The position numbers and the translations under genes were made by a program. DNA of 64,000 nucleotides from Parasphingorhabdus litoris DSM 22379 (lineage in GTDB: Bacteria > Pseudomonadota > Alphaproteobacteria > Sphingomonadales > Sphingomonadaceae). Positions within the stretch are counted from its first letter, which is position 1. Every line of letters begins with the position of its first letter. The notes under the pieces were generated by a model, which ran no database searches, was not told where the DNA came from, and saw only the letters and a program-made list of their open reading frames with translations. The stretch lies in contig NZ_CP086727.1 in the NCBI RefSeq assembly GCF_020906275.1, positions 124,001 through 188,000 on the forward strand, given 5' to 3'. Below, in pieces: positions 1 through 64,000 of this stretch.

Positions 1-63
1 TTACGTGTCAATGCAGCTCGTCTATTCGGCTACTGTATTTCTGATTAAGGATGTTATAACTCT

Positions 64-771
64 ATGACGATTCGTTTTTCTGTTCTTATGCTCAGCTTTT
101 TTTTGGCATCATGTGCGAGCTCCGGTGCTGTTGGAACCAGTTCTGATGTAACTGTCGTTTCAGAAGACGGTTTACCTGAACCAACCCGCTCGGATCTTCT
201 GGCAGCAAATCGGCCATATCTGATCGGACCATTTGACAAGCTTAAAATAGACGTTTTCGGTATCGAAGATCTAACAAAAGAAGTTCAGATTGATGCGAGT
301 GGGAGGCTATCATTTCCGCTTATAGGTGTCGTCGAGGCCTCTGGCCTTACACCGGGGGAACTGGCAGAAACTATTGAGCAGAGACTGCGTGGCAGATATG
401 TACGGGATCCGGAAGTCACTATAAACCTTGATGAAACAGTTAGCCAGGTTATCACGGTTGATGGCCAGGTTGGGGAACCGGGGCTCTACCCGGTTATTGG
501 CAGAATGACTCTTATGAGAGCTGTTGCGACGGCTGGCGGCACCTCAGAATTCGCAAAATTGAGCGACGTGGTCATTTTTCGTAACGTTCGCGGACAACAA
601 CTTGCGGGTCTTTACAATTTGAAAGCTATCCGACGTGGAAACTACGGTGATCCCGAAGTATTTGCTAACGATGTTATCATTGTGGGGGATTCTCAAGCGC
701 GAAGACTTTTCAAGGATATTTTGCAGGCGTCACCACTTTTGACAACGCCGCTCGTCATCCTCACTCGCTGA
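64..771 (+). CDS. Polysaccharide export outer-membrane lipoprotein (Wza/GumB-like)
   Basis: Likely forms the outer-membrane exit channel for a capsular or exopolysaccharide, working with the Wzc-like kinase encoded next. The 235-residue product has a lipoprotein signal with lipobox LASC, so Cys17 would be lipidated. A Poly_export domain follows (about residues 50-130, around the segment IGPFDKLKIDVFG), then an SLBB-type domain (about 135-225, from ITVDGQVGEPGLYPV). It is shorter than E. coli Wza (about 380 residues), as is usual for the GumB/OPX-A type. AAGGA lies about 13 bases before the ATG. Positions 1-63 hold only this upstream region. Family call is firm; the exact polymer is unknown. 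Confidence 0.9.
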   Translation: MTIRFSVLMLSFFLASCASSGAVGTSSDVTVVSEDGLPEPTRSDLLAANRPYLIGPFDKLKIDVFGIEDLTKEVQIDASGRLSFPLIGVVEASGLTPGELAETIEQRLRGRYVRDPEVTINLDETVSQVITVDGQVGEPGLYPVIGRMTLMRAVATAGGTSEFAKLSDVVIFRNVRGQQLAGLYNLKAIRRGNYGDPEVFANDVIIVGDSQARRLFKDILQASPLLTTPLVILTR

Positions 772-812
772 CTTAATGCAGCCCATTAGAAATATAAATC
801 GGAACCGCTCGC

Positions 813-2999
813 ATGAATCTAGTTAGTGACAATCAAGCGCAAAATCCGGGAACGCAGAATACCGGCTACTATGAGGATACCACACATGGGACTCCGCCAT
901 TGCTGCAATATTGGCATGCGATCCTGCGCCACAAAATAGCGATTGCGACCATTGTTGCAGTTACGCTGATGATTGGCGTACTGTTTACATTGCTTACAAC
1001 ACCTTACTATACGGCAACTTCGCGCATCGAGATCAATCGAACGCAGGATAAGGTAACCAATGTAGAAGGATTGCAGCAGGAAGATACAGGGCAAAATCTC
1101 GAATTTTATCAAACACAATATGCCTTACTCGAATCAAGATCACTAGCCGAGCGAGTTGCACGTGCACAGAATCTTGCAACACGTGACAGTTTCTTTGAAG
1201 CATTTGGGATTGATCCCGAAGGTGGCGGTCTATTGACCACAAAGGCCAATCCCAACAGTGCGGCCGAACGGAATCGGCGTTTGAAACTAGCGACCGATAT
1301 ATTGATTGAGCATATCTCAATTTCGCCCGTTCGCGGATCGAGTTTAGTCGATATTAGCTTCGAAAGCCCCAGCATCAAATTATCGGCTGACATAGCAAAT
1401 TCGTGGGTGACAGAATTTGTTGCATCGAACCTAGACCGGCGGTTTGATTCTAGTGCTGATGCGCGAAAGTTTCTGGAAGAACGACTGGAACAACTCCGCC
1501 AAAAGCTAGAAGATTCCGAAAGGCAGTTGGTATTTTATGCTGACCGAAAACAAATAGTCACTTTGTCATCGACAACCGGCGCCGATGGCCGCACAGTTGG
1601 TGGTCAGACATTGGCCACCGCAAATCTGGAATCGTTGAATGCAGAACTTGCACAGGCCACCGCCCAACGTATCGCTGCGGAGAGTGAAGCGAAGCAAAGT
1701 AGCGGCAACAAAGATTCATTGTCGTATCTAGCGATAAACGGTATCCGTCAGCAACGCGCCACGATCGCAGCCGAATATGCCAAACTTCTGGTTCAGTTTG
1801 AGCCTGAGTATCCGGAAGCGAAAGCCTTGGAATCGCAAATCGCTGCGCTGGATAGCGCGATTGCACAGGAAGAAGCGCGCATCCGGTCCGGAAACCAGGC
1901 GAGTTATAGGGAAGCTGTTGCTCGAGAAAAACAACTCAGCGAAAAAGTAAATCAGCTGAAAAACCTGTTCAGCGGTGAACGCCGTGCTTCTATTCAATAT
2001 GGTATTTACCAACGCGAAGTGGACACAAACAGGCAGCTCTATGAAGGCCTTTTGCAAAGATTTAAAGAAATCGGAGTTGCAGGTGTGGGCAGCAACAATA
2101 TTTCGATCGTTGACCGAGCCAGACTGCCAGACAAACCATCTAGTCCATTGCTTGTTTTGAATCTTTTGCTTGCCACTTTTGTAGGTCTGATTTTTGCAGG
2201 TTTGTACGTTTTCGTTTTTGAGCAAATTGATCAGACGGTGAAAGATCAGTCGGATGTCAGACCTAATCTGGGTATAGCCGGACTGGGTTCAATTCCCGAT
2301 TTAGAAAAGGACGACATTCTCGAGAGTCTGAAGGATAAGAAATCCTTAGCCTGGGAAGCTTATTTAAGTATCAGCACGAGTCTGTCGTTTCTAACAGACC
2401 ATGGCGTGCCGCGGTCGTTCCTTATGACTAGCACCCGGCCAAATGAAGGTAAAAGTACTTCTGCCATCTCTCTGGCAACGGTATTGGCGAGCACGGGACG
2501 CAAAGTACTCCTTGTTGATGCGGATATGCGTAATCCGTCTCTGCACGTTCTTTTGCAGGAAAAGAATAATGCTGGTCTGAGCACTTATCTGTCAGGACAG
2601 AATGAATTGGGTGATCTGATCCAAGTATCTGACGAATATAAGTTTCATGTGATGAAGGCCGGCCCTATTCCACCCAATGCCGCTGAGTTGCTTAGCAGTG
2701 ATAGGGTTGCCAAACTAGTTGCTCGACTGAATGACGAATTTGATCATATTATTATCGATGCTCCGCCCGTTCTCGGCCTTGCAGACATCCCGTTGTTAGC
2801 AAATACTGTTGAGGGTGTAGTTTACACAATTGAGGCCAACGGTCCCAAACTGAAAGCTATTGAGGCTGCATTGGAGCGAGTTCACACATCTCACGCAAAA
2901 ATATTCGGCGCTATCATTACAAAAGTCGCAAAACAGCATAGTGGGTACGGTTATAGTTATGAATATAGCTACGGAGGTAATGCTAGCGAACAGAGTTGA
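813..2999 (+). CDS. Wzc/ExoP-like polysaccharide co-polymerase with tyrosine autokinase domain
   Basis: Inner-membrane protein that controls chain length and export and probably autophosphorylates on tyrosine. A Wzz-type domain begins after residue 25, with a first membrane span at about 45-65, a long periplasmic coiled coil (about 200-440) and a second span at about 450-470. The cytoplasmic BY-kinase domain has Walker A (NEGKST, Lys547), Walker A' (LLVDADMRNP, about 570) and Walker B (IIIDAPP, Asp649). The tail (about 712-725) carries a tyrosine cluster in a Gly/Ser-rich context, the usual autophosphorylation site. At 728 residues it matches fused proteobacterial versions. It follows the export lipoprotein by 41 bases, so one operon is likely. 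Confidence 0.93.
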   Translation: MNLVSDNQAQNPGTQNTGYYEDTTHGTPPLLQYWHAILRHKIAIATIVAVTLMIGVLFTLLTTPYYTATSRIEINRTQDKVTNVEGLQQEDTGQNLEFYQTQYALLESRSLAERVARAQNLATRDSFFEAFGIDPEGGGLLTTKANPNSAAERNRRLKLATDILIEHISISPVRGSSLVDISFESPSIKLSADIANSWVTEFVASNLDRRFDSSADARKFLEERLEQLRQKLEDSERQLVFYADRKQIVTLSSTTGADGRTVGGQTLATANLESLNAELAQATAQRIAAESEAKQSSGNKDSLSYLAINGIRQQRATIAAEYAKLLVQFEPEYPEAKALESQIAALDSAIAQEEARIRSGNQASYREAVAREKQLSEKVNQLKNLFSGERRASIQYGIYQREVDTNRQLYEGLLQRFKEIGVAGVGSNNISIVDRARLPDKPSSPLLVLNLLLATFVGLIFAGLYVFVFEQIDQTVKDQSDVRPNLGIAGLGSIPDLEKDDILESLKDKKSLAWEAYLSISTSLSFLTDHGVPRSFLMTSTRPNEGKSTSAISLATVLASTGRKVLLVDADMRNPSLHVLLQEKNNAGLSTYLSGQNELGDLIQVSDEYKFHVMKAGPIPPNAAELLSSDRVAKLVARLNDEFDHIIIDAPPVLGLADIPLLANTVEGVVYTIEANGPKLKAIEAALERVHTSHAKIFGAIITKVAKQHSGYGYSYEYSYGGNASEQS

Positions 3000-3012
3000 T
3001 TTTTAACAATTT

Positions 3013-4272
3013 GTGATGAGCGCGATCACAAAGCTTCGGGCTCTTGTGCGAGTTGAAATTGGAAAAATAATGATTCGAACTGGTTTAATCCTGTTGGTTA
3101 CTATTGTGCTGTCATGTTTGACAACCATGAACGCCATCGGCGGCATAACAAAAAAGAAGAACCCAGACATTGCTTTGTCAGTATGGCCAAAAAATGGGTT
3201 TGGCTATCAAACTTCGGCGATCAATGCTTTTAAAGCAGCGATTGTTGAGAACAATGGTCAATTCCCTGACGATATCGATGAAGCCATTGTTACCCAGGCG
3301 AAAAAATCATTTCTATCTGAACCAACAGCAGCTGGGTCGGTTGCTCTTTTGGCGCTCAATGAAAATCAGGCTAAGCGTGAGAAGTTAATGATTTCGGCAC
3401 AGAAACTGTCAAAACGCGAACTGGTCAGCCAAACATGGTCGATATATGATAGTGCCGAGCGACAAAATGTGGCTCAGTTACTTTCTTACTATGATCTATC
3501 GATGCGTACTAGTCGTACGTCCAGTACAGCCTTGATTCCAGCAATTGTATCGGTCATCGGACAAGATGGTTTTGCAGAACCAATGGTGAATCTTCTAAAA
3601 AAGAACCCGCCATGGGCAGGCCAATTTTGGAAGCAAGCCGCGAACAACAAAGCAGCTATCATTTATGCTTCCAAATTACGTTCGTCGCTCGACGAAAGCC
3701 AAATTGACCGTTCGCAACTGCATGATCGCGATCTTGTTGTAAATCTAGTACGCAACAATCATTTTGAAGAAGTCGAGGAATTATATTCTCAATCGCTATC
3801 TGACAAAGAAGGGGCCAGGGGCATCACCCACGTTGCGAGATTAGATCGGCAACCTCTGTATCCGCCGCTAGACTGGCAACTCTTCTCAACAGGTAAATAT
3901 TTCGCCTTCATAGACACGGAAAACCGGATCCTCAATCTAAGCTCGACTGCTGGATCAAACGGGGTGATGGCTCGTCAACTACTGCGTATCAACCCAGGCG
4001 TGTATGACCTCTCACTAAATATTGTGGCAGACGATCTAGACATCGGCTCTTTGAGGGTGAGTTTGACATGCGCGGAACCTGCAGCGAAAAATGACGCTGT
4101 ATTTGCCGCGTCCCTTAAATCAGGTGCCAATATTAACCGCTTGTCCATTTCCCGCGATGCTTGTCGATATTTTTGGTTATCTATAGCGGTTAGGGCGGAT
4201 GAGCGCGTAGATGGACAGGATGTGGCTATTGATCAGATCGTTTTGAAACCAGTGAAAGATTCACAACTCTGA
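3013..4272 (+). CDS. Unknown single-span protein of the polysaccharide locus
   Basis: No named family recognised. The 419-residue product has one N-terminal hydrophobic segment (about residues 20-42), giving a membrane-anchored or secreted protein. A helical middle section (about 55-290) follows, and then a beta-rich end (about 295-419) that reads like a carbohydrate-binding jelly-roll module. That last reading is inference from the pattern only. The gene starts 13 bases after the wzc-like stop, at GTG or the adjacent ATG at 3016, so it is probably co-transcribed and works with the exporter. Its last 12 bases overlap the end of the convergent flippase gene. Confidence 0.7.
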   Translation: MMSAITKLRALVRVEIGKIMIRTGLILLVTIVLSCLTTMNAIGGITKKKNPDIALSVWPKNGFGYQTSAINAFKAAIVENNGQFPDDIDEAIVTQAKKSFLSEPTAAGSVALLALNENQAKREKLMISAQKLSKRELVSQTWSIYDSAERQNVAQLLSYYDLSMRTSRTSSTALIPAIVSVIGQDGFAEPMVNLLKKNPPWAGQFWKQAANNKAAIIYASKLRSSLDESQIDRSQLHDRDLVVNLVRNNHFEEVEELYSQSLSDKEGARGITHVARLDRQPLYPPLDWQLFSTGKYFAFIDTENRILNLSSTAGSNGVMARQLLRINPGVYDLSLNIVADDLDIGSLRVSLTCAEPAAKNDAVFAASLKSGANINRLSISRDACRYFWLSIAVRADERVDGQDVAIDQIVLKPVKDSQL

Positions 4273-5715
4273 TGGCACCTTAGAATTGTTGATGAAATTC
4301 CGATATTCTCTCCACGTAAGCATCATTGACGTGCCGATGGCAACCAAAGCAACTAGAAACGATTGTGCTGACGGCATCCCACTGGTCATAAATCTGATAT
4401 CGGTTTGTAGCGCACCAGCTGTGATTATCAGGGCGCTCAAAATCAAAGATATCTTAGCCATTGGCCATTTTGGACCACCCATATTCTGTGCGATGCCAGC
4501 CTCGAAAATCCACATTGAGAGATTGCTGGCGAAGAAGCCAATAGGGATGGCAATTATTCCTATGTGCTGGAAAAGCAACGAACTTAAGAGCAGTCCAGTG
4601 ACAAGATTTATGATGTAGAGCGCCAATTTTGTCTTGCTGGCTTTGGCTATAGTCAATCCAAGGCCGGTAAATGTTGAAAGGCTACGTAGGATAATGACCA
4701 GCCCGATAAATGGGAATAGGGTTGCTGCGATAGGATCTCCAATGGGCACAAATAGCGCGATGATTGTTTGAGCCATAAGCGCAAAGAGCACATAAATTGT
4801 CCCTATTAGGGTTGTGGCTATTATCGCGATAATATGGAAAGTTGAAATATCATTTTCGATATGTTTCTTAAGCGCATAAGGCGTCCACGCTGAGTTCAGA
4901 ACTTGGATCATGATGCCGAGCAGCAACGCCGGAAACGCAGCGGCTGCATAGCGAGCAAGAAGCAATGGGTCGCCAAAACGGAGAATCTGCATGCGTTCCA
5001 TGGCTGGTTGAAGGCTGGCGATTAAAACAATTATGCCGAGCGGGATGCCGTAGGTCAGCAAGGGTCTGACCTTGGAAAAGACAGTCGGCAAAATGGTGAC
5101 ATATCTTCTGACCTGAAAACTTGTGAAACAGGCTGCTGCAAAGGCTCCGGCAGTTAAAATACCGAAGAGCATGTATAAATTTACAATTGGTGCTGCGGCT
5201 ATTGCTATTAGGGGAGAGGTTCTCAAGATCAACCCGGTGCCTGTGGCCAGCAGGAAGGTCTTTCTGAGGAAAAGAGCTCGCATGAAGCTCGTATTTAGAG
5301 CGTAAACGGTCAGGCTCATGCCGTAGACAGCGAGCAAGAGAATTAAATGGAGATTCACAAACTGTCCTGGCAAATATCTGCTGACATATTGATAGAAAAT
5401 TGCCGTTACGATGGTGAAAAAAGCGGTAGCAGCGATTGTGATCGCATAAGCGGCACTTAGCAGCTTACCATGCTCATGCTGGTCATTTTTATCGAAAATC
5501 AACCGGACAATCGCGCTGTCATTGCCCATGGTGAAGATATTGGAAGCTATTATCCCAATAATGAGCAAATTGTCGAAATATCCAAATTCGGATGTTGTTA
5601 ACAGCCGTGCGGCGATCATAAGCACGATAAAGCGGACAGCTGCATTTGCCGCTACTCCGAAGCCATAAACCAGTAGGTCTGATCCGAATCGGGTTAACTG
5701 GTTTTTGGCGTTCAA
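4261..5715 (-). CDS. wzx: Wzx-like oligosaccharide flippase
   Basis: Predicted to move undecaprenyl-pyrophosphate-linked repeat units across the inner membrane. The 484-residue protein is almost entirely hydrophobic, with about 12-14 membrane segments and the N-terminal pattern of the MOP/polysaccharide_synt family (FGVAANAAVRFIVLMIAARLL near residues 19-39). The start is TTG at 5715, supported by AAGGA seven bases upstream. It lies 19 bases after the GT-C-like gene and ends the long minus-strand block, overlapping the convergent unknown gene by 12 bases. The symbol is functional shorthand, since sequence identity in this family is low. Confidence 0.85.
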   Translation of the reverse strand: MNAKNQLTRFGSDLLVYGFGVAANAAVRFIVLMIAARLLTTSEFGYFDNLLIIGIIASNIFTMGNDSAIVRLIFDKNDQHEHGKLLSAAYAITIAATAFFTIVTAIFYQYVSRYLPGQFVNLHLILLLAVYGMSLTVYALNTSFMRALFLRKTFLLATGTGLILRTSPLIAIAAAPIVNLYMLFGILTAGAFAAACFTSFQVRRYVTILPTVFSKVRPLLTYGIPLGIIVLIASLQPAMERMQILRFGDPLLLARYAAAAFPALLLGIMIQVLNSAWTPYALKKHIENDISTFHIIAIIATTLIGTIYVLFALMAQTIIALFVPIGDPIAATLFPFIGLVIILRSLSTFTGLGLTIAKASKTKLALYIINLVTGLLLSSLLFQHIGIIAIPIGFFASNLSMWIFEAGIAQNMGGPKWPMAKISLILSALIITAGALQTDIRFMTSGMPSAQSFLVALVAIGTSMMLTWREYRNFINNSKVPSEL

Positions 5716-5734
5716 AATTTTTCCTTGCTCGTTG

Positions 5735-7321
5735 TCAGCGGCTAGCGATCTTTCGGAGGAACATCATGATCTGTGGATGGTTCTCCAGTGAAATGGTTTC
5801 CCATTCATTGGCATTTGGCTTCCATTGTGGCAGTCGTTCCGTGAGATCTTCTTTTGCAATGATTAAGCAATCGACGCCGAACCGTTCATAAAGTTCCTCA
5901 GACTTGGACAGATCAGGAAAAGGGTAATCTTCGAACGGTTCTAGTTCCTTTTTTAACTCCATTGATGCAAGAATAGGGAAGAAAGTTCGATGCTTTGTTT
6001 CGACCATGACCCGGTATGGCGGTAGAACATGATAGGGGTAACTCAAGACGGTCCGTACGCTCGTCAGGCGATTTAACCTCGTAACCAAGGCGTTCTCATG
6101 ATCTTGTGTGCCGAAGGGTTGCAAGGTCGAAAATGTGATCAATTCTACGATCCAATAACCCAGACCATATAGGATGAGCAGCACCATAAGCCACTCATAT
6201 TGTGGGTCAGAAAAGTCCCAGAATTGTGTTAATGTGAGGCAAGTTAGAATTGCAACATGCGTGAGATATCGTTCGGCCTCGCCGAGGAAAAGTAGGTATT
6301 TGAAACTCGTCGCCAAATAAATTGCAAATCCTGAAACCACAACAATTTCTAGGCTGTTAATCGTCGAGAAACTGCCTTCGGCAAGTTGTGCGATTAAGGC
6401 TATGATCACCAGTACAAAAGCCGGTGCCTTCAGCAGCAGCAGTGTCAGGCTGTTTTTCGCAAACCAATTGAATATCAGATTTTGCAAGTTGCTGGTTAAG
6501 CGCTCTTTCTTGTTCCAAGCCCATAAGAGATTCAGCGAATTGCGATTGGCGACGAAGAGTTTGCCTTGGGCAACGCTTCGGAAATACCAATTCAAATGAT
6601 CAATCTGCTCCTTCAGGTTCCTCAAAAAGGCACCCCGTGACACGATGAGCGCGGTCAGGATCGCGAGAATAAATACTAGGGCCAATGCCCAGTCGGCGGT
6701 CAAAGAACTCACCAGAAGAACTATGAAAGTCAGCGCTTGTACGCCGAATTTTGATGACATTAAGATGGTTGCACCAAGGGCTATGCAGATGAGGAGTTTG
6801 GCTATCGGTAGCAACCCCAGGTCGAGGAACCAGACTAAAAAAACCAGCGGCAGAAACATTTCAGACACCATACGCGTTGTAAAATTGGCTACGCGTGGAC
6901 CGATAGATATTTTTGAAAAGCATAGCGGGGTAAAAATATAGAGTAGCGCGCAGCCCGCAATGGTCTGGTCAGGAATATTGCCCATGCGCATCAGCGAGAT
7001 GCATGCGAAGAGGAATAATGCGTCCAGCGCCGGATTGAGGAGGTGATTGAACCGGACTAGAAAATTTGCTGGCAGAAAACTGTATAACCAATGGGAAAAC
7101 AGCGGATAATAAAAGGAACCGCCATTTACTACGTCGGGATGAATAGCACCGAATGGACCGGATTTGCTCTTCCGGACGCTATCCACAAAGAAAATATGAC
7201 CCCAACTGTCAAACGCGGTGCCTTGTTTCCAAGTCAGGCTCAACCTTTGCAAAAAGCAAAATATAGGAAACCAATATAGGTGATGAGAGACTTCCTGTAT
7301 CAAATTAGAAATTCCATCCAT
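5735..7321 (-). CDS. Large multi-span membrane protein, GT-C-like; possible glycosyltransferase
   Basis: About ten hydrophobic segments occupy residues 15-410, and a soluble tail follows to residue 528. The first loop contains a conserved-looking DSWGH motif followed by a charged stretch and a second His-Pro-Asp. This resembles the first-loop acidic site of GT-C glycosyltransferases that use lipid-linked sugars. The C-terminal part (about 430-528) is soluble. ATG at 7321 is preferred to the TTG one codon earlier. Its place between the flippase and modification enzymes suggests sugar transfer or polymerisation. A Wzy-type polymerase role is the main alternative. The function is inferred. Confidence 0.6.
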   Translation of the reverse strand: MDGISNLIQEVSHHLYWFPIFCFLQRLSLTWKQGTAFDSWGHIFFVDSVRKSKSGPFGAIHPDVVNGGSFYYPLFSHWLYSFLPANFLVRFNHLLNPALDALFLFACISLMRMGNIPDQTIAGCALLYIFTPLCFSKISIGPRVANFTTRMVSEMFLPLVFLVWFLDLGLLPIAKLLICIALGATILMSSKFGVQALTFIVLLVSSLTADWALALVFILAILTALIVSRGAFLRNLKEQIDHLNWYFRSVAQGKLFVANRNSLNLLWAWNKKERLTSNLQNLIFNWFAKNSLTLLLLKAPAFVLVIIALIAQLAEGSFSTINSLEIVVVSGFAIYLATSFKYLLFLGEAERYLTHVAILTCLTLTQFWDFSDPQYEWLMVLLILYGLGYWIVELITFSTLQPFGTQDHENALVTRLNRLTSVRTVLSYPYHVLPPYRVMVETKHRTFFPILASMELKKELEPFEDYPFPDLSKSEELYERFGVDCLIIAKEDLTERLPQWKPNANEWETISLENHPQIMMFLRKIASR

Positions 7322-7378
7322 CAATATTGAACCGAAAAACTGATGCAGGTAAATTCTAAAGCTCTAGAGCAATGGAAT

Positions 7379-7903
7379 TCATAGTTGCAACTTGGCCGGA
7401 TTTCCCCAAGCTTTCGAATCATTAGGTATGTCGTTCAAAACCAAACTGTTCGCGCCAACTATGCAGCGATCCCCGATTTGAACGCCTTTGGCTATAATAG
7501 TATTTGGTCCAATATAGCAATCATCACCTATACGCGTTGTGCCATATTCATAGGCATCTTTCCCCCCCGAAATTGCCCAAGCCACAGTATCGTGAGAGTA
7601 AATTTGTACACCAGCGGAAATGGAGCAGTGGCTTCCGATCATCAGTCTACCCGAGCCGTCCAAAATCGTGTTGGGTCCGATCCAGCTATTTTTCCCGACC
7701 TGAACATCGCCGAACACGCACACATTGTCATAGACTGAAGCTCCCTCTTCAAAGCCTAATGCCTGCGCTTTTTCCCAACGATCTACAATATAATCACCGA
7801 ACGGAAGACTGCGGTCAAATTTCTCCTCGATCACTTTGTGTCGAGACTGCCAGAAATTTTTCAGATTATTCAGCAGGTTAATCAAAGCGTTTGTTCCAGC
7901 CAA
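7379..7903 (-). CDS. Hexapeptide-repeat acyltransferase (LbH family)
   Basis: Probably O- or N-acetylates a sugar of the polymer. The 174-residue product has left-handed beta-helix hexapeptide repeats from about residue 55 onward, including steps such as [11 protein letters not shown] and [15 protein letters not shown]. It ends in the usual loop NPAKL. The gene overlaps the end of asnB by 22 bases. The upstream start is TTG at 7903. A second TTG at 7888, which overlaps the asnB stop as TTGA, is an alternative. The overlap implies translational coupling with asnB. Substrate unknown. Confidence 0.75.
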
Positions 7904-9756
7904 CTATCAAAGTTCAATGCGGACCATATAAACAGTCTTCGGTTTTCATGGCCATCTAAATGCGTATTTATGATTCGATGGACAGTCTCACGATCAAGAT
8001 AATTATAAATTGGGCTGTCATTATCGACTAGCTTTTTGCGAACAAAATCGATGCTTTCACCGCGAAACCAACTGGCATCCGGCGCCGAGAATCCTTGTTT
8101 GGTCCCACCGGCGATCTCATCGGGAATATACTGCGCCATTACATCCCGCAGGATTTGTTTGCCGTCTTTGGTTTTCTGAAAATGTGGTGATTGTTTCTTC
8201 CCGATGTCGTTTTCGTTGATATCGATCGCATCAACGAGGTTGTTCAGTTTCATGCCAACGGGACATTTCATCGCAAAGTCTACCAAGTCATTGTCCATGA
8301 AGGGCACGCGGGTCTCTAGACTTTGCGACATGCTGATTTTGTCTTCAATGACGAACAAGCCATGCAGAAACGTCTTAGCTTCAAAGTAGAGGCTGTGATT
8401 GATATAGTCTTCAGGGCAATCCAACTGATTGTCGTGACTCTTGAAAACATCACGAAATATATCACGTGGGTCTATGTTGTTTGCGACTTCGGTGATCGGA
8501 GAGAACAGCGCGTTCCGGTCTTGTTCATGAATCAATCGGTGCCAAAATTGATAATACTGACCAACATAATCATCGAAGTTCTGGCAATTGACGGCTCGAT
8601 AGTAACGCCATGGATAGCCGCCAAACAATTCATCTCCACCAGCACCAGACAGCACAACCTTGACGAATTTGCTGGCCAGTTTTGCGGCATAAAAATTCGG
8701 ATAGCTTTGGCCGACGCGGGGTTCCTCGATATGATAGGCGAGGGTGCTGAGGCATCGCTCCATGTCGCCTGCTTTAAGGACCATCTCATAGTGCTCAGTG
8801 CGGAATACGGCCGACATGGCCTCCGCTTTCTGTCGCTCATCATATGCCAGTTCAATGCCCGATGCGGAACTGATGTCGAAGCCACATGTGAACGTTTTTA
8901 TATAGGGCACTTCGTTCACTGCCAGCGCAGTTAACGTACCTGAATCCATACCCCCAGATAGGTATGAACCGACCTCGACGTCGCTCACCATCTGCCGATA
9001 AACCGCTTGTGTTAAAAGCCGATCCAACTCTTCCCTATATTCCCGCGGATCATATTTACCGCGCGGCTCTTCGAAATGATAATCCCAATATCGGGTAGTA
9101 GAAATTCTGCCACCCGATGACATATCCAATTCGAGGACGGTCGCGGGTGGAAGGATTGAAATACCTTCGAGCAGCGTGCGATCGGTGAATATATTCTGGA
9201 AAGTGAAATACTCGACCAAAGCGGCCCGATCCATGGAGCGATGAACGTGGGAGTTTGCCAGAATGGCTTTCTGCTCTGAACCAAACAGGAATTGATTGCC
9301 AGTTCTGCTCCAATAGACTGGCTTAATGCCATAACGATCTCGGGCTAAGAACAACGAATTTCGAACTTTGTCCCAAATGGCGAATGCGAACATGCCGTTG
9401 AACCGTTCAACGCATTTCGGTCCCCAGGCCCGCCATGCTTCTAACACAACTTCGGAGTCGGCTTGAGACTTAAACGCATGACCTAAAGCTTGTAACTCCA
9501 ACCGCAACTCACGGAAATTATATACTTCGCCATTATAGCTCAGCACGAAATTGCCGTCGGAAGTCTGCATAGGCTGGCTACCAAGCGATGAAATGTCGAT
9601 TATGGAAAGTCTGCGGTGACCCAGGCCGATATTGTTGTCGACAAAATAGCCACTGCCATCAGGGCCTCGATGTTCGACCGCGTCCGCCATAGCCTGCAAA
9701 GACGACCGTGACACCGGCTTACCATCGAGATTTGCTATGCCGATAATTCCGCACAT
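7882..9756 (-). CDS. asnB: Glutamine-dependent asparagine-synthase-like amidotransferase
   Basis: Class II glutamine amidotransferase fused to an ATP-pyrophosphatase synthase domain, 624 residues. The start [10 protein letters not shown] puts the catalytic nucleophile at Cys2. The glutaminase domain spans about residues 1-210. The synthase domain begins near 240, with the PP-loop SGGMDSGT. The family makes asparagine. Members inside O-antigen and capsule loci are instead thought to amidate uronic-acid carboxyls, as proposed for WbpS of Pseudomonas aeruginosa. The position here, beside WbpABDE genes, favours that role, but this is inference. Confidence 0.85.
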
Positions 9757-9836
9757 GATATTATGTTCCTAGCCCGTCGTCCATTTGACGAAATTCAATA
9801 CAGAAAAATTACTTAATTTCTCAGTCAATTGTAGCG

Positions 9837-10820
9837 CTATTGCCGCACAAAGCGGCCCGAGTGGCAAGCTTCTTCGGACTGGATAAACGCCATTATCATG
9901 TGATTATCCTTGGCCAGAACGTTAACCTCCTGAATATTGAAGCGTCTTGCATTGCTGGGGCTGTACCAATCAAAGTTGGTCGCCACCGAGGTTTCTTGCC
10001 CCAATTCTTTGTTCCAAAAACATTTGAGGAAGTTCCAATAAAGGAAGCGCTGGATATCATATTCACCGCCTTTGATGCCCAAAACTGGTATATCCGGACA
10101 GTCGAACTTCACATCAAGCTCGGATAGCGTCTTTCCAAGAGTGGTCAATTGTTCCGACAGTCCCCACAATTGCTCCGACGAGAGATCCTTGCAGGCAGTC
10201 CGAAAATAATCATCAACCAGTTCCCGAGGCAACGCTTTTTTTGCATAAAAGTAGCAGGCAAATTGCCCAACTTCCGGTTCACAAATACGGCAGAGCTCAG
10301 AAAATGTTTTATCGGGATTCTCAGTGTGCATGATCACTTGATCACAACTGACATATGCGATGCTGCCAGCCTGGAAAGGCGTTGAAGCGATATCTCCCCG
10401 CATGAAGAGTAAGTTGGGCACGTCCTTGTATATCTCCGCCGCTTGTTTGGCGGCGTCAGAAAAGTCCATTCCGATCACTAAACTATTCGGCGCGAGCTTG
10501 GCGAACCATGCTGCCTTGTAACCTAGCCCACAGCCAGCATCGAGGATCACCGGTTTGTCTTGCAGGAATTGTGCGAATTCTTCCTCTGATTCAAAGCCAT
10601 ATAACTTCAAATACCAGTCTCTTTGAAATGCATAGAGGTTTTCTTTTGCCTGCTCTTCATTGTCATCATATTTGGACCATTTTTCAGTAAACACGTTGTT
10701 GGTCTGCTGTTGGTTCTGATGTTCGGACCCTTCGCCCACCGAGGCAAAATTGGCGTTGAACACCACGGGATAGGAGAGAATTTCATTCACAGTGTCGATC
10801 TTGGTTTGGAAAATAGACAT
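9837..10820 (-). CDS. Class I SAM-dependent methyltransferase
   Basis: The 327-residue enzyme has the Rossmann motif I ILDAGCGLGYKAAWFA at about residues 95-110, then an acidic post-motif (GMDFS) and a motif II region. It probably methylates a sugar or a biosynthetic intermediate of the polymer. The start at 10820 is chosen because AAGAGG lies six bases before that ATG. An in-frame start 42 bases further up has no such site. It lies between the two modification genes asnB and the DegT aminotransferase in the minus-strand block. The substrate (O-, N- or C-methylation) cannot be read from the sequence. Confidence 0.75.
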   Translation of the reverse strand: MSIFQTKIDTVNEILSYPVVFNANFASVGEGSEHQNQQQTNNVFTEKWSKYDDNEEQAKENLYAFQRDWYLKLYGFESEEEFAQFLQDKPVILDAGCGLGYKAAWFAKLAPNSLVIGMDFSDAAKQAAEIYKDVPNLLFMRGDIASTPFQAGSIAYVSCDQVIMHTENPDKTFSELCRICEPEVGQFACYFYAKKALPRELVDDYFRTACKDLSSEQLWGLSEQLTTLGKTLSELDVKFDCPDIPVLGIKGGEYDIQRFLYWNFLKCFWNKELGQETSVATNFDWYSPSNARRFNIQEVNVLAKDNHMIMAFIQSEEACHSGRFVRQ

Positions 10821-10868
10821 AAAACCTCTTGAAACGGAATATGCTGAAGGGAAGGCTGACAATAGCTT

Positions 10869-12017
10869 TCAGATGGATTTGATTGCTTTTATGACATAGG
10901 CATAGTCTTCTTCGATCATCTTGTTGTGCAGCGGGATTGCCATGGTGTTGTTGTTACAAGACAATGCACCGGGATAATCCTCTGGTTTGATGTCGAATCG
11001 GTCGCGATAGGCACCGAGCATGTGAACAGCATGCGTTCCCGGTCGAGTCGCTACACCTGTTTTTTGAAGCTTGTCCATCATCTCGTTTCGCGTTGTCGGA
11101 GAGAGATCAGGATTTACAAACGTCACGAAGGACTGCCACGCGTGGCTATAGTTATCAGGTACTTTTGGCGTAACAAGCCAGTCAACGTCCGCCAGCTGAG
11201 CCATGTAGTGTTGGGCCCAGTTGTTGCGTTCGGAAATAAACTCATCCAGTTTTTTGATCTGGATCGCGCCTACCGCGCCTTGAAGGTCGGTCATACGATA
11301 GTTAAACCCTACGACTTCAAATTCTGGCAGAATATAAGGACGCGGGCCGTTATGGCGCTGTTCTTCAGAAATACTAGCACCGTGATTTCTCAGACTGTCA
11401 ATACGAGCTGCATATTCTGAATTGTTAGTGGTCACCATCCCGCCCTCGCCGGTAGTGATCGATTTCCTTGGATGGAAAGAAAAGGCACCAATATCCCCGA
11501 GCGATCCCGCAGGACGACCATGGTAAGAAGCGCCAGCGGCACAGGCTGCATCCTCAATCACAACCACATGATCGGGAAGTACTGCTTTGATAGCTTCAAT
11601 ATCGGCGCAAAGGCCAAACAGATGTACAGGAATAATCGCTTTTGTTCGGTCCGTAATTCTATGAGCAATATCCGATGGCATGATATTATTTGTTGCCGGA
11701 TCAACATCAACAAAAATCGGAACGGCCCCACAATGAATAACAACATTTGCTGTTGATACCCAAGTGAACGCTGGCACCAACACCTCGTCGCCCGGCCCAA
11801 CCCCGGCGGCGACCAGAGCCAGATGGGTTGCCGTAGTGCAAGATGTAACCGCGAAGGCATGATTGACTTGATGTCGAACCGCAAAGGCGCTTTCAAATTC
11901 TGCTACACGCGGACCTTGCGTAATCCATCCGCTGCGCAATGCTTCCCGAACGGCAACTATTTCGTCTTCGCCGATTGAAGGCAGAGCAATTGGAATCTGG
12001 CGTGCTTCTTGAGTCAT
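10869..12017 (-). CDS. DegT/DnrJ/EryC1/StrS-type PLP sugar aminotransferase
   Basis: Fold-type I PLP enzyme predicted to aminate a keto-nucleotide-sugar with glutamate as donor. The 382-residue length fits. The PLP-binding lysine is Lys185 in SFHPRKSITTGEGG, and the cofactor Asp is in VVIEDAACAAG. AAGGAA precedes the ATG at 12017. It sits nine bases after the epimerase/dehydratase gene, a common pairing in which the dehydratase or epimerase makes the keto sugar. It is distinct from the WbpE-like aminotransferase at 13026. The product sugar is not identifiable. Confidence 0.82.
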   Translation of the reverse strand: MTQEARQIPIALPSIGEDEIVAVREALRSGWITQGPRVAEFESAFAVRHQVNHAFAVTSCTTATHLALVAAGVGPGDEVLVPAFTWVSTANVVIHCGAVPIFVDVDPATNNIMPSDIAHRITDRTKAIIPVHLFGLCADIEAIKAVLPDHVVVIEDAACAAGASYHGRPAGSLGDIGAFSFHPRKSITTGEGGMVTTNNSEYAARIDSLRNHGASISEEQRHNGPRPYILPEFEVVGFNYRMTDLQGAVGAIQIKKLDEFISERNNWAQHYMAQLADVDWLVTPKVPDNYSHAWQSFVTFVNPDLSPTTRNEMMDKLQKTGVATRPGTHAVHMLGAYRDRFDIKPEDYPGALSCNNNTMAIPLHNKMIEEDYAYVIKAIKSI

Positions 12018-12026
12018 CGATTTTCC

Positions 12027-13022
12027 TTAAGTTCGCGTTTTAAGGCGCCGTGTCGCCACTTCATCTTTGTGGGATGCACGCCACTCAATCAGGCGTTTCA
12101 AACCATCATCAATGCCAATTTGAGCGGTATAACCGATCTCTTCAGTCGCTTTTACCGGACTACCGATGCGATTGCGAACCAACGTTGCCTGGCTTCTCGG
12201 AGCATATTGGATTTCTTGATTGCTGCCGGTCAAGACGACTAATCGCTCTGCCAACTCCTTCAGCGAAGTTCGTACACCGGTTCCAACATTATAGAATTCG
12301 TCATTCGCATCGGATTTCATGCCGCAAATATTGGCCAGCGCACAATCTTCGACCGCAACAAAGTCAAATGCTTCCGACCCGTCACCCATGATTGTTGGGC
12401 CTTCCCCGCGATCGATGGCGTCGAGCATCTTCATGATCACGGCGATATAGGCACCCTGATAATCTTGGCGTGGGCCGTAAACGTTCATGTAGCGGAGGCC
12501 AATATATTCCAAGCCATAGCGGTGATGATACGCCCGTGCCATCGCTTCTCCAGCAATTTTTGTCGCGCCATAAAAATTCTTGTTCATGAATGGGTGATCT
12601 TCCGTCATTGGCTCCTCAACGGCATCACCGTAAACAGAAGCGGATGAGGACCAGACCAGTCGTTGGACATCTTGCTGAACACAAGCTTCCAGAACATTGA
12701 ATACGCCCTCAACATTAACGTTGAACGCGGACCTGGGGTAATCGTGGCACTGCAGCAGCCAGAGTGCAGCAAAATGAAATACACCGTCTGCATCTTTTAG
12801 CGCGCTGTTCAGTATATCGCTTTGGCAAATATCGCCACCGACATCATATATCCGCACTCGGGGGTCCCTTAGAGCTTCGCTAAGGTTTCCCATCGAGCCA
12901 CGCGCAAAATTATCGTAGATTACGACTTCTTTAACATCTTCCCGGGTCAGCAAGTCGACGGTATGGGAGCCAATTAATCCGGCACCGCCGATGACAACCA
13001 GTTTCTTTCCTCGAATATCCAT
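12027..13022 (-). CDS. NAD-dependent nucleotide-sugar epimerase/dehydratase
   Basis: Extended short-chain dehydrogenase, 331 residues. The NAD motif GGAGLIGSH is at about residues 12-20. The catalytic pair is Tyr and Lys in YGATK, with a Ser in SSSASVYG upstream. It resembles the UDP-glucose 4-epimerase group. It ends nine bases before the DegT aminotransferase and starts three bases after the WbpE-like gene, so co-transcription is likely. Whether it epimerises at C4 or acts as a 4,6-dehydratase is unclear from the sequence. Confidence 0.78.
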   Translation of the reverse strand: MDIRGKKLVVIGGAGLIGSHTVDLLTREDVKEVVIYDNFARGSMGNLSEALRDPRVRIYDVGGDICQSDILNSALKDADGVFHFAALWLLQCHDYPRSAFNVNVEGVFNVLEACVQQDVQRLVWSSSASVYGDAVEEPMTEDHPFMNKNFYGATKIAGEAMARAYHHRYGLEYIGLRYMNVYGPRQDYQGAYIAVIMKMLDAIDRGEGPTIMGDGSEAFDFVAVEDCALANICGMKSDANDEFYNVGTGVRTSLKELAERLVVLTGSNQEIQYAPRSQATLVRNRIGSPVKATEEIGYTAQIGIDDGLKRLIEWRASHKDEVATRRLKTRT

Positions 13023-13025
13023 AAT

Positions 13026-14125
13026 TTAACTTAGAACCTCTTGTAGAGTGGAGATGATGTAGTCTTGATCCTCCAGCCGCAGGTCTGCACTCATTGGGAG
13101 ACTGATTACCTGTTTGGACAGTTCAGAACTATTGGGTGTGTTTCCATGCGCATAGTGCTGATACGCAGATTGTTCATTGAGTGGCACCGGATAATGAATG
13201 GCAGTCGGTACGCCGGCGGCTGAGAGAGCTTCGACCACATTTTCCCGATCATCCGTTTTGACCGTATATTGCCCATATACGGACTTGTTTTCCGGAAGAA
13301 TCTCGATTCTTTTTAACCGATTCGAGAGAGAAGCGAGACCGCTATCATAGCGCCTGGCGATGGCCTGGCGCATCTCGATTTCTTCCACAAATCTAGGAAA
13401 CTTTGCCAGAACGATCGCACATTGTAGCGTGTCCATTCGTCCGCCGATCCCGATCTGATCATGAACATAGCGCTTGGATTGGCCATGCACTCGAATTTCC
13501 CGCATGGTTTGCGCCATGCTATCGTCATTTGTGAAAATTGCACCGCCATCACCGTAGCAACCCAATGGTTTGGAGGGAAAAAAGCTAGTGCATCCAACTT
13601 CACTTAAGCTGCAGGACCGTCGTCCTTTATATGTCGCACCAAAACTTTGTGCAGCATCTTCTATCACGGGTAGGTTATGCGCTTTCGCAATCGCATTCAG
13701 GTGGTCCATGTCACAGCATTGCCCGTAAAGGCTCACCGGAATAATAGCTTTGGTCCTGTCGGTAATAGCGTCCTCAACCTTCAAAACATCGAGGTTCGCG
13801 GTATTGGGATCGACATCGACAAAGACCGGGGTTGCTCCTAGAAGGGCAATGACCTCCGCAGTTGCAATGAACGTAAACGGTGTGGTGATAACTTCATCAC
13901 CTACTCCAATTTTCAGCGCCATTAGTGCAATTAAAAGAGCGTCGGTTCCGCTCGAAACGGTAATGCAGTGCTTTACGTTCACAAACGCACTGAGAGTTTC
14001 CTCAAGCTGTTTGACTTCGGGGCCCATAATATATTGCCCGTGAGCCAGAACAGCTTGGATCGCTTCATCTATTTGGGGTTTTCGAGCCTGCTGCTGGCTG
14101 CGAAGATTGATAAATGGTATGTTCT

Positions 14126-14129
<4 letters not shown>
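13026..14129 (-). CDS. wbpE: WbpE/WlbC-like 3-aminotransferase
   Basis: PLP aminotransferase of the DegT family, 367 residues, predicted to convert UDP-3-keto-GlcNAcA into the 3-amino sugar. The PLP lysine is Lys187 in [15 protein letters not shown], and the Asp motif is [15 protein letters not shown], both typical of WbpE. The start is GTG at 14129, overlapping the WbpD-like stop as GTGA, so translation is coupled. Its neighbours WbpD, WbpB and WbpA complete the pathway, which makes the assignment much stronger than for the other aminotransferase in the locus. Confidence 0.85.
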
Positions 14130-15744
<1,615 letters not shown>

Positions 15745-15786
15745 TTATCGTTCTTATTGTCAAAGGGCGGAAGTGTTTCCAACTAG

Positions 15787-17061
15787 CTACATTCGAAGAT
15801 CAACAGAGTCGCGGTCGAATACGTATTTCAAATCAAAGAGAACATGGTCGTTCCGACCCCATTCTCTGATCTTTTGCACACCCAAATTTTTGTAGTGATT
15901 ATGAGCAACGGCAAGAATGATTGCTTCATATTTCCCTGATTCGGGTTCATCGATAAGGTTTATCCCATATTCTCGGTTTGCTTCAGAATGCGAAGCGTTA
16001 GGATCATGAATATGGGGCAGGACTCCGTAGTCTCTCAATTCATTCACCACATCGATCACTTTGGTATTTCTGATATCTGGGCAATTTTCCTTAAATGTGA
16101 AGCCCAGGACAAGCACGTTTGCGCCTTGCACTTTAATATCCTGATTGATCATTTCCTTTATCAAATCAGCAACAATATGTTTGCCCATTTCATCATTCGT
16201 ACGACGACCAGCCAATATCATTTCTGGATGATAGCCCGCAGCTTGCGCTTTGTGGGTTAGGTAGTAGGGGTCGACACCGATACAATGCCCACCGACCAAT
16301 CCTGGACGAAATGGCAAGAAGTTCCATTTTGTACCCGCTGCTTCCAGCACAGCCAGGGTATCTATATCAAGGCGCGAAAAGATACGGGATAACTCGTTGA
16401 TCAGTGCGATGTTTACATCGCGTTGCGTATTTTCGATTACCTTCGCTGCTTCGGCGACCCTGATCGAGGGGGCTTTGTGGGTGCCAGCCGTTATGATAGC
16501 CTTATAGAGATCATCAACATAGTCTGCCGCTTCCGGGGTCGAGCCGGAAGTAACTTTTTTGATTGAAGGCAAACGATGCTCTTTGTCTCCAGGATTGATC
16601 CGTTCGGGGCTGTAACCGACAAAAAAGTCTTGATTAAACTTGAGCCCGGAAACCTGCTCCAAAAGCGGTACGCAATCCTCTTCGGTAGCGCCTGGGTAAA
16701 CCGTACTCTCGTAGATAACCACATCATTTTTACTCAGGCAGGCACCAACGGCTTGGGATGCCCCCATAAGTGGCGACAGATCCGGATTTTTGTGCCGATC
16801 AATCGGTGTAGGAACTGTGACAATGTAAACGTTACAATCGGCAATATCGGAGGCATCTGCAGCAAAGCCGAGCTTGCTGGAGGTTTTTAGATCCGTTTCC
16901 TCCACTTCAAGAGTCGCATCATATCCAGTTTGAAGCTCGGATATCCTGTCGGTATCAATATCGAAACCGACCGTGGGAAACTTTTTTCCAAACTCGACGG
17001 CAAGAGGAAGTCCAACATAGCCGAGACCAATGACAGCGATTTTTGCGTTTGAAACAGACAT
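15787..17061 (-). CDS. wbpA: WbpA/TviB-like UDP-GlcNAc 6-dehydrogenase
   Basis: Predicted to oxidise UDP-GlcNAc twice at C6 to UDP-GlcNAcA with NAD. The 424-residue protein has GLGYVGLPLA at about residues 12-21 for NAD binding. The catalytic Cys260 is in GGHCIGVDPYYLTHKA, a motif typical of the WbpA/TviB branch rather than plain UDP-glucose dehydrogenases. A C-terminal UDP-binding domain includes GFTFKENCPDIRNTK. It lies 102 bases before the wbpB-like gene and 19 after the epimerase. It supplies the first intermediate for the WbpB-E-D pathway. Confidence 0.9.
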   Translation of the reverse strand: MSVSNAKIAVIGLGYVGLPLAVEFGKKFPTVGFDIDTDRISELQTGYDATLEVEETDLKTSSKLGFAADASDIADCNVYIVTVPTPIDRHKNPDLSPLMGASQAVGACLSKNDVVIYESTVYPGATEEDCVPLLEQVSGLKFNQDFFVGYSPERINPGDKEHRLPSIKKVTSGSTPEAADYVDDLYKAIITAGTHKAPSIRVAEAAKVIENTQRDVNIALINELSRIFSRLDIDTLAVLEAAGTKWNFLPFRPGLVGGHCIGVDPYYLTHKAQAAGYHPEMILAGRRTNDEMGKHIVADLIKEMINQDIKVQGANVLVLGFTFKENCPDIRNTKVIDVVNELRDYGVLPHIHDPNASHSEANREYGINLIDEPESGKYEAIILAVAHNHYKNLGVQKIREWGRNDHVLFDLKYVFDRDSVDLRM

Positions 17062-17080
17062 TCTTTATCCAATTTTGGGG

Positions 17081-18094
17081 TTAGTTACTGTAATAGTCCA
17101 GATACCAATCAACGAATTGGCTGACGCCATGGCGAATTGGAGTATCGGGACGGAAGCCGGTTAAGCTCTCCAGCAAGGAAGCATCAGCCCAGGTTGCTGG
17201 TACGTCACCAACTTGTATTTCCATGTAGTTTCTTACAGCTTTCTTATCTAGGCTGCGCTCTATTTCGTCAATAAAATCAAGGAGCTTAACCGTATTCGAG
17301 TTCCCGATATTGACAATACGGTAGGGTGCGATTGGAGAAAGGCTATCTCCGGTTGCTATATCTTCGCGACTTGCTGGTCGTTCAGGTTTAGTGTCAATTA
17401 GTAATCTAATAGCATGGACCAGATCTACCACATATGTGAAATCTCGATACATTTCGCCGTTATTGTATATATCAATGGGGGATCCTTCGAGGATCCCCTT
17501 GGTAAATTTGAACAGAGCCATATCCGGACGACCCCATGGGCCGTAGACCGTGAAGAACCGAAACATGGTGATCGGTAAACTCCAGAGATGTGCATATGAA
17601 TGGGCCATGGATTCATTCGCGTGCTTGGTCGCCGCATAAATAGTCATGGGGGTTGCGATCTTTTCAGTTTCCTGAAAAGGCATTTCTTCATTGGCACCGT
17701 AAACGGACGATGTTGAAGCCATCAATAGATGCTCTACGGCGAATATTCGTGCGCATTCCATCACGTTGAAAGTTCCAACGATATTAGAATCAATATAGGC
17801 GCGAGGATTTTCGAGACTGTACCGCACACCGGCCTGGGCCGCGAGGTGAACAATGATATCTGGCTTCGCTTCTTCACACAGGCTGGTCAAAGCATCCATA
17901 TCCTCCAATTTTGCAATCGTGCAGGAGAAATGTTCGTTTTGAAGAAGCATTTGATGGCGGCGCTCTTTGATCCGCACGTCGTAGTAGTCGGTAATCGCAT
18001 CGAAGCCGATGACACGAAATCCTTCGCGTAGCAAAAGGCTGGACAGATGAAACCCAATAAATCCAGCAGATCCAGTCACAAGTACAGTGCGCAT
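17081..18094 (-). CDS. UDP-glucuronate 4-epimerase-like enzyme
   Basis: Extended SDR, 337 residues, with TGSAGFIGFHLS at the NAD site and the catalytic Ser and Tyr/Lys in STSSVYG and YAATK. The whole sequence reads like the UDP-glucuronate 4-epimerase group (DYYDVRIKERR, then FRFFTVYGPWGRPDMA). Known substrates of this group include UDP-GlcA and N-acetylated uronic acids, as in the TviB-TviC pair. It directly precedes the WbpA-like gene by 19 bases, so conversion of UDP-GlcNAcA to the galacto form is possible. UDP-GlcA/UDP-GalA interconversion is the alternative. Confidence 0.83.
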   Translation of the reverse strand: MRTVLVTGSAGFIGFHLSSLLLREGFRVIGFDAITDYYDVRIKERRHQMLLQNEHFSCTIAKLEDMDALTSLCEEAKPDIIVHLAAQAGVRYSLENPRAYIDSNIVGTFNVMECARIFAVEHLLMASTSSVYGANEEMPFQETEKIATPMTIYAATKHANESMAHSYAHLWSLPITMFRFFTVYGPWGRPDMALFKFTKGILEGSPIDIYNNGEMYRDFTYVVDLVHAIRLLIDTKPERPASREDIATGDSLSPIAPYRIVNIGNSNTVKLLDFIDEIERSLDKKAVRNYMEIQVGDVPATWADASLLESLTGFRPDTPIRHGVSQFVDWYLDYYSN

Positions 18095-18125
18095 TAAATT
18101 TGCCCTAAATTTCGCAAGGAAGTTA

Positions 18126-19265
18126 TCAATCCCAAGATTTTGCCGCTTCTATACACACATGCTCCGCGATTGAAAGGGCACTCGTCAGGCCAGGTGATTC
18201 AATTCCAAAAAGATTGATCAAACCGGTTATTTGATGCTCGCCCACCGTCGATATCACGAAATCTGAATCGCCATCGTTAGGTCCTGCAATTTTTGGCCTG
18301 ACACCGCAATAATCTGCAAAAAGGGAGTTATTGGGAAGGTTGGGCCAATATCGCCGAATACGATTGTAGAATTCTGATTGTCGCATCGGATTCGGTTCCA
18401 CATCAAAACCAGCTGTCCATTCTACATCAGGTCCGAAACGGACGCTGCCGCCTAGATCGATAGTCGCATGGACACCAAGGCCACCCGGTTCTGGAACGGG
18501 ATAGACCAAATGATTGAAAGGACACTTTCCCTGCAGACCAAAATAAGTGCCTTTGGCATAAAATTGTTCCGGGACATTTTTAGCGGGAAGTGCGTCAATC
18601 TTCTTGGCCAAAGGGATCGCTCCGTGGCCCGCCGCGTTGATAAAAACTCTGCTTTGTAGCTCAAAATCCTGCTCGGCTTCGATCTGAATTCTAAACCCGG
18701 AGGAGGCGCCGCAAAATACCCTTCCCACGGTGTTGCCGAGACATAGAATCGCCCCTGCGCTCTCAGCATCGTGAAGCAATGCCAGCATTAGGCCGTGGCT
18801 ATCTACTATTCCTGTAGATGGTGAAAAAATCGCAGCTCGGCCAATGACGTTAGGCTCCATCCGTTTGATGTCCGATGTCTCGATTATGCGAAGGTTTCTC
18901 GCACCGTTGGCCGATCCTTTTTGTTCAATCTGCAAGAGTTTTTCTGATTGCAGATCATTGGCTGCAACAATCAGTTTTCCAATTTTCTTGACGCCAACAT
19001 CTCGGGTCGCGCAGTAGTCATAGAGCATTTCATTACCCGCAACGCAATGCATCGCTTTCATACTGCCTTGGGGATAATAGATGCCGGCATGAACAACTTC
19101 GGAATTGCGCGAACTAGTTTGAGTACCGATTGCATTTTCACATTCAAGGATGATAACTTCTTTACCGCTTTCGGCAATGCTGCGAGCAATAGCCAACCCA
19201 ACCACGCCGGCACCTGCAATCACAACATCCGTCTTGTAACTTTCCATTTGGACCGCCGTGATCAT
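18126..19265 (-). CDS. L-2-hydroxyglutarate-oxidase-like FAD oxidoreductase
   Basis: DAO-fold flavoprotein of the LhgO/L2HGDH group, 379 residues. The FAD dinucleotide motif is AGAGVVGLAIA. The signature around RNSEVVHAGIYY and GSMKAMHCVAGN matches LhgO and human L2HGDH closely. The end carries GLINLFGIESPGLTSALS. LhgO oxidises L-2-hydroxyglutarate to 2-oxoglutarate and passes electrons to the respiratory chain. It is the first gene of the minus-strand block, 31 bases before the epimerase and upstream of WbpA and WbpB. A role in recycling WbpB-derived 2-hydroxyglutarate is inferred. ATG at 19247 is an alternative start. Confidence 0.8.
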   Translation of the reverse strand: MITAVQMESYKTDVVIAGAGVVGLAIARSIAESGKEVIILECENAIGTQTSSRNSEVVHAGIYYPQGSMKAMHCVAGNEMLYDYCATRDVGVKKIGKLIVAANDLQSEKLLQIEQKGSANGARNLRIIETSDIKRMEPNVIGRAAIFSPSTGIVDSHGLMLALLHDAESAGAILCLGNTVGRVFCGASSGFRIQIEAEQDFELQSRVFINAAGHGAIPLAKKIDALPAKNVPEQFYAKGTYFGLQGKCPFNHLVYPVPEPGGLGVHATIDLGGSVRFGPDVEWTAGFDVEPNPMRQSEFYNRIRRYWPNLPNNSLFADYCGVRPKIAGPNDGDSDFVISTVGEHQITGLINLFGIESPGLTSALSIAEHVCIEAAKSWD

Positions 19266-19299
19266 TTAGAAAAAGGCTTGTTTACAAGCCAAATTTGAA

Positions 19300-19899
19300 A
19301 TGGCAAGGACCCTCCCTAACCCGCACCGAGGATTGGCTGTTTTGAAACGATTATTTGATCTGACATTGGCTTTGCTACTTCTGCTTCCCGCTTTAGCGTT
19401 GGTGGTTTTGGCGATGCTTCTAATCCGGTTGAACACCAAAGGGTCTTCGCTTTTTGTCCAGACCCGGATTGGTCGCAACGAACGGCCGTTTCAACTCTAT
19501 AAACTCCGGACAATGACGTTGGGTACACCTGATCGGGCTTCTCACGAAATTTCCCAGAGCAGCGTAACCCCGATTGGCGCTTTCCTGAGAAAAACAAAGA
19601 TTGATGAATTGCCGCAAATTTTATCGGTGTTGAAAGGAGATATGAGCTTCGTTGGCCCTCGACCGTGTCTTCCAATTCAGCATGAATTGATAGCGGAACG
19701 TTCAAAAAGAGGAGTTTTCCAGGTGCGACCTGGAATTACAGGGCTTGCCCAGATTTCAGGTGTCGATATGTCGGAGCCGGTTCGATTGTCCATCATGGAC
19801 GCTGAATATATTGACGCATCGAATTTTCTCTTCGATGCAAAAATATTAATCTCTACTATTGCCGGGAGTGGCCGCGGTGACGCAGTGGGATTAGGCTAA
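19300..19899 (+). CDS. Initiating sugar-phosphate transferase (small monotopic phosphoglycosyltransferase)
   Basis: Bacterial sugar transferase that would prime the repeat unit by moving a sugar-1-phosphate onto undecaprenyl phosphate. The 199 residues hold one N-terminal re-entrant hydrophobic helix (about 18-40) and the catalytic Asp102-Glu103 in KIDELPQ. Further landmarks are FVGPRP and RPGITGLAQISG. The size matches PglC-like enzymes, which lack the extra membrane domain of WbaP. A TTG at 19342, giving the usual KRLFDL opening with GAGG upstream, is a plausible alternative start. It diverges from the flavoprotein gene, with only 34 bases between, and overlaps the convergent epimerase by four. 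Confidence 0.88.
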   Translation: MARTLPNPHRGLAVLKRLFDLTLALLLLLPALALVVLAMLLIRLNTKGSSLFVQTRIGRNERPFQLYKLRTMTLGTPDRASHEISQSSVTPIGAFLRKTKIDELPQILSVLKGDMSFVGPRPCLPIQHELIAERSKRGVFQVRPGITGLAQISGVDMSEPVRLSIMDAEYIDASNFLFDAKILISTIAGSGRGDAVGLG

Positions 19900-20753
19900 C
19901 AATCAGAAGCGCAAATGGAATTGGCGATCGCTGAGTTAAAATCTTTCGGCGGTTGAAATCCAGTTGCTTGCCGAAATTTTGTATCATCATAGCAGGAATT
20001 TTCGATTAGACTGGTTGCACGCGAACCGAGCAAAGCAGATATGACAGGCCGTGTGAGTGGTCCCAGAGCAAAGCTTCTTTTTCCCTTGCCGCTGGCAGAG
20101 CACATGGCATTGTAGAACTGACTAACGGTTTTGGGCGGGTGATCTACCACATAGTAGGTTCCGTCTAATTCTGATCGGATGGCGCTCGCAACGGCATAAG
20201 CGAAGTTTTCGACAAACATGAAGTGGCGTAGGTTGCTGAGGCTAGCCAAGGGCAGGGGCAACCCCAGTCTTGAAGACCTTTTGAGAAGGTTAAATACGCC
20301 TTTCGCATCTGCACCATATAATATCGGTGGACGCAGGATGCACAATTTTATCGATGATTTCTTTACCGCGTTCAGCGCGTTTTCGCCTTCGCTTTTACTC
20401 CGGCCATAAGCTGTTTCCGGGACTGCGGGATCGGTTTCATTTATTGGAATGCCCTCGGGCGTTGTGCTCTGCCCGGCAGCAACCGAACTTACCTGCAAAA
20501 ATCCCCCGTCAAGATGCGGATTTATTTGCTGATAGAGCTGCATGGGCAATCTGGTGTTCACAGTTTGCAAATCCTGCGTCCCACCAGTACAATTCACAAC
20601 CCAATCAAATCGCAGCTCCGGATCAATTCCGTTGCGCAGCAATTTTTCAGTTGCTAATCGATTGAATGGAGTTATAGAAAATCCCGTTTTTCCGAGGATT
20701 CTACATAAATTTGAGCCGACAAAGCCGGTTGCCCCCACGACGGCTATCTCCAT
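19896..20753 (-). CDS. NAD-dependent epimerase/dehydratase-like protein
   Basis: SDR-fold protein of 285 residues with VGATGFVGSNLCR at the N-terminus, a Ser in VSSVAAGQS and Tyr/Lys in YGRSK. It is shorter than the other epimerases of the locus and related to WbpV/WbfT-type proteins found near priming transferases. Such proteins often reduce or epimerise the initiating sugar. Its stop overlaps the end of the convergent sugar transferase by four bases. The specific reaction is unknown. Confidence 0.7.
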   Translation of the reverse strand: MEIAVVGATGFVGSNLCRILGKTGFSITPFNRLATEKLLRNGIDPELRFDWVVNCTGGTQDLQTVNTRLPMQLYQQINPHLDGGFLQVSSVAAGQSTTPEGIPINETDPAVPETAYGRSKSEGENALNAVKKSSIKLCILRPPILYGADAKGVFNLLKRSSRLGLPLPLASLSNLRHFMFVENFAYAVASAIRSELDGTYYVVDHPPKTVSQFYNAMCSASGKGKRSFALGPLTRPVISALLGSRATSLIENSCYDDTKFRQATGFQPPKDFNSAIANSICASDC

Positions 20754-20843
20754 GACCTGACTCCATTTCTAGTACCTAAACTAATAATCCGACGACACTA
20801 AAGTTGCCACAAAAGCTGAGTGACCTATGACGATATGGTAAAA

Positions 20844-21956
20844 ATGCAAAAGATTATTCTAATTAACGGGTCTCATCCGGACTATTTGTTAAAATTGCGC
20901 GGCGATCTTATTCGAAAGCTGATCGCTATGGGCTATTCTGTTCACGTATCTACCCCGAATATTGATGATTCTGTGAGGGAAAGTATTGCTACTCTCGGAG
21001 CGGTGGCACATGAAGTAAGTGTTTCAAGACGAAAGCTCAATCCTTTCAGCGATTTGAATTATCTTCTGGAAATGTGGCAACTCATACGTCGATTGAAACC
21101 CTATTTTGTTATCAACTATACGATAAAACCCAACATTTGGGCAAGCTTTGCCGCCAGGCTGGCCAAAGCGAGATATGGTTTCATGGTCACCGGCCTTGGA
21201 TATGCGTTTATCCCGAGCGACGACAGACTTCGTTCGGCCCTGCAGAAAGCGGTTCATAAATTATATCGGTTTGCTTCCGCAGGTGCCTATGCAGTCCTTT
21301 TTCAGAACCCAGATGATGTTGAGGATTTTCGACAAGCGGGCTGCTTGCAAGACCGGTCCAAAGCCAAAATAACAAACGGCTCCGGAGTTGATATCGATCA
21401 TTTCTATGACTGTGCCCTCCCTCAAGACGATAGCTATCTTCTGATCAGTCGTTTGCTGATTACCAAAGGTGTGCGCGAATATGTCGAAGCAGGTTTGAAA
21501 CTGAAGGCGGAAGCGCCGGATGTCAAAATCCGTCTGGCTGGTTTTTTGGACTCTGGTCCTGACGCTATCAGTGAGGCAGAGTTGGATAGTTGGATTGCTC
21601 GTGGTGTAGAGTATCTCGGGAAACTGGACGACATCAGGCCGGCTATGGAAGCCACAGCCGTTTATGTGTTACCTTCCTATCGTGAAGGAACCCCGCGTAC
21701 TGTGCTCGAGGCCATGTCGATGGGGCGACCAATTATTTCGACTGATGCACCAGGATGTCGGGAAACCGTTGTGCACCAACAGAATGGGATACTAATTCCT
21801 GTGGCCGATGAAGAAGCGTTGTATCTTTCAATGAAGCAATTGAGGGGCAATCCAGAATTGAAGGAGGTTTATGGCAGGAGATCACGTTCTATCGCGCTCG
21901 AAAAATATGCAGTAGAGCGGGTCAACCAAGCTACTACCGAATATTTCGGTTTGTAA
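20844..21956 (+). CDS. Family 4 glycosyltransferase
   Basis: GT-B retaining transferase of about 370 residues. The donor-binding motif near residue 275 is REGTPRTVLEAMSMGRPII, with the characteristic Glu-x7-Glu, followed by TDAPGCRETV. The N-terminal acceptor domain begins KIILINGSHPDYLLKLRG. The start is placed at ATG 20844 because homologues open at this point; GTG 20820 and ATG 20835 are in frame. It and the priming enzyme are the only clear sugar transferases in the locus, so it probably adds the second sugar of the repeat unit. Confidence 0.82.
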   Translation: MQKIILINGSHPDYLLKLRGDLIRKLIAMGYSVHVSTPNIDDSVRESIATLGAVAHEVSVSRRKLNPFSDLNYLLEMWQLIRRLKPYFVINYTIKPNIWASFAARLAKARYGFMVTGLGYAFIPSDDRLRSALQKAVHKLYRFASAGAYAVLFQNPDDVEDFRQAGCLQDRSKAKITNGSGVDIDHFYDCALPQDDSYLLISRLLITKGVREYVEAGLKLKAEAPDVKIRLAGFLDSGPDAISEAELDSWIARGVEYLGKLDDIRPAMEATAVYVLPSYREGTPRTVLEAMSMGRPIISTDAPGCRETVVHQQNGILIPVADEEALYLSMKQLRGNPELKEVYGRRSRSIALEKYAVERVNQATTEYFGL

Positions 21957-22003
21957 TCAGGTTTCGTTTGTGATCGTTCGGTTATCCAGGGTAGCATCTT
22001 AAC

Positions 22004-23122
22004 ATGCGAACATCGTCGATAATAATAATGTCTGGCCTAATTGTTAGGATATCTCTAATATTTTTTATTTTATATTCCGGTAACTACGAGGAATATATAC
22101 CAAAAGATGCAATGATGTTCTTCATTGAGAGCACTAGTATAGCGAAGGGTGCTAGATATTTTGAGTTTTCCATCGGATGGCGATCGTACGTCAACTTCTT
22201 CGGCTTCTTCATGCAATATGCTGGATCAAGTATAATATGGATGTGCACTTCTTCAGTATTAGCTTGGTTTATTTCGATTATCCTTTTGAACAAAACTCTA
22301 TTGATTCTGGAAATTGAAAGAAAATATAGATTGCTATCTCTAATGCTTATTGCATTTATTCCTTCCAATATTGCTATGACCTATGTTCCTTTGAGAGAGT
22401 CTCTCCAGTTGCTTGGGTTGATGATAATTTTATTTTCACTCGTCAAATTCTACGTGCAAAAAGAGACGAAATACTGGATTTGGATTGGGTTCGGCGTATT
22501 GCTGACTGGAATATTGCACTTAGGACTTTTGGCGTCGATCATGGCAGGCATAGCATTATCAGTATATTACCGATCTGCTCTTCAAGGCCGAATCTTCCCG
22601 GTAGGACAAATCGTGATCACTTTAATCCTATTTGCAGCGGCGCTATTTATATTGAGCAATATCCTCGAAAGCAGAGGCCAGCTTACCGAAACTGGGCTGT
22701 TGGGTACGGTAGAATCCTATCAGCAAGGTGGTGCAGCTGGTTACGCGAGGGCAACCTATAAAACCGACATCCGGATTGGATCGGGATTCCAAGTCATCCA
22801 GTTCGCCAGTGTCGGCTTCATCCAATATATGCTCGAACCGTTTCCGTGGAAGATATCGACCGCTTCGGACATCATTCTGTTTCTAGAGAATATGCTCCGC
22901 GCGGTCCTGATTTTCATCGCAATCAAGGCGGCTGTGAAGGGAGGCAATGTTCATCGCGCTTCCGCAATCTATGCGTTGCTATTCTATTTGATCATTGAAT
23001 TTGTATGGTCATTGGGAACGGTGAACTGGGGCACTGCCGCAAGGCATCACGTGGTTGCGTTCCCATTTCTACTGGTTGCTGCGTGCTGTTTATTCCCAAA
23101 CTCCAGATCCGCAAAAAGATGA
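22004..23122 (+). CDS. Polytopic membrane protein, candidate Wzy polymerase
   Basis: The 372-residue protein has about 9-10 hydrophobic segments and no strong family signature. Landmarks are an acidic Asp-Ala pair after the first span (YIPKDAMMFF) and an Arg-Glu in a loop (YVPLRESLQLLG). Arginine-containing periplasmic loops are typical of O-antigen polymerases. The base composition is visibly AT-rich compared with the rest of the window, common for wzy genes. It follows the GT4 gene by 47 bases on the same strand. The polymerase role is inferred from place and topology. The GT-C-like protein at 5735 is a competing candidate. Confidence 0.55.
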   Translation: MRTSSIIIMSGLIVRISLIFFILYSGNYEEYIPKDAMMFFIESTSIAKGARYFEFSIGWRSYVNFFGFFMQYAGSSIIWMCTSSVLAWFISIILLNKTLLILEIERKYRLLSLMLIAFIPSNIAMTYVPLRESLQLLGLMIILFSLVKFYVQKETKYWIWIGFGVLLTGILHLGLLASIMAGIALSVYYRSALQGRIFPVGQIVITLILFAAALFILSNILESRGQLTETGLLGTVESYQQGGAAGYARATYKTDIRIGSGFQVIQFASVGFIQYMLEPFPWKISTASDIILFLENMLRAVLIFIAIKAAVKGGNVHRASAIYALLFYLIIEFVWSLGTVNWGTAARHHVVAFPFLLVAACCLFPNSRSAKR

Positions 23123-23210
23123 CAGTTTGCTACCGTAAGCTGTTACCTATCAAGTAATCAACGATATGATATTCGAAGAAATATTGAGGGCTATTGCCAT
23201 TATGGTCTGA

Positions 23211-24977
23211 TCAGTAAGAAAAGGAACTGTTATCAAGTTCGATCTGATTCAATTGCGGACGGTGATTGTTGAAGTCGATATTTAGTCCGGATTTTCCGGA
23301 CCGTAATTTTGCATGCTTGATGGAGACGCTGCTCGAAAGAATGTCGAGCGCTTTCCGGTGGCTTTGGTCCTTGGTTTCGAATGACTGTATAAAAACTCTG
23401 CCATCAAGAATTGCTGCATGGCCCAAAGCGTAGTCCGCTCGATTAATGTTTGAAGTTGTCACGGATCCAAAGCTGCTGCTTGTGTTGGCCTCTGTTCTGA
23501 GTCCACCGGCTTGTGATCCATTCAAATTCAATATGTCTACCTGGAGGTCTTTATTCTTGTGGTGAAATCGTGTCCCGTCGACTTCGAAACTCCAAAGGAC
23601 GCCAGGTTTGGCAGATTCCCGAACGATTGTGTCGCAATGACCAATGTAGATGTTTTGATAGTCAGAAATTCTAACGACTGGATAATTCCCACCACCTGTC
23701 TTTTCCAGCACAACGTGTCCGATGAATACGTCCCGGGCTGACCCAATTGCCAAGCCATATGTGGATCGCACATCCTTGCATATCAATCGATCAATATGAA
23801 TACTCTCCGGCGCACTTACACCAGCGATGATGAATCCAGCGCCCGTATTTTCAGACTTGATCTCACCAAAATATATGTCGGCGACTTTGTCGGGTGCGCG
23901 ATTATTTGGTTCGATGTCGATTGCAGCTTTGGGAGAGGTTCTGAGAATACCTTTGATACTTATTGCCGGACAATAAAGAGATTCAGCAGAAATGATGCTC
24001 ATGCCTTGGCGCCCGCAATCCTCGATTTGAATATTGCCAGCAAATTGAATGTCAGAGCTGTTCCGCCGGTTGGGTCGAGTACTATGAGAATAGGCGATAT
24101 AGATACCGTCAGTCCAACAATTCCGAACGAGTACATCGCGAATTGTGACGTTTTGCGTACCCCACAGGCCAATACCAAAGGCGTTTCCGTCTCCTTTGAC
24201 GCCCGACCAATCAATTTGTGTCATGTTCCCGTCGATACAGATGTCCGCGATCAGGAGATTCTCAACATTTTGATAGTTTTTTGGGCGCAGAACCTGTTGA
24301 ATAGTGTTCGTCGACGGTGGTTTTGAAAATCCAAGTTTGATAATGGTTTCCTTGCCGACACCAATAATCTGATTGTTACTTATTAACCCGCGATCAATGC
24401 CAGGCTCGAACATATAGGTTTTTTTGCTCAATCGAACAGCCCCGCCTATATTGAATGCAGCCTGCAAGGCTGCCGTGTCCTGCTCTAGTGATAAACCTAT
24501 GTCGCCGAACCATTCTGGGCGAACACCGCCGGAATACTGGCGCACCCAGACTTGGTCAGGGTCAATTTCTGATTTGATAAAAAGTGTTGCCGGAGGGGCT
24601 TTGGCCATTTTAATAAGATGATTTTGTATTGTATCACAACGCCAAATGGACCCATCAACAAATTGTTCTCCTGCATAGGGAGAAATATCTTTTAGAACTG
24701 TTTTATCGGACAACTGTCGGTGAGTGTTTGCGCGCAAGGAAATCAAGGGTGCCAAGGAAATTCCTGCGAAACCGGCTATTGTAACGCGCCTGCTGACTGC
24801 GGTACGATCAATGCCTTTTTTGCCGGCACTGCGTTCAGACCTATTTGAAAAATGCGACACCAGAATTTCTCTTTTTTGCACTATGTTTAAACTAAGGATA
24901 GCCAAACTAGCGATCCATATCCAACTTAAAATCGGCAAAGATAGTAACAGAACAAGCCCGATTTTATACTTTTTCAT
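23211..24977 (-). CDS. Right-handed beta-helix (pectate-lyase-like) exported protein
   Basis: The 588-residue protein has a Pectate_lyase_3-like entry (about 150-185, WFGDIGLSLEQDTAALQAAF) and repeated beta-helix turns up to the end. It is likely a polysaccharide lyase, hydrolase or epimerase acting on the locus product in the periplasm or outside. The N-terminus is odd: a membrane span at about residues 5-33 is followed by a second export-like stretch, SRRVTIAGFAGISLAPLI (about 62-79), that resembles a Tat signal. GTG codons at residues 33 and 40 could serve as starts that expose this Tat-like signal. It closes the locus, convergent with the candidate polymerase. Confidence 0.7.
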   Translation of the reverse strand: MKKYKIGLVLLLSLPILSWIWIASLAILSLNIVQKREILVSHFSNRSERSAGKKGIDRTAVSRRVTIAGFAGISLAPLISLRANTHRQLSDKTVLKDISPYAGEQFVDGSIWRCDTIQNHLIKMAKAPPATLFIKSEIDPDQVWVRQYSGGVRPEWFGDIGLSLEQDTAALQAAFNIGGAVRLSKKTYMFEPGIDRGLISNNQIIGVGKETIIKLGFSKPPSTNTIQQVLRPKNYQNVENLLIADICIDGNMTQIDWSGVKGDGNAFGIGLWGTQNVTIRDVLVRNCWTDGIYIAYSHSTRPNRRNSSDIQFAGNIQIEDCGRQGMSIISAESLYCPAISIKGILRTSPKAAIDIEPNNRAPDKVADIYFGEIKSENTGAGFIIAGVSAPESIHIDRLICKDVRSTYGLAIGSARDVFIGHVVLEKTGGGNYPVVRISDYQNIYIGHCDTIVRESAKPGVLWSFEVDGTRFHHKNKDLQVDILNLNGSQAGGLRTEANTSSSFGSVTTSNINRADYALGHAAILDGRVFIQSFETKDQSHRKALDILSSSVSIKHAKLRSGKSGLNIDFNNHRPQLNQIELDNSSFSY

Positions 24978-25264
24978 GCACTGAGTTCATAGCAAAGCGG
25001 TTTAGCTGGCAGATAGACCACATAAATCGTCAACGACTTGTATGCCGTAGTGCTAATTATCCGCAAACTTCTTGACACCCTTGGAGCTCGCGTTCTGTGT
25101 TTTGATTATGACGGAAATACAACCTAGCAGATTGAGGCGCTTTTCGAACTTGAGAACGTGGGATAAACTGTGGGTGCTTCCTTTTTTCAACCCTAAAAAC
25201 TCCAATAATAATATGCGCTTACCAAAAACCCCTTGCATCCTCCGTGACCGCCTTCAAGAGCGCT
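24978..25264. other. Intergenic gap between polysaccharide locus and peptidase gene
   Basis: These 287 bases separate two minus-strand genes. No convincing gene, tRNA or hairpin terminator was found. A TTGACA hexamer at about 25070 on the plus strand has no good -10 partner and no gene downstream in that direction. Short frames on both strands show no recognisable product. It marks the right boundary of the polysaccharide locus. Confidence 0.5.
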
Positions 25265-26398
25265 CTAAACCTCATCCGCTAACTCCGCCAGTGTCGCCAG
25301 GCATTCGCGCGCCAATAGTTTGCACCGTTCCGGTGACCAGCCTTGCTCGCTATCGGGCAAGTCGCGATTATCTTTAAATGGCATTTCGAGTGTCATGGCG
25401 ACACAGCCGAAACGTTCGGCGACCTGGTTGGTGGACATAGAGAGGTTGGCCTTGCCCTTAGCTGCGGTCGGGTATCCTAACTCCGTCTGAAAATCGGGGG
25501 TGCGGGCCGCCAGCCGGTTGCGATAAGCATGGTATTTGCGGCCCAATTCGTCGGTCCAGCTCGGGATCCCTTCAAAACCGGCAATGAACACCGCGGGAAT
25601 CGCTTCGTCGCCATGGACATCCATTGCAAAATCGACGCCGCTTTCATCCATGGCACCGCGGACGCACAAGACTTCCGGGCTCTTCTCAGCGCTGGGTTCA
25701 TGCCATTCCCGGTTCAAGTTCGTTCCAACATGATTGGTTCGTAGATGACCTCTAAACGAACCATCTGGGTTCATATTGGGAACGATGTGAAATTGGCATT
25801 TTTGCAGTAACGCCCGGGTATGCGGATCAGCCGGATCGGCAAGCATCTCAAGCGCGCCTTCCATCCACCATTCGGCCATGCTTTCACCGGGATGTTGACG
25901 CGCGTAGAGCCAGACCTGTTTTTCGCCTTCGCCCATCGACAGGCAATCAATGGGTTGTCCTTCCAAAGAATGCCCTAGCGTCCGACATGTCACGCCTTCC
26001 ACTGATGAAAGTTCAGCAATCAAGTCATGGTGGCGGTCCATGCTGTAGGGCGCGAAATAGGCGAACCAGACGATATTGCTGGTTGCGGTATAGCTTATCG
26101 ACAGCGTGCCCTTATCCTCATCATAGCTGCTGTCGGCGCGTCCCCAATATTCGCGATCCTCGCTGACGCAGGCGTTGTAACCGGGCCAACCCTGCGGGTA
26201 GGCAGAGTCTTTCAGGCCATTGATGTTGAGTTCCAGCGTATCGCCGATTTCGGAGCTTACGCGAAAATGAAACCATTGGAAAAATTCACTGTCTTTATCC
26301 TTGTGGATCGACAGCTCGGCTTTTGTACCGGAAATTTCATGGACATTGATATTGCCGCTATCGAACGCGGCGGTGATCTGAATATTTTTGGTGCTCAT
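25265..26398 (-). CDS. M14-family zinc carboxypeptidase (cytosolic carboxypeptidase-like)
   Basis: Metallocarboxypeptidase of the M14 group related to cytosolic carboxypeptidases, 377 residues, with no signal peptide. A beta-sandwich N-terminal domain (about 1-125) precedes the catalytic domain. Zinc ligands His and Glu lie in ARQHPGES, with a further His in AMDVHGDEA. The catalytic Glu is in [10 protein letters not shown] near residue 345. Bacterial members are thought to trim C-terminal residues from cytosolic peptides; the natural substrate is unknown. The start overlaps the stop of the preceding lipoprotein gene by four bases. Confidence 0.85.
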
Positions 26399-26997
26399 GG
26401 CACTCTGATAGTGGTTCCTGACTCTCCGGGGAAGTCCCTGAATAACGCTTCAGCCAATTTTGACGCAGCGAGGCCCGGCTGGGATGCTGGCGAACCTTCT
26501 TTTGCCTCAACGGAAGAGCGGCCTTCCCAAATGGTCTCGCCATCGGCACGGCGGGTGATGCGGACCGATAATTCGGTTGCGATCTTGTCCTTAGGCTTGC
26601 CGCTTAAGTTAATGCCGATGCCCAGACCAACGCCAGAGCCATAGCTGCCAGTACTGCCGCCAACGCCAACAGATACCGGAGAGCGACGACCACCGGCCGA
26701 GATGCGGCTTTGTTCGACTGAGACCCGCGCGACATATTCGCCATTGGCCGCATCCGTGCCCGGATCGGAATAACCGACGCGCTGCAGCTCTCGCCGGACC
26801 GCGGCCTCATATGTGCTCTGCTCCAGCACCCTGCCCTCGCTCACATCCGATGACGAGATGATCGCTACGGTTCCGGTGGCAATTTGTGCATCCTGCGCGG
26901 CGTGAAAACGCGTCACATCAACCGGCGGCGTCGACGCCACACAGGCGCTCGTTGCCAAAGACAATATTGCAATCCCCAAAAGCTTTTTGCGTGTCAT
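26395..26997 (-). CDS. DUF4136-like lipoprotein
   Basis: The 200-residue product begins with a lipoprotein signal ending in LSLATSAC, then a small alpha/beta domain with a Gly/Ser-rich loop (about residues 95-125). It reads like the DUF4136 group of outer-membrane lipoproteins of unknown role. The start is ATG at 26997 with GGGAG upstream; a TTG nine bases earlier is less likely. It overlaps the carboxypeptidase start by four bases, so the two are translated together. Confidence 0.7.
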
Positions 26998-27146
26998 ATT
27001 ATTCAACTCCCGACCAACTGTGCGCTAACTTAGCCCAAATTCCGATATCCTGACGTAAATAATTGCATCCGTATGGCTCTATGGTTAACCGAATGACGAC
27101 TTTCCCCAGCTAATAGGCTCTTACGACGGGGTTTTAAGGAGATAAT

Positions 27147-28151
27147 ATGCCGGATCGCTTCACAATATTGGTTACCGGCGGCGCCGGCTATATTGGCAGC
27201 CACGCAGTGCTGGCACTGAAAGATGCGGGTTGGCCGGTTGCGGTGATCGATAATCTCACCACCGGTTTTCGTTGGGCGGTCCCCGATGATGTCGCTTTTT
27301 ACGAAGGCGATATCGAAGATACCGCGCTGGTTCTCAAGATCATCAAAGATGAAAATATCGGCGCGATCATGCATTTTGCCGGATCAATCATTGTTCCGGA
27401 ATCAGTCGAGAACCCGCTCAAATATTATCATAATAACAGCGCCAAAAGCCGCAGCCTGATTGATGCTGCGGTGACTGGCGGAGTGAAGCATTTCATCTTT
27501 TCATCCACCGCAGCGACCTATGGCATTCCTGAAGAAAGCCCGGTGAGCGAACAGACACCACAAGTGCCGATCAATCCCTATGGCATGTCCAAATTGATGA
27601 CCGAGCATATGCTGCGCGACGTATCAGCCGCACATGACATAAATTTCTGCGCTTTGCGTTATTTCAACGTTGCGGGCGCAGATCCTGAAGCGCGAACCGG
27701 TCAATCCACAGCGGGTGCGACCCATCTTATCAAAGTCGCGGTGGAAGCGGCTTTGGGTAAGCGGGATAACGTTGCGGTCTTCGGAACTGATTATGATACC
27801 CCCGACGGCACCGGCGTGCGCGATTACATCCATGTTTCGGATCTGGCTGCGGCCCATGTCTTGGCGCTTGAGGCGCTGATCGCTGATCCCGATCAGAATC
27901 ACTTGCTCAACTGCGGTTATGGCCGGGGATTCTCAGTGCTTGAGGTTCTCGATGCCGTGGATCGGGTCACGAATCTCACGATTTCTCGCAAGTTGGAAGG
28001 GCGGCGGGCCGGAGATCCCGATTCGCTGATTTCCGACAATCGCGCGATCATGAAAAGCTTCCCGTGGCAGCCGCAATATGCCGATTTAGATAAAATTGTG
28101 ACCCATGCACTGGCTTGGGAACGCAAATTGGGTGAAATTCGCGGGGAATAG
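27147..28151 (+). CDS. galE: UDP-glucose 4-epimerase
   Basis: Interconverts UDP-glucose and UDP-galactose in the cytosol. The 334-residue SDR has VTGGAGYIGSHAVLAL at the N-terminus, Ser in FSSTAATYG and Tyr/Lys in YGMSK. The segment ALRYFNVAGADP is a GalE hallmark. A strong AAGGAG lies six bases before the ATG. It stands alone on the plus strand, two kilobases beyond the polysaccharide locus, and may feed it with galactose donors. Confidence 0.93.
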   Translation: MPDRFTILVTGGAGYIGSHAVLALKDAGWPVAVIDNLTTGFRWAVPDDVAFYEGDIEDTALVLKIIKDENIGAIMHFAGSIIVPESVENPLKYYHNNSAKSRSLIDAAVTGGVKHFIFSSTAATYGIPEESPVSEQTPQVPINPYGMSKLMTEHMLRDVSAAHDINFCALRYFNVAGADPEARTGQSTAGATHLIKVAVEAALGKRDNVAVFGTDYDTPDGTGVRDYIHVSDLAAAHVLALEALIADPDQNHLLNCGYGRGFSVLEVLDAVDRVTNLTISRKLEGRRAGDPDSLISDNRAIMKSFPWQPQYADLDKIVTHALAWERKLGEIRGE

Positions 28152-28256
28152 GCCATCTGTGTGCTTGACTTTGGCGGGCTGTAACCCTAACTGCACCGTC
28201 TGCATACGGCTCCGGCTGTTTCAAGAAATTTAAAAATATTAAGGCGTGGTACCAAA

Positions 28257-28382
28257 ATGAAGATCCGCAACTCTTTGAAGTCGCTCAAAAACCGTCATCG
28301 GGACTGCCGCGTGATCCGTCGTCGTGGCCGCACCTATGTGATCAACAAAACGAATCGCCGGTTCAAAGCGCGCCAGGGCTAA
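28257..28382 (+). CDS. rpmJ: 50S ribosomal protein L36, long type
   Basis: A 41-codon gene starting [20 protein letters not shown] and ending in KARQG. This is the L36 type with an inserted loop and only one of the usual zinc-ligand cysteines (Cys17), so it is the zinc-independent form also called ykgO. It lies 105 bases after galE and nine bases before the HAD hydrolase gene. It is short enough to be missed by length-filtered gene callers. Confidence 0.93.
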
Positions 28383-28391
28383 TTTCGTTTC

Positions 28392-29018
28392 ATGGCAGAA
28401 GCGACTGCCATTTCTGAAATCGATACCGTAATTTTTGATGTAGGCAATGTCCTGTATCAATGGGATCTGCGCTGTCTGTTTGAGAAACTGATTGATGATC
28501 CGCGGGAACTGGACTGGTTTCTGCTGAACGTTGTGACGCCGGAATGGCATTTCGAACATGATGCCGGCCGGCCGCTGGCGGAGATGGTGCCGGAACGAAT
28601 TGCGCAATTTCCTCAATATGAATCGCACATCAAAGCTTATGCTGCTCGGTTCAATGAAACTATTCCAGGACCCGTAGTCGGATCATTGCCTCTGGTAGAG
28701 CAGCTCGCCTCGAACGGTATTCCGATTTTCGGGATCACCAATTTCGGCTCGGAATTTTGGCAAGGCTTTCGCCCGACAGCTGCGATATTCGATTTTTTTT
28801 CCGACATCATTGTGTCCGGCGATGAAAAGTTAATGAAGCCCAATGCCGCAATTTACGAACTGGCGCTCGACCGCTTTGGTGTTTCAGCCCAACAATGCCT
28901 GTTCATTGATGACCGGCTCGACAATATCGAAGGCGCCGAAGCGCTCGGGATAAAGGGCCATCATTTCCAGGATGCGGCTTTACTACAGGCAGAACTCAAG
29001 GCGCTGTCCTTACTATAG
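28392..29018 (+). CDS. HAD-superfamily hydrolase (subclass IA)
   Basis: Phosphatase or dehalogenase-like hydrolase of 208 residues. The nucleophile Asp lies in FDVGNVLYQWD (about residues 15-25). Motif II is ITNFG, motif III Lys is in DEKLMKPN, and the acidic motif IV is FIDDRLDNIEGA. It resembles the alpha-D-glucose-1-phosphatase/haloacid dehalogenase branch. It follows rpmJ by nine bases, probably on the same transcript. Substrate unknown. Confidence 0.82.
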   Translation: MAEATAISEIDTVIFDVGNVLYQWDLRCLFEKLIDDPRELDWFLLNVVTPEWHFEHDAGRPLAEMVPERIAQFPQYESHIKAYAARFNETIPGPVVGSLPLVEQLASNGIPIFGITNFGSEFWQGFRPTAAIFDFFSDIIVSGDEKLMKPNAAIYELALDRFGVSAQQCLFIDDRLDNIEGAEALGIKGHHFQDAALLQAELKALSLL

Positions 29019-29034
29019 CCGCGCCTGCTCTAAA

Positions 29035-30624
29035 TCAGGGTGTGTAATAAGTCGGTGATCCCGGGCCGACGGGCAACCCCAGCGCAAACACCCAGATAAA
29101 GAAGAAGACCGACCAGCACAGAATGAAGAAGATCGTATAGGGCAACATCATCGCGATCAAAGTGCCGACGCCGAGATTCTTGTCATAGCGGGTCGCCCAG
29201 GCGAGGATCAGGCCAAAATAGCTCATCATCGGGGTGATGATATTGGTCGTCGAATCGCCGATCCGATAGGCCGCCTGAATGACTTCCGGCGCATAGCCAA
29301 TCAGCATAAGCATTGGCACGAAAATAGGTGCGGTGACCGCCCATTGCGCCGATGCCGAGCCTAGTGACAGATTGATCACCGCGCAGATCAGAATGAAGAA
29401 AAAGAAAACGGCCGGGCCAGTCATGCCCGTGTCGAGCAGGAACTGCGAACCGGTCACCGCGGTGATCGCACCCAAATTGGTCCACCCGAAAAAGGCGACA
29501 AACTGGGCCGCAAAGAAAACCAGAACAATATAGAGACCGAGGGATGAGAGCGCACCGGCCATGGCATCTATTACATCGCGATCGGTTTTTACGGAGCCGA
29601 CGACGCGGCCATAAGCATAACCGGTGACCACAAAGAAAATCAGGATCCAGACGACAAAGCCTTTGAAGAAAGGGGAGTTGATCCGATCGCCGGTTTCCGG
29701 ATTGCGTAACACGCCCCAATCCGGGAGCAAGGTTAGCGCCATCAACCCAAGGACACCCAACAGCGCGATGCCGGCCCAGCGTAAGCCTTTGCGCTCTTTG
29801 CTACTTATTTCCTCCATCATCCGGTCATCAAGGATGGTGGGGTCTGCACCAGAGGGATTATATTTGCCCAGCTTGGGTTCCACAATGAAGATCGTTACTA
29901 GCGAGCCAATGGCCGTAATCAGGAATGTCGATCCGACCATGAAATACCAGTTGGCCGTCGCCACAACCGTATAATCCGGGTCGATCAAACGCGCGGCTTC
30001 TTGTGTAATACCCGCCAACAGCGGGTCGATCGTGCCGATCAACAAATTGGCGCTATAGCCTCCCGAGACGCCAGCAAACGCCGCGGCCATGCCCGCCAAC
30101 GGATGGCGCCCCAGCGCATAGAAAATCGCGCCCGCGAGCGGAATTAGAACGACGTAGCCGACTTCCGATGCGGTATTGGAAACGATCCCGGCGAAGACAA
30201 TCGCCACCGTCACCATATGCGGCGGCGCTGAAAGAACCATGGAGCGCACGGCCGCAGAAAGCAGACCGGATTTTTCTGCTACGCCGACGCCAAGCATGGC
30301 AACCAGCACCACGCCAAGCGGTGCAAAACCAGTAAAGTTGGTCACAAGATTAGTGAAAATACGCCGCACACCATCGCCATCCAACAGGCTGACAGCGCGG
30401 ATCATGCCGTCCTCTGCTACGCCCGGCGCGCCAGCCGGCCTCGGATCGACAACGGCCAGGCCCATCCAGCCCAACAGGCCGGATAGAAAGACAATGCCGA
30501 TGGCTAGCAAGGCAAATAGGGTCACGGGATGCGGCAGCAAATTGCCGAGCCACTCCACACCGTCGAGGAAGCGGGTGAAGCCGTTGCGACGGGGCAAGGC
30601 CGCCTGTTGCTGGCCATCGGCCAT
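29035..30624 (-). CDS. AbgT-family transporter
   Basis: Inner-membrane carrier of 529 residues with about 12 spans, matching the AbgT family (p-aminobenzoyl-glutamate uptake in E. coli, sulphonamide export in other members). Landmarks are an N-terminal GVEWLGNLLPHPVTLFALLA and a re-entrant region near SASAQWAVTAPIFVPMLMLI. It is flanked by convergent and co-directional unrelated genes, so no local pathway partner is evident. The 184 bases upstream show no regulatory site I can name. Confidence 0.88.
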   Translation of the reverse strand: MADGQQQAALPRRNGFTRFLDGVEWLGNLLPHPVTLFALLAIGIVFLSGLLGWMGLAVVDPRPAGAPGVAEDGMIRAVSLLDGDGVRRIFTNLVTNFTGFAPLGVVLVAMLGVGVAEKSGLLSAAVRSMVLSAPPHMVTVAIVFAGIVSNTASEVGYVVLIPLAGAIFYALGRHPLAGMAAAFAGVSGGYSANLLIGTIDPLLAGITQEAARLIDPDYTVVATANWYFMVGSTFLITAIGSLVTIFIVEPKLGKYNPSGADPTILDDRMMEEISSKERKGLRWAGIALLGVLGLMALTLLPDWGVLRNPETGDRINSPFFKGFVVWILIFFVVTGYAYGRVVGSVKTDRDVIDAMAGALSSLGLYIVLVFFAAQFVAFFGWTNLGAITAVTGSQFLLDTGMTGPAVFFFFILICAVINLSLGSASAQWAVTAPIFVPMLMLIGYAPEVIQAAYRIGDSTTNIITPMMSYFGLILAWATRYDKNLGVGTLIAMMLPYTIFFILCWSVFFFIWVFALGLPVGPGSPTYYTP

Positions 30625-30808
30625 ATCTGTTCTCCAATTTATCGCGTAACCAAAACTGCCGCGACTGGAGCCGGACCAGCGCGAAAAACAGGGCTGAGAC
30701 TACAAGAGACTATTGAATAAATTCAAGGCAGAAGATCATTTCCGGAAAGGATCGATGCTGATGACGACAACCTGGCGATAAACGGCCGTTTTCGGGCTGC
30801 TCCATCCA

Positions 30809-32260
30809 CTATTTTCGCTTCAATTCATTCCCGCTCAAGCGCACGACATGCAACAAATTCGTAGATCCCGGTGTCCCGAAAGGCACACCGGCACATACAA
30901 TCAATCGCGATCCCGCTTCGCCGAGCTTGTGTCGCAAGGCCATGCGTTTGGCTTTGGCGATCATTTCCTCGAAATCACTGACATCACGGGTGACGACGGC
31001 ATGGGCACCCCATAAAAGGCCGACGCGCCGCGCGGTGTGGCGATTGGGCGTTAATACCAGCAGTGGAACCGATGGGCGCTCGCGAGCCATGCGGCGTGCC
31101 GTCGATCCTGATGTCGTGAAGCAGACAATGGCGGATGTCTTGATCGTGCGAGCGATATTATAGCTCGCGGCGGCAAGCGCATCGGCGGTTGTTTCATCCG
31201 GCACGGTTTCGGTGAAATGCACTCGCTCGGCATAAGACGGATCATTTTCCACCTGCGAGGCAATCCGGTCCATCATTGTTGCCGATTCAATTGGCCAGTC
31301 GCCTACTGCCGATTCTGCAGACAACATGATGGCATCGGCACCGTCGTAAATGGCGGTCGCGACGTCGGAAACCTCTGCCCGGGTGGGTGTGGGTGATTTG
31401 ATCATCGACTCCAGCATCTGGGTGGCCACAACAACCGGACGGCCCAGTTTGCGGGCGGCGGCGACAATCTGCTTCTGCAGCGGCGGTACCTGTTCCGGCA
31501 GCAATTCCACCCCGAGATCGCCGCGCGCGACCATCACCGCATCAGACAATTCCAATATCTCATCCAGCCGGTCGATCGCGGCGGGTTTTTCGATTTTTGC
31601 CAGCAAGGCCGCCTTGCCACCGATCAAGCGCCTCGCTTCGGCCACATCTTCAGGGCGCTGGACAAAGCTGAGTGCGATCCAGTCCACGTCCTGATCTAGC
31701 GCGAAGGTCAGATCTTTGCGGTCCTTGTCGGTGAGAGAGCTGACTGGCAACACTACTTCGGGAACATTGACACCCTTGCGGTCCGATATCGGTCCGCCAA
31801 CAATCACTTTGGTTTCCACGCACTTGCCATCGGCCTTGGTAACTTCCAGCCGGATTTTGCCGTCGTCCAGAAGCAGCGTATGGCCGGGCTCCAGAGTCTC
31901 GATAATTTCGCGATGCGGCAGGTTGACCCGCTTGGCGTCGCCCTTTTTCTTTTGCAGATCCAGCGTGAATTTCGCTCCGGTTTTCAGTTCGACCGGCGCT
32001 TTGGCGAAGGTACCGATACGCAATTTGGGCCCTTGCAGGTCTGCCAAAATGGTGATCGGCCGCCCGGCTTTCTTTTCCAACGCGCGGATCGAGGCGACGT
32101 TCTTGGCATGGGCCTTATGCTCGCCATGGCTCATGTTCATGCGAAACGCATCAACGCCGGCTTTGTACATTTTTTCGATCATTTCGGGGCTGCCGCTGGC
32201 GGGGCCAAGGGTGGCAAGCACCTTTACTTTGCGGTCGCGGGAGAACATATGCGCTGCCAT
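30809..32260 (-). CDS. pyk: Pyruvate kinase
   Basis: Catalyses phosphoenolpyruvate plus ADP to pyruvate plus ATP, the last step of glycolysis. The 483-residue length is normal. Signatures are FRMNMSHGEH near residue 37, LLAKIEKPAAIDRLDEI around the catalytic Lys, and VARGDLGVELLPEQVP. The C-terminal allosteric domain begins near residue 350. The start could also be the Met four codons in. It diverges from the DUF1244 gene. Confidence 0.96.
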   Translation of the reverse strand: MAAHMFSRDRKVKVLATLGPASGSPEMIEKMYKAGVDAFRMNMSHGEHKAHAKNVASIRALEKKAGRPITILADLQGPKLRIGTFAKAPVELKTGAKFTLDLQKKKGDAKRVNLPHREIIETLEPGHTLLLDDGKIRLEVTKADGKCVETKVIVGGPISDRKGVNVPEVVLPVSSLTDKDRKDLTFALDQDVDWIALSFVQRPEDVAEARRLIGGKAALLAKIEKPAAIDRLDEILELSDAVMVARGDLGVELLPEQVPPLQKQIVAAARKLGRPVVVATQMLESMIKSPTPTRAEVSDVATAIYDGADAIMLSAESAVGDWPIESATMMDRIASQVENDPSYAERVHFTETVPDETTADALAAASYNIARTIKTSAIVCFTTSGSTARRMARERPSVPLLVLTPNRHTARRVGLLWGAHAVVTRDVSDFEEMIAKAKRMALRHKLGEAGSRLIVCAGVPFGTPGSTNLLHVVRLSGNELKRK

Positions 32261-32349
32261 CGAAAATTCCTGTTTTGGTGCTTTAAATTCACGCCTGTTA
32301 GCCCCAAATCATGACAGGATAAAAACAAAAAGCAACGGAAGCATTTCAC

Positions 32350-32658
32350 ATGACAGAACAAATTTCTGATGCAGCGGCTGCGGCGGCCTTTCGCCGCCTG
32401 GTGAAGCATTTGCAGCACCGCCATGATGCGGAAAATATCGACCTGATGGGGCTTGCCGGATTCTGCCGCAATTGTCTGGCCGACTGGGTTCTGGAAGCCA
32501 CGAACGAAGCGGGTGGCAATATGACCAAGGAAGAAGCCCGCATGGCCATTCACGGCATGCCGTCATCCGAATGGAAGAGAAAGTTCCAGACCGAGGCGAC
32601 ACCAGAAAAGCTGCAACGGATGAAGGAAAGCGTAGCCAAGAATGTCGCATCCGATTAA
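32350..32658 (+). CDS. DUF1244 family protein
   Basis: Small cytosolic protein of 102 residues. The conserved core includes LVKHLQHRHDAENIDLMGLA and GFCRNCLADW, whose Cys-x2-Cys pair and nearby histidines might bind metal. The family is common in proteobacteria and has no established role. It starts a plus-strand run with DUF2312 and the YbjQ protein. Confidence 0.85.
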   Translation: MTEQISDAAAAAAFRRLVKHLQHRHDAENIDLMGLAGFCRNCLADWVLEATNEAGGNMTKEEARMAIHGMPSSEWKRKFQTEATPEKLQRMKESVAKNVASD

Positions 32659-32703
32659 AGCGGCTGCACGAATCCAAAAACATATTTTCTGGGGAATTTG
32701 AGA

Positions 32704-32946
32704 ATGAGCGAAGGCAATGTTGCCGCAGACCAGCTGCGTCTGTTTATTGAGCGTATTGAACGGCTGGAAGAAGAGAAAAAGGGCATCGCTGACGATATCC
32801 GTGACGTCTATTCCGAGGCGAAATCACAGGGCTATGACGCCAAAATCATGCGCCAGATCGTCCGCCTGCGCAAAATGGAAACCCATGACCGTCAGGAAAT
32901 GGAAGCCATACTCGACACCTATAAGTCGGCGCTTGGTCTCGCCTGA
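32704..32946 (+). CDS. DUF2312 family protein (GapR-like)
   Basis: An 80-residue, mostly alpha-helical protein with strong heptad character ([20 protein letters not shown]) and a basic C-terminal half. DUF2312 includes Caulobacter GapR, a DNA-binding protein that recognises overtwisted DNA ahead of replication and transcription. The ATG at 32704 has GGGG eight to eleven bases upstream; a TTG two codons earlier is not needed. The spacing of 45 bases to DUF1244 suggests co-transcription. Confidence 0.88.
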
Positions 32947-32988
32947 ACGATCCGCTAACATCCCGGCTTTCACAGCGGGAGAGCAAGC

Positions 32989-33309
32989 ATGATCGTTACC
33001 ACCACCCCAAGCATCGAAGGCAAGGCGATTCGCGACTATCGCGGGATCGTGATTGGTGAAGTGATCGTTGGCGCGAACCTGTTCCGCGACCTGTTTGCCA
33101 GCATCACCGATATTGTCGGTGGCCGCTCTGGCAAATATGAAAATGTCTTGAAACGGGCGCGGGACGAAGCCTTGCTGGAGATGCAGGCCGAGGCGGCTAA
33201 GCTGGGCGGCAACGCAGTGGTTGGTGTGGATCTCGATTACGAGGTTGTCGGCGACAAGGGATCGATGCTGATGGTATCCGCATCGGGAACTGCAGTCGTC
33301 ACAGACTAG
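32989..33309 (+). CDS. YbjQ/UPF0145 family protein
   Basis: A 106-residue protein of the YbjQ (DUF74) family, sometimes called heavy-metal-binding, which forms pentameric rings in solved structures. The signature [18 protein letters not shown] is near residue 20 and [13 protein letters not shown] near residue 75. No catalytic role is established. Its stop overlaps the end of the convergent CPBP gene by four bases. Confidence 0.87.
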
Positions 33310-34073
33310 AGAATGTTCGGCCGCGTCAGCAGGACGTAGACCAGACCGCTAGTTGCGATCAGGTTATAAGCCATGTGCATGGCGATATTGGCCCACCAGC
33401 CATAGCGGATTCGGGCATAGCCCCAGATCAGGCCGCCCACCGTCTGCGGCAGGACGAAGGGCAGCAGCGCGGCGGGATTGTCACCGGCATAGTTGAACAC
33501 ATGCACGGAGCCGAAGAGCAGGGCCTGGACCCAGAAAACCACCGGGAAAATCCGGACATACCAGCCCGGCACCGGTCGTTTCCAGAATAGGATTACACCG
33601 ATCAACACGGCAGCGACAATTATGGCCAACAAAACCGCTGTGCCGATGGCAGCGGGCCCGGGCCATCCCACTTGTTCATAGCTATAGGTCAGTCCCATCC
33701 ACACAAGCAGCCCGAAAACGGGGATCAGCAGCCGTGGAGACCCGTTGAGCCAAGAGCGGAACATAAGCTCTTCGACAATTGGTCCGACGATCACGACGAT
33801 CAGTAAAAGCTGCCAGATCGGGCGCTGGAACAGTCCCGCCATGCTGTTTGACATCGAGATATCGAACGCCAGCATCATCGGGAAAAGCACGATCGCGATC
33901 GCCGCCACGATCATGCAGTTGACCGCGAAGAGCCAGATGAGATCAGCCGGTTTTCCGGTCCTTTGCAATTCTGTATCCGCCAGTTTCGGTGCGCGCAGAA
34001 AGGTTAGCAGATCGCGTGTGGTCGCCGTTAGACGGTCGGTGGCCCATCCAATGGTTGAGTTGGGTTCGAACAT
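33306..34073 (-). CDS. CPBP-family intramembrane metalloprotease
   Basis: Membrane protease related to Rce1/CAAX prenyl proteases, 255 residues with about seven spans. The active-site motifs are visible: EELMFRSW (Glu-Glu-x3-Arg), a His in FGSVHVFNY and a His in HMAYNL. Bacterial relatives act in peptide maturation or bacteriocin immunity, but no partner is found here. It diverges from yebC, with 46 bases between. Confidence 0.82.
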
Positions 34074-34119
34074 GCGGCAAAGAGCCTCAATAACAATAAT
34101 TCAGGTACGGACGAATCAT

Positions 34120-34863
34120 ATGGCAGGCCATAGTAAATTTGCAAATATCAAGCATCGCAAGGGTGCGCAGGACAAGAAGCGCTCAGCGATGTTCTCGAAA
34201 CTCAGCCGCGAGATTACCGTGGCGGCGAAATCGGGCATGCCGGATCCCGACATGAACCCGCGCCTGCGCCTAGCCGTGAACAACGCCAAGGGCCAGTCCA
34301 TGCCCAAGGACAATATCCAGCGCGCGATCGACAAGGCCTCGGCCAGTGAAGGCGATGACTATAAAGAAGTCCGCTATGAAGGCTTTGGCCCGGGCGGCGT
34401 TTCGCTGATCGTCGAAGCGCTTACTGACAATACCAACCGCACGGTGACCAATGTCCGTACCATATTCTCGCGCAATGGCGGCAATATGGGTGAGAGCGGT
34501 TCGGTCTCCCACGGCTTTGAACGGGTTGGCTATATCGCCTATCCCGCAAGTGCCGGTGATGAAGACACGGTTATGGAAGCGGTTATGGAAGCCGGCGGCG
34601 ATGACATTCAATCCTCCGAAGACGGCCATGAAATCTGGACCGCGATGGAAGATTTGCACGAGGTTGCTGGCGCGCTCGAAAAATCACTCGGCGAAGCGGA
34701 AAGCGTGAAGCTGGCGTGGAAGCCGTCAGTTGAGGTCGAGGTGGATGCGGCGCAGGCGGAAACGTTGCTCGGCCTGATTGATGCGCTGGAAGATGACGAT
34801 GACGTCCAGGCCGTGCACGGCAACTACAGTGTTTCCGACGAAATCATGGAGCAATTGGGGTGA
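34120..34863 (+). CDS. yebC: YebC/PmpR-family protein
   Basis: The 247-residue protein opens [18 protein letters not shown], the family signature. YebC proteins are described as DNA-binding regulators and more recently as ribosome-linked factors that relieve stalling at proline runs. The start is ATG at 34120; the frame is open for 375 bases further upstream, but that part is antisense to the CPBP gene. It leads the classical yebC-ruvC-ruvA-ruvB cluster. Confidence 0.94.
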
Positions 34864-34870
34864 CGATATT

Positions 34871-34959
34871 CCCCTCCCGCTTGCGGGAGGGGTTAGGGGT
34901 GGGCCAGTCTCAGCGCACCCTTAATTCCCACCCCCTTCCCCTCCCGCAAGCGGGAGGGG
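34871..34959. repeat. REP-like pair of palindromes before ruvC
   Basis: Two 22-base GC-rich palindromes, cccctcccgcttgcggga... at 34871-34892 and its near-identical partner at 34938-34959, are arranged as arms of a larger inverted repeat that also includes the ggggttaggggtggg stretch. Similar units are scattered in sphingomonad genomes. A variant lies at 38382-38532. The last arm ends five bases before the ruvC start and contains its G-rich ribosome-binding site. Confidence 0.85.
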
Positions 34960-34963
34960 GGAT

Positions 34964-35434
34964 TTGATCATTCTTGGCCTCGATCCCGGCCTTGGCACAA
35001 CCGGCTGGGGCGTAATTAGCGCCGAAGGCAATCGGCTGTCTCATATTGCCAATGGCCAGATAAAGACTGATCCGAAAATGCAACTGGCGAGCCGGTTGCT
35101 GAAGCTCGATCTGGAACTGACCGACCTGTTGCTGGAATATAAACCGGACGCGGCGGCGGTTGAGGAAGTGTTCGTCAACAGCAACCCGCAAAGCACGTTA
35201 AAGCTCGGACAGGCGCGCGGTGTTGTACTGCTCGGCGCGTCGCGTTCGGGGCTTGAGGTTGGCGAATATGCCGCGCGAGCAGTCAAGAAATCCGTCGTCG
35301 GCGTGGGTAAGGCGGACAAGGATCAGGTGCAGGCGATGATCAAGATTTTGCTGCCCGGCGTGAAACTGGCCGGAGCGGATGCCGCCGATGCCTTGGCGGT
35401 GGCGATTACCCATGCGCATCATCGAAAGCATTGA
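34964..35434 (+). CDS. ruvC: Holliday-junction endonuclease RuvC
   Basis: Dimeric endonuclease that cuts four-way junctions made and moved by RuvAB. The 156-residue product has the first catalytic Asp in LGLDPG (residue 7) and the second acidic pair in AVEEVF. The C-terminal acidic residues lie in [17 protein letters not shown]. The start is TTG at 34964. Its only plausible ribosome-binding site, a run of G bases, is the 3' arm of the palindromic repeat next to it. Confidence 0.94.
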
Positions 35435-35492
35435 GAGCAAAAAGAACAAAACAAAAACTCGACAGATTCGCCAGTCGCGCTAAAACACTATC

Positions 35493-36098
35493 ATGATTGC
35501 GAAACTCACCGGCACTATCGACGAAATCGGCACGGACAATATCGTGCTGGATGTTAATGGCGTCGGCTATCTGGTCTTTGCCTCGTCGCGCACCATTACC
35601 GCCATCGGCGGCGTTGGTGATGGCGCGACCATCTATACCGAAATGCAGGTCAGCGAGACCGACATGCGCCTGATGGGTTTTGCCAGCGGGTCGGAGCGTG
35701 ACTGGTTCCGCTTGCTGATCTCCGTACAGGGCGTCGGCGGCAAGGTGGCGTTGGCGATCCTCTCTGCGCTCGAACCCAGCGAGATCAGCCGCGCCGTGGC
35801 GACCGGCGACAAGGCGATGGTCGCACGGGCCAATGGCGTGGGGCCCAAACTGGCGCTGCGCATTGTCAACGAGCTGAAAGACAAAGTCGGCGCCATCGCG
35901 ACTGACCCGGTTGCGGGCAGCGGCGGCGCGATCCACGCGTCGTCAAATAACAGCGCCGACGCGGTGAGCGCGTTACAAAATCTGGGCTTTAAACCGGCAG
36001 AAGCGAGTGCAGCAGTGGCGGCGGCCGATGCCGAGGCGGGTGATGGGGTGACACTGGACGCGCTGGTACGGCTGGCGCTGAAGAAGGCGGCGCGGTGA
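35493..36098 (+). CDS. ruvA: Holliday-junction branch-migration protein RuvA
   Basis: DNA-binding tetramer that targets RuvB to junctions, 201 residues. Domain I is an OB fold (about 1-64, [20 protein letters not shown]). The two helix-hairpin-helix motifs lie near [11 protein letters not shown] and [14 protein letters not shown]. The C-terminal RuvB-contacting domain ends in LALKKAAR. Its stop overlaps the GTG start of the next gene as GTGA. Short diverged copies of its middle and end occur at 36626-36690. Confidence 0.95.
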
Positions 36099-36415
36099 GT
36101 ATTGATCCGCGGTCATGGTCAGTAGCTGCAAAGGCGAATGTTTTCATCGCTTCCTTTTTTCCGGCCTTGTTCACAGTATTTTTCGTGATTGTCGTTGCAG
36201 AATTATCCAAGAAGTCCCTTGAGATACTGCTTTTCGGGTTCGTTGCATTTTTTATAGTCGGGCAGTTCTTCTTCAGATGCTACCAGTGCAAAAAAAACGT
36301 CTATCGCAGGGTATCGGGCGGGTTTCTGGGTGTCGACTATGTGGCACCCTGGTCGGAAACAACATGTTCCAAATGTGGGGCCGATTTGACAGTATCGAAA
36401 GCGGTTGATGGTTAG
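36095..36415 (+). CDS. Unknown small membrane protein with zinc-ribbon-like tail, between ruvA and ruvB
   Basis: A 106-residue protein not recognised as a family. Two hydrophobic segments (about residues 15-38 and 46-64) are followed by a cytoplasmic-looking tail with two Cys-x2-Cys pairs (CYQC at about 66-69 and CSKC at about 96-99), which could bind zinc. It begins with GTG overlapping the ruvA stop. Gene order elsewhere is normally ruvA directly followed by ruvB, so this is an insertion. It is followed by a repeat pair and a ruvB/ruvA scar. Confidence 0.6.
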
Positions 36416-36442
36416 TAGTCACCTCAGCTTCCTACCCACCAT

Positions 36443-36531
36443 CGTCATCCTGAACTTGTTTCAGGATCCCTCGTACGCATCCAAACCCCTTGCCATTTCT
36501 CCCGAGATGCTGAAACGAGTTCAGCATGACG
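36443..36531. repeat. REP-like inverted pair between ruvA and ruvB
   Basis: A 27-base unit starting cgtcatcctgaacttgtttc at 36443 recurs in inverted form at 36505-36531 (read on the minus strand as cgtcatgctgaactcgtttc). Each arm also has internal dyad symmetry. This is a widespread alphaproteobacterial intergenic repeat type. The right arm supplies the ATG of the chimeric ruvB/ruvA remnant. Confidence 0.8.
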
Positions 36532-36690
36532 AGTGAAGTGGAAAGCGACCGGATGATGTCGGCGAAACGCAAGGTTGAAGATATCGACGCTGCATTGCGC
36601 CCAAAATCGCTGGACGAATTTATCGGGCAGGAAGCGGCGCGGGCCAATGGCGTTGGGCCGAAACTGGCGTTGAAGAAGGCGGCGAAGTGA
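36526..36690 (+). pseudogene. Chimeric remnant: ruvB start joined to ruvA fragments
   Basis: A 54-codon open frame. Codons 16-41 ([20 protein letters not shown] and beyond to ARAN) match the RuvB N-terminus. It then switches at ARAN into [10 protein letters not shown] of RuvA, then at LAL into the RuvA ending KKAAK and stop. Over 63 bases of the ruvB part I count seven differences from the intact ruvB at 37343, all synonymous. The ruvA part also differs from the intact ruvA. The switch points fall at short stretches shared by both parents. The stop overlaps the GTG start of the next gene as GTGA, copying the real ruvA-to-next-gene junction. Confidence 0.85.
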
Positions 36691-37346
36691 GTCAGTTCTT
36701 TGAAACGATGATGAGGTCTTTTCCTGAAGCGATCTCTGTGCCTGATCCACTTATCACCTATTTTCGATGGATTGGTGAGCAGGGCTTGGATCATAATTTT
36801 GGTGGAGATGGATATGCCTACGCCGATATTGGGCCAGATCAGGAGAATGGCTGTCTAGCGTTGAGGCCAGTAGATCCTGATTATGCGAGGGCATGGACGC
36901 ATAGCGATGATGCATCCGTTTACGATCGGCTTGCGGCATTTTGTCAAACTGGCGGCGATGGCTCTTATGCTGCGCTATGGCTTGATAATGACGGTGGAAC
37001 CCGAGTCGTCCATTTAGGATCGGGTTCTGGCTCGACCATGTTGGGTGTTCTGGTCAATGATCCTGTCGACCTCTTGCGCTTGCTCGCGATTGGATATGAC
37101 GAGCTTTGTTGGCCAGAAAATCATCGAAAAACACCAAAAGAAATCTGGGCGGAAGACAATGAAGACGAAGAGTTCGAACCCGCTCCAAAACCATCTGTTT
37201 TGCTACAAAAATGGGTGAGCCAAACATTTGATGTGAATATTCCGAAGACCGCTTCAGAAATAGTGTCTGATGTTCCAGACATGCATGATGACAGATCTGA
37301 TGACCCTTTCTGGCAATGGATAGTGAGCCTGGAGCCAAAAGAGTGA
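36687..37346 (+). CDS. SMI1/KNR4-like protein inserted before ruvB
   Basis: A 219-residue soluble acidic protein. The N-terminal part (about 15-150) has the feel of SMI1/KNR4 (SUKH) proteins: an early [15 protein letters not shown], then [20 protein letters not shown] and a C-terminal helix with [13 protein letters not shown] proteins are common immunity proteins of polymorphic toxin systems, though no toxin gene is adjacent. It starts with GTG overlapping the ruvA-like remnant and ends overlapping the ruvB GTG start, so it is embedded in the ruv operon. The family call is from pattern only. Confidence 0.55.
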
Positions 37347-38368
37347 CTGAAGATCGCCTATCCTCGCCCGAGCGAAAAATCGAAGATATCGACGCGGCAC
37401 TGCGCCCGAAATCGCTTGACGAATTTATTGGACAGGAAGCGGCGCGTGCCAATTTGCGCGTGTTTATCGAGGCCGCGAAAAGCCGCAGTGAGGCGCTGGA
37501 CCATACCCTGTTCTTTGGCCCGCCAGGGCTTGGCAAGACGACATTGGCACAGATTATTGCCCGCGAACTGGGCGTGGGTTTTCGCGCGACATCTGGACCG
37601 GTCATTGCCAAATCGGGTGATCTCGCAGCGCTTCTGACCAATCTTGAGGAAGGCGATGTGCTTTTCATCGACGAAATTCACCGGCTCAATCCGGTGGTCG
37701 AGGAAGTGCTCTATCCGGCGATGGAGGACCGCGCGCTCGACCTGATTATCGGCGAAGGGCCATCGGCGCGCAGTGTGCGGATTGACTTGCCTCAATTCAC
37801 CCTGATCGGCGCGACCACGCGGCAGGGGCTTTTGACCACGCCGCTGCGCGATCGGTTCGGTATTCCGGTGCGACTCAATTTCTACAGCGTCGAGGAACTG
37901 GAAAAGGTCGTCCACCGCGCGGCGAAGTTGCTCGGTCTCGATATCGCGCCCGATGGTGCCACCGAGGTTGCCCGCCGCGCGCGCGGAACCCCGCGTATCG
38001 CCGGTCGCCTGCTCCGCCGCGTGCGGGATTTCGCGAATGTGGCGGGGGCTGCGACGGTGGACCAGAAAACCGCCGACGCCTCGCTCACCCGGCTGGAGGT
38101 CGACAGTATCGGCCTCGACGCGATGGATCGCCGCTATCTCCATATGATCGCGGATATCTATAAGGGCGGGCCGGTGGGTGTGGAAACGCTCGCGGCTGGC
38201 CTCAGCGAACCGCGCGATACCATTGAGGAAGTGATCGAGCCATATCTCATCCAACTTGGTCTAGTGGCGCGTACCGCAAGAGGCCGCGCGCTCAATGATC
38301 GGGGGTGGCAACATCTTGGGTTGAAGCCGCCGGCGGGTAAGGAAGTGGACGGGCAGCTGTTTGACTAA
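37343..38368 (+). CDS. ruvB: Holliday-junction helicase RuvB
   Basis: AAA+ motor that drives branch migration with RuvA, 341 residues. Walker A is [13 protein letters not shown], Walker B is LFIDEIHRL, sensor I lies in LIGATTRQG, and the arginine finger region is [10 protein letters not shown] winged-helix end follows. The GTG at 37343 overlaps the stop of the SMI1-like gene and gives the usual sphingomonad start ([17 protein letters not shown]); a frame extending 27 bases further upstream is less likely. Confidence 0.95.
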
Positions 38369-38381
38369 ACCACTCCTCTCC

Positions 38382-38532
38382 CCTTGAGGGAGAGGAAACG
38401 GAGACTTGGCAGCTTGCCTGCCTAGCCGAGTTGGAGAGGGGGACTGGCTTGACGCAACCGCTCCACCCCTCACCAAGATTTTCTAGCAAACAAGTTTGCA
38501 AGTAAATCTGTCCTCTCCCTCAAGGGGAGAGG
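38382..38532. repeat. Inverted REP-like pair after ruvB
   Basis: ctcctctccccttgagggag at 38382 and its inverted counterpart ctctccctcaaggggagagg at about 38513-38532 frame the gap between the convergent ruvB and carotenoid-oxygenase genes. Each arm is itself palindromic. The arrangement resembles the element before ruvC. It may act as a bidirectional terminator; no T-run is present. Confidence 0.7.
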
Positions 38533-38534
38533 AG

Positions 38535-39998
38535 TTAGATCGCCCCAATCTGCTCCGCACTTGCCCAGGTCGCATGCGTACCGCTGCTGATCCGGTGGGG
38601 CAGGATGATCGTGCAGACCGGGCCGGCGGTGATATCCTTGGCATCGACGATGATGCACTCGCTGCGATCCTGCGCCATGTCGGTGATGAAGCTGATGAGA
38701 TAGCCGTCGTCCTCTGAATTTGCATTTTTGCACGGGATGAACGGGGCTTCCGATCCGAAACGCTCATCGCCAAAATAGTAGCGCTCCGCCGTGCCGGTTT
38801 CCAGATCATGTTTGACCACACCGTTGAACAGGAACCAGCCGGGATGACCGGTGACGCTATAGACATAGCGATAGGGGCCGCCTGCCACTTGCTGGTTGAA
38901 CATGCCAAACTCGACCGGATAGTCATCAAACAGCGTTTCTTCGCGCGTCTCTCCGGTTTTCAAATTGAATCGCCAGCGGTGCAATTCGGGCTGAAAACTG
39001 TGCAGATCAATACTCGCGCCCATGCTCTCATAGCCCGCCGGGAAATCGATTAGCGGCTTGGGTACGGGTTGATTCTGGAAATAGCCGTCGAGCACCAGTT
39101 CATCGCCCTCTTCAAAGGCATTGGCCCAGTGCAATACATAGGTTGGCTTGGCATCAAACCACATGATGTCTTCCGGCTGTCCCATACGCGGGATCACCCC
39201 GAACCGTGTCGGCTCATCGGGATGGTAGGAGGGGACATAGAGATTCTGTTCAATCAGCTCCGGCTTCCAATAGAGGGGGCAGTCGTTGAAGATCGCGTAA
39301 TTCTCGGAAAATGCCATATCATGCGGCAGGCGCGCGCCGGGCAGCTCGATGGGAATGAAATGCTTCAGCTCATCATCCGGACCGACCACGCCATAGTGCA
39401 GAAAGGGCGCTTTGGTGCTGTAGTTGAAGAATAGCAACTCGCCGGTTTTCTCATCCACTTTGGGGTGGGCGGAAATGCCATCTTCGGGCACCCAGTCTGC
39501 TGTGCCCAGCGTTTCCAGTGTTTCCGGGTCGAGCTGATAGCCATCTCCGCATTGGTAAAAGGTCGAGAGGATTTTCCCGGCATGGACGACAACATCGGTT
39601 GAGCTGCTATCCTTGACGCTGCCATGCGCGCCCCAGCCGGGCCGTTTGGAATCCGATGGTCTGCCCATGATCCCGACCCATAGAGGTTCACCGGCCTCCT
39701 GCTCGGCCTCAAAACCCTCGGTGCGGACAAAGCGGTTGCGATAGCTGGCCTTGCCGTCCTTGATGCGAAGGGCATGAATCATCCCGTCGCCATCGAAGGG
39801 ATGATAGCGCCCGATGCTGTCGTGCACGGGATTTTCGGTGTTTCTAATATAAACGCCGTCTATATCCGCCGGTATCGTCCCGATGACCTCAAGATCATCC
39901 GTATCAATTTCTTCAAATACCGGTGTCCAGGCGCCGTTGCGATAGGGATGGTCATTCGCCTCCAGCGTAGTCTTGATCTGGTTCACCGGTATGTTCAT
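38535..39998 (-). CDS. Carotenoid-oxygenase (RPE65) family dioxygenase
   Basis: Non-haem iron dioxygenase of 487 residues with a seven-bladed propeller. The four iron-ligand histidines appear to be in ISAHPKVD, RLPHDMAF, VLHWANAF and, near the C-terminus, GTHATWA. The N-terminal DGVYIRNTENPVHD and RYHPFDGDGMIH are family hallmarks. Members cleave carotenoids, apocarotenoids or stilbenoids such as lignostilbene; which applies here cannot be told. The ATG overlaps the dapD stop by one base, giving an operon with dapD. Confidence 0.88.
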   Translation of the reverse strand: MNIPVNQIKTTLEANDHPYRNGAWTPVFEEIDTDDLEVIGTIPADIDGVYIRNTENPVHDSIGRYHPFDGDGMIHALRIKDGKASYRNRFVRTEGFEAEQEAGEPLWVGIMGRPSDSKRPGWGAHGSVKDSSSTDVVVHAGKILSTFYQCGDGYQLDPETLETLGTADWVPEDGISAHPKVDEKTGELLFFNYSTKAPFLHYGVVGPDDELKHFIPIELPGARLPHDMAFSENYAIFNDCPLYWKPELIEQNLYVPSYHPDEPTRFGVIPRMGQPEDIMWFDAKPTYVLHWANAFEEGDELVLDGYFQNQPVPKPLIDFPAGYESMGASIDLHSFQPELHRWRFNLKTGETREETLFDDYPVEFGMFNQQVAGGPYRYVYSVTGHPGWFLFNGVVKHDLETGTAERYYFGDERFGSEAPFIPCKNANSEDDGYLISFITDMAQDRSECIIVDAKDITAGPVCTIILPHRISSGTHATWASAEQIGAI

Positions 39999-40834
39999 CA
40001 GTCCCTCAGCAGTTCGTTAATCCCCGTCTTTGAGCGCGTCTGCGCGTCGACAGTTTTGACGATCACCGCGCAATAAAGCGATGGGCCGGGTACGCCATCA
40101 ATATTGGCCTTGGGCGGGGTCGCGCCAGGCACAACCACAGCATAAGGCGGGACTTCACCGATGTGAACCTTGCCAGTTACTCGGTCGATTATCTTGGTAG
40201 ATGCACCCAGATAAACACCCATGGAGAGCACCGCGCCTTCACCGACGCGCACGCCTTCTGCCACTTCGCTGCGCGCCCCGATAAACGCGCCGTCCTCGAT
40301 GATAACTGGGCCAGCCTGCAGGGGTTCGAGTACGCCGCCAATACCAGCGCCGCCGGAAATATGGACATTCTTGCCGATCTGAGCACAGCTGCCGACGGTG
40401 GCCCAGGTGTCGATCATGGTACCTTCATCAACAAAGGCACCGATATTGACGAAACTCGGCATCAACACGGTGTTGCGGCCGATATGCGAACCATGGCGAA
40501 CAACCGCGCCCGGCACGGCACGGAAACCAGCTTCGCGAAAGCGGTTTTCGCCCCAGTCGGCAAATTTGCTTGGCACCTTGTCCCAATGGTTGGCGCCGCC
40601 CGGGCCTTCAATGATCTGATTGTCGTTCAGCCGGAAAGATAGCAGCACCGCTTTTTTCAGCCATTGGTTGACGACCCATTGGTCCCCCTGTTTTTCGGCG
40701 ACGCGGGCACTGCCATCGTCAAGGCTAGCGAGCGCAGCATTGACGGCCTCACGCTCAGGCCCCTGGCTGGCGATGCTCAGCGATTCGCGCTTTTCCCAGG
40801 CGTTTTCAATGGCGGTCTGCAATTCAGTGGTCAT
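39998..40834 (-). CDS. dapD: Tetrahydrodipicolinate N-succinyltransferase
   Basis: Transfers succinyl from succinyl-CoA to tetrahydrodipicolinate in lysine and diaminopimelate synthesis. The 278-residue trimeric enzyme has an N-terminal helical domain (about 1-100) and a left-handed beta-helix. Signatures are [20 protein letters not shown] and [20 protein letters not shown]. It lies 39 bases after the nucleotidase gene on the same strand. Confidence 0.96.
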
Positions 40835-40873
40835 GGTGATGTTTCTTCCCTGTTCGATGAGAGGCCCGCCCGG

Positions 40874-41530
40874 TTATAAGTTGGTGACCCAGCTTTCCAA
40901 GTCGGTAATTTCATGGTCGATATAGTCCGGAGCATGGTCACGCGCACCCCATTCCGAACCGGTATTGACCCAGATGGTGGTCATGCCCAAATCTTTCGCC
41001 GGACGCAAATTGCGCGCCATGTCTTCGACAAATAAAGACCGGTTCGGATCAATGCCGGTCGTGTTGACGAGGCTGTGATAAGCGGCTTTTTCCGGCTTCG
41101 GGATCAGATCGGTGGCGATGACATCGTGAATCTGGTCAAACAGGCCGCCCAGCCCTCGATTTTCGAGCACCCGTTCGGCATAGGGCCGGTCACCATTGGT
41201 AAAGACGAGCTTTTCGCCCGGTAGCGCAGCAATTGCGCTGTGCAGCTCCGGCGCATGGGACAGGCGGCTCATGTCGATATCATGGACATAGTCCAGAAAA
41301 TCCTGTGGATCGGTACCATGATGATGCATCAGCCCGGCCAGCGTCGTGCCATGGTCATGAAAATAGCTTTTCTGAACCTTGCGGGCTTCGACGGGATCAA
41401 TGTCCAAAGCGCGCTGAATATATTCGCCCATTTTTATGTCGATCAAAGAAAACAGGTCACATTCCGATGGATAAAGCACGTTATCCAGATCAAATATCCA
41501 GTGATCGACATGGGAAAATTCCGGTGGCAT
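40874..41530 (-). CDS. Pyrimidine 5'-nucleotidase-like HAD hydrolase
   Basis: HAD-IA phosphatase of about 218 residues related to yeast Sdt1-type pyrimidine 5'-nucleotidases. Motif I is WIFDLDNVLYP, motif II is VFTNGDRPYAE, motif III Lys is in IPKPEKAAYH and motif IV is FVEDMARNL. It directly precedes dapD, a pairing seen in alphaproteobacteria. ATG 41530 is preferred to the TTG two codons upstream. Confidence 0.85.
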   Translation of the reverse strand: MPPEFSHVDHWIFDLDNVLYPSECDLFSLIDIKMGEYIQRALDIDPVEARKVQKSYFHDHGTTLAGLMHHHGTDPQDFLDYVHDIDMSRLSHAPELHSAIAALPGEKLVFTNGDRPYAERVLENRGLGGLFDQIHDVIATDLIPKPEKAAYHSLVNTTGIDPNRSLFVEDMARNLRPAKDLGMTTIWVNTGSEWGARDHAPDYIDHEITDLESWVTNL

Positions 41531-41641
41531 GGGCAAAGCGCCTAATCACTCCGCCGCGTGTCCGCAAGCATTGATCGATGTTAAGCTGTCGGTAAGAGCA
41601 GGTGCTTATACAATGACGTGTAATCGGGGACATGCGTGAAG

Positions 41642-43975
41642 ATGCGAAAAAAAAACTTGGGTCGCGGCTATTTTTTGGGAACAGCTTTGGTACCGCTGGT
41701 CCTGCTTTCAGCTTGTGGTGGTGGCGGTGGTTCGCGCCCCGCTCCAGCACCGGCACCGCCAACGGCGCCGACTCCGACGCCAACGCCCACCCCAACTCCC
41801 ACGCCAACACCAACGCCTCCTCCTCCAGTATCCTTTGATACGGCGGAATTCCGGCGCTCGGATGGTCCCAGCCAGCATGGCGCTATCACCGCCTATAATG
41901 CAGGGGCAACCGGCGACGGGATCATATTGGGGGTGATCGATAGCGGAATTAACCCCAATAGCGCCGAGTTTTCTGGCCGAATCCACCCCGACAGCGCCGA
42001 TTTCGCTGGCAATCGCGGTGTCGGTGATGAAGGCGGCCATGGCTCGGCTGTGACATCCGTTGCCGCGGCTGGCAAAAATGACATTGATATTCACGGTATC
42101 GCCTTTGACAGCGATATATTGGTTCTGCGCACCGACACGCCAGGCAGTTGCGCAATGGACGACCCTGATGACCCGGACGATGATGGCTGCAGCCACAATA
42201 GCGGTGCGATTTCGTCGGCCATCAATCAGGCACGGGTCAGCGGCGCGCGTGTGGTCAATATTTCCCTGGGCGGGCCGGACATTTCCAATTCCGTTCGCAA
42301 TGCGGTTGCCGTTGCGGCAGCAGCCGGTGTGGTGGTCGTTGTTTCAGCCGGCAATGACGGCGCGGCGACACCGGATGGTTTCGCCGCGGGCATAGCGGAC
42401 AGCGGCAATGGCCATGTTATCATCGCCGGATCGGTTGGTGCGAGCGAGAATATCTCTTCCTTCAGCAACCGAGCCGGTGCGCAGTCGGCCAATTTCCTGG
42501 CTGCTTTGGGCGAGCGGGTGCAGGCAGACGATAATGAAGGAACGGCTTTCTTGTGGAGCGGTACGTCATTCTCGGCGCCTCAGGTTTCCGGAGCTGTCGC
42601 ATTATTGGCACAGGCGTTTCCGAATTTGACCGGCGCGCAGATTGTCGACCTGCTCCTCACCAGCGCGCGCGATGCGGGCGATGCCGGGACGGATGCTATA
42701 TATGGCCGCGGCGTGCTCGATATTGCCGCCGCCTTCCAGCCGCAGGGGCAATCCTCTCTTGCTGGCAGCAAGGTGGCGGTCGATCTGACAGCTCCTGCCG
42801 GTCAAACCTCGGCGGCCATGGGCGATGCGGCGCTGCAGGGGCAGAATGTCGGTGCGGTCATATTGGATGGTTTTGACCGGGCCTTTGCGTTGAACCTGGC
42901 GCATGATCTAACGGTCGCAATACCGGAATATAAGCTGACGGGCGCATTGAGCGGCGATCGCCGTAACATGACAGCATCCAACGCTGGCGTGCAGATCGCA
43001 GTCAATATCGGGCGGACATCTGCCGGGCTAATAGATCGCGATAATCTTACCCTGTCAGACAGCAATGCACGCAAGGCGCGGATGCTGGCGGCGTCTGTCA
43101 TGACGCAAGTGTCACCGGACATGAAAATAGCCTTTGGCTTTCGCCAGAGCTCCAGCGGATTGGTCGCACAGATGCAGGGCGCCCGTTCACCGGCCTTTCT
43201 CGTCGCGCCGACACCGACCAGTGAGCGCGGCTTTACCGGGCAGGCGAAAAGCGCCCTCGCCCTCCGCCGGGAGATAGCCGGTTTCGGATTGACCGCGAGC
43301 GCGGAAAGCGGAACCGCTCGGCTGGACTCGGATGATGACCGGCTGGATGACCTCAGGGGATTGGACCGTGAACGCTATCGGTTTAGCGGCCTTGGTCTAG
43401 CGATTGATCGCAAGATTGGTCCGGCATCGCTGAGCCTTGCAGCCAATTGGCTGAACGAAGGCGACACAATTTTGGGTGCGCGCTTTGCCGATACGATCGG
43501 TGCGCGCGGTGCGCAAAGCTGGTTTGTCGATGGCCGTGCTGCCTATGATATCGGCAAGGGTTGGCGCGCCGGCGCAAGCTGGCGGCAGGGCTGGACACAA
43601 ATTGACAGCGCCAGCTTGGTCACCGGCGGCACATTGCAGACCTCGAGCTTCTCGATAGATATCAGTAAGGCCGGATTATTTGGAGCTTCCGATCAGATCG
43701 CCTTTCGTTTTGCCCAGCCACTGCGTGTGTCATCGGGCGGATTGAACCTCAATCTTCCGGTGGGGTATAGCTATGAAACGCTGCAAACCGAGTTTGGCCA
43801 GCGGATGCTGAACCTCGCCCCGGAAGGCCGCGAACTGGTCAGTGAACTGGCCTATGCAACACCGCTTTGGGGCGGGTACTTAAACACCAACCTGTTCTGG
43901 CGGCAGGAGCCCGGGCATTTTGAAACGCTGAACGATGATTTTGGCGCGGCGGTGAGATTTCAGCTGAAGTTTTGA
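41642..43975 (+). CDS. Lipoprotein subtilisin-like autotransporter (SphB1/NalP-like)
   Basis: Secreted serine protease of the S8 family, about 777 residues. A lipobox LLSACG near residue 24 gives a lipidated Cys. A Pro/Thr repeat linker follows (about 38-62), then the S8 domain with Asp in GVIDSGI, His in GGHGSAVTS and Ser in GTSFSAPQVSG. The C-terminal part (about 480-777) is beta-strand-rich and ends in FQLKF, the terminal Phe of outer-membrane barrels. This matches subtilisin autotransporters that are surface-tethered lipoproteins and process other surface proteins. GTG at 41636 is an alternative start. Confidence 0.85.
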   Translation: MRKKNLGRGYFLGTALVPLVLLSACGGGGGSRPAPAPAPPTAPTPTPTPTPTPTPTPTPPPPVSFDTAEFRRSDGPSQHGAITAYNAGATGDGIILGVIDSGINPNSAEFSGRIHPDSADFAGNRGVGDEGGHGSAVTSVAAAGKNDIDIHGIAFDSDILVLRTDTPGSCAMDDPDDPDDDGCSHNSGAISSAINQARVSGARVVNISLGGPDISNSVRNAVAVAAAAGVVVVVSAGNDGAATPDGFAAGIADSGNGHVIIAGSVGASENISSFSNRAGAQSANFLAALGERVQADDNEGTAFLWSGTSFSAPQVSGAVALLAQAFPNLTGAQIVDLLLTSARDAGDAGTDAIYGRGVLDIAAAFQPQGQSSLAGSKVAVDLTAPAGQTSAAMGDAALQGQNVGAVILDGFDRAFALNLAHDLTVAIPEYKLTGALSGDRRNMTASNAGVQIAVNIGRTSAGLIDRDNLTLSDSNARKARMLAASVMTQVSPDMKIAFGFRQSSSGLVAQMQGARSPAFLVAPTPTSERGFTGQAKSALALRREIAGFGLTASAESGTARLDSDDDRLDDLRGLDRERYRFSGLGLAIDRKIGPASLSLAANWLNEGDTILGARFADTIGARGAQSWFVDGRAAYDIGKGWRAGASWRQGWTQIDSASLVTGGTLQTSSFSIDISKAGLFGASDQIAFRFAQPLRVSSGGLNLNLPVGYSYETLQTEFGQRMLNLAPEGRELVSELAYATPLWGGYLNTNLFWRQEPGHFETLNDDFGAAVRFQLKF
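41757..41822 (+). repeat. Thr-Pro coding microsatellite
   Basis: A run of degenerate ACN-CCN hexamers encodes about nine Thr-Pro repeats and then a Pro run in the linker between the lipobox and the protease domain. Such runs can change length by slippage in multiples of six bases, which keeps frame and alters linker length. Confidence 0.85.
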
Positions 43976-43992
43976 GGGGAGTTTTTTTTGGA

Positions 43993-44218
43993 CCTCAAGC
44001 GCCGGGCGGGCACATCCGTACCCTTGGCTACGCGCCAATAAGGCGCGGCGGCCGGTCGGCCTTGCCTCGCTGCGCTCGGACCATGCTCTTGAACGCCGCG
44101 TAGAAGGTCGCGCTGATCCGACGCGAAGCGGAGGCAAGCGCGACTGCGCGCCAAATAATATAGGCTCGCTTATGCGAGGAAAGCCAAGCGGGCGGATGCC
44201 CGCGCCCGGCGCTTGAGG
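43993..44218. repeat. Dispersed palindromic element, copy A
   Basis: About 226 bases bounded by inverted ends of about 24 bases (cctcaagcgccgggcggg at the left, its complement at the right). The interior holds further inverted parts: gcgccaataaggcgcgg, and cttgcctc paired with gaggcaag. It fills the gap between the convergent autotransporter and dxs genes. No ORF of its own is credible. A second copy is at 46915-47151. It could be a non-autonomous mobile element or a structured RNA or terminator element. Confidence 0.85.
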
Positions 44219-44227
44219 TTTAATAAA

Positions 44228-46159
44228 CTACGCCCGCGCCCCTGTTTCCTCTTCGATGCTGGCACTATTGTGTCGCAGCGCCTTGAGCACCGTGTCAACG
44301 ATACCATCGGCATCAAGACCGGCTTCGGCATATTGCAGATCTGGCTTATCCTGATCCTGAAACACATCGGGCAGGCGCATAGTGCGGATTTTCAGGCCCG
44401 CATCGGTGAGGCCGGTGTCGGATGCCAGCGTCAGGACATGCGCGCCGAGCCCTCCAACAGCCGCTTCTTCGACGGTTACTGCCACTTCGTGCGTGGTCAG
44501 CAATTTGCGAATCAGATCCTCATCCAGCGGCTTGGCAAAGCGCAGATCGGCGACCGTGGTGCTCAGCCCCTTGGCATCGAGACGGTCCGCGGCCTTGCGT
44601 GCCTCGCCCAGACGTGCGCCGAGAGAGAGGATCGCAACCTTGCTACCTTCGCGCACGATACGGCCCTTGCCGATTTCGAGTTTTTCCAGCTTTTCCGGAA
44701 TCTCGACGCCGGTGCCCGTGCCGCGCGGATAGCGGAATGCAATCGGGCCCTCATCATATTCCACCGCCGTATAGGTCATGTGCGCGAGCTCGGCTTCATC
44801 CGATGCCGCCATCACGACCATGTTTGGCAGGGTGGCCAGATAGGTAATGTCAAAGCTGCCAGCATGGGTGCTGCCATCCGCACCGACGAGGCCAGCGCGG
44901 TCAATTGCAAAGCGCACGGGCAGATTCTGGATCGCGACATCATGCACAACCTGATCATAGGCGCGCTGCAGGAAGGTTGAATAGATTGCTGCAAAAGGTC
45001 GCATCCCTTGTGCTGCCAAACCGGCGGCGAAGGTCACGCCATGTTGTTCGGCAATACCGACATCGAAGGCGCGGTCGGGATGGGCCTGTGCAAATTTGTC
45101 GACACCGGTGCCGGACGGCATGGCTGCGGTAATCGCGCAAATACGCGGATCGTTATCCGCCAGCTTGGCCAAGGTTTCCCCAAAGACATTCTGGTAGGCT
45201 GGCGGTCCGCCGCCAGGGCCCTTGTCCTGTTTACCGGACACCACATCAAATTTGGCGACGCCATGATATTTGTCTGCTGCCGCTTCCGCAGGGCCATAGC
45301 CTTTGCCCTTTTGCGTAACGCAATGGATCAGTACCGGTCCTTCGGCATTGTCGCGGACATTTTCAAGAACGGGGATCAGCTGGTCCATGTCATGACCATC
45401 AATCGGGCCGACATAATAGAAACCGAGTTCTTCAAATAACGTACCGCCCATGGCCATACCGCGCGCATATTCTTCGGCTTTTTCTGTCGCACCGTGAAGG
45501 CGGCGAGACAGTTTCGCGGTAAGCTTGCTCGCAAATTTGCGGATGCCGAGATATTCGCTGGAAGAGACCAGCCGGGCCAGATAGCCGGACAGGCCTCCGA
45601 CCGGCGGCGCAATCGACATGTCATTATCGTTCAGAATGACGACCAACCGGTTGCCGGCTGCCTGCGCATTGTTCATCGCCTCATAGGCCATGCCTGCGCT
45701 CATCGCGCCGTCGCCGATAACCGCGATGCCGCGTCCCGGTTTGTCTGCCAGCTTATTGGCAACCGCAAAGCCTAATGCGGCACTGATCGAAGTCGAGCTA
45801 TGCGCTGCACCAAACGGATCATATTCGCTTTCGCTGCGTTTCGTGAAACCGGAAAGCCCGCCGCCTTGACGCAACGTACGAATTCGGTCGCGGCGACCGG
45901 TGATGATCTTGTGCGGATAGCATTGATGGCCCACGTCCCAGATCAGGCGATCTTCAGGCGTGTTGAAAACATAATGGATAGCGGCAGTCAGCTCGACCAC
46001 GCCCAGTCCCGCGCCCAAATGGCCGCCGGTAACGGAAACGGTATCAATGACTTCGGCGCGCAATTCATCAGCAAATTGCCGCAATTGTTCCGGCTTTAAT
46101 TTTCGCAGATCCGCTGGAACTGATATTTTATCCAGAAGCGGTGTATTTGGACCTGGCAT
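44228..46159 (-). CDS. dxs: 1-Deoxy-D-xylulose-5-phosphate synthase
   Basis: Thiamine-diphosphate enzyme that joins pyruvate and glyceraldehyde 3-phosphate, first step of the MEP isoprenoid pathway. At 643 residues it has normal length. The segment [15 protein letters not shown] and the ThDP motif [17 protein letters not shown] are clear, as is the Glu motif in [16 protein letters not shown]. In a carotenoid-making sphingomonad it feeds quinone and carotenoid synthesis. It is transcribed towards palindromic element copy A. Confidence 0.96.
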
Positions 46160-46289
46160 GTGTACTCCCTGTTTCGCCCCACTATTAGCGCCGTTGGCCG
46201 CTAATGTCGAATATTCAGCAGATGGCCCCTGAATATTTGCTGACGATATGTTTGACTGATGATGTAATTTACTAGGCTCTGACGCGGCC

Positions 46290-46748
46290 TCAGCTGCACT
46301 TTTGGCAAATTCCCCGGACTTCGATTACGGGGCGGATCGAGCTGAACCCCCGTTCCTGTGCCACGCCGCGCACCTGGGAGGCGAGAGCATCATCATCAAT
46401 ATGCGTAGCCTCTTCGCAAGTGTCGCACACGAGAAAGATGCAGTCATGCTCACAGCCGGGATGGCTGTTGGCGATATAGGCATTGGCGCTTTCCACCCGC
46501 ATGGCGAGGTTTTTGGCGACGAAAAGATCGAGAATCCGGTAGACACTATTGGGTGCAACACGTTTTCCGCGAGCTGCCGATACCAGTTCGGCTATGTCAT
46601 AAGCGGAGGCCGGTCGCGAAAAACCAGCGAGCGCTTCGAAAATCGCGGCCCGTGTATCGGTCCATTTTTCGCCGGCAGCTTCCAGATTATGGCGCGCGGC
46701 ATCGGCGAGAGACTCGCCGTGATGCTCATGATGATCATGTTTTCCCAT
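46290..46748 (-). CDS. Fur-family regulator, probably Zur
   Basis: Winged-helix metalloregulator of 152 residues. A His-rich start (HDHHEHHGE) precedes the DNA-binding domain (about 25-90, [25 protein letters not shown]). The C-terminal domain has CDTC and CQKC, a structural zinc site, and HPGCEHDC in the metal-sensing region. The pattern fits zinc-sensing Zur better than Fur. Zur represses zinc uptake genes when zinc is sufficient. The MerC-like gene nearby could be a target, but no clear operator was found. Confidence 0.8.
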
Positions 46749-46812
46749 GGCTGTGATTTAGGGATTTTTGCGCGCGGGGGCAAGGGGAGCTGTGGGATAG
46801 CGATTCCGGTTG

Positions 46813-46881
46813 CGCTCACCCTGAGCTTGTCGAAGGGTTATTTCCGCCAAGCCAGATGCTTCGACAGGCTCAGCATGAGCG
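46813..46881. repeat. REP-like inverted pair
   Basis: The unit cgctcaccctgagcttgtcg at 46813 recurs inverted at about 46858-46881 (ending ggctcagcatgagcg). It is the CTGAGCTTGTCGAAGG-type intergenic repeat widespread in proteobacteria. It is related in form to, but different in sequence from, the pair at 36443. Confidence 0.8.
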
Positions 46882-46914
46882 CAGTGGTGTTTAAGAGGGG
46901 AAGAGTGTTTTGAA

Positions 46915-47151
46915 CCTCAGGCGCCGGGCGGGGAGGAGTCTTTATTGAACCTCAAGCGCCGGGCGGCGACATCCGTCGCCTTGGCTACGCGCCAATAAGG
47001 CGCGGCGGCCGGTCGGCCTTGCCTCCGCTTCGCGTCGGTCCGGTGCCAGTTGCAGAGCTTTTCTCCGAGCGCAGCGAGGCAAGCGCGACCGCGCGCCCGA
47101 GCTTATGCGAGGATAGCCAAGCGGGCGGATGCCCGCGCCCGGCGCCTGAGG
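46915..47151. repeat. Dispersed palindromic element, copy B
   Basis: About 237 bases bounded by cctcaggcgccgggcg and its exact complement. The left end is duplicated: a second end unit begins at 46950 inside it. The interior shares the stretch ccttggctacgcgccaataa with copy A and is then similar, with different middle segments. It lies just after the merC-like gene stop, in the same relation to a gene end as copy A. Confidence 0.85.
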
Positions 47152-47160
47152 GAATAAAAA

Positions 47161-47568
47161 CTAATGCGTGGCGCGGTAGTTCAGGTCGTGGCCTAGCGCC
47201 AAAATCCCGACGCCGACCATGGTGAACAGGATTTCACCACTGCCGTGATCGCCCTGATGGCCGATCGTAATGGCGCCTGCCATGATACCGAGGCCAAGAC
47301 CGCCAATCGCAGCGGGCATAATATAGCCATGATCCATCACACCGCGGCCCAGTGTGAACAGGCCAAGAGCAATAGCTACGCCAATGCCGATTTCATGGAC
47401 AATCGGATCAAGCAGCGCACCAGCCGCCGATGACAGCAACGCGACAAATACCATCGTTGAAATGCAATGGACCAGGCACAGGCCAGAGACGAGCACCGCG
47501 ATACGGTCCCACAATCCATCCTTGCCCAAAAGGCCGTCTTTGTTCCAAAGGTTCGACGTCGTAAACAC
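47161..47568 (-). CDS. MerC-domain membrane protein
   Basis: A 135-residue protein with four predicted spans. The first carries CLVHC, the metal-binding Cys pattern of MerC mercury transporters (about residues 32-36). MerC-domain proteins without a mer operon are common in sphingomonads and may carry other metals. The start is GTG at 47568. It diverges from the haem A synthase gene, with 141 bases between. Confidence 0.75.
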   Translation of the reverse strand: MFTTSNLWNKDGLLGKDGLWDRIAVLVSGLCLVHCISTMVFVALLSSAAGALLDPIVHEIGIGVAIALGLFTLGRGVMDHGYIMPAAIGGLGLGIMAGAITIGHQGDHGSGEILFTMVGVGILALGHDLNYRATH

Positions 47569-47709
47569 GACTCAGCTATCCATTACGTTATTTATTTGTG
47601 CAGATATAGGCCGCTAAGTGTTAAGATACAACATATCATTCAACTATATATGCGAGTTTTTGGTGTGCCATACTTGCCAGCCGTCGGCTTTGGTATCACA
47701 TAGCGGCTC

Positions 47710-48780
47710 ATGAACAGTGCTACCCAGCCTTATGCGCCTCTGAACGAGGCATCGCGCAGCCGTCCAGTGGCCATTGCCAACTGGCTGCTATCGGTCGCTT
47801 TTCTTGTCTTCATCATGGTGATTGTCGGCGGCATTACGCGGCTGACCGAATCGGGGCTTTCGATCACCGAGTGGAAACCGATCATGGGTGCGATCCCGCC
47901 GCTTAATGAGGCGGACTGGCTGTCGGAGTTTGAAAAATACAAACAGATCCCGGAATATATCGAGATTACAGGTCCTGCGGGCATGACCCTGGCGGATTTC
48001 AAATTCATCTATTTCTGGGAATGGGTACACCGGCTTTTGGGCCGGGTCATTGGCTTGGCCTTTGCCTTGCCGTTCCTCTATTTCGCTGTGAAACGTGCCA
48101 TTCCCGAGGGCTATGGCTGGCGCCTGACCGCCCTGCTGTTTCTCGGTGGATTGCAAGGCTTTATCGGCTGGTGGATGGTCAGTTCCGGACTGTCCGAACT
48201 GACTGATGTCAGCCATTTCCGGCTCGCGACACATTTATTGATGGCCTTGTTCATCCTGGCTTGCCTGATCTGGACGGCACTGGATCTGCAACGTCTGGCT
48301 GGCGGCAATGCAAGACCTGCGCGAATGACTGGCTTTGGCCTTATTGTTGCGCTGGTCCTGTTCGTTCAATTGCTCTTCGGGGCCTATGTGGCGGGGCTCA
48401 ACGCAGGCTATGTGTCCAACACATGGCCACTCATGAATGACCATTTCGTACCGGAAGGCATTGATTTTACCTTCGGCGCATGGGCGGCGATCAACAATGA
48501 TCCCTATCTCACCCATTTCATTCACCGCTGGTGGGCGTGGGTCGCCGTCGCTTTCCTGATCGTGCTGGCGCGCAAGGTTCGCGGCGAATCACGCATGGCC
48601 TCTGTTGCGATCCACAGCGCATTCGGCATCCAGATATTGCTCGGCATAGCGACAGTGATGACCAATATGGATATCACGCTGGCGGTGCTGCATCAGGCGG
48701 TCGGCGCACTGGTGGTCGCGGCAACCGCATGGGGTATCCATGTGTTGGGCCGTGAAAATCCCGCCCTTTCAAAAACATGA
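47710..48780 (+). CDS. ctaA: Haem A synthase (Cox15/CtaA)
   Basis: Oxidises the C8 methyl of haem O to the formyl of haem A for aa3-type cytochrome oxidase. The 356-residue, eight-span protein has the type 2 alphaproteobacterial signature GGITRLTESGLSITEWKPI. Ligand His residues lie in WEWVHRLLGRVIG, FRLATHLLMAL, FIHRWWAW and VLHQAVGAL. Its stop overlaps the cutA start as ATGA. Confidence 0.95.
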   Translation: MNSATQPYAPLNEASRSRPVAIANWLLSVAFLVFIMVIVGGITRLTESGLSITEWKPIMGAIPPLNEADWLSEFEKYKQIPEYIEITGPAGMTLADFKFIYFWEWVHRLLGRVIGLAFALPFLYFAVKRAIPEGYGWRLTALLFLGGLQGFIGWWMVSSGLSELTDVSHFRLATHLLMALFILACLIWTALDLQRLAGGNARPARMTGFGLIVALVLFVQLLFGAYVAGLNAGYVSNTWPLMNDHFVPEGIDFTFGAWAAINNDPYLTHFIHRWWAWVAVAFLIVLARKVRGESRMASVAIHSAFGIQILLGIATVMTNMDITLAVLHQAVGALVVAATAWGIHVLGRENPALSKT

Positions 48781-49103
48781 CCGACCAGCCGGTGCTGATC
48801 TACACGCTGTTCGGCTCCGCTGCCGAGGCGAAAAAAACGGCTCGCACATTGATCGAAGAAAAGCTCGTCGCCTGCGCCAATCATATGGCCCCGGCAGTGT
48901 CGCAATATGTCTGGGACGGCGAATTTTGTGAGGAGCCGGAATATCCGGTGCTGCTCAAAACCGTTGGATCACAGGCCAAAGCGGCGATGGCGCGGCTCAA
49001 AACATTGCATAGTTACGATATACCGGCCATCCTGTGCTGGACGGCGGATGATTGCGATCCCGCCTATGCACAATGGATGGTCGAGCGGCTAAAGCCTGTT
49101 TGA
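48777..49103 (+). CDS. cutA: Divalent-cation tolerance protein CutA
   Basis: Small trimeric ferredoxin-fold protein, 108 residues, linked to copper tolerance, with uncertain mechanism. The core includes LIEEKLVACANHMAP, then VLLKTV and SYDIPAILCW. It overlaps the haem A synthase stop by four bases, so the pair is co-translated. Confidence 0.93.
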   Translation: MTDQPVLIYTLFGSAAEAKKTARTLIEEKLVACANHMAPAVSQYVWDGEFCEEPEYPVLLKTVGSQAKAAMARLKTLHSYDIPAILCWTADDCDPAYAQWMVERLKPV

Positions 49104-49130
49104 GTTGGAAATTTGAAAAAGGGGGGAGTT

Positions 49131-49760
49131 ATGGAAATTCCAAGACCTTACAGAGAATGCCTTCTTGATCCAATTCCGGAAATATACGAGGCCGCTGATT
49201 TGCTGAGGCGCGCTGTTGAAGCACATCTTGCAGGATGTAGAGAGGACGCTGCAAATTTATTTGGATTGAGTGATATAGAAAAAATCGGGGATTGGACTAA
49301 CAAAATTTGGGGTAAACATGATCCCATAATTCATAAGGTTGAGAGTTATGCTGGAGCCCCGCCGCTTTTGCCGAAAGGTGAGAGAGTTAAAGTCAGAATG
49401 CCAAATCGAGCCGAACGCTCGGAAATATTAGCGCGTGACGGATATATTTGCAGATTCTGCAGTATCCCACTTGTGCCGAAAGAAGTTAGATCTGCTATGG
49501 TTAGAGAATATCCTAACGCAGTGAAATGGGGCAAAAAAAACAGGGATCAAAATTTTGCGTTACAAGCGATGTGGCTCCAGTTTGATCATCTACTGCCCCA
49601 TAGTCGTGGCGGTGGAAACGAACTAGCCAATATCATCACGACATGCGCTCCTTGTAATTTTGGGCGAATGGCATGGACGATCGAAGAACTAGGACTAGTG
49701 AACCCTAAATATCGCCAGATCCTTAAAACGGACTGGAATGGGTTAGTTCATTTTCAATAG
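49131..49760 (+). CDS. HNH endonuclease-domain protein
   Basis: A 209-residue protein with an N-terminal helical part (about 1-90) and a C-terminal HNH domain. Cys-x2-Cys (CRFC) and CAPCN pairs surround the core FDHLLPHSRGGGNELANI, which holds the catalytic His and Asn. The ATG at 49131 has GGGGGGAG five bases upstream, so the in-frame TTG at 49113 is not used here. The base composition is more AT-rich than in cutA or rplM on either side, which suggests acquisition. Defence nuclease or phage-derived roles are possible; none is shown. Confidence 0.75.
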   Translation: MEIPRPYRECLLDPIPEIYEAADLLRRAVEAHLAGCREDAANLFGLSDIEKIGDWTNKIWGKHDPIIHKVESYAGAPPLLPKGERVKVRMPNRAERSEILARDGYICRFCSIPLVPKEVRSAMVREYPNAVKWGKKNRDQNFALQAMWLQFDHLLPHSRGGGNELANIITTCAPCNFGRMAWTIEELGLVNPKYRQILKTDWNGLVHFQ

Positions 49761-49797
49761 GGTATTATTATACCCGTCAGCAAAGCCGCAGTTTTGC

Positions 49798-49826
49798 TTG
49801 ACTTGAAGCCCAAACACCGTCATTAG
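49798..49826 (+). promoter_or_regulatory. Possible sigma-70 promoter for rplM-rpsI
   Basis: TTGACT at 49798 and CATTAG at 49821 are separated by 17 bases. The leader that follows (about 90 bases) includes a small hairpin formed by ctcctgaaaggag just before the AAAGGAG ribosome-binding site of rplM. Assigned from pattern only. Confidence 0.35.
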
Positions 49827-49913
49827 CGCCCCACTTGGCCGGGCATTGCGCTCGGCTTTTATCATTTTGATTCGTCGCTCTCCTGAAAGGAGGGCTCCAA
49901 AGGAGTAAATCCC

Positions 49914-50393
49914 ATGAAGGGTATCAGCAAACAGACGCAGGCGGTCAAACCCGCAGACGTCGAAAAGAAATGGCATATTATCGATGCCGAAAATCTGGTC
50001 GTCGGCCGTGTCGCCACGATCATCGCCAACATCCTGCGCGGCAAGCACAAGCCAAGCTACACCCCGCATGTGGATTGCGGCGATCACGTCATCGTGATCA
50101 ATGCTGGCAAAGTGAAGTTCACCGGCAACAAGACCAAGAAGAAGGTCTATTACAAGCACACCGGCTATCCCGGCGGCTTGAAAGAGCGCACAGCGGAAAA
50201 AGTCCTCGAAGGTCAATTCCCAGAGCGTGTTTTGGAAAAAGCGGTTGAGCGCATGATTCCAAAAGGTCCGCTTGGCTTTGCGCAGATGCGTAACCTGCAC
50301 CTCTTCAATGGCACCGAGCATCCTTATGCTGGCCAAGACCCACAGCCGCTCGACGTGGCTTCCATGAACCGCAAGAACAAGGTGAGCGCATAA
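49914..50393 (+). CDS. rplM: 50S ribosomal protein L13
   Basis: Assembly-initiating large-subunit protein, 159 residues. The family core [21 protein letters not shown] lies near residues 54-74 and [10 protein letters not shown] follows. AAAGGAG is nine bases before the ATG. The stop overlaps the rpsI start by one base (TAATG), the usual rplM-rpsI pairing. Confidence 0.97.
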
Positions 50394-50926
50394 TGTCTGA
50401 TGTAAAAACCGATCTCGCTGATCTTAAAGAAATTGCCGGCGATGCCGTAACCGATGCGCCTGCTGCTGAAGGCGGCGCGGCCGATACCGCTGAGCCACCC
50501 GTATCCACCATGCCATTGCGTGAGCAGGAGCTGGACCAATATGGCCGCGCTTATGCAACCGGTCGCCGGAAAGACGCAGTGGCCCGCGTTTGGTTGAAGC
50601 CCGGCAAAGGCAAGATCACGGTCAACGGCCGCGATCAGGAAACCTATTTCGCACGCCCAACCCTGCGTCTGGTTCTCAACCAGGTGTTCGCGATTACCGA
50701 GCGTGAAGGTCAATATGATGTGGACGTGACGGTTAAAGGCGGCGGCCTGTCCGGTCAGGCTGGTGCTGTGAAACATGGTATTTCACAGGCCCTGACCAAA
50801 TATGAGCCGGCGCTGCGTTCCACGGTTAAAGCAGCAGGCTTCCTGACCCGCGACAGCCGTAAGGTTGAGCGTAAGAAATATGGTAAGGCGAAAGCGCGTA
50901 AGAGCTTCCAGTTCTCGAAACGCTAA
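50393..50926 (+). CDS. rpsI: 30S ribosomal protein S9
   Basis: Small-subunit protein whose C-terminal KSFQFSKR tail reaches the P-site tRNA. The 177 residues include an extra acidic, alanine-rich N-terminal part (about 1-48) before the conserved [17 protein letters not shown], as is usual for sphingomonads. It is followed by an intrinsic terminator. Confidence 0.97.
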
Positions 50927-50950
50927 GGTTTTGCGATTATCGAATTTGCG

Positions 50951-50979
50951 AAAAGGCGGCCTGCGGGTCGCCTTTTTTT
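50951..50979 (+). terminator. Intrinsic terminator after rpsI
   Basis: The stem formed by aaaggcg and cgccttt around a short GC-rich loop is followed directly by a T-run, 25 bases after the rpsI stop. This is the clearest rho-independent terminator in the window. Confidence 0.88.
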
Positions 50980-51028
50980 GGATTTACGAGAGCGGCATAC
51001 AACGCTTAGTCTCCGCTTCCTGCGCAGG

Positions 51029-51784
51029 CTATCCTTTTGGTAGCACGCGCATTTTATAGGGGATGTAGAGCATCACCTGCTTTCCTCCCCAGCGGATCCA
51101 TTCGACGCGTTCCTGCATGCCATCCAGCTGTACCGCATAGTCCGCGCCTATTCTGGATGCGACTTCGGATGCGTCTTTGGCAATCGCGCCGATCACGTCC
51201 CCGCGATATTGGTCGGGCGCCACGACGGACAAGGTGATATCACCTTTGCCAAGAAATTCAGCGCGACCCACCGGCTTCACTTTCTTGACAAAGTCATTCA
51301 TCTTTTTCTCAATCTCTTTCATGTCCGATTGCGCGTCGAGCGGAACCTTGATCAGAAATTTGATCTGCGATGTATCAGCGCGGCCAGCGCCGAGCATATT
51401 GGCTGCGGTGTAGCCACGGAAATTGCGGAGATTCAGATCTTCGACCACCTTGTCTCCAAAGGACAGCTGGATGCCGTAGCTCGGTGCCAGTTTGATTGCA
51501 TTTTCGACCATATCGTCAATTTCTTTGAGCCGCGTCCGCCGGTCGCGCGTATCGCCGACAATCGACGCGCTGCGCACAGCGAAATCGGCAGTGATAAGAT
51601 GACCGATGGCGGGCAGGGCCTCTGGCTGTGGCCCCCGGATATTCCCGTTGCCGAAACTGGCCCGCTTCTGGTCCACCAAAATCTCGCGCATCCCTTCATC
51701 CTGCGCCTGGGCGAGATGAGACCATCCTAAAAGGCCGATCGAGAAAACAAAGCTGAATGTCAGTAACTTGATAATATAGGCCAT
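51029..51784 (-). CDS. Secreted protein, possibly SIMPL-domain-like
   Basis: The 251-residue product has a Sec signal peptide ending in HLAQAQ (about residue 28). The mature part has alternating strand-helix segments with a DRRTRLKEIDDMVENAIKLA helix and an ending YAVQLDGMQERVEWIRWGG, loosely like SIMPL (DUF541) periplasmic proteins. No firm family. It lies on the same strand as the transglutaminase-TPR gene, with 195 bases between, so it may have its own promoter. Confidence 0.5.
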   Translation of the reverse strand: MAYIIKLLTFSFVFSIGLLGWSHLAQAQDEGMREILVDQKRASFGNGNIRGPQPEALPAIGHLITADFAVRSASIVGDTRDRRTRLKEIDDMVENAIKLAPSYGIQLSFGDKVVEDLNLRNFRGYTAANMLGAGRADTSQIKFLIKVPLDAQSDMKEIEKKMNDFVKKVKPVGRAEFLGKGDITLSVVAPDQYRGDVIGAIAKDASEVASRIGADYAVQLDGMQERVEWIRWGGKQVMLYIPYKMRVLPKG

Positions 51785-51979
51785 TTAAATCCTTCCAGAT
51801 TAGCGCGACGATATTTGACGCCGTAAAGATGAACTGTGCCAAAACGGAGGTGATATTTTGCGCATTTTGCAGAAAAAATTCTTGCACTGCCCGCTTCCAT
51901 GGCCAAGCGACCATTTTCAGATTGGCATGAATTTAACGCCAGCTGCGGCTATATCCGGCATGAGGAGCGAACCGCACCT

Positions 51980-54784
51980 TTATTGAATGAAATGTCCCCA
52001 ATACCAACCGGCATGTTTGTAAAAAAATTCCGCCGCCCTGCTATCATCTTCTGACTTTGCGGTATTGCCCAATTTATCATGAGCAGCGGCGCGCAAAATA
52101 TAGAGATATGCCAGATGGTCATTGACCTTAATCGCCTTATCAAGATCTTTGACGGTCTGCTGATAATTGCCTTGTTGATAGTGCACTAGCCCGCGTATGA
52201 AATGATAGTAGGCACTGCGTTCTGCCAATTCGATTGTATTTGTGCAATCTTCGAGCGCGGCGTCCAGGTCCACTTTTTCCATCGCCCGCAACATGCAGCG
52301 ATCCGCAAGATAACCGGCAGCATCGGGTTCTTCCTCGACCAGATCATTCATAATCCGGAGCGCTTCTTTGAACTTGCCCTCGGCTTGCAGGATTTCGATT
52401 TGCAGAGAATCGACACTGGTATCTGTCAGGCCATCATCCTTGGCTTTCTGTAGAATCAGGTTCGCCTCTTCAAATCTTTCGCGCCGCAAATGCAACCGAA
52501 TGAGATTGAGCAGCGCATCGAAATAAGCCGGCTTGATTTCTGTAGCTTTACGATAGCTTGCTTTTGCCGCCACCGGATCAATGCCAAGCTGCAAATCACC
52601 GAGCCATTTGTAGTTTTCGGGATCCGATTCTATCGCCAAAGCTGCCTGAAGATCAGCTATTGCGCGATCATAGTTACCGATGGACTGGAAGAAATAGGCG
52701 CGATTGGCCAAAGCGCTGTCATCATCATCCTTTGCCAGGCTAACATGCTTGTCAAATGCGTGTTGCAGTTTTGCTATATCTTCCAATGACACGTAATGTT
52801 CCAGTTCCTGCCAGGGTTCCGGCGTGTTTTCAGGAAGAACAATTTCTACATTTTTCCGCCGCAACAACGCGAGTTTCTGACGTTCCGGTTCGAATTCAGC
52901 AGCCGGCAATTCCCAGCGGCTTGTAAAATATTCCTCCTCGGAAATGACTTGGTTGCCTTCCTTACGGACGGAGCGATTAAACTGATAGCCGCCAAGCTCC
53001 TCGCTAAATTCAGATTGTCCCGTCATTTTTGCCATATTGTAGCGTTCCGGCAAATTATAGGTGACATGATATCTGAAGAAATAGGGATAGCCGATCACAA
53101 CCGGCAATTCGCGCAGCTCCTCGCGATCGCGGCTCTTTTGTATTTTGAAACCACTGGCGATACTCCACAGCTCATGCCGCCGCTTGCCCGCCTTGGTTTC
53201 CCAATCCAGATAGGACAGGCCTTTGGCAGTCAGATATCCTGTTTCCAGATCTTCATCATAGGAAAATTGTGTTTCGGTCAGCAAGCCATCAAGCACATAT
53301 TGCAGAGCCAGTTTTTCGCGCATCTCTTTCGATTTTTCGGCTGTCCTTTGGGCCATCGCTTCTTTGAGTTTGCGCGCATCGCTGTCCCGCAACGTCGCAT
53401 GGAGTTCGAACGGAGCCGGTAATTTGGTTCCCGCCGTCAGATCATATGTGACCTTCACCATCTGATAAGGACGGCCCGGCTGACGAATGGGAATGGCTTC
53501 CAGCTTTGCGCCGCGTTTCAGACTTGGAAGGCCATATCTATGTGTCGGTGAATCGCCCAGGTCTGCCAGGCGGGTGCCACTATATGTACCGTCGAGCCAA
53601 TAGATTTTGCCGTCCAGCTCAGCTTTCACGATAATATGGTTGAACGCCTGAAACGACGGCAGCCGGTCCTTTACATTATCGCCTTCACCAGAGTTGACGA
53701 GCATCGGCACCGCTTTAATGCCAAGCCGCCTGAGCGCTGCCAGCAGCAAATAGGTTTTGGCCTTGCAATCACCATAGCGCAATCGCCAGGTTTCTTCGGG
53801 CGTTTGCGGCGTATAATTGCCGAACCCCAGGCCATTATACAGATAGCGAACCTTGTCCTGCACCAATTGAAGAGCCAGAGCCATGCGTTCCTGTTTGTCT
53901 TGGGTTCGTTTGGCAATCGCCTGAATTTCACGGTTCAGATCGCCGTTTTTTACAATGCCGTCATTTTGGGGATAAAGGGCCGCATTCACGCGGGAGACAT
54001 CCTCCCATGATGTGAAGCTGGCGACCTCAAAATAGCTTTTCTGCTTAAAGCGCGGCGGTGCATTTTTGGGAATTTTATAGTCCAGTTCCTTGGGGCGATG
54101 GTCGAAGCTCAAGCTGGTCCATGTTCCATCATCCTTTTGCTCTGGAACGATTTCGTCTTTTGATCCTCGCCATTGGACTTTCATCTTGCTGGGCCAGCGC
54201 ACCACTTGACGACTGAAATCTATTTTGATCGTAGAGGTGACAAACCCGCCCGATGACTGGACTCGCCCCGCCAGCGCCTTGTTTTGATTGGTAACTGTAA
54301 AGCTCATCCGCACGATGTCGTTGAGCTGCAAATCCTCAATCTGGGAAATGGCCGTGAGCATGCCGTTTACCTGCTGACGCTCGAGATCTTTCTCGCGGCG
54401 GATCACGTCGAAAATGCCATCAATGCTGGTCAGGTCAATAATCTCGTTCCCGCGAATTATTTCGTAACGATGTATCGTCAGGTCGCCCTTGTCCGGATGC
54501 CATATGGGACGAAAAAGCGTCATCATTTGCGACATGGTCTTGGCAGAGTCTATGCGTATTGCGACATCGCGATAGGATGAGACTTTGCCGACCTCTAGCT
54601 GCCTTTGTTGGTCCAATATGACCAACACCGCTTCACTTCCGGCGTTATCTTCGAGGATTTGATCGAGGTCCGCGACCTCCATCCATTCGCCCGGCTTTGC
54701 AAATTTGGGATCAGCGGACGCTTGTGCAACTGAACCGAGAACGAAATACATGGCGCACGTGAGTGCAAACAAGTAAAATTTCAT
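51980..54784 (-). CDS. DUF3857-transglutaminase-TPR exported protein
   Basis: A 934-residue protein with a signal peptide (ending about QASA, residue 24). A DUF3857 domain (about 60-230) is followed by a transglutaminase-like domain with visible triad Cys340 (RYGDCKAKTYLL), His383 (AFNHIIV) and Asp398 (WLDGTYSG). A linker follows, then TPR-type helical repeats from about 695 to 920. Such proteins sit in the periplasm or at the outer membrane; some act in peptide or surface-protein processing. The substrate is unknown. Confidence 0.8.
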   Translation of the reverse strand: MKFYLFALTCAMYFVLGSVAQASADPKFAKPGEWMEVADLDQILEDNAGSEAVLVILDQQRQLEVGKVSSYRDVAIRIDSAKTMSQMMTLFRPIWHPDKGDLTIHRYEIIRGNEIIDLTSIDGIFDVIRREKDLERQQVNGMLTAISQIEDLQLNDIVRMSFTVTNQNKALAGRVQSSGGFVTSTIKIDFSRQVVRWPSKMKVQWRGSKDEIVPEQKDDGTWTSLSFDHRPKELDYKIPKNAPPRFKQKSYFEVASFTSWEDVSRVNAALYPQNDGIVKNGDLNREIQAIAKRTQDKQERMALALQLVQDKVRYLYNGLGFGNYTPQTPEETWRLRYGDCKAKTYLLLAALRRLGIKAVPMLVNSGEGDNVKDRLPSFQAFNHIIVKAELDGKIYWLDGTYSGTRLADLGDSPTHRYGLPSLKRGAKLEAIPIRQPGRPYQMVKVTYDLTAGTKLPAPFELHATLRDSDARKLKEAMAQRTAEKSKEMREKLALQYVLDGLLTETQFSYDEDLETGYLTAKGLSYLDWETKAGKRRHELWSIASGFKIQKSRDREELRELPVVIGYPYFFRYHVTYNLPERYNMAKMTGQSEFSEELGGYQFNRSVRKEGNQVISEEEYFTSRWELPAAEFEPERQKLALLRRKNVEIVLPENTPEPWQELEHYVSLEDIAKLQHAFDKHVSLAKDDDDSALANRAYFFQSIGNYDRAIADLQAALAIESDPENYKWLGDLQLGIDPVAAKASYRKATEIKPAYFDALLNLIRLHLRRERFEEANLILQKAKDDGLTDTSVDSLQIEILQAEGKFKEALRIMNDLVEEEPDAAGYLADRCMLRAMEKVDLDAALEDCTNTIELAERSAYYHFIRGLVHYQQGNYQQTVKDLDKAIKVNDHLAYLYILRAAAHDKLGNTAKSEDDSRAAEFFYKHAGWYWGHFIQ

Positions 54785-54889
54785 AAGATATATAATGCCC
54801 CTGTTTGCTCTATTTCTATAACAAGCGATGCCAGATACAAGAACTAGTTCAAGTAAATGTGTAACTGATTAAATGATCTGTATTTTTAC

Positions 54890-55113
54890 GGCTCTTTCAC
54901 TCCGGTATCGGTGATTTTCCGTGGTGAAGCGGCAAGGCTGGATCGCCTTTCAGTATCGAGGGAGTGATGGGAAAACAGCATAAAAAGGCCATGATGACCA
55001 TTTTGTACAATGCAGAGGCTGGATCAATCGCTACACAGGATCCCGGAACAAAATTGCGACCCGTTGTTCCACCGCCCCGTCTGGCTCCTCAAGCCGGCGG
55101 GGCTTATTTTTTT
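54890..55113 (+). ncRNA. Candidate small RNA or leader with terminator
   Basis: A structured stretch (outer stem 54897-54903 with 54961-54967, inner hairpin aaggc/gcctt) is followed about 105 bases later by a strong intrinsic terminator ending at 55113. The terminator stands 118 bases before the next start codon, so a transcript from the structured part would end before the PhoX gene. It matches no riboswitch or sRNA family I can name; the 5' end is guessed. Confidence 0.35.
55073..55113 (+). terminator. Intrinsic terminator or attenuator upstream of the PhoX-like gene
   Basis: gccccgtctggct pairs with agccggcggggc across a five-base loop, and a T-rich run (ttattttttt) follows. There is no upstream plus-strand protein gene for it to end, which points to a small RNA or attenuated leader. 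Confidence 0.65.
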
Positions 55114-55230
55114 CCGGCAGCCTTCCGTCTCCCACTTCGGTCATATTGCAATACCAAACAGGCACTTTGCAATTATCTGCTGCCGCTATAGCATGGGCCT
55201 TAAAGTGAAGTTTTGGGGAGTGCCACGGAT

Positions 55231-56598
55231 ATGATTTTCACCCGCCGCCAGTTTGGGGCAACCATGTTGGGCGCAGCCTTTGTCGGCCTTGCCACACGTG
55301 CTTATGCGAATCTCCCGTTCACGGGCAAGAATGAAGTGGCGGGCTATGGCGATTTGCTGTCCGATCCGGGGCGGCTTCTCGATCTGCCAGAGGGTTTTTC
55401 CTATAAGGTCATCTCGCGGATGGGGAACCTGATGGATGATGGAATGGTTGTGCCTAATGCTGCCGATGGCATGGGTTGTATCGATCTGGGCGAAGGTAAG
55501 CTTGCCCTGATCCGCAACCATGAACTGGACCACCGGCAATTGCGCGAGGGGCCGTTTCGCAGCAAAGTGGGCGCTGATTTCAAAGCCTATGACCGGCTGA
55601 GCGACAAATCAAAAATGCCGATCCCCGGCGGTACGACGACGCTGGTTTATGACATGAACGAAGGCAAGGTGATTGAGGAATATCTTAGCCTGGTCGGCAC
55701 GGTGCGCAACTGTTCGGGCGGCGTCACGCCTTGGGGCAGCTGGCTGAGCTGTGAAGAAAGTGCGCACGAAATTGGCGACGGCGTGGACAAGAATCACGGC
55801 TATATTTTCGAAGTGCCCGCAAACCATAAAGGCCTTGTCGATCCAGTGCCGCTCAAAGCCATGGGTTGTTTCGTCCATGAAGCGGTCTGCATCGATCCGC
55901 GTACGGGCATTGCCTATATGACCGAAGATCGCGGTGACAGCCTCTTCTATCGTTTCATTCCCAAGGTGAAGGGCAAGCTGGCCGAAGGCGGCACGTTGCA
56001 GGCGCTGGCCTTGGGCGATATTTCCGATACGCGCAATTGGGACAGCCAGCAGATTGACCGCGGCACCGCCCACCGCGCCAAGTGGATTACCCTGGACAAT
56101 CCCGAACGCAGCGCAGGCGAATTGCGCGAACGCGGCGCGAAACTGGGCGCGACCCTGTTTGCGCGCGGCGAGGGCATTTTCTGGGACGAAAAAGAGCAGC
56201 AGCTATTTTTCACCGCAACCAGCGGCGGCGCGAAAAAATTCGGCCAGATTTTCCGCTACAAGCCAAGCCGGAAAGAAGGCGGTAAAGGCAAGCAGGGCAA
56301 GCTGGAACTGTTCCTCGAAAGCCAGGATCCGGCCATCTATAATCTTGGCGACAATATCTGTGTCATGCCCAACGGGCATCTGATGGTTTCGGAAGACCAA
56401 TATACCGATATTACCAACAATCACCTGCGCGGTGTTACGCCGGATGGCAAAACCTACATATTTGGCCGGACCCGCATCCAGACGGAATTTGCCGGCGCCT
56501 GTTTTTCACCAGATGGGTCAACCATGTTTGTGAATCTCTATTCGCCATCAACAACATTCGCGATTACCGGTCCATGGGATAAGGTGGTTGGTGTTTAG
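55231..56598 (+). CDS. PhoX-family (DUF839) Tat-exported protein
   Basis: A 455-residue protein with a twin-arginine signal at the very start (TRRQFGATMLGAAFVGLATR). The rest matches the PhoX/DUF839 beta-propeller family, whose best-known member is a calcium- and iron-dependent alkaline phosphatase. Conserved acidic and His motifs such as RNHELDHRQ and SCEESAHE are present. The ATG at 55231 has GGGGAG upstream; a TTG 18 bases earlier is not needed. Phosphatase activity is inferred from the family. Confidence 0.82.
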   Translation: MIFTRRQFGATMLGAAFVGLATRAYANLPFTGKNEVAGYGDLLSDPGRLLDLPEGFSYKVISRMGNLMDDGMVVPNAADGMGCIDLGEGKLALIRNHELDHRQLREGPFRSKVGADFKAYDRLSDKSKMPIPGGTTTLVYDMNEGKVIEEYLSLVGTVRNCSGGVTPWGSWLSCEESAHEIGDGVDKNHGYIFEVPANHKGLVDPVPLKAMGCFVHEAVCIDPRTGIAYMTEDRGDSLFYRFIPKVKGKLAEGGTLQALALGDISDTRNWDSQQIDRGTAHRAKWITLDNPERSAGELRERGAKLGATLFARGEGIFWDEKEQQLFFTATSGGAKKFGQIFRYKPSRKEGGKGKQGKLELFLESQDPAIYNLGDNICVMPNGHLMVSEDQYTDITNNHLRGVTPDGKTYIFGRTRIQTEFAGACFSPDGSTMFVNLYSPSTTFAITGPWDKVVGV

Positions 56599-56683
56599 TG
56601 AGGCGAGCTCGTGTTGGGGTTCGAAACATAGCATTCGCTCGATAAACGTTCCTTTGGATATGGGCTTGTTGTAATATGGTCAA

Positions 56684-57568
56684 ATGACCGCCCAACCCGT
56701 CATTAACACACAGCTTGTGACGAGACTTGTTGCAGAACAATTCCCACAATGGGCAGGTTTGGCGATAAAACCTGTCAAATTGAATGGATGGGACAATCGG
56801 ACGTTTCATTTGGGTAGCGATATGACGGTGCGGTTACCCAGTGCTGAAAGATACGCTGTAAAGGTTCCTATTGAGCAAAAGTGGTTGCCTAAGTTAGCGC
56901 CCAGCTTGTCTTTTCCAATTCCAAAGCCGCTCGCTATGGGACAACCATCTTGTGACTATCCTTGGAATTGGTCTGTTTACCGGTGGATAGAAGGTGACAC
57001 TGCAGATATACTGGATGAATGCCACTTGAGGCAATTCGCCCGTGACTGTGCTCGATTCCTGAAAGAACTCCACCAAATTAACACATCGGAGGGCCCATTG
57101 GCCGGCCCTCACAACTTCTATCGAGGCGGCTCTCTTAAAGTTTACGATGAGGAAACAAATGCAGCGATCCACAAATTGAAAGGCCTAATCGATACCGAAG
57201 CGGTCGCTGCTAGTTGGAAGCAGGCTATAAGCTCCGAATGGGTTAAGGAACCCGTATGGGTGCATGGCGACTTCAGTGTGGGAAACATTATCGTAAAAGA
57301 TAGAAAGCTGGCGGCTGTAATCGATTTTGGTGGGATGGGGATCGGAGACCCTGCCTGCGATTTGGTTCTAGCTTGGACTTTCCTGACGCCAGAGAGCCGT
57401 GGGATATTTAAATCCCACATGGAAATGGATAACGAAACTTGGAATCGTGCTCGTGGATGGGCTTTGTGGAAAGCACTCATAACACTTGCTTCACTCGAAG
57501 ATATGGAGAGTTCCGATGCCAGTCAGCAAAAGCGAGTGATCAGCTCGGTTTTAAGCGAAGGTTTGTAA
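56684..57568 (+). CDS. Aminoglycoside-phosphotransferase-family kinase
   Basis: Eukaryotic-like kinase fold, 294 residues. The catalytic loop is VHGDFSVGNIIV (Asp and Asn visible) and the metal-binding Asp lies in VIDFGGMGIGDPACDL. The N-terminal lobe has GWDNRTFHLG. It resembles MphA/APH(3')-type and chromosomal small-molecule kinases. A resistance role is not shown, since many such genes have other substrates. It is more AT-rich than the PhoX gene and begins the accessory stretch. Confidence 0.8.
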   Translation: MTAQPVINTQLVTRLVAEQFPQWAGLAIKPVKLNGWDNRTFHLGSDMTVRLPSAERYAVKVPIEQKWLPKLAPSLSFPIPKPLAMGQPSCDYPWNWSVYRWIEGDTADILDECHLRQFARDCARFLKELHQINTSEGPLAGPHNFYRGGSLKVYDEETNAAIHKLKGLIDTEAVAASWKQAISSEWVKEPVWVHGDFSVGNIIVKDRKLAAVIDFGGMGIGDPACDLVLAWTFLTPESRGIFKSHMEMDNETWNRARGWALWKALITLASLEDMESSDASQQKRVISSVLSEGL

Positions 57569-57668
57569 CAGTTTAGAGACCATATGGAAAAGTGCTTATG
57601 TCGGGTTTGGGGATAATTTCGATCATTGTAAATTGCGAATCTGAAGCCTCTATTGGAGAGAATGAAAT

Positions 57669-57830
57669 TTGAAAAAGTTAGTGAAAATTCTCTTAACCGC
57701 TATACTCGCCATCGTTGGTTTGGCCGCAATAAAGCTATTTTTTTTCCCAGCTGAAGTAAGCGTATTGGGGTTGCCAAAAGACAGAGTATGCACCGACGTC
57801 GATACGACTAAATACCCAGCCTGTGATTGA
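57669..57830 (+). CDS. Small membrane or secreted peptide, unknown
   Basis: A 53-codon frame starting TTG, with GGAGAG 12 bases upstream. The product begins KKLVKILLTAILAIVGLAA, a hydrophobic signal or anchor, and ends in a short polar tail with two cysteines (VCTDVDTTKYPACD). It may be a whole small protein or the start of a gene shortened by a stop. No homologue recognised. Confidence 0.4.
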   Translation: MKKLVKILLTAILAIVGLAAIKLFFFPAEVSVLGLPKDRVCTDVDTTKYPACD

Positions 57831-57959
57831 ATAGGCCGCAATGTTGTTCCGGCATCCGAGATAGAGCAGTCTTCATTGCCTGCACGTGATTTCTTCCCTT
57901 TCCTACAGCTAACCAGATAGGTTATATCTGTTCGTTCTCCCAACATAAGGAACAGCATT

Positions 57960-58106
57960 ATGACCGACCACCCTTCACATGAAGACTTCACCGATATCCC
58001 TGCCACCGATGATCTGGCCCAGCCCAGGGCGCGCCATGATGGCTGGTCGCCGGATAAGCAGGTGCAGTTTCTCGAATCTTTGCGCTGCTGGGTCGTCGGA
58101 ATTTGA
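57960..58106 (+). pseudogene. Truncated start of a sphingomonad HTH-type protein
   Basis: A 48-codon frame whose end, RHDGWSPDKQVQFLESLR, looks like the conserved N-terminal block of a DNA-binding or terminase-like family common in sphingomonads. The expected helix-turn-helix continuation is missing; the sequence turns AT-rich and stops five codons later. The upstream region still has a spaced AAGGA before the ATG. It reads as a gene cut by whatever brought in the Rhs operon. Confidence 0.5.
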
Positions 58107-58299
58107 TAACTCCATTTGCGACAGTCACGCGCCCAAATTCTGTTTTCCATCAAATATTATGGATCCGTATAAGTGTGTCGTTCTACATATATTATTAATA
58201 CGTATATGAAATTACATTGGTGTGTCCAAAATGGATATTTATTTACATTGACGTGAAACTGTAATGATGACAGGATTGTAAATATAAAAGGGGGCGTTT

Positions 58300-59358
58300 A
58301 TGGAAATTGCGGTTTTGACCGTTCTTCGGGGCAAGAAATCTCAATTCTCACAATCTGGCGCAGGCCATAAGTCACCCTTAAATCATAAAATATTTCGCAC
58401 ATCGATAGTTGCGTTTGTTGCGCTGTTTACTGTCGCTCCTGCTACCGCCAGTGAAACCGTCACTTACACTTATGATGAGCTAGGCCGTTTAGTCCGTACG
58501 TCTCAAACGGGCTCCGTCAACAACGGCGTCGTCACAGATATTGACTATGATGATGCCGGAAATCGAACGCAGTATACCGTTAGCGGCAGCCCCAATGGTT
58601 CCATCAACCCAAATGCTGGAAAGAAGATTATCGTTCTTCCGATAAACGGTTTTTTGGTTCTTCCGATCGGCAATATGCAAGATAGCGGGGCAACAGGTGC
58701 GCCCGGCTCTGGCGGTGGTGGGACGCCGCCCAGCTTTGCGGTGAGTGATGCCAGTGCGGAAGAAGGGCAGTCTCTTAGCTTCACGATCACGAAAACTGGT
58801 ACAACCACACAGACTTATTGGTTGAACTGGACTACCGCCGATGATTCTGCGGAAAATGGGTCGGACTATACTGGTAATAGCGGCACACTCTCATTTACGG
58901 CGGCTGAGACCAGTAAGACCATCGTCATACCGACCATCGACAATGTTTTCTACGAACAGCCTGAAAAGTTCTACTTCAATCTCACCGCCGCATCCAGCGG
59001 TGCCACTATTTCAGGGGGGCAAGGCATGGGCACTATTACTGATGATGAAGCGCCCAACACAACGCCGGTTGCTAATCCCGATTATTTCGCCGTTTCCTGT
59101 TCGGCGATGCACTATCCGGTGTTGAGCAACGACACCGACGCCGATGGAGATACACTTACGCTTACGGGGGTGTCAGGGCCGCTCACCCCATATTTCTCGG
59201 GCAACTATGTCCATGTCAGCGGTACGACAAATCCAGGCACGTATCAGATCAATTATGGCATTCGCGATAGCAAGGGCGCCACGGCATCTGCGTTACTTAC
59301 GCTGACTTGGGTTACATCAGAGACCTGTCCGGGCGGTGGTGGAGGGCCTGAGCAATGA
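58300..59358 (+). CDS. Exported YD-repeat protein with Calx-beta and cadherin-like domains
   Basis: The 352-residue product has a late signal segment (about 32-51, ending ATAS). Two YD/Rhs repeats follow at about 54-90 (TYTYDELGRLVRTSQTG). A Gly-rich linker leads to a Calx-beta domain (about 143-245, AEEGQSLSFTITKTG) and a cadherin-like or tandem Ig-type domain (about 250-340, VLSNDTDADGDTLTLTG). It is presumably a surface or periplasmic partner of the two larger Rhs proteins. GGGGGC precedes the ATG. The stop overlaps the next frame's ATG as ATGA. Confidence 0.75.
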   Translation: MEIAVLTVLRGKKSQFSQSGAGHKSPLNHKIFRTSIVAFVALFTVAPATASETVTYTYDELGRLVRTSQTGSVNNGVVTDIDYDDAGNRTQYTVSGSPNGSINPNAGKKIIVLPINGFLVLPIGNMQDSGATGAPGSGGGGTPPSFAVSDASAEEGQSLSFTITKTGTTTQTYWLNWTTADDSAENGSDYTGNSGTLSFTAAETSKTIVIPTIDNVFYEQPEKFYFNLTAASSGATISGGQGMGTITDDEAPNTTPVANPDYFAVSCSAMHYPVLSNDTDADGDTLTLTGVSGPLTPYFSGNYVHVSGTTNPGTYQINYGIRDSKGATASALLTLTWVTSETCPGGGGGPEQ

Positions 59359-59399
59359 GCCTTTGTTGTCCTATCAAGACACTCTCTGGAGCTGACAGC

Positions 59400-61223
59400 G
59401 TGAACCTTAAAGCACATTTTCTTGTAATTTTGCTGGTAATCGCTTTTTTCGCGCCCCCTGCATCCGCGCAGCAATTTGATGAACGGCAAAGCTTCCCGCA
59501 AGTCTCGACCATGTCACCCCATGGCGTCGATTTGAATACCGGACGATTTGTGAAGGAAGGCACGGAACTTTCAATCGGGCCGCTGGTGGTTGATCACTAT
59601 ATTAAATCTATTGGGGAGGGATTGGGACCGCTTGGTGGCCAGCGACCACCCTCAAGATTCGCCACCAGTTTGCATGGCAGAACATGGCAACATAGCACCG
59701 GCGGTATTGGTCAAGTTCCAACCAATGCCAGATTCGTTCAAGTCGGCAAACAGCAGATAAAGTTCAGTATTCTGTCGTCAGGGGCCTTTTTTCCCCTCGA
59801 TTCTTCTAATGTGGGTTGGAAGATGGTGAATAGTGGCAGTCAACATGTTCTGACTTATAAATCGGGCACTGTTTATCGCTTTGCGGGGCATTCCAGTCTT
59901 CCGGCATCTGAAACACTTTTGATCAGTACTGAGCACCCGGATGGGCATACCATAACCAACAGCTATGATAGTTCGGGGCGTCTTAAGCTGGTGAAGAGCA
60001 ACCGTGGCTATGCCGTGGTGCTGGATTATTCTGGCTATAATGTTGCAGCTTGCGGCTACAATCTTACACTGACACAGGTCTCGACCAATTCCACCTGTGC
60101 CGCATCGGACTTGAAGATCACATATGGCAGAGATTCTTCTGGAAAGATAACATCCATTACCAATGTTGCCGGGGAAGTAGTCAATCTTCAATATACAGGT
60201 CGGTACATAAGCTGTGTCACGCTTCCTAACAGCTCGACGTGCGCCATACAGAATGTCCATTGGACGCCGCCTGCCGGGCAAGTATTGGTCGATCTGACCA
60301 AACGCTTTGACCATGTTGTCCAGCAGACTACTGCCAACGGAGAGGTTTGGAATTACGAGCACATAGCAACTGAGGATAGTGGCGGAGATTACACCCCCTA
60401 TCCAGGTGAAATTTTACAAACCTATTCCACAATGAAGCCGCCGATAGGGCGTTCGACCGATGCTGTGTTTGGCAATGGGTTTGTTCAGTCGATAGTGGGG
60501 CCAGAAGGGCGGACTAGCTATACCTATTCAACCCAGGGCGCTTATCAAATCACTTATAGAGATCACTACACGATCCATTATTACAGCATATACCCCTCCA
60601 AGATCACTTATTCGGAAGGCAATAGTATCCAGTTCACCCGCGACTGGGCGGATAATGTGACCTTGCGGATAGAGAGAGCCAAACCCGGATCTGGATTAGC
60701 TAACAATACTATAGGCTGGATTTATCCGACCAGCTATCAATGGGCCTCGCCGAGCATTTGCGCTGCGGCCGACGTATTGTGTGACAAGCCGACCAGGGTC
60801 ATTGATCCCAAGGGAAACGAGACGGACTATACCTATAGCGCCACCCATGGCGGGATGCTGACCGAGACCAAGCCGGCGGTAAACGGTGTCCGCCCACAGA
60901 TACGGCGCACCTATGTGCAGCGTAACGCGATGATCAAAAGTGGCTCCAGCTATGTCGCAATGCAGCCTGCTATATGGGTTCTGGCATCGGAAGAATATTG
61001 CAAAACTTCGGCTGCGGCAGGTTCCGGATGTGCCGGCGGTACTGCTGATGAGGTGGTAACCACTTATGATTATGGCCCCACCTCCGGGCCGAACAATTTG
61101 CTTCAGCGCGGAATGGTTGCTGACAGCGGCGGCCTTAACCTGCGCACCTGCTACACATATGATAAATACGGCCGGAAGATCGCTGAGACCCAGCCCGAAG
61201 GCACGGGGAGCACATGCCCATGA
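59400..61223 (+). CDS. Rhs-family protein, N-terminal part of a split Rhs
   Basis: About 607 residues. The GTG at 59400 is chosen because it gives a compact signal peptide ([19 protein letters not shown], cleavage after ASA) with GGAG upstream; ATG 59355, overlapping the previous stop, would add 15 residues. The mature start resembles the Rhs N-terminal region ([17 protein letters not shown]), followed by scattered YD-type repeats ([19 protein letters not shown]) and, near the end, [19 protein letters not shown]. It lacks an Rhs core, which is on the next gene. Confidence 0.75.
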
Positions 61224-63808
61224 ACAAGCTCCGTGTGAATTTGAAAAATCATGTCCGGCGTTCTGCGATTGCGGCCGCATCACTTGCCGCACTGGGCACA
61301 TCATTGGTGGCGACAACGGCTTATGCCCAAAGCTCTGCCTCGGCTTATACAAGTGCGACGCGCTATGATATCAAGGGGCAGGTTACGGGTACGATTGCAC
61401 CCGATCCCGATGGAAGCGGCGCGCTCAAATATCTCGCCACCCGCACCACCTATGACATACGCGGCAATGTGATCAAGGTTGAAACAGGCGAGCTTGCCGC
61501 TTGGCAATCCGAGGCCATTGCGCCGGCCAATTGGAGCGGTTTTACGGTTCACCGCACCGTCCACAGCACCTATGACAATATGAACCGCAAGCTGAAAAGC
61601 TGGCAAATGACGGGCACGGCAACCAATGTCACGCAAGCCCATGCTATGACCCAATATAGTTATGACGATTTGGGCCGGGTCACTTGTACTGCCCAGCGGA
61701 TGAACCCGGCGCAATATGGCAGTCTGTCCGCCTCTGCCTGTACGCATGATACCGAAGGTGCCGATGGCAAGGACCGGATTACCGAGAATGTCTATGATGG
61801 CATCACTAACCGGCTGATACAGGTCCGCAAGGCGGTCGGCACGCCGCGGGAACAGGCAGAAGTTACCTACACCTATACGCCTAATGGCAAGAAGCGATAC
61901 ATTATCGATGCCAATGGTAACGCGGCGCTGTTGACCTATGATGGCCATGACCGGCAATACCGCTGGTATTTCCCCAGCAAAGCCCAGCCCAGCAGTTTCG
62001 ATGGCAGCAATCCGGTCACCGCGCTGGACAGCGCGGGAGTCGTCGACGCCAGCGATTATGAACAATATAGCTATGACAAAAATGGCAACCGCACCCAGCT
62101 GAGAAAGCGCGATGCGCAGCTGATCAACTACAGCTATGATGCGCTGAATCGCAATATTTTGAAGGACCTGCCGGGCACAGCGAATGATGTCCACTATGGT
62201 TATGATAATCGCGGATTGCAGACTTATGCCCGCTTTGCCAGCACCTCTGGTCAGGGCATTACCACGGCTTATGACGCTGTCGGCCGGGTCACCTCGACCA
62301 CCAATAATATGGGCGGGCAATCGCGGACATTATCCTATCAATATGACAAGAATAGCAACCGCACCCGCGTCACCCATCCCGATGGGCAATATTTTACCTA
62401 TAGCTATGACGGGCTGAACCGGCAGAAAGAATTGCGGGAAAATGGCTCGGCCTTGCTCAGTGAGCAGGCCTATAACAATCAGGGCCAATTTGTCTCAAAC
62501 ACCCGCGCCACTGCCGTGGAAAGCTATTTGCAATATGATACGGCGGGCCGGGTCAGCTCGATAGAAATCCGTCTCAACGGTACGGCTGAGGATAACAGCT
62601 TTGGCTTTGCCTACACGCCCGCCAGTCAGATTAAATCGCGGACCACGTCCAACACTCTGTACACCAATACCGCGCATTATAATGTGCAGCGCAGCTATAC
62701 CGTCAATGGCCTCAACCAATATACGCAAGCCGGGCCGGCAGCTTTCACGCATGATCTGAATGGCAATCTGACCAGCGATGGCTCGGTCAACTTCACCTAT
62801 GACACGGAAAACCGCCTGATCAGCGCATCGGGCGTAAAGACAGCGACGCTGAAATATGATCCCCTGGGACGCCTGTTTGAAGTGGCAGCGCCCTCTGGCA
62901 CCACGCGTTTTTTATATGACGGTGATGCGCTTGTCGGGGAATATAATACCGCCGGAACCATGTTACACCGCTACGTGCATGGCAATGGCGTGGATCAGCC
63001 TTTGGTCTGGTATGACGGCGGCACCGTAAACAGCACCAATCGCCGCCACCTGTTCGCCAACTGGCAAGGCAGCATCGCAGCGATCACCAACGCCAGCGGC
63101 AACGCGATCGGGGTCAACGCCTATGATGCTTATGGTATTCCCAATGACACCAATATCGGCCGGTTCCAATATACCGGCCAGATCCTGATCCCGGAAATCG
63201 GCATCTATCACTATAAGGCGCGGGCTTACTCGCCTTATATGGGCCGGTTCCTGCAGACCGATCCTATTGGATATGAGGATCAGTATAATCTCTATGCTTA
63301 TGTTGGGAATGATCCGGTTGGGAAGATTGATCCGACAGGTATGGAGACAGAAGAAAAAAAATACACTATCGGATCTGTGACAGTTAAATACGATGATTCA
63401 AACGTCACCATCGTAGTAAAATCAGATGAATCAAGTGGCAGCATTTCGGCTGGCAGAGATGGCCTTGAGATTTCGGGACAATCGAAAGATTCTAGCGGTT
63501 CGTTTACGGCAACCAAGGATGGCGCCAAGTTGGTTGGACAATCCGGTGATTCTAGCGGTTCGTTTACGGCGACCAAGGATGGTGTCAAGTTGGTCGGACA
63601 ATCTGGTGATTCTAGTGGTGAACTAGAGATAGGTACTAGTGGAGTAGAAGCCGAAGCTCATGTAGAGGCCACTGGTGTTGATGATCAGGTGCGCAGGATG
63701 GCTCGCGCAATGGAAGATGAAACAGGAGTAAATGCCGCTGCAGCTTTTGTTGGCGAGTTAGGGAAAAGGGCCTATAAACGAATTTTCGGCAAGAAGAAAG
63801 ATGACTAA
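61220..63808 (+). CDS. Rhs-repeat protein with core domain and variable repeat tip
   Basis: About 862 residues. The start at 61220 overlaps the previous stop as ATGA and gives its own signal peptide (ending TTAYAQ). More than ten YD repeats follow (for example [20 protein letters not shown]). The Rhs core ends in [20 protein letters not shown] and [18 protein letters not shown] at about residue 710. The tip (about 150 residues) is unusual: four 20-residue repeats with Ser-Gly and Lys-Asp-Gly steps, then a basic end [14 protein letters not shown]. No known toxin domain was recognised in it. Confidence 0.88.
63428..63619 (+). repeat. 60-base tandem repeat in the Rhs tip
   Basis: Units begin at 63428, 63488, 63548 and a partial one at 63608. 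Units two and three differ at only a few bases; the first is more diverged. Each encodes 20 residues ([20 protein letters not shown] in one copy). The period keeps the frame, so copy-number change would alter tip length without a frameshift. Confidence 0.9.
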
Positions 63809-63833
63809 GATTATGAAATGGATAGTCTAAAGA

Positions 63834-64000
63834 ATGATCAAGTTTTTTTTGAGCATCATTGATCTGTTTTTCTCGGAAATGCATCGGAGAAATGATCGGC
63901 TGAAGAAGGCACGACATTATTTGGATAAAATACTAAACCGTAATGAAGAGGAGTTTGAATTCATAATAGCTTATGACGCACGACTTATGGTTCGCGAAGA
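63834..64000 (+). CDS. Partial ORF after the Rhs gene, immunity-gene position
   Basis: An open frame of 55 codons running off the window end. The product begins MIKFFLSIIDLFFSEMHRRN and continues as a charged helical segment with acidic residues (NRNEEEFEFIIAYD). It starts 25 bases after the Rhs stop, where polymorphic-toxin immunity genes usually lie. Low GC, like the Rhs tip. No family can be named from this fragment. Confidence 0.5.
   Translation, partial: MIKFFLSIIDLFFSEMHRRNDRLKKARHYLDKILNRNEEEFEFIIAYDARLMVRE

Follow-up and report, generated by a model that had tools for sequence, protein, structure and literature searches.

Minimal mobile elements (MMEs) are sites at which two conserved genes flank different whole-gene cassettes that are incorporated by homologous recombination (PMC3082526), and those of Neisseria are credited to Saunders and Snyder (2002, cited in PMC3082526 and PMC1538595). 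The slot between ruvA and ruvB described here fits the definition of an MME as given in PMC3082526, and its general kind is already known. As in MMEs, the two genes flank different whole-gene cassettes, with 18 content types in 28 species of one genus, the variation lying between species. The locus is set apart from MMEs by cassettes that stack and are joined via chimeras of the flanking genes, leaving hybrids of a ruvB head and a ruvA tail, and by contents that form a relay of open frames within the genus; moreover, the flanks are an overlapping gene pair, and the site is known here from genomes alone. To our knowledge, MMEs need no mobility gene of their own.

Homology-facilitated illegitimate recombination (HFIR), with one homologous and one illegitimate side, would give the switch from ruvB to ruvA found here in a single step (PMC3240628), and a short shared word of the kind expected on the illegitimate side is present at the ARAN join, where 10-11 of 12 bases agree. 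HFIR is known from transformation and conjugation experiments, whereas here the genome suggests such an event, with an extra internal deletion. The relay in the window, whose joints all overlap, resembles translational coupling by termination-reinitiation at overlaps of the ATGA or TGATG kind; coupling has been described for fixed gene pairs (PMC10666635, PMC6728339), whereas here it would filter insertions between the members of a pair. The rulAB genes of Pseudomonas are likewise a two-gene operon acting as an insertion hotspot, for integron-like elements, but they are a different gene pair, and their elements integrate site-specifically inside rulB (PMC4542609). Among the matches listed for the open-access literature on ruvA/ruvB insertion, sphingomonad hotspots, gene order and operon insertion, no title or abstract start described the slot site, its stacking scars or the relay.

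The slot and its variability, the chimera and its recurrence, and the overlapping frames are seen directly in the genomes. The reading that we favour, to which we assign a probability of roughly two in three, is that the junction is a family-specific cassette slot of the MME kind, that the chimeric frame, or scar, is the joint of stacked units from interspecies recombination, and that retention is filtered by the relay. If true, this would show how foreign genes that bring no recombinase come to lie inside a tightly coupled housekeeping operon and are expressed at once; the scars would let the entry route be read, and the natural series of empty, one-insert, two-insert and repeat-only slots would serve for testing coupling as a constraint on genome evolution. 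The products of the host operon process recombination intermediates.

Layout and contents of the slot

The window, meaning the whole 64,000-nucleotide stretch analysed, comes from a genome of one 3.61-Mb contig. The ruv locus reads, all on the + strand, ruvC, ruvA, gene 1, a REP-like repeat, the chimeric frame, gene 2 and ruvB, with the following features:

35493..36098, + strand: ruvA (Pfam RuvA_N, HHH_5 and RuvA_C), whose GTGA stop overlap starts gene 1
36095..36415, + strand: cargo gene 1, 106 aa, with a membrane-like N-terminus and CxxC pairs; homologues lie in the same slot of L042, L043 and L047
36408..36536, + strand: relay frame through the REP-like repeat, overlapping both gene 1 and the scar frame
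36445..36529, no strand: REP-like inverted repeat, with arms at 36445-36468 and 36506-36529
36526..36690, + strand: scar frame, 54 aa, a ruvB head fused to the ruvA middle and tail
36571..36648, + strand: conserved ruvB-derived part of the scar, a sequence match to ruvB
36637..36672, + strand: part of the scar derived from the ruvA middle, overlapping the ruvB part at the shared word
36664..36690, + strand: part of the scar derived from the ruvA tail, LALKKAAK and stop, with a GTGA overlap with the start of gene 2
36687..37346, + strand: cargo gene 2, 219 aa, with weak profile and fold hints of a SUKH-like immunity protein
37343..38368, + strand: ruvB, whose GTG start overlaps the stop of gene 2

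The REP-like inverted repeat between gene 1 and the scar, which contains the start codon of the scar, is not mentioned in the earlier note on this DNA; its arm pattern has 19 exact matches genome-wide, both arms in the window counted.

The earlier note proposed from the window that the ruvA-ruvB gap is a cargo slot, and the contents of relatives bear this out. Counted between the ruvA stop codon and a conserved position approximately 33-42 bases inside ruvB, the gap in Parasphingorhabdus-like genomes (the genus, below) holds at least 150 bases at 25 of 30 loci and 60-149 bases at three, is empty at two, and takes 25 distinct sizes. Twenty-nine of these loci come from the 32 same-genus genomes and one (L070) from a named collection; RuvB is encoded in 31 of the 32, with G014 giving no RuvB match, and G013 and G021 have no RuvA on the contig piece. 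In the empty slot of G028 (L012, the same locus as L041), the join reads AAGTGATGACC. A strain carrying gene 1 alone, of the sort that the earlier note suggested looking for, exists in G029 (L042), where a relative at 69% identity precedes a similar repeat, with ruvB next, and G027 (L043) carries a gene 1 relative at 41%. The corresponding strain with gene 2 alone was not found: of the 32 genus genomes, just that of the window has gene 2, and an order sample of 396 genomes yields it in 3, with the window's own counted. A gene 2 of 91% identity is carried by a Parasphingorhabdus MAG (P0001).

Slot contents often differ between close relatives. On a 28-species tree built from six neighbouring genes, with ruvA and ruvB excluded, the content types, assigned by hand, need at least 21 changes, 17 being the least possible. 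Sister species differ in their contents in three pairs (L039/L040, L041/L043 and L042/L044) and are alike in L048/L049. When intervals are clustered by DNA similarity, ruvA-ruvB has nine content clusters among 26 intervals, the most of the syntenic block, followed by the junction of ruvB with its downstream neighbour (six clusters among 23 intervals).

The slot is a trait of the window's family, taken here to be the sphingomonads. In a class sample of 53 genomes with RuvB, 29 loci besides the window's were measured, one of them (L166) from the window's family; at 26 of the 28 loci from other families ruvA and ruvB are tight, mostly with a stop/start overlap, and at the other two no RuvA was found within about 1.5 kb. 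In most of the other alphaproteobacterial loci examined, where the junction overlaps, the two genes are presumably translationally coupled. In an order sample of 60 genomes, the 16 further members of the window's family were all measured, as were 13 of the 43 others, and all 13 loci of other families are tight. The junction is open in 16 of the 17 genomes of the family, window included, with G084 tight; in the same 17, pheS and pheT stand at -4 (an overlap) in 16 and 97 bases apart in one. RuvA similarity yielded another 70 loci outside the genus, of which 51 hold at least 150 bases and 14 are empty, counts that exclude five loci repeating genus genomes and four others without a measurable gap. 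Gaps between ruvC and ruvA also vary outside the genus, so ruvA-ruvB is not the sole loose junction and the whole ruv locus may be tolerant.

The chimeric frame and its origin

The frame at 36526-36690 is, as the earlier note had recognised, a chimera between ruvA and ruvB, composed of a ruvB start, a ruvA middle and a ruvA end, and lying between two accessory genes. The GTGA overlaps described there are present at both ruvA/gene 1 and scar/gene 2, and the sequence places the switch points at the shared words ARAN and LAL. Seven synonymous changes relative to ruvB had been counted in 63 bases; the number stands, but the span is corrected to 23 codons (69 bases), plus the preceding Val/Ile codon. 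The seventh change, CGG for CGT, falls in the shared word and is identical to the ruvA codon. With the switch set in this word, the ruvB part has six silent codon changes and one Val/Ile, the ruvA part differs from the window's own ruvA by three silent changes and one Lys/Arg, and the scar departs from the intact genes at 11 codons in all, 9 of them silently. The match to both genes greatly exceeds chance: within the slot, blastn returns the ruvB piece at E 2e-24 and the two ruvA pieces at E 2e-9 and 1e-5, and the RuvA-tail peptide of the scar scores 28, where no more than 15 is reached at any of 1893 reverse-strand stops. Both joins keep the reading frame. The ARAN word is shared between ruvA and ruvB at 10 of 12 bases in the window and at 11 of 12 in L039 and L040, and the site is unexceptional, since exact words of 9-13 bases shared by the two genes occur elsewhere too.

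The pattern of codon differences bears on the idea that the scar arose long ago by partial duplication of the genome's own ruvB and ruvA, without any import, and has decayed since. Such a copy would need no donor, and the search for a donor genome found none. However, only 2 of the 11 codon differences alter the encoded residue, each time to a similar one (P 6e-4 on the assumption that 0.7 of random changes would do so), and because an unselected copy would not spare amino acids, in-genome decay is disfavoured and appears very improbable. The predominance of silent differences suggests rather that the divergence was probably gathered in working genes and that the join is recent. As to which allele would be native and which imported, no clear switch appeared when the nearest relative was traced along ruvC, ruvA and ruvB, and sliding identity along the window's ruvA and ruvB gave no clear recombination breakpoint and did not point to either side as the homologous one that an HFIR product would have.

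The scar is not shared with relatives: it was not found in the 24 other genus slots of at least 150 bases, the remaining five being too short to contain it. It had no match in plasmid and phage collections, nor had the slot region in plasmids. The ruvB allele matching the scar that had been envisaged was not found, the nearest allele differing at 12 of 81 positions in a comparison whose final codon already belongs to ruvA; L043 (G027) has a ruvB whose N-terminus resembles the scar's in type. A small functional protein maintained by selection would account for 54 codons that are open and in frame throughout, but the absence of the scar from the other genus slots searched, the different lengths and sequences of scars elsewhere, and the fact that an adapter role would explain the openness make this explanation highly improbable.

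Scars of the same construction occur in other slots. When stop codons in 91 slots of at least 150 bases were scored for likeness to the RuvA tail of their own locus, L124, the window, L045 and L047 stood apart with 26-33, and the next forward row scored 15, equal to the best of the reverse-strand null. In L124 (Sphingomonas sp. UNC305MFCol5.2), the hybrid MTDAGAAPLVGLALRIAAK, ending at a stop, joins a ruvB-like start to a ruvA end and sits between a GFA-like gene and a DUF4337 gene. The L045 hybrid MSDLENDRSRISQALLRPVLKKAER, also ending at a stop, has a ruvB start and a ruvA end with repeat-like DNA in the middle, and L047 has the tail in common with it but not the head. In L274, the ruvB head is clear (score 44; null best 22), and the ruvA tail, read by eye and outside the 25 best rows of the tail scan, is doubtful, so that this hybrid is kept as weak. 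Hybrids of a ruvB start and a ruvA end between stacked inserts thus recur in L124 and L045, and more weakly in L274, and judged from these sequences the window-type structure arose at least three times, possibly four.

Other tail copies standing before a second cargo were dropped as scars. For L084 and L123, the match can simply be where a ParE-like gene naturally ends, and that in L109 falls within a repeat-like stretch.

The L045/L047 pair also records how slot contents may move. A block of 528 bp of the slot, comprising the tail, the second gene and the sequence up to ruvB, is 96.6% identical between the two loci; the flanking ruvA and ruvB stretches are 83-91% identical and the downstream stretch 75%. 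The shared block stops at ruvB, where identity over the first 150 conserved bases is 86%, and the first cargo genes are unrelated, belonging to different families. Such a pattern would be expected if a slot unit had passed from one species to another.

Integrases insert at the 3' ends of some genes, and site-specific integration at the 3' end of ruvA, with each element carrying a copy of the ruvA tail, would place such tails where they are found, directly before the second cargo in the window (L068), L045 and L047 and 12 bases before it in L124. Yet a ruvB head precedes the tail in the window, L124, L045 and, weakly, L274; the tail copies differ in length; and a clear tail copy is present in just 4 of 91 slots. 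Furthermore, a catalogue of 106 ORFs was drawn from the slots, and Pfam scans of 30 of them, all from the slots of relatives, and of genes 1 and 2 revealed neither transposase nor integrase. Integration of this kind is highly improbable.

The earlier note had instead proposed that two full ruvA-X-ruvB alleles were placed in tandem and that the middle was then deleted at short repeats. This model yields the identical final order, and the LAL-to-LAL switch inside the ruvA part is a deletion between 9-base direct repeats in any case. It requires, however, a temporary genome with two ruvB genes, and a single match at E 1e-60 was obtained in 31/31 genus and 60/60 order-sample genomes, counts that would miss a passing two-copy state. 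One-sided joining, unlike tandem duplication and collapse, would explain the ruvB-ruvA switch in one step, and the tandem model is on balance unlikely, though the best placed of the explanations that compete with the stacking of units.

Under the favoured reading of an MME-kind cassette slot, unrelated whole genes and repeats would enter the ruvA-ruvB junction, and slot contents would be swapped between species via recombination in the flanking ruvA and ruvB DNA. In the window, a unit of ruvA tail, gene 2 and ruvB would have been placed behind one of ruvA, gene 1, repeat and ruvB head, by recombination with a related species that was homologous on one side and joined at a short shared word on the other. 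A single one-sided event of this kind would join the ruvB head to the ruvA middle at ARAN without a tandem intermediate, and a deletion between the LAL words would then shorten the ruvA part. Retention would be filtered by the need for frames that keep ribosomes moving from the end of ruvA to the start of ruvB, so that the scar would survive for its role as a translational adapter and not for the protein it encodes. It is the entry route, the one-sided joining and the selection on the relay that we infer from these patterns.

The relay of open frames between ruvA and ruvB

In the window, an unbroken series of frames runs from the ruvA stop to the ruvB start (36095-36415, 36408-36536, 36526-36690, 36687-37346, and ruvB from 37343), with an overlap at every joint, and this relay was reproduced in 0 of 500 shuffles. 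Relatives were scored with frames of at least 20 aa in slots of at least 100 bases, joints within 15 bases counting as loose and overlaps as strict, and L139 was dropped because it has no start. Within the genus, the relay is complete in 28 of 28 slots by the loose measure (expected 3.8) and in 24 of 28 by the strict one (expected 1.7). Outside the genus, it is complete in 44 of 66 (expected 7.1) and 28 of 66 (expected 3.0), respectively, and being incomplete in many of these slots it is no family-wide rule. For instance, the relay of L124 fails at the 20-aa floor, since its scar frame is 19 aa; at a floor of 18 it passes the loose measure and fails the strict one. As controls in the same genus, ruvC-ruvA gaps are complete in 1 of 17 cases loosely and in none of 17 strictly, and yebC-ruvC gaps in 13 of 13 and 2 of 13.

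Genus slots judged to contain repeats only are complete by the strict measure in 12 of 12 cases (expected 1.6), a set picked by eye after the frames had been seen and representing about three insert types. At other places in the genus, one of the slot repeats likewise has its core open in the relay frame (19 of 20 rows), often with frame-shifting gaps; these rows correspond to approximately 13 distinct copies, with row L313 excluded because it lies in the G004 slot. Since the core is open elsewhere too, part of the openness of the relay is built into the repeats. Slot repeats are shared by only 2 of the 17 ruvC-ruvA control gaps. In addition, real genes make relays likelier than shuffles suggest. 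Taken as a pattern of sequence, the relay is real and probably selected in the genus, with its strength overstated by the shuffles, and the scar probably acts as a translational adapter. A selected relay would fit the report that approximately 20 nucleotides between genes nearly abolish translational coupling (PMC10666635).

A stronger form of this reading, which we regard as less likely than not, is that the slot is gated by translation. Here, since ruvB would rely on ribosomes coming from ruvA, inserts would persist only if they extend an unbroken overlapping relay, and hybrids would be kept as stacking adapters; the junction would be an acquisition site free of mobility genes and equipped with a reading-frame filter, in which expression of the cargo is guaranteed.

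Cargo of the slot

Pfam matches among the 30 scanned cargo ORFs include GFA, HNH, DsrE, ParE, HicA, HEPN, DUF4337, GH10, PAP2 and M19, with many ORFs unmatched and no common functional theme found among the 30. The single HNH endonuclease among the scanned cargo, in L062, is also the one of 10 cargo proteins matched by PADLOC, and NCBIfam matched none of eight. For gene 1, zinc-ribbon matches fall below the Pfam cut-off. Gene 2 has no Pfam match of its own, no significant Foldseek match, and no match when its single sequence is searched against PDB sequences. In an alignment of gene 2, 2 of the 28 members match SMI1_KNR4 (best E 0.016, a weak match), and the best PDB hits of its profile are 24-residue stretches of designed Pizza proteins; gene 2 is perhaps a SUKH (SMI1/KNR4)-like immunity protein.

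The contents of some slots are repeats and not genes. By eye, some slots hold REP-bounded frames with the look of GIY-YIG.

Start codons carried by the repeat

36445-36529: REP-like repeat of the window, between gene 1 and the scar
36526-36690 (+): scar, a 54-aa frame joining a ruvB head to a ruvA middle and tail

By eye, the start codon CAGCATGAC of ruvB or of the scar comes from the REP-like repeat, both in the window (36445-36529) and in the ruvA-ruvB gap, or slot, of three Parasphingorhabdus-like genomes (loci L054, L056 and L063). Because the repeat brings the start codon, the RuvB N-terminus varies with the content of the slot, again as judged by eye. At L057 and L061, remnants of the ruvB head (MTDLDRLQFPEH, MTETSFQSPEQ) are seen by eye with a REP-like repeat immediately after them, an arrangement in which the repeat seems, from the sequence, to have inserted within the ruvB start, with ruvB restarting downstream of the repeat.

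Other occupants of the slot

Frames resembling GIY-YIG proteins, with REP-like repeats at their borders, were recognised by eye in the slots of L048, L049, L058, L060, L061, L062, L109, L123, L125 and L133, mostly in antisense orientation to ruvB, and these repeat-bounded frames may represent a small mobile element. Toxin-antitoxin genes are also found in the slot, including HicA at L076 (by Pfam, with a HicB-like partner below the cut-off), ParE at L084 (by Pfam), and ParD/ParE-like genes at L102, L123 and L148 (by eye). Outside the genus, the neighbouring ruvC-ruvA gap reaches up to 2.5 kb (L074-L148).

Relatives of the two accessory genes

36687-37346: gene 2, 219 aa
36095-36415: gene 1, 106 aa

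Gene 2 has no Pfam match of its own and 915 relatives, one of which (L150) sits within a row of short genes; fold comparison points weakly in the direction of SUKH-type proteins (Knr4, Tdi1, Tdi2 and RhsPI). Weak relatives of gene 1 occur at L154, L155, L156, L160, L161, L162 and L165. By eye, the first of these is flanked by RHS-like repeat frames, and the remaining six share a 4-base overlap with a gene resembling a Mur ligase.
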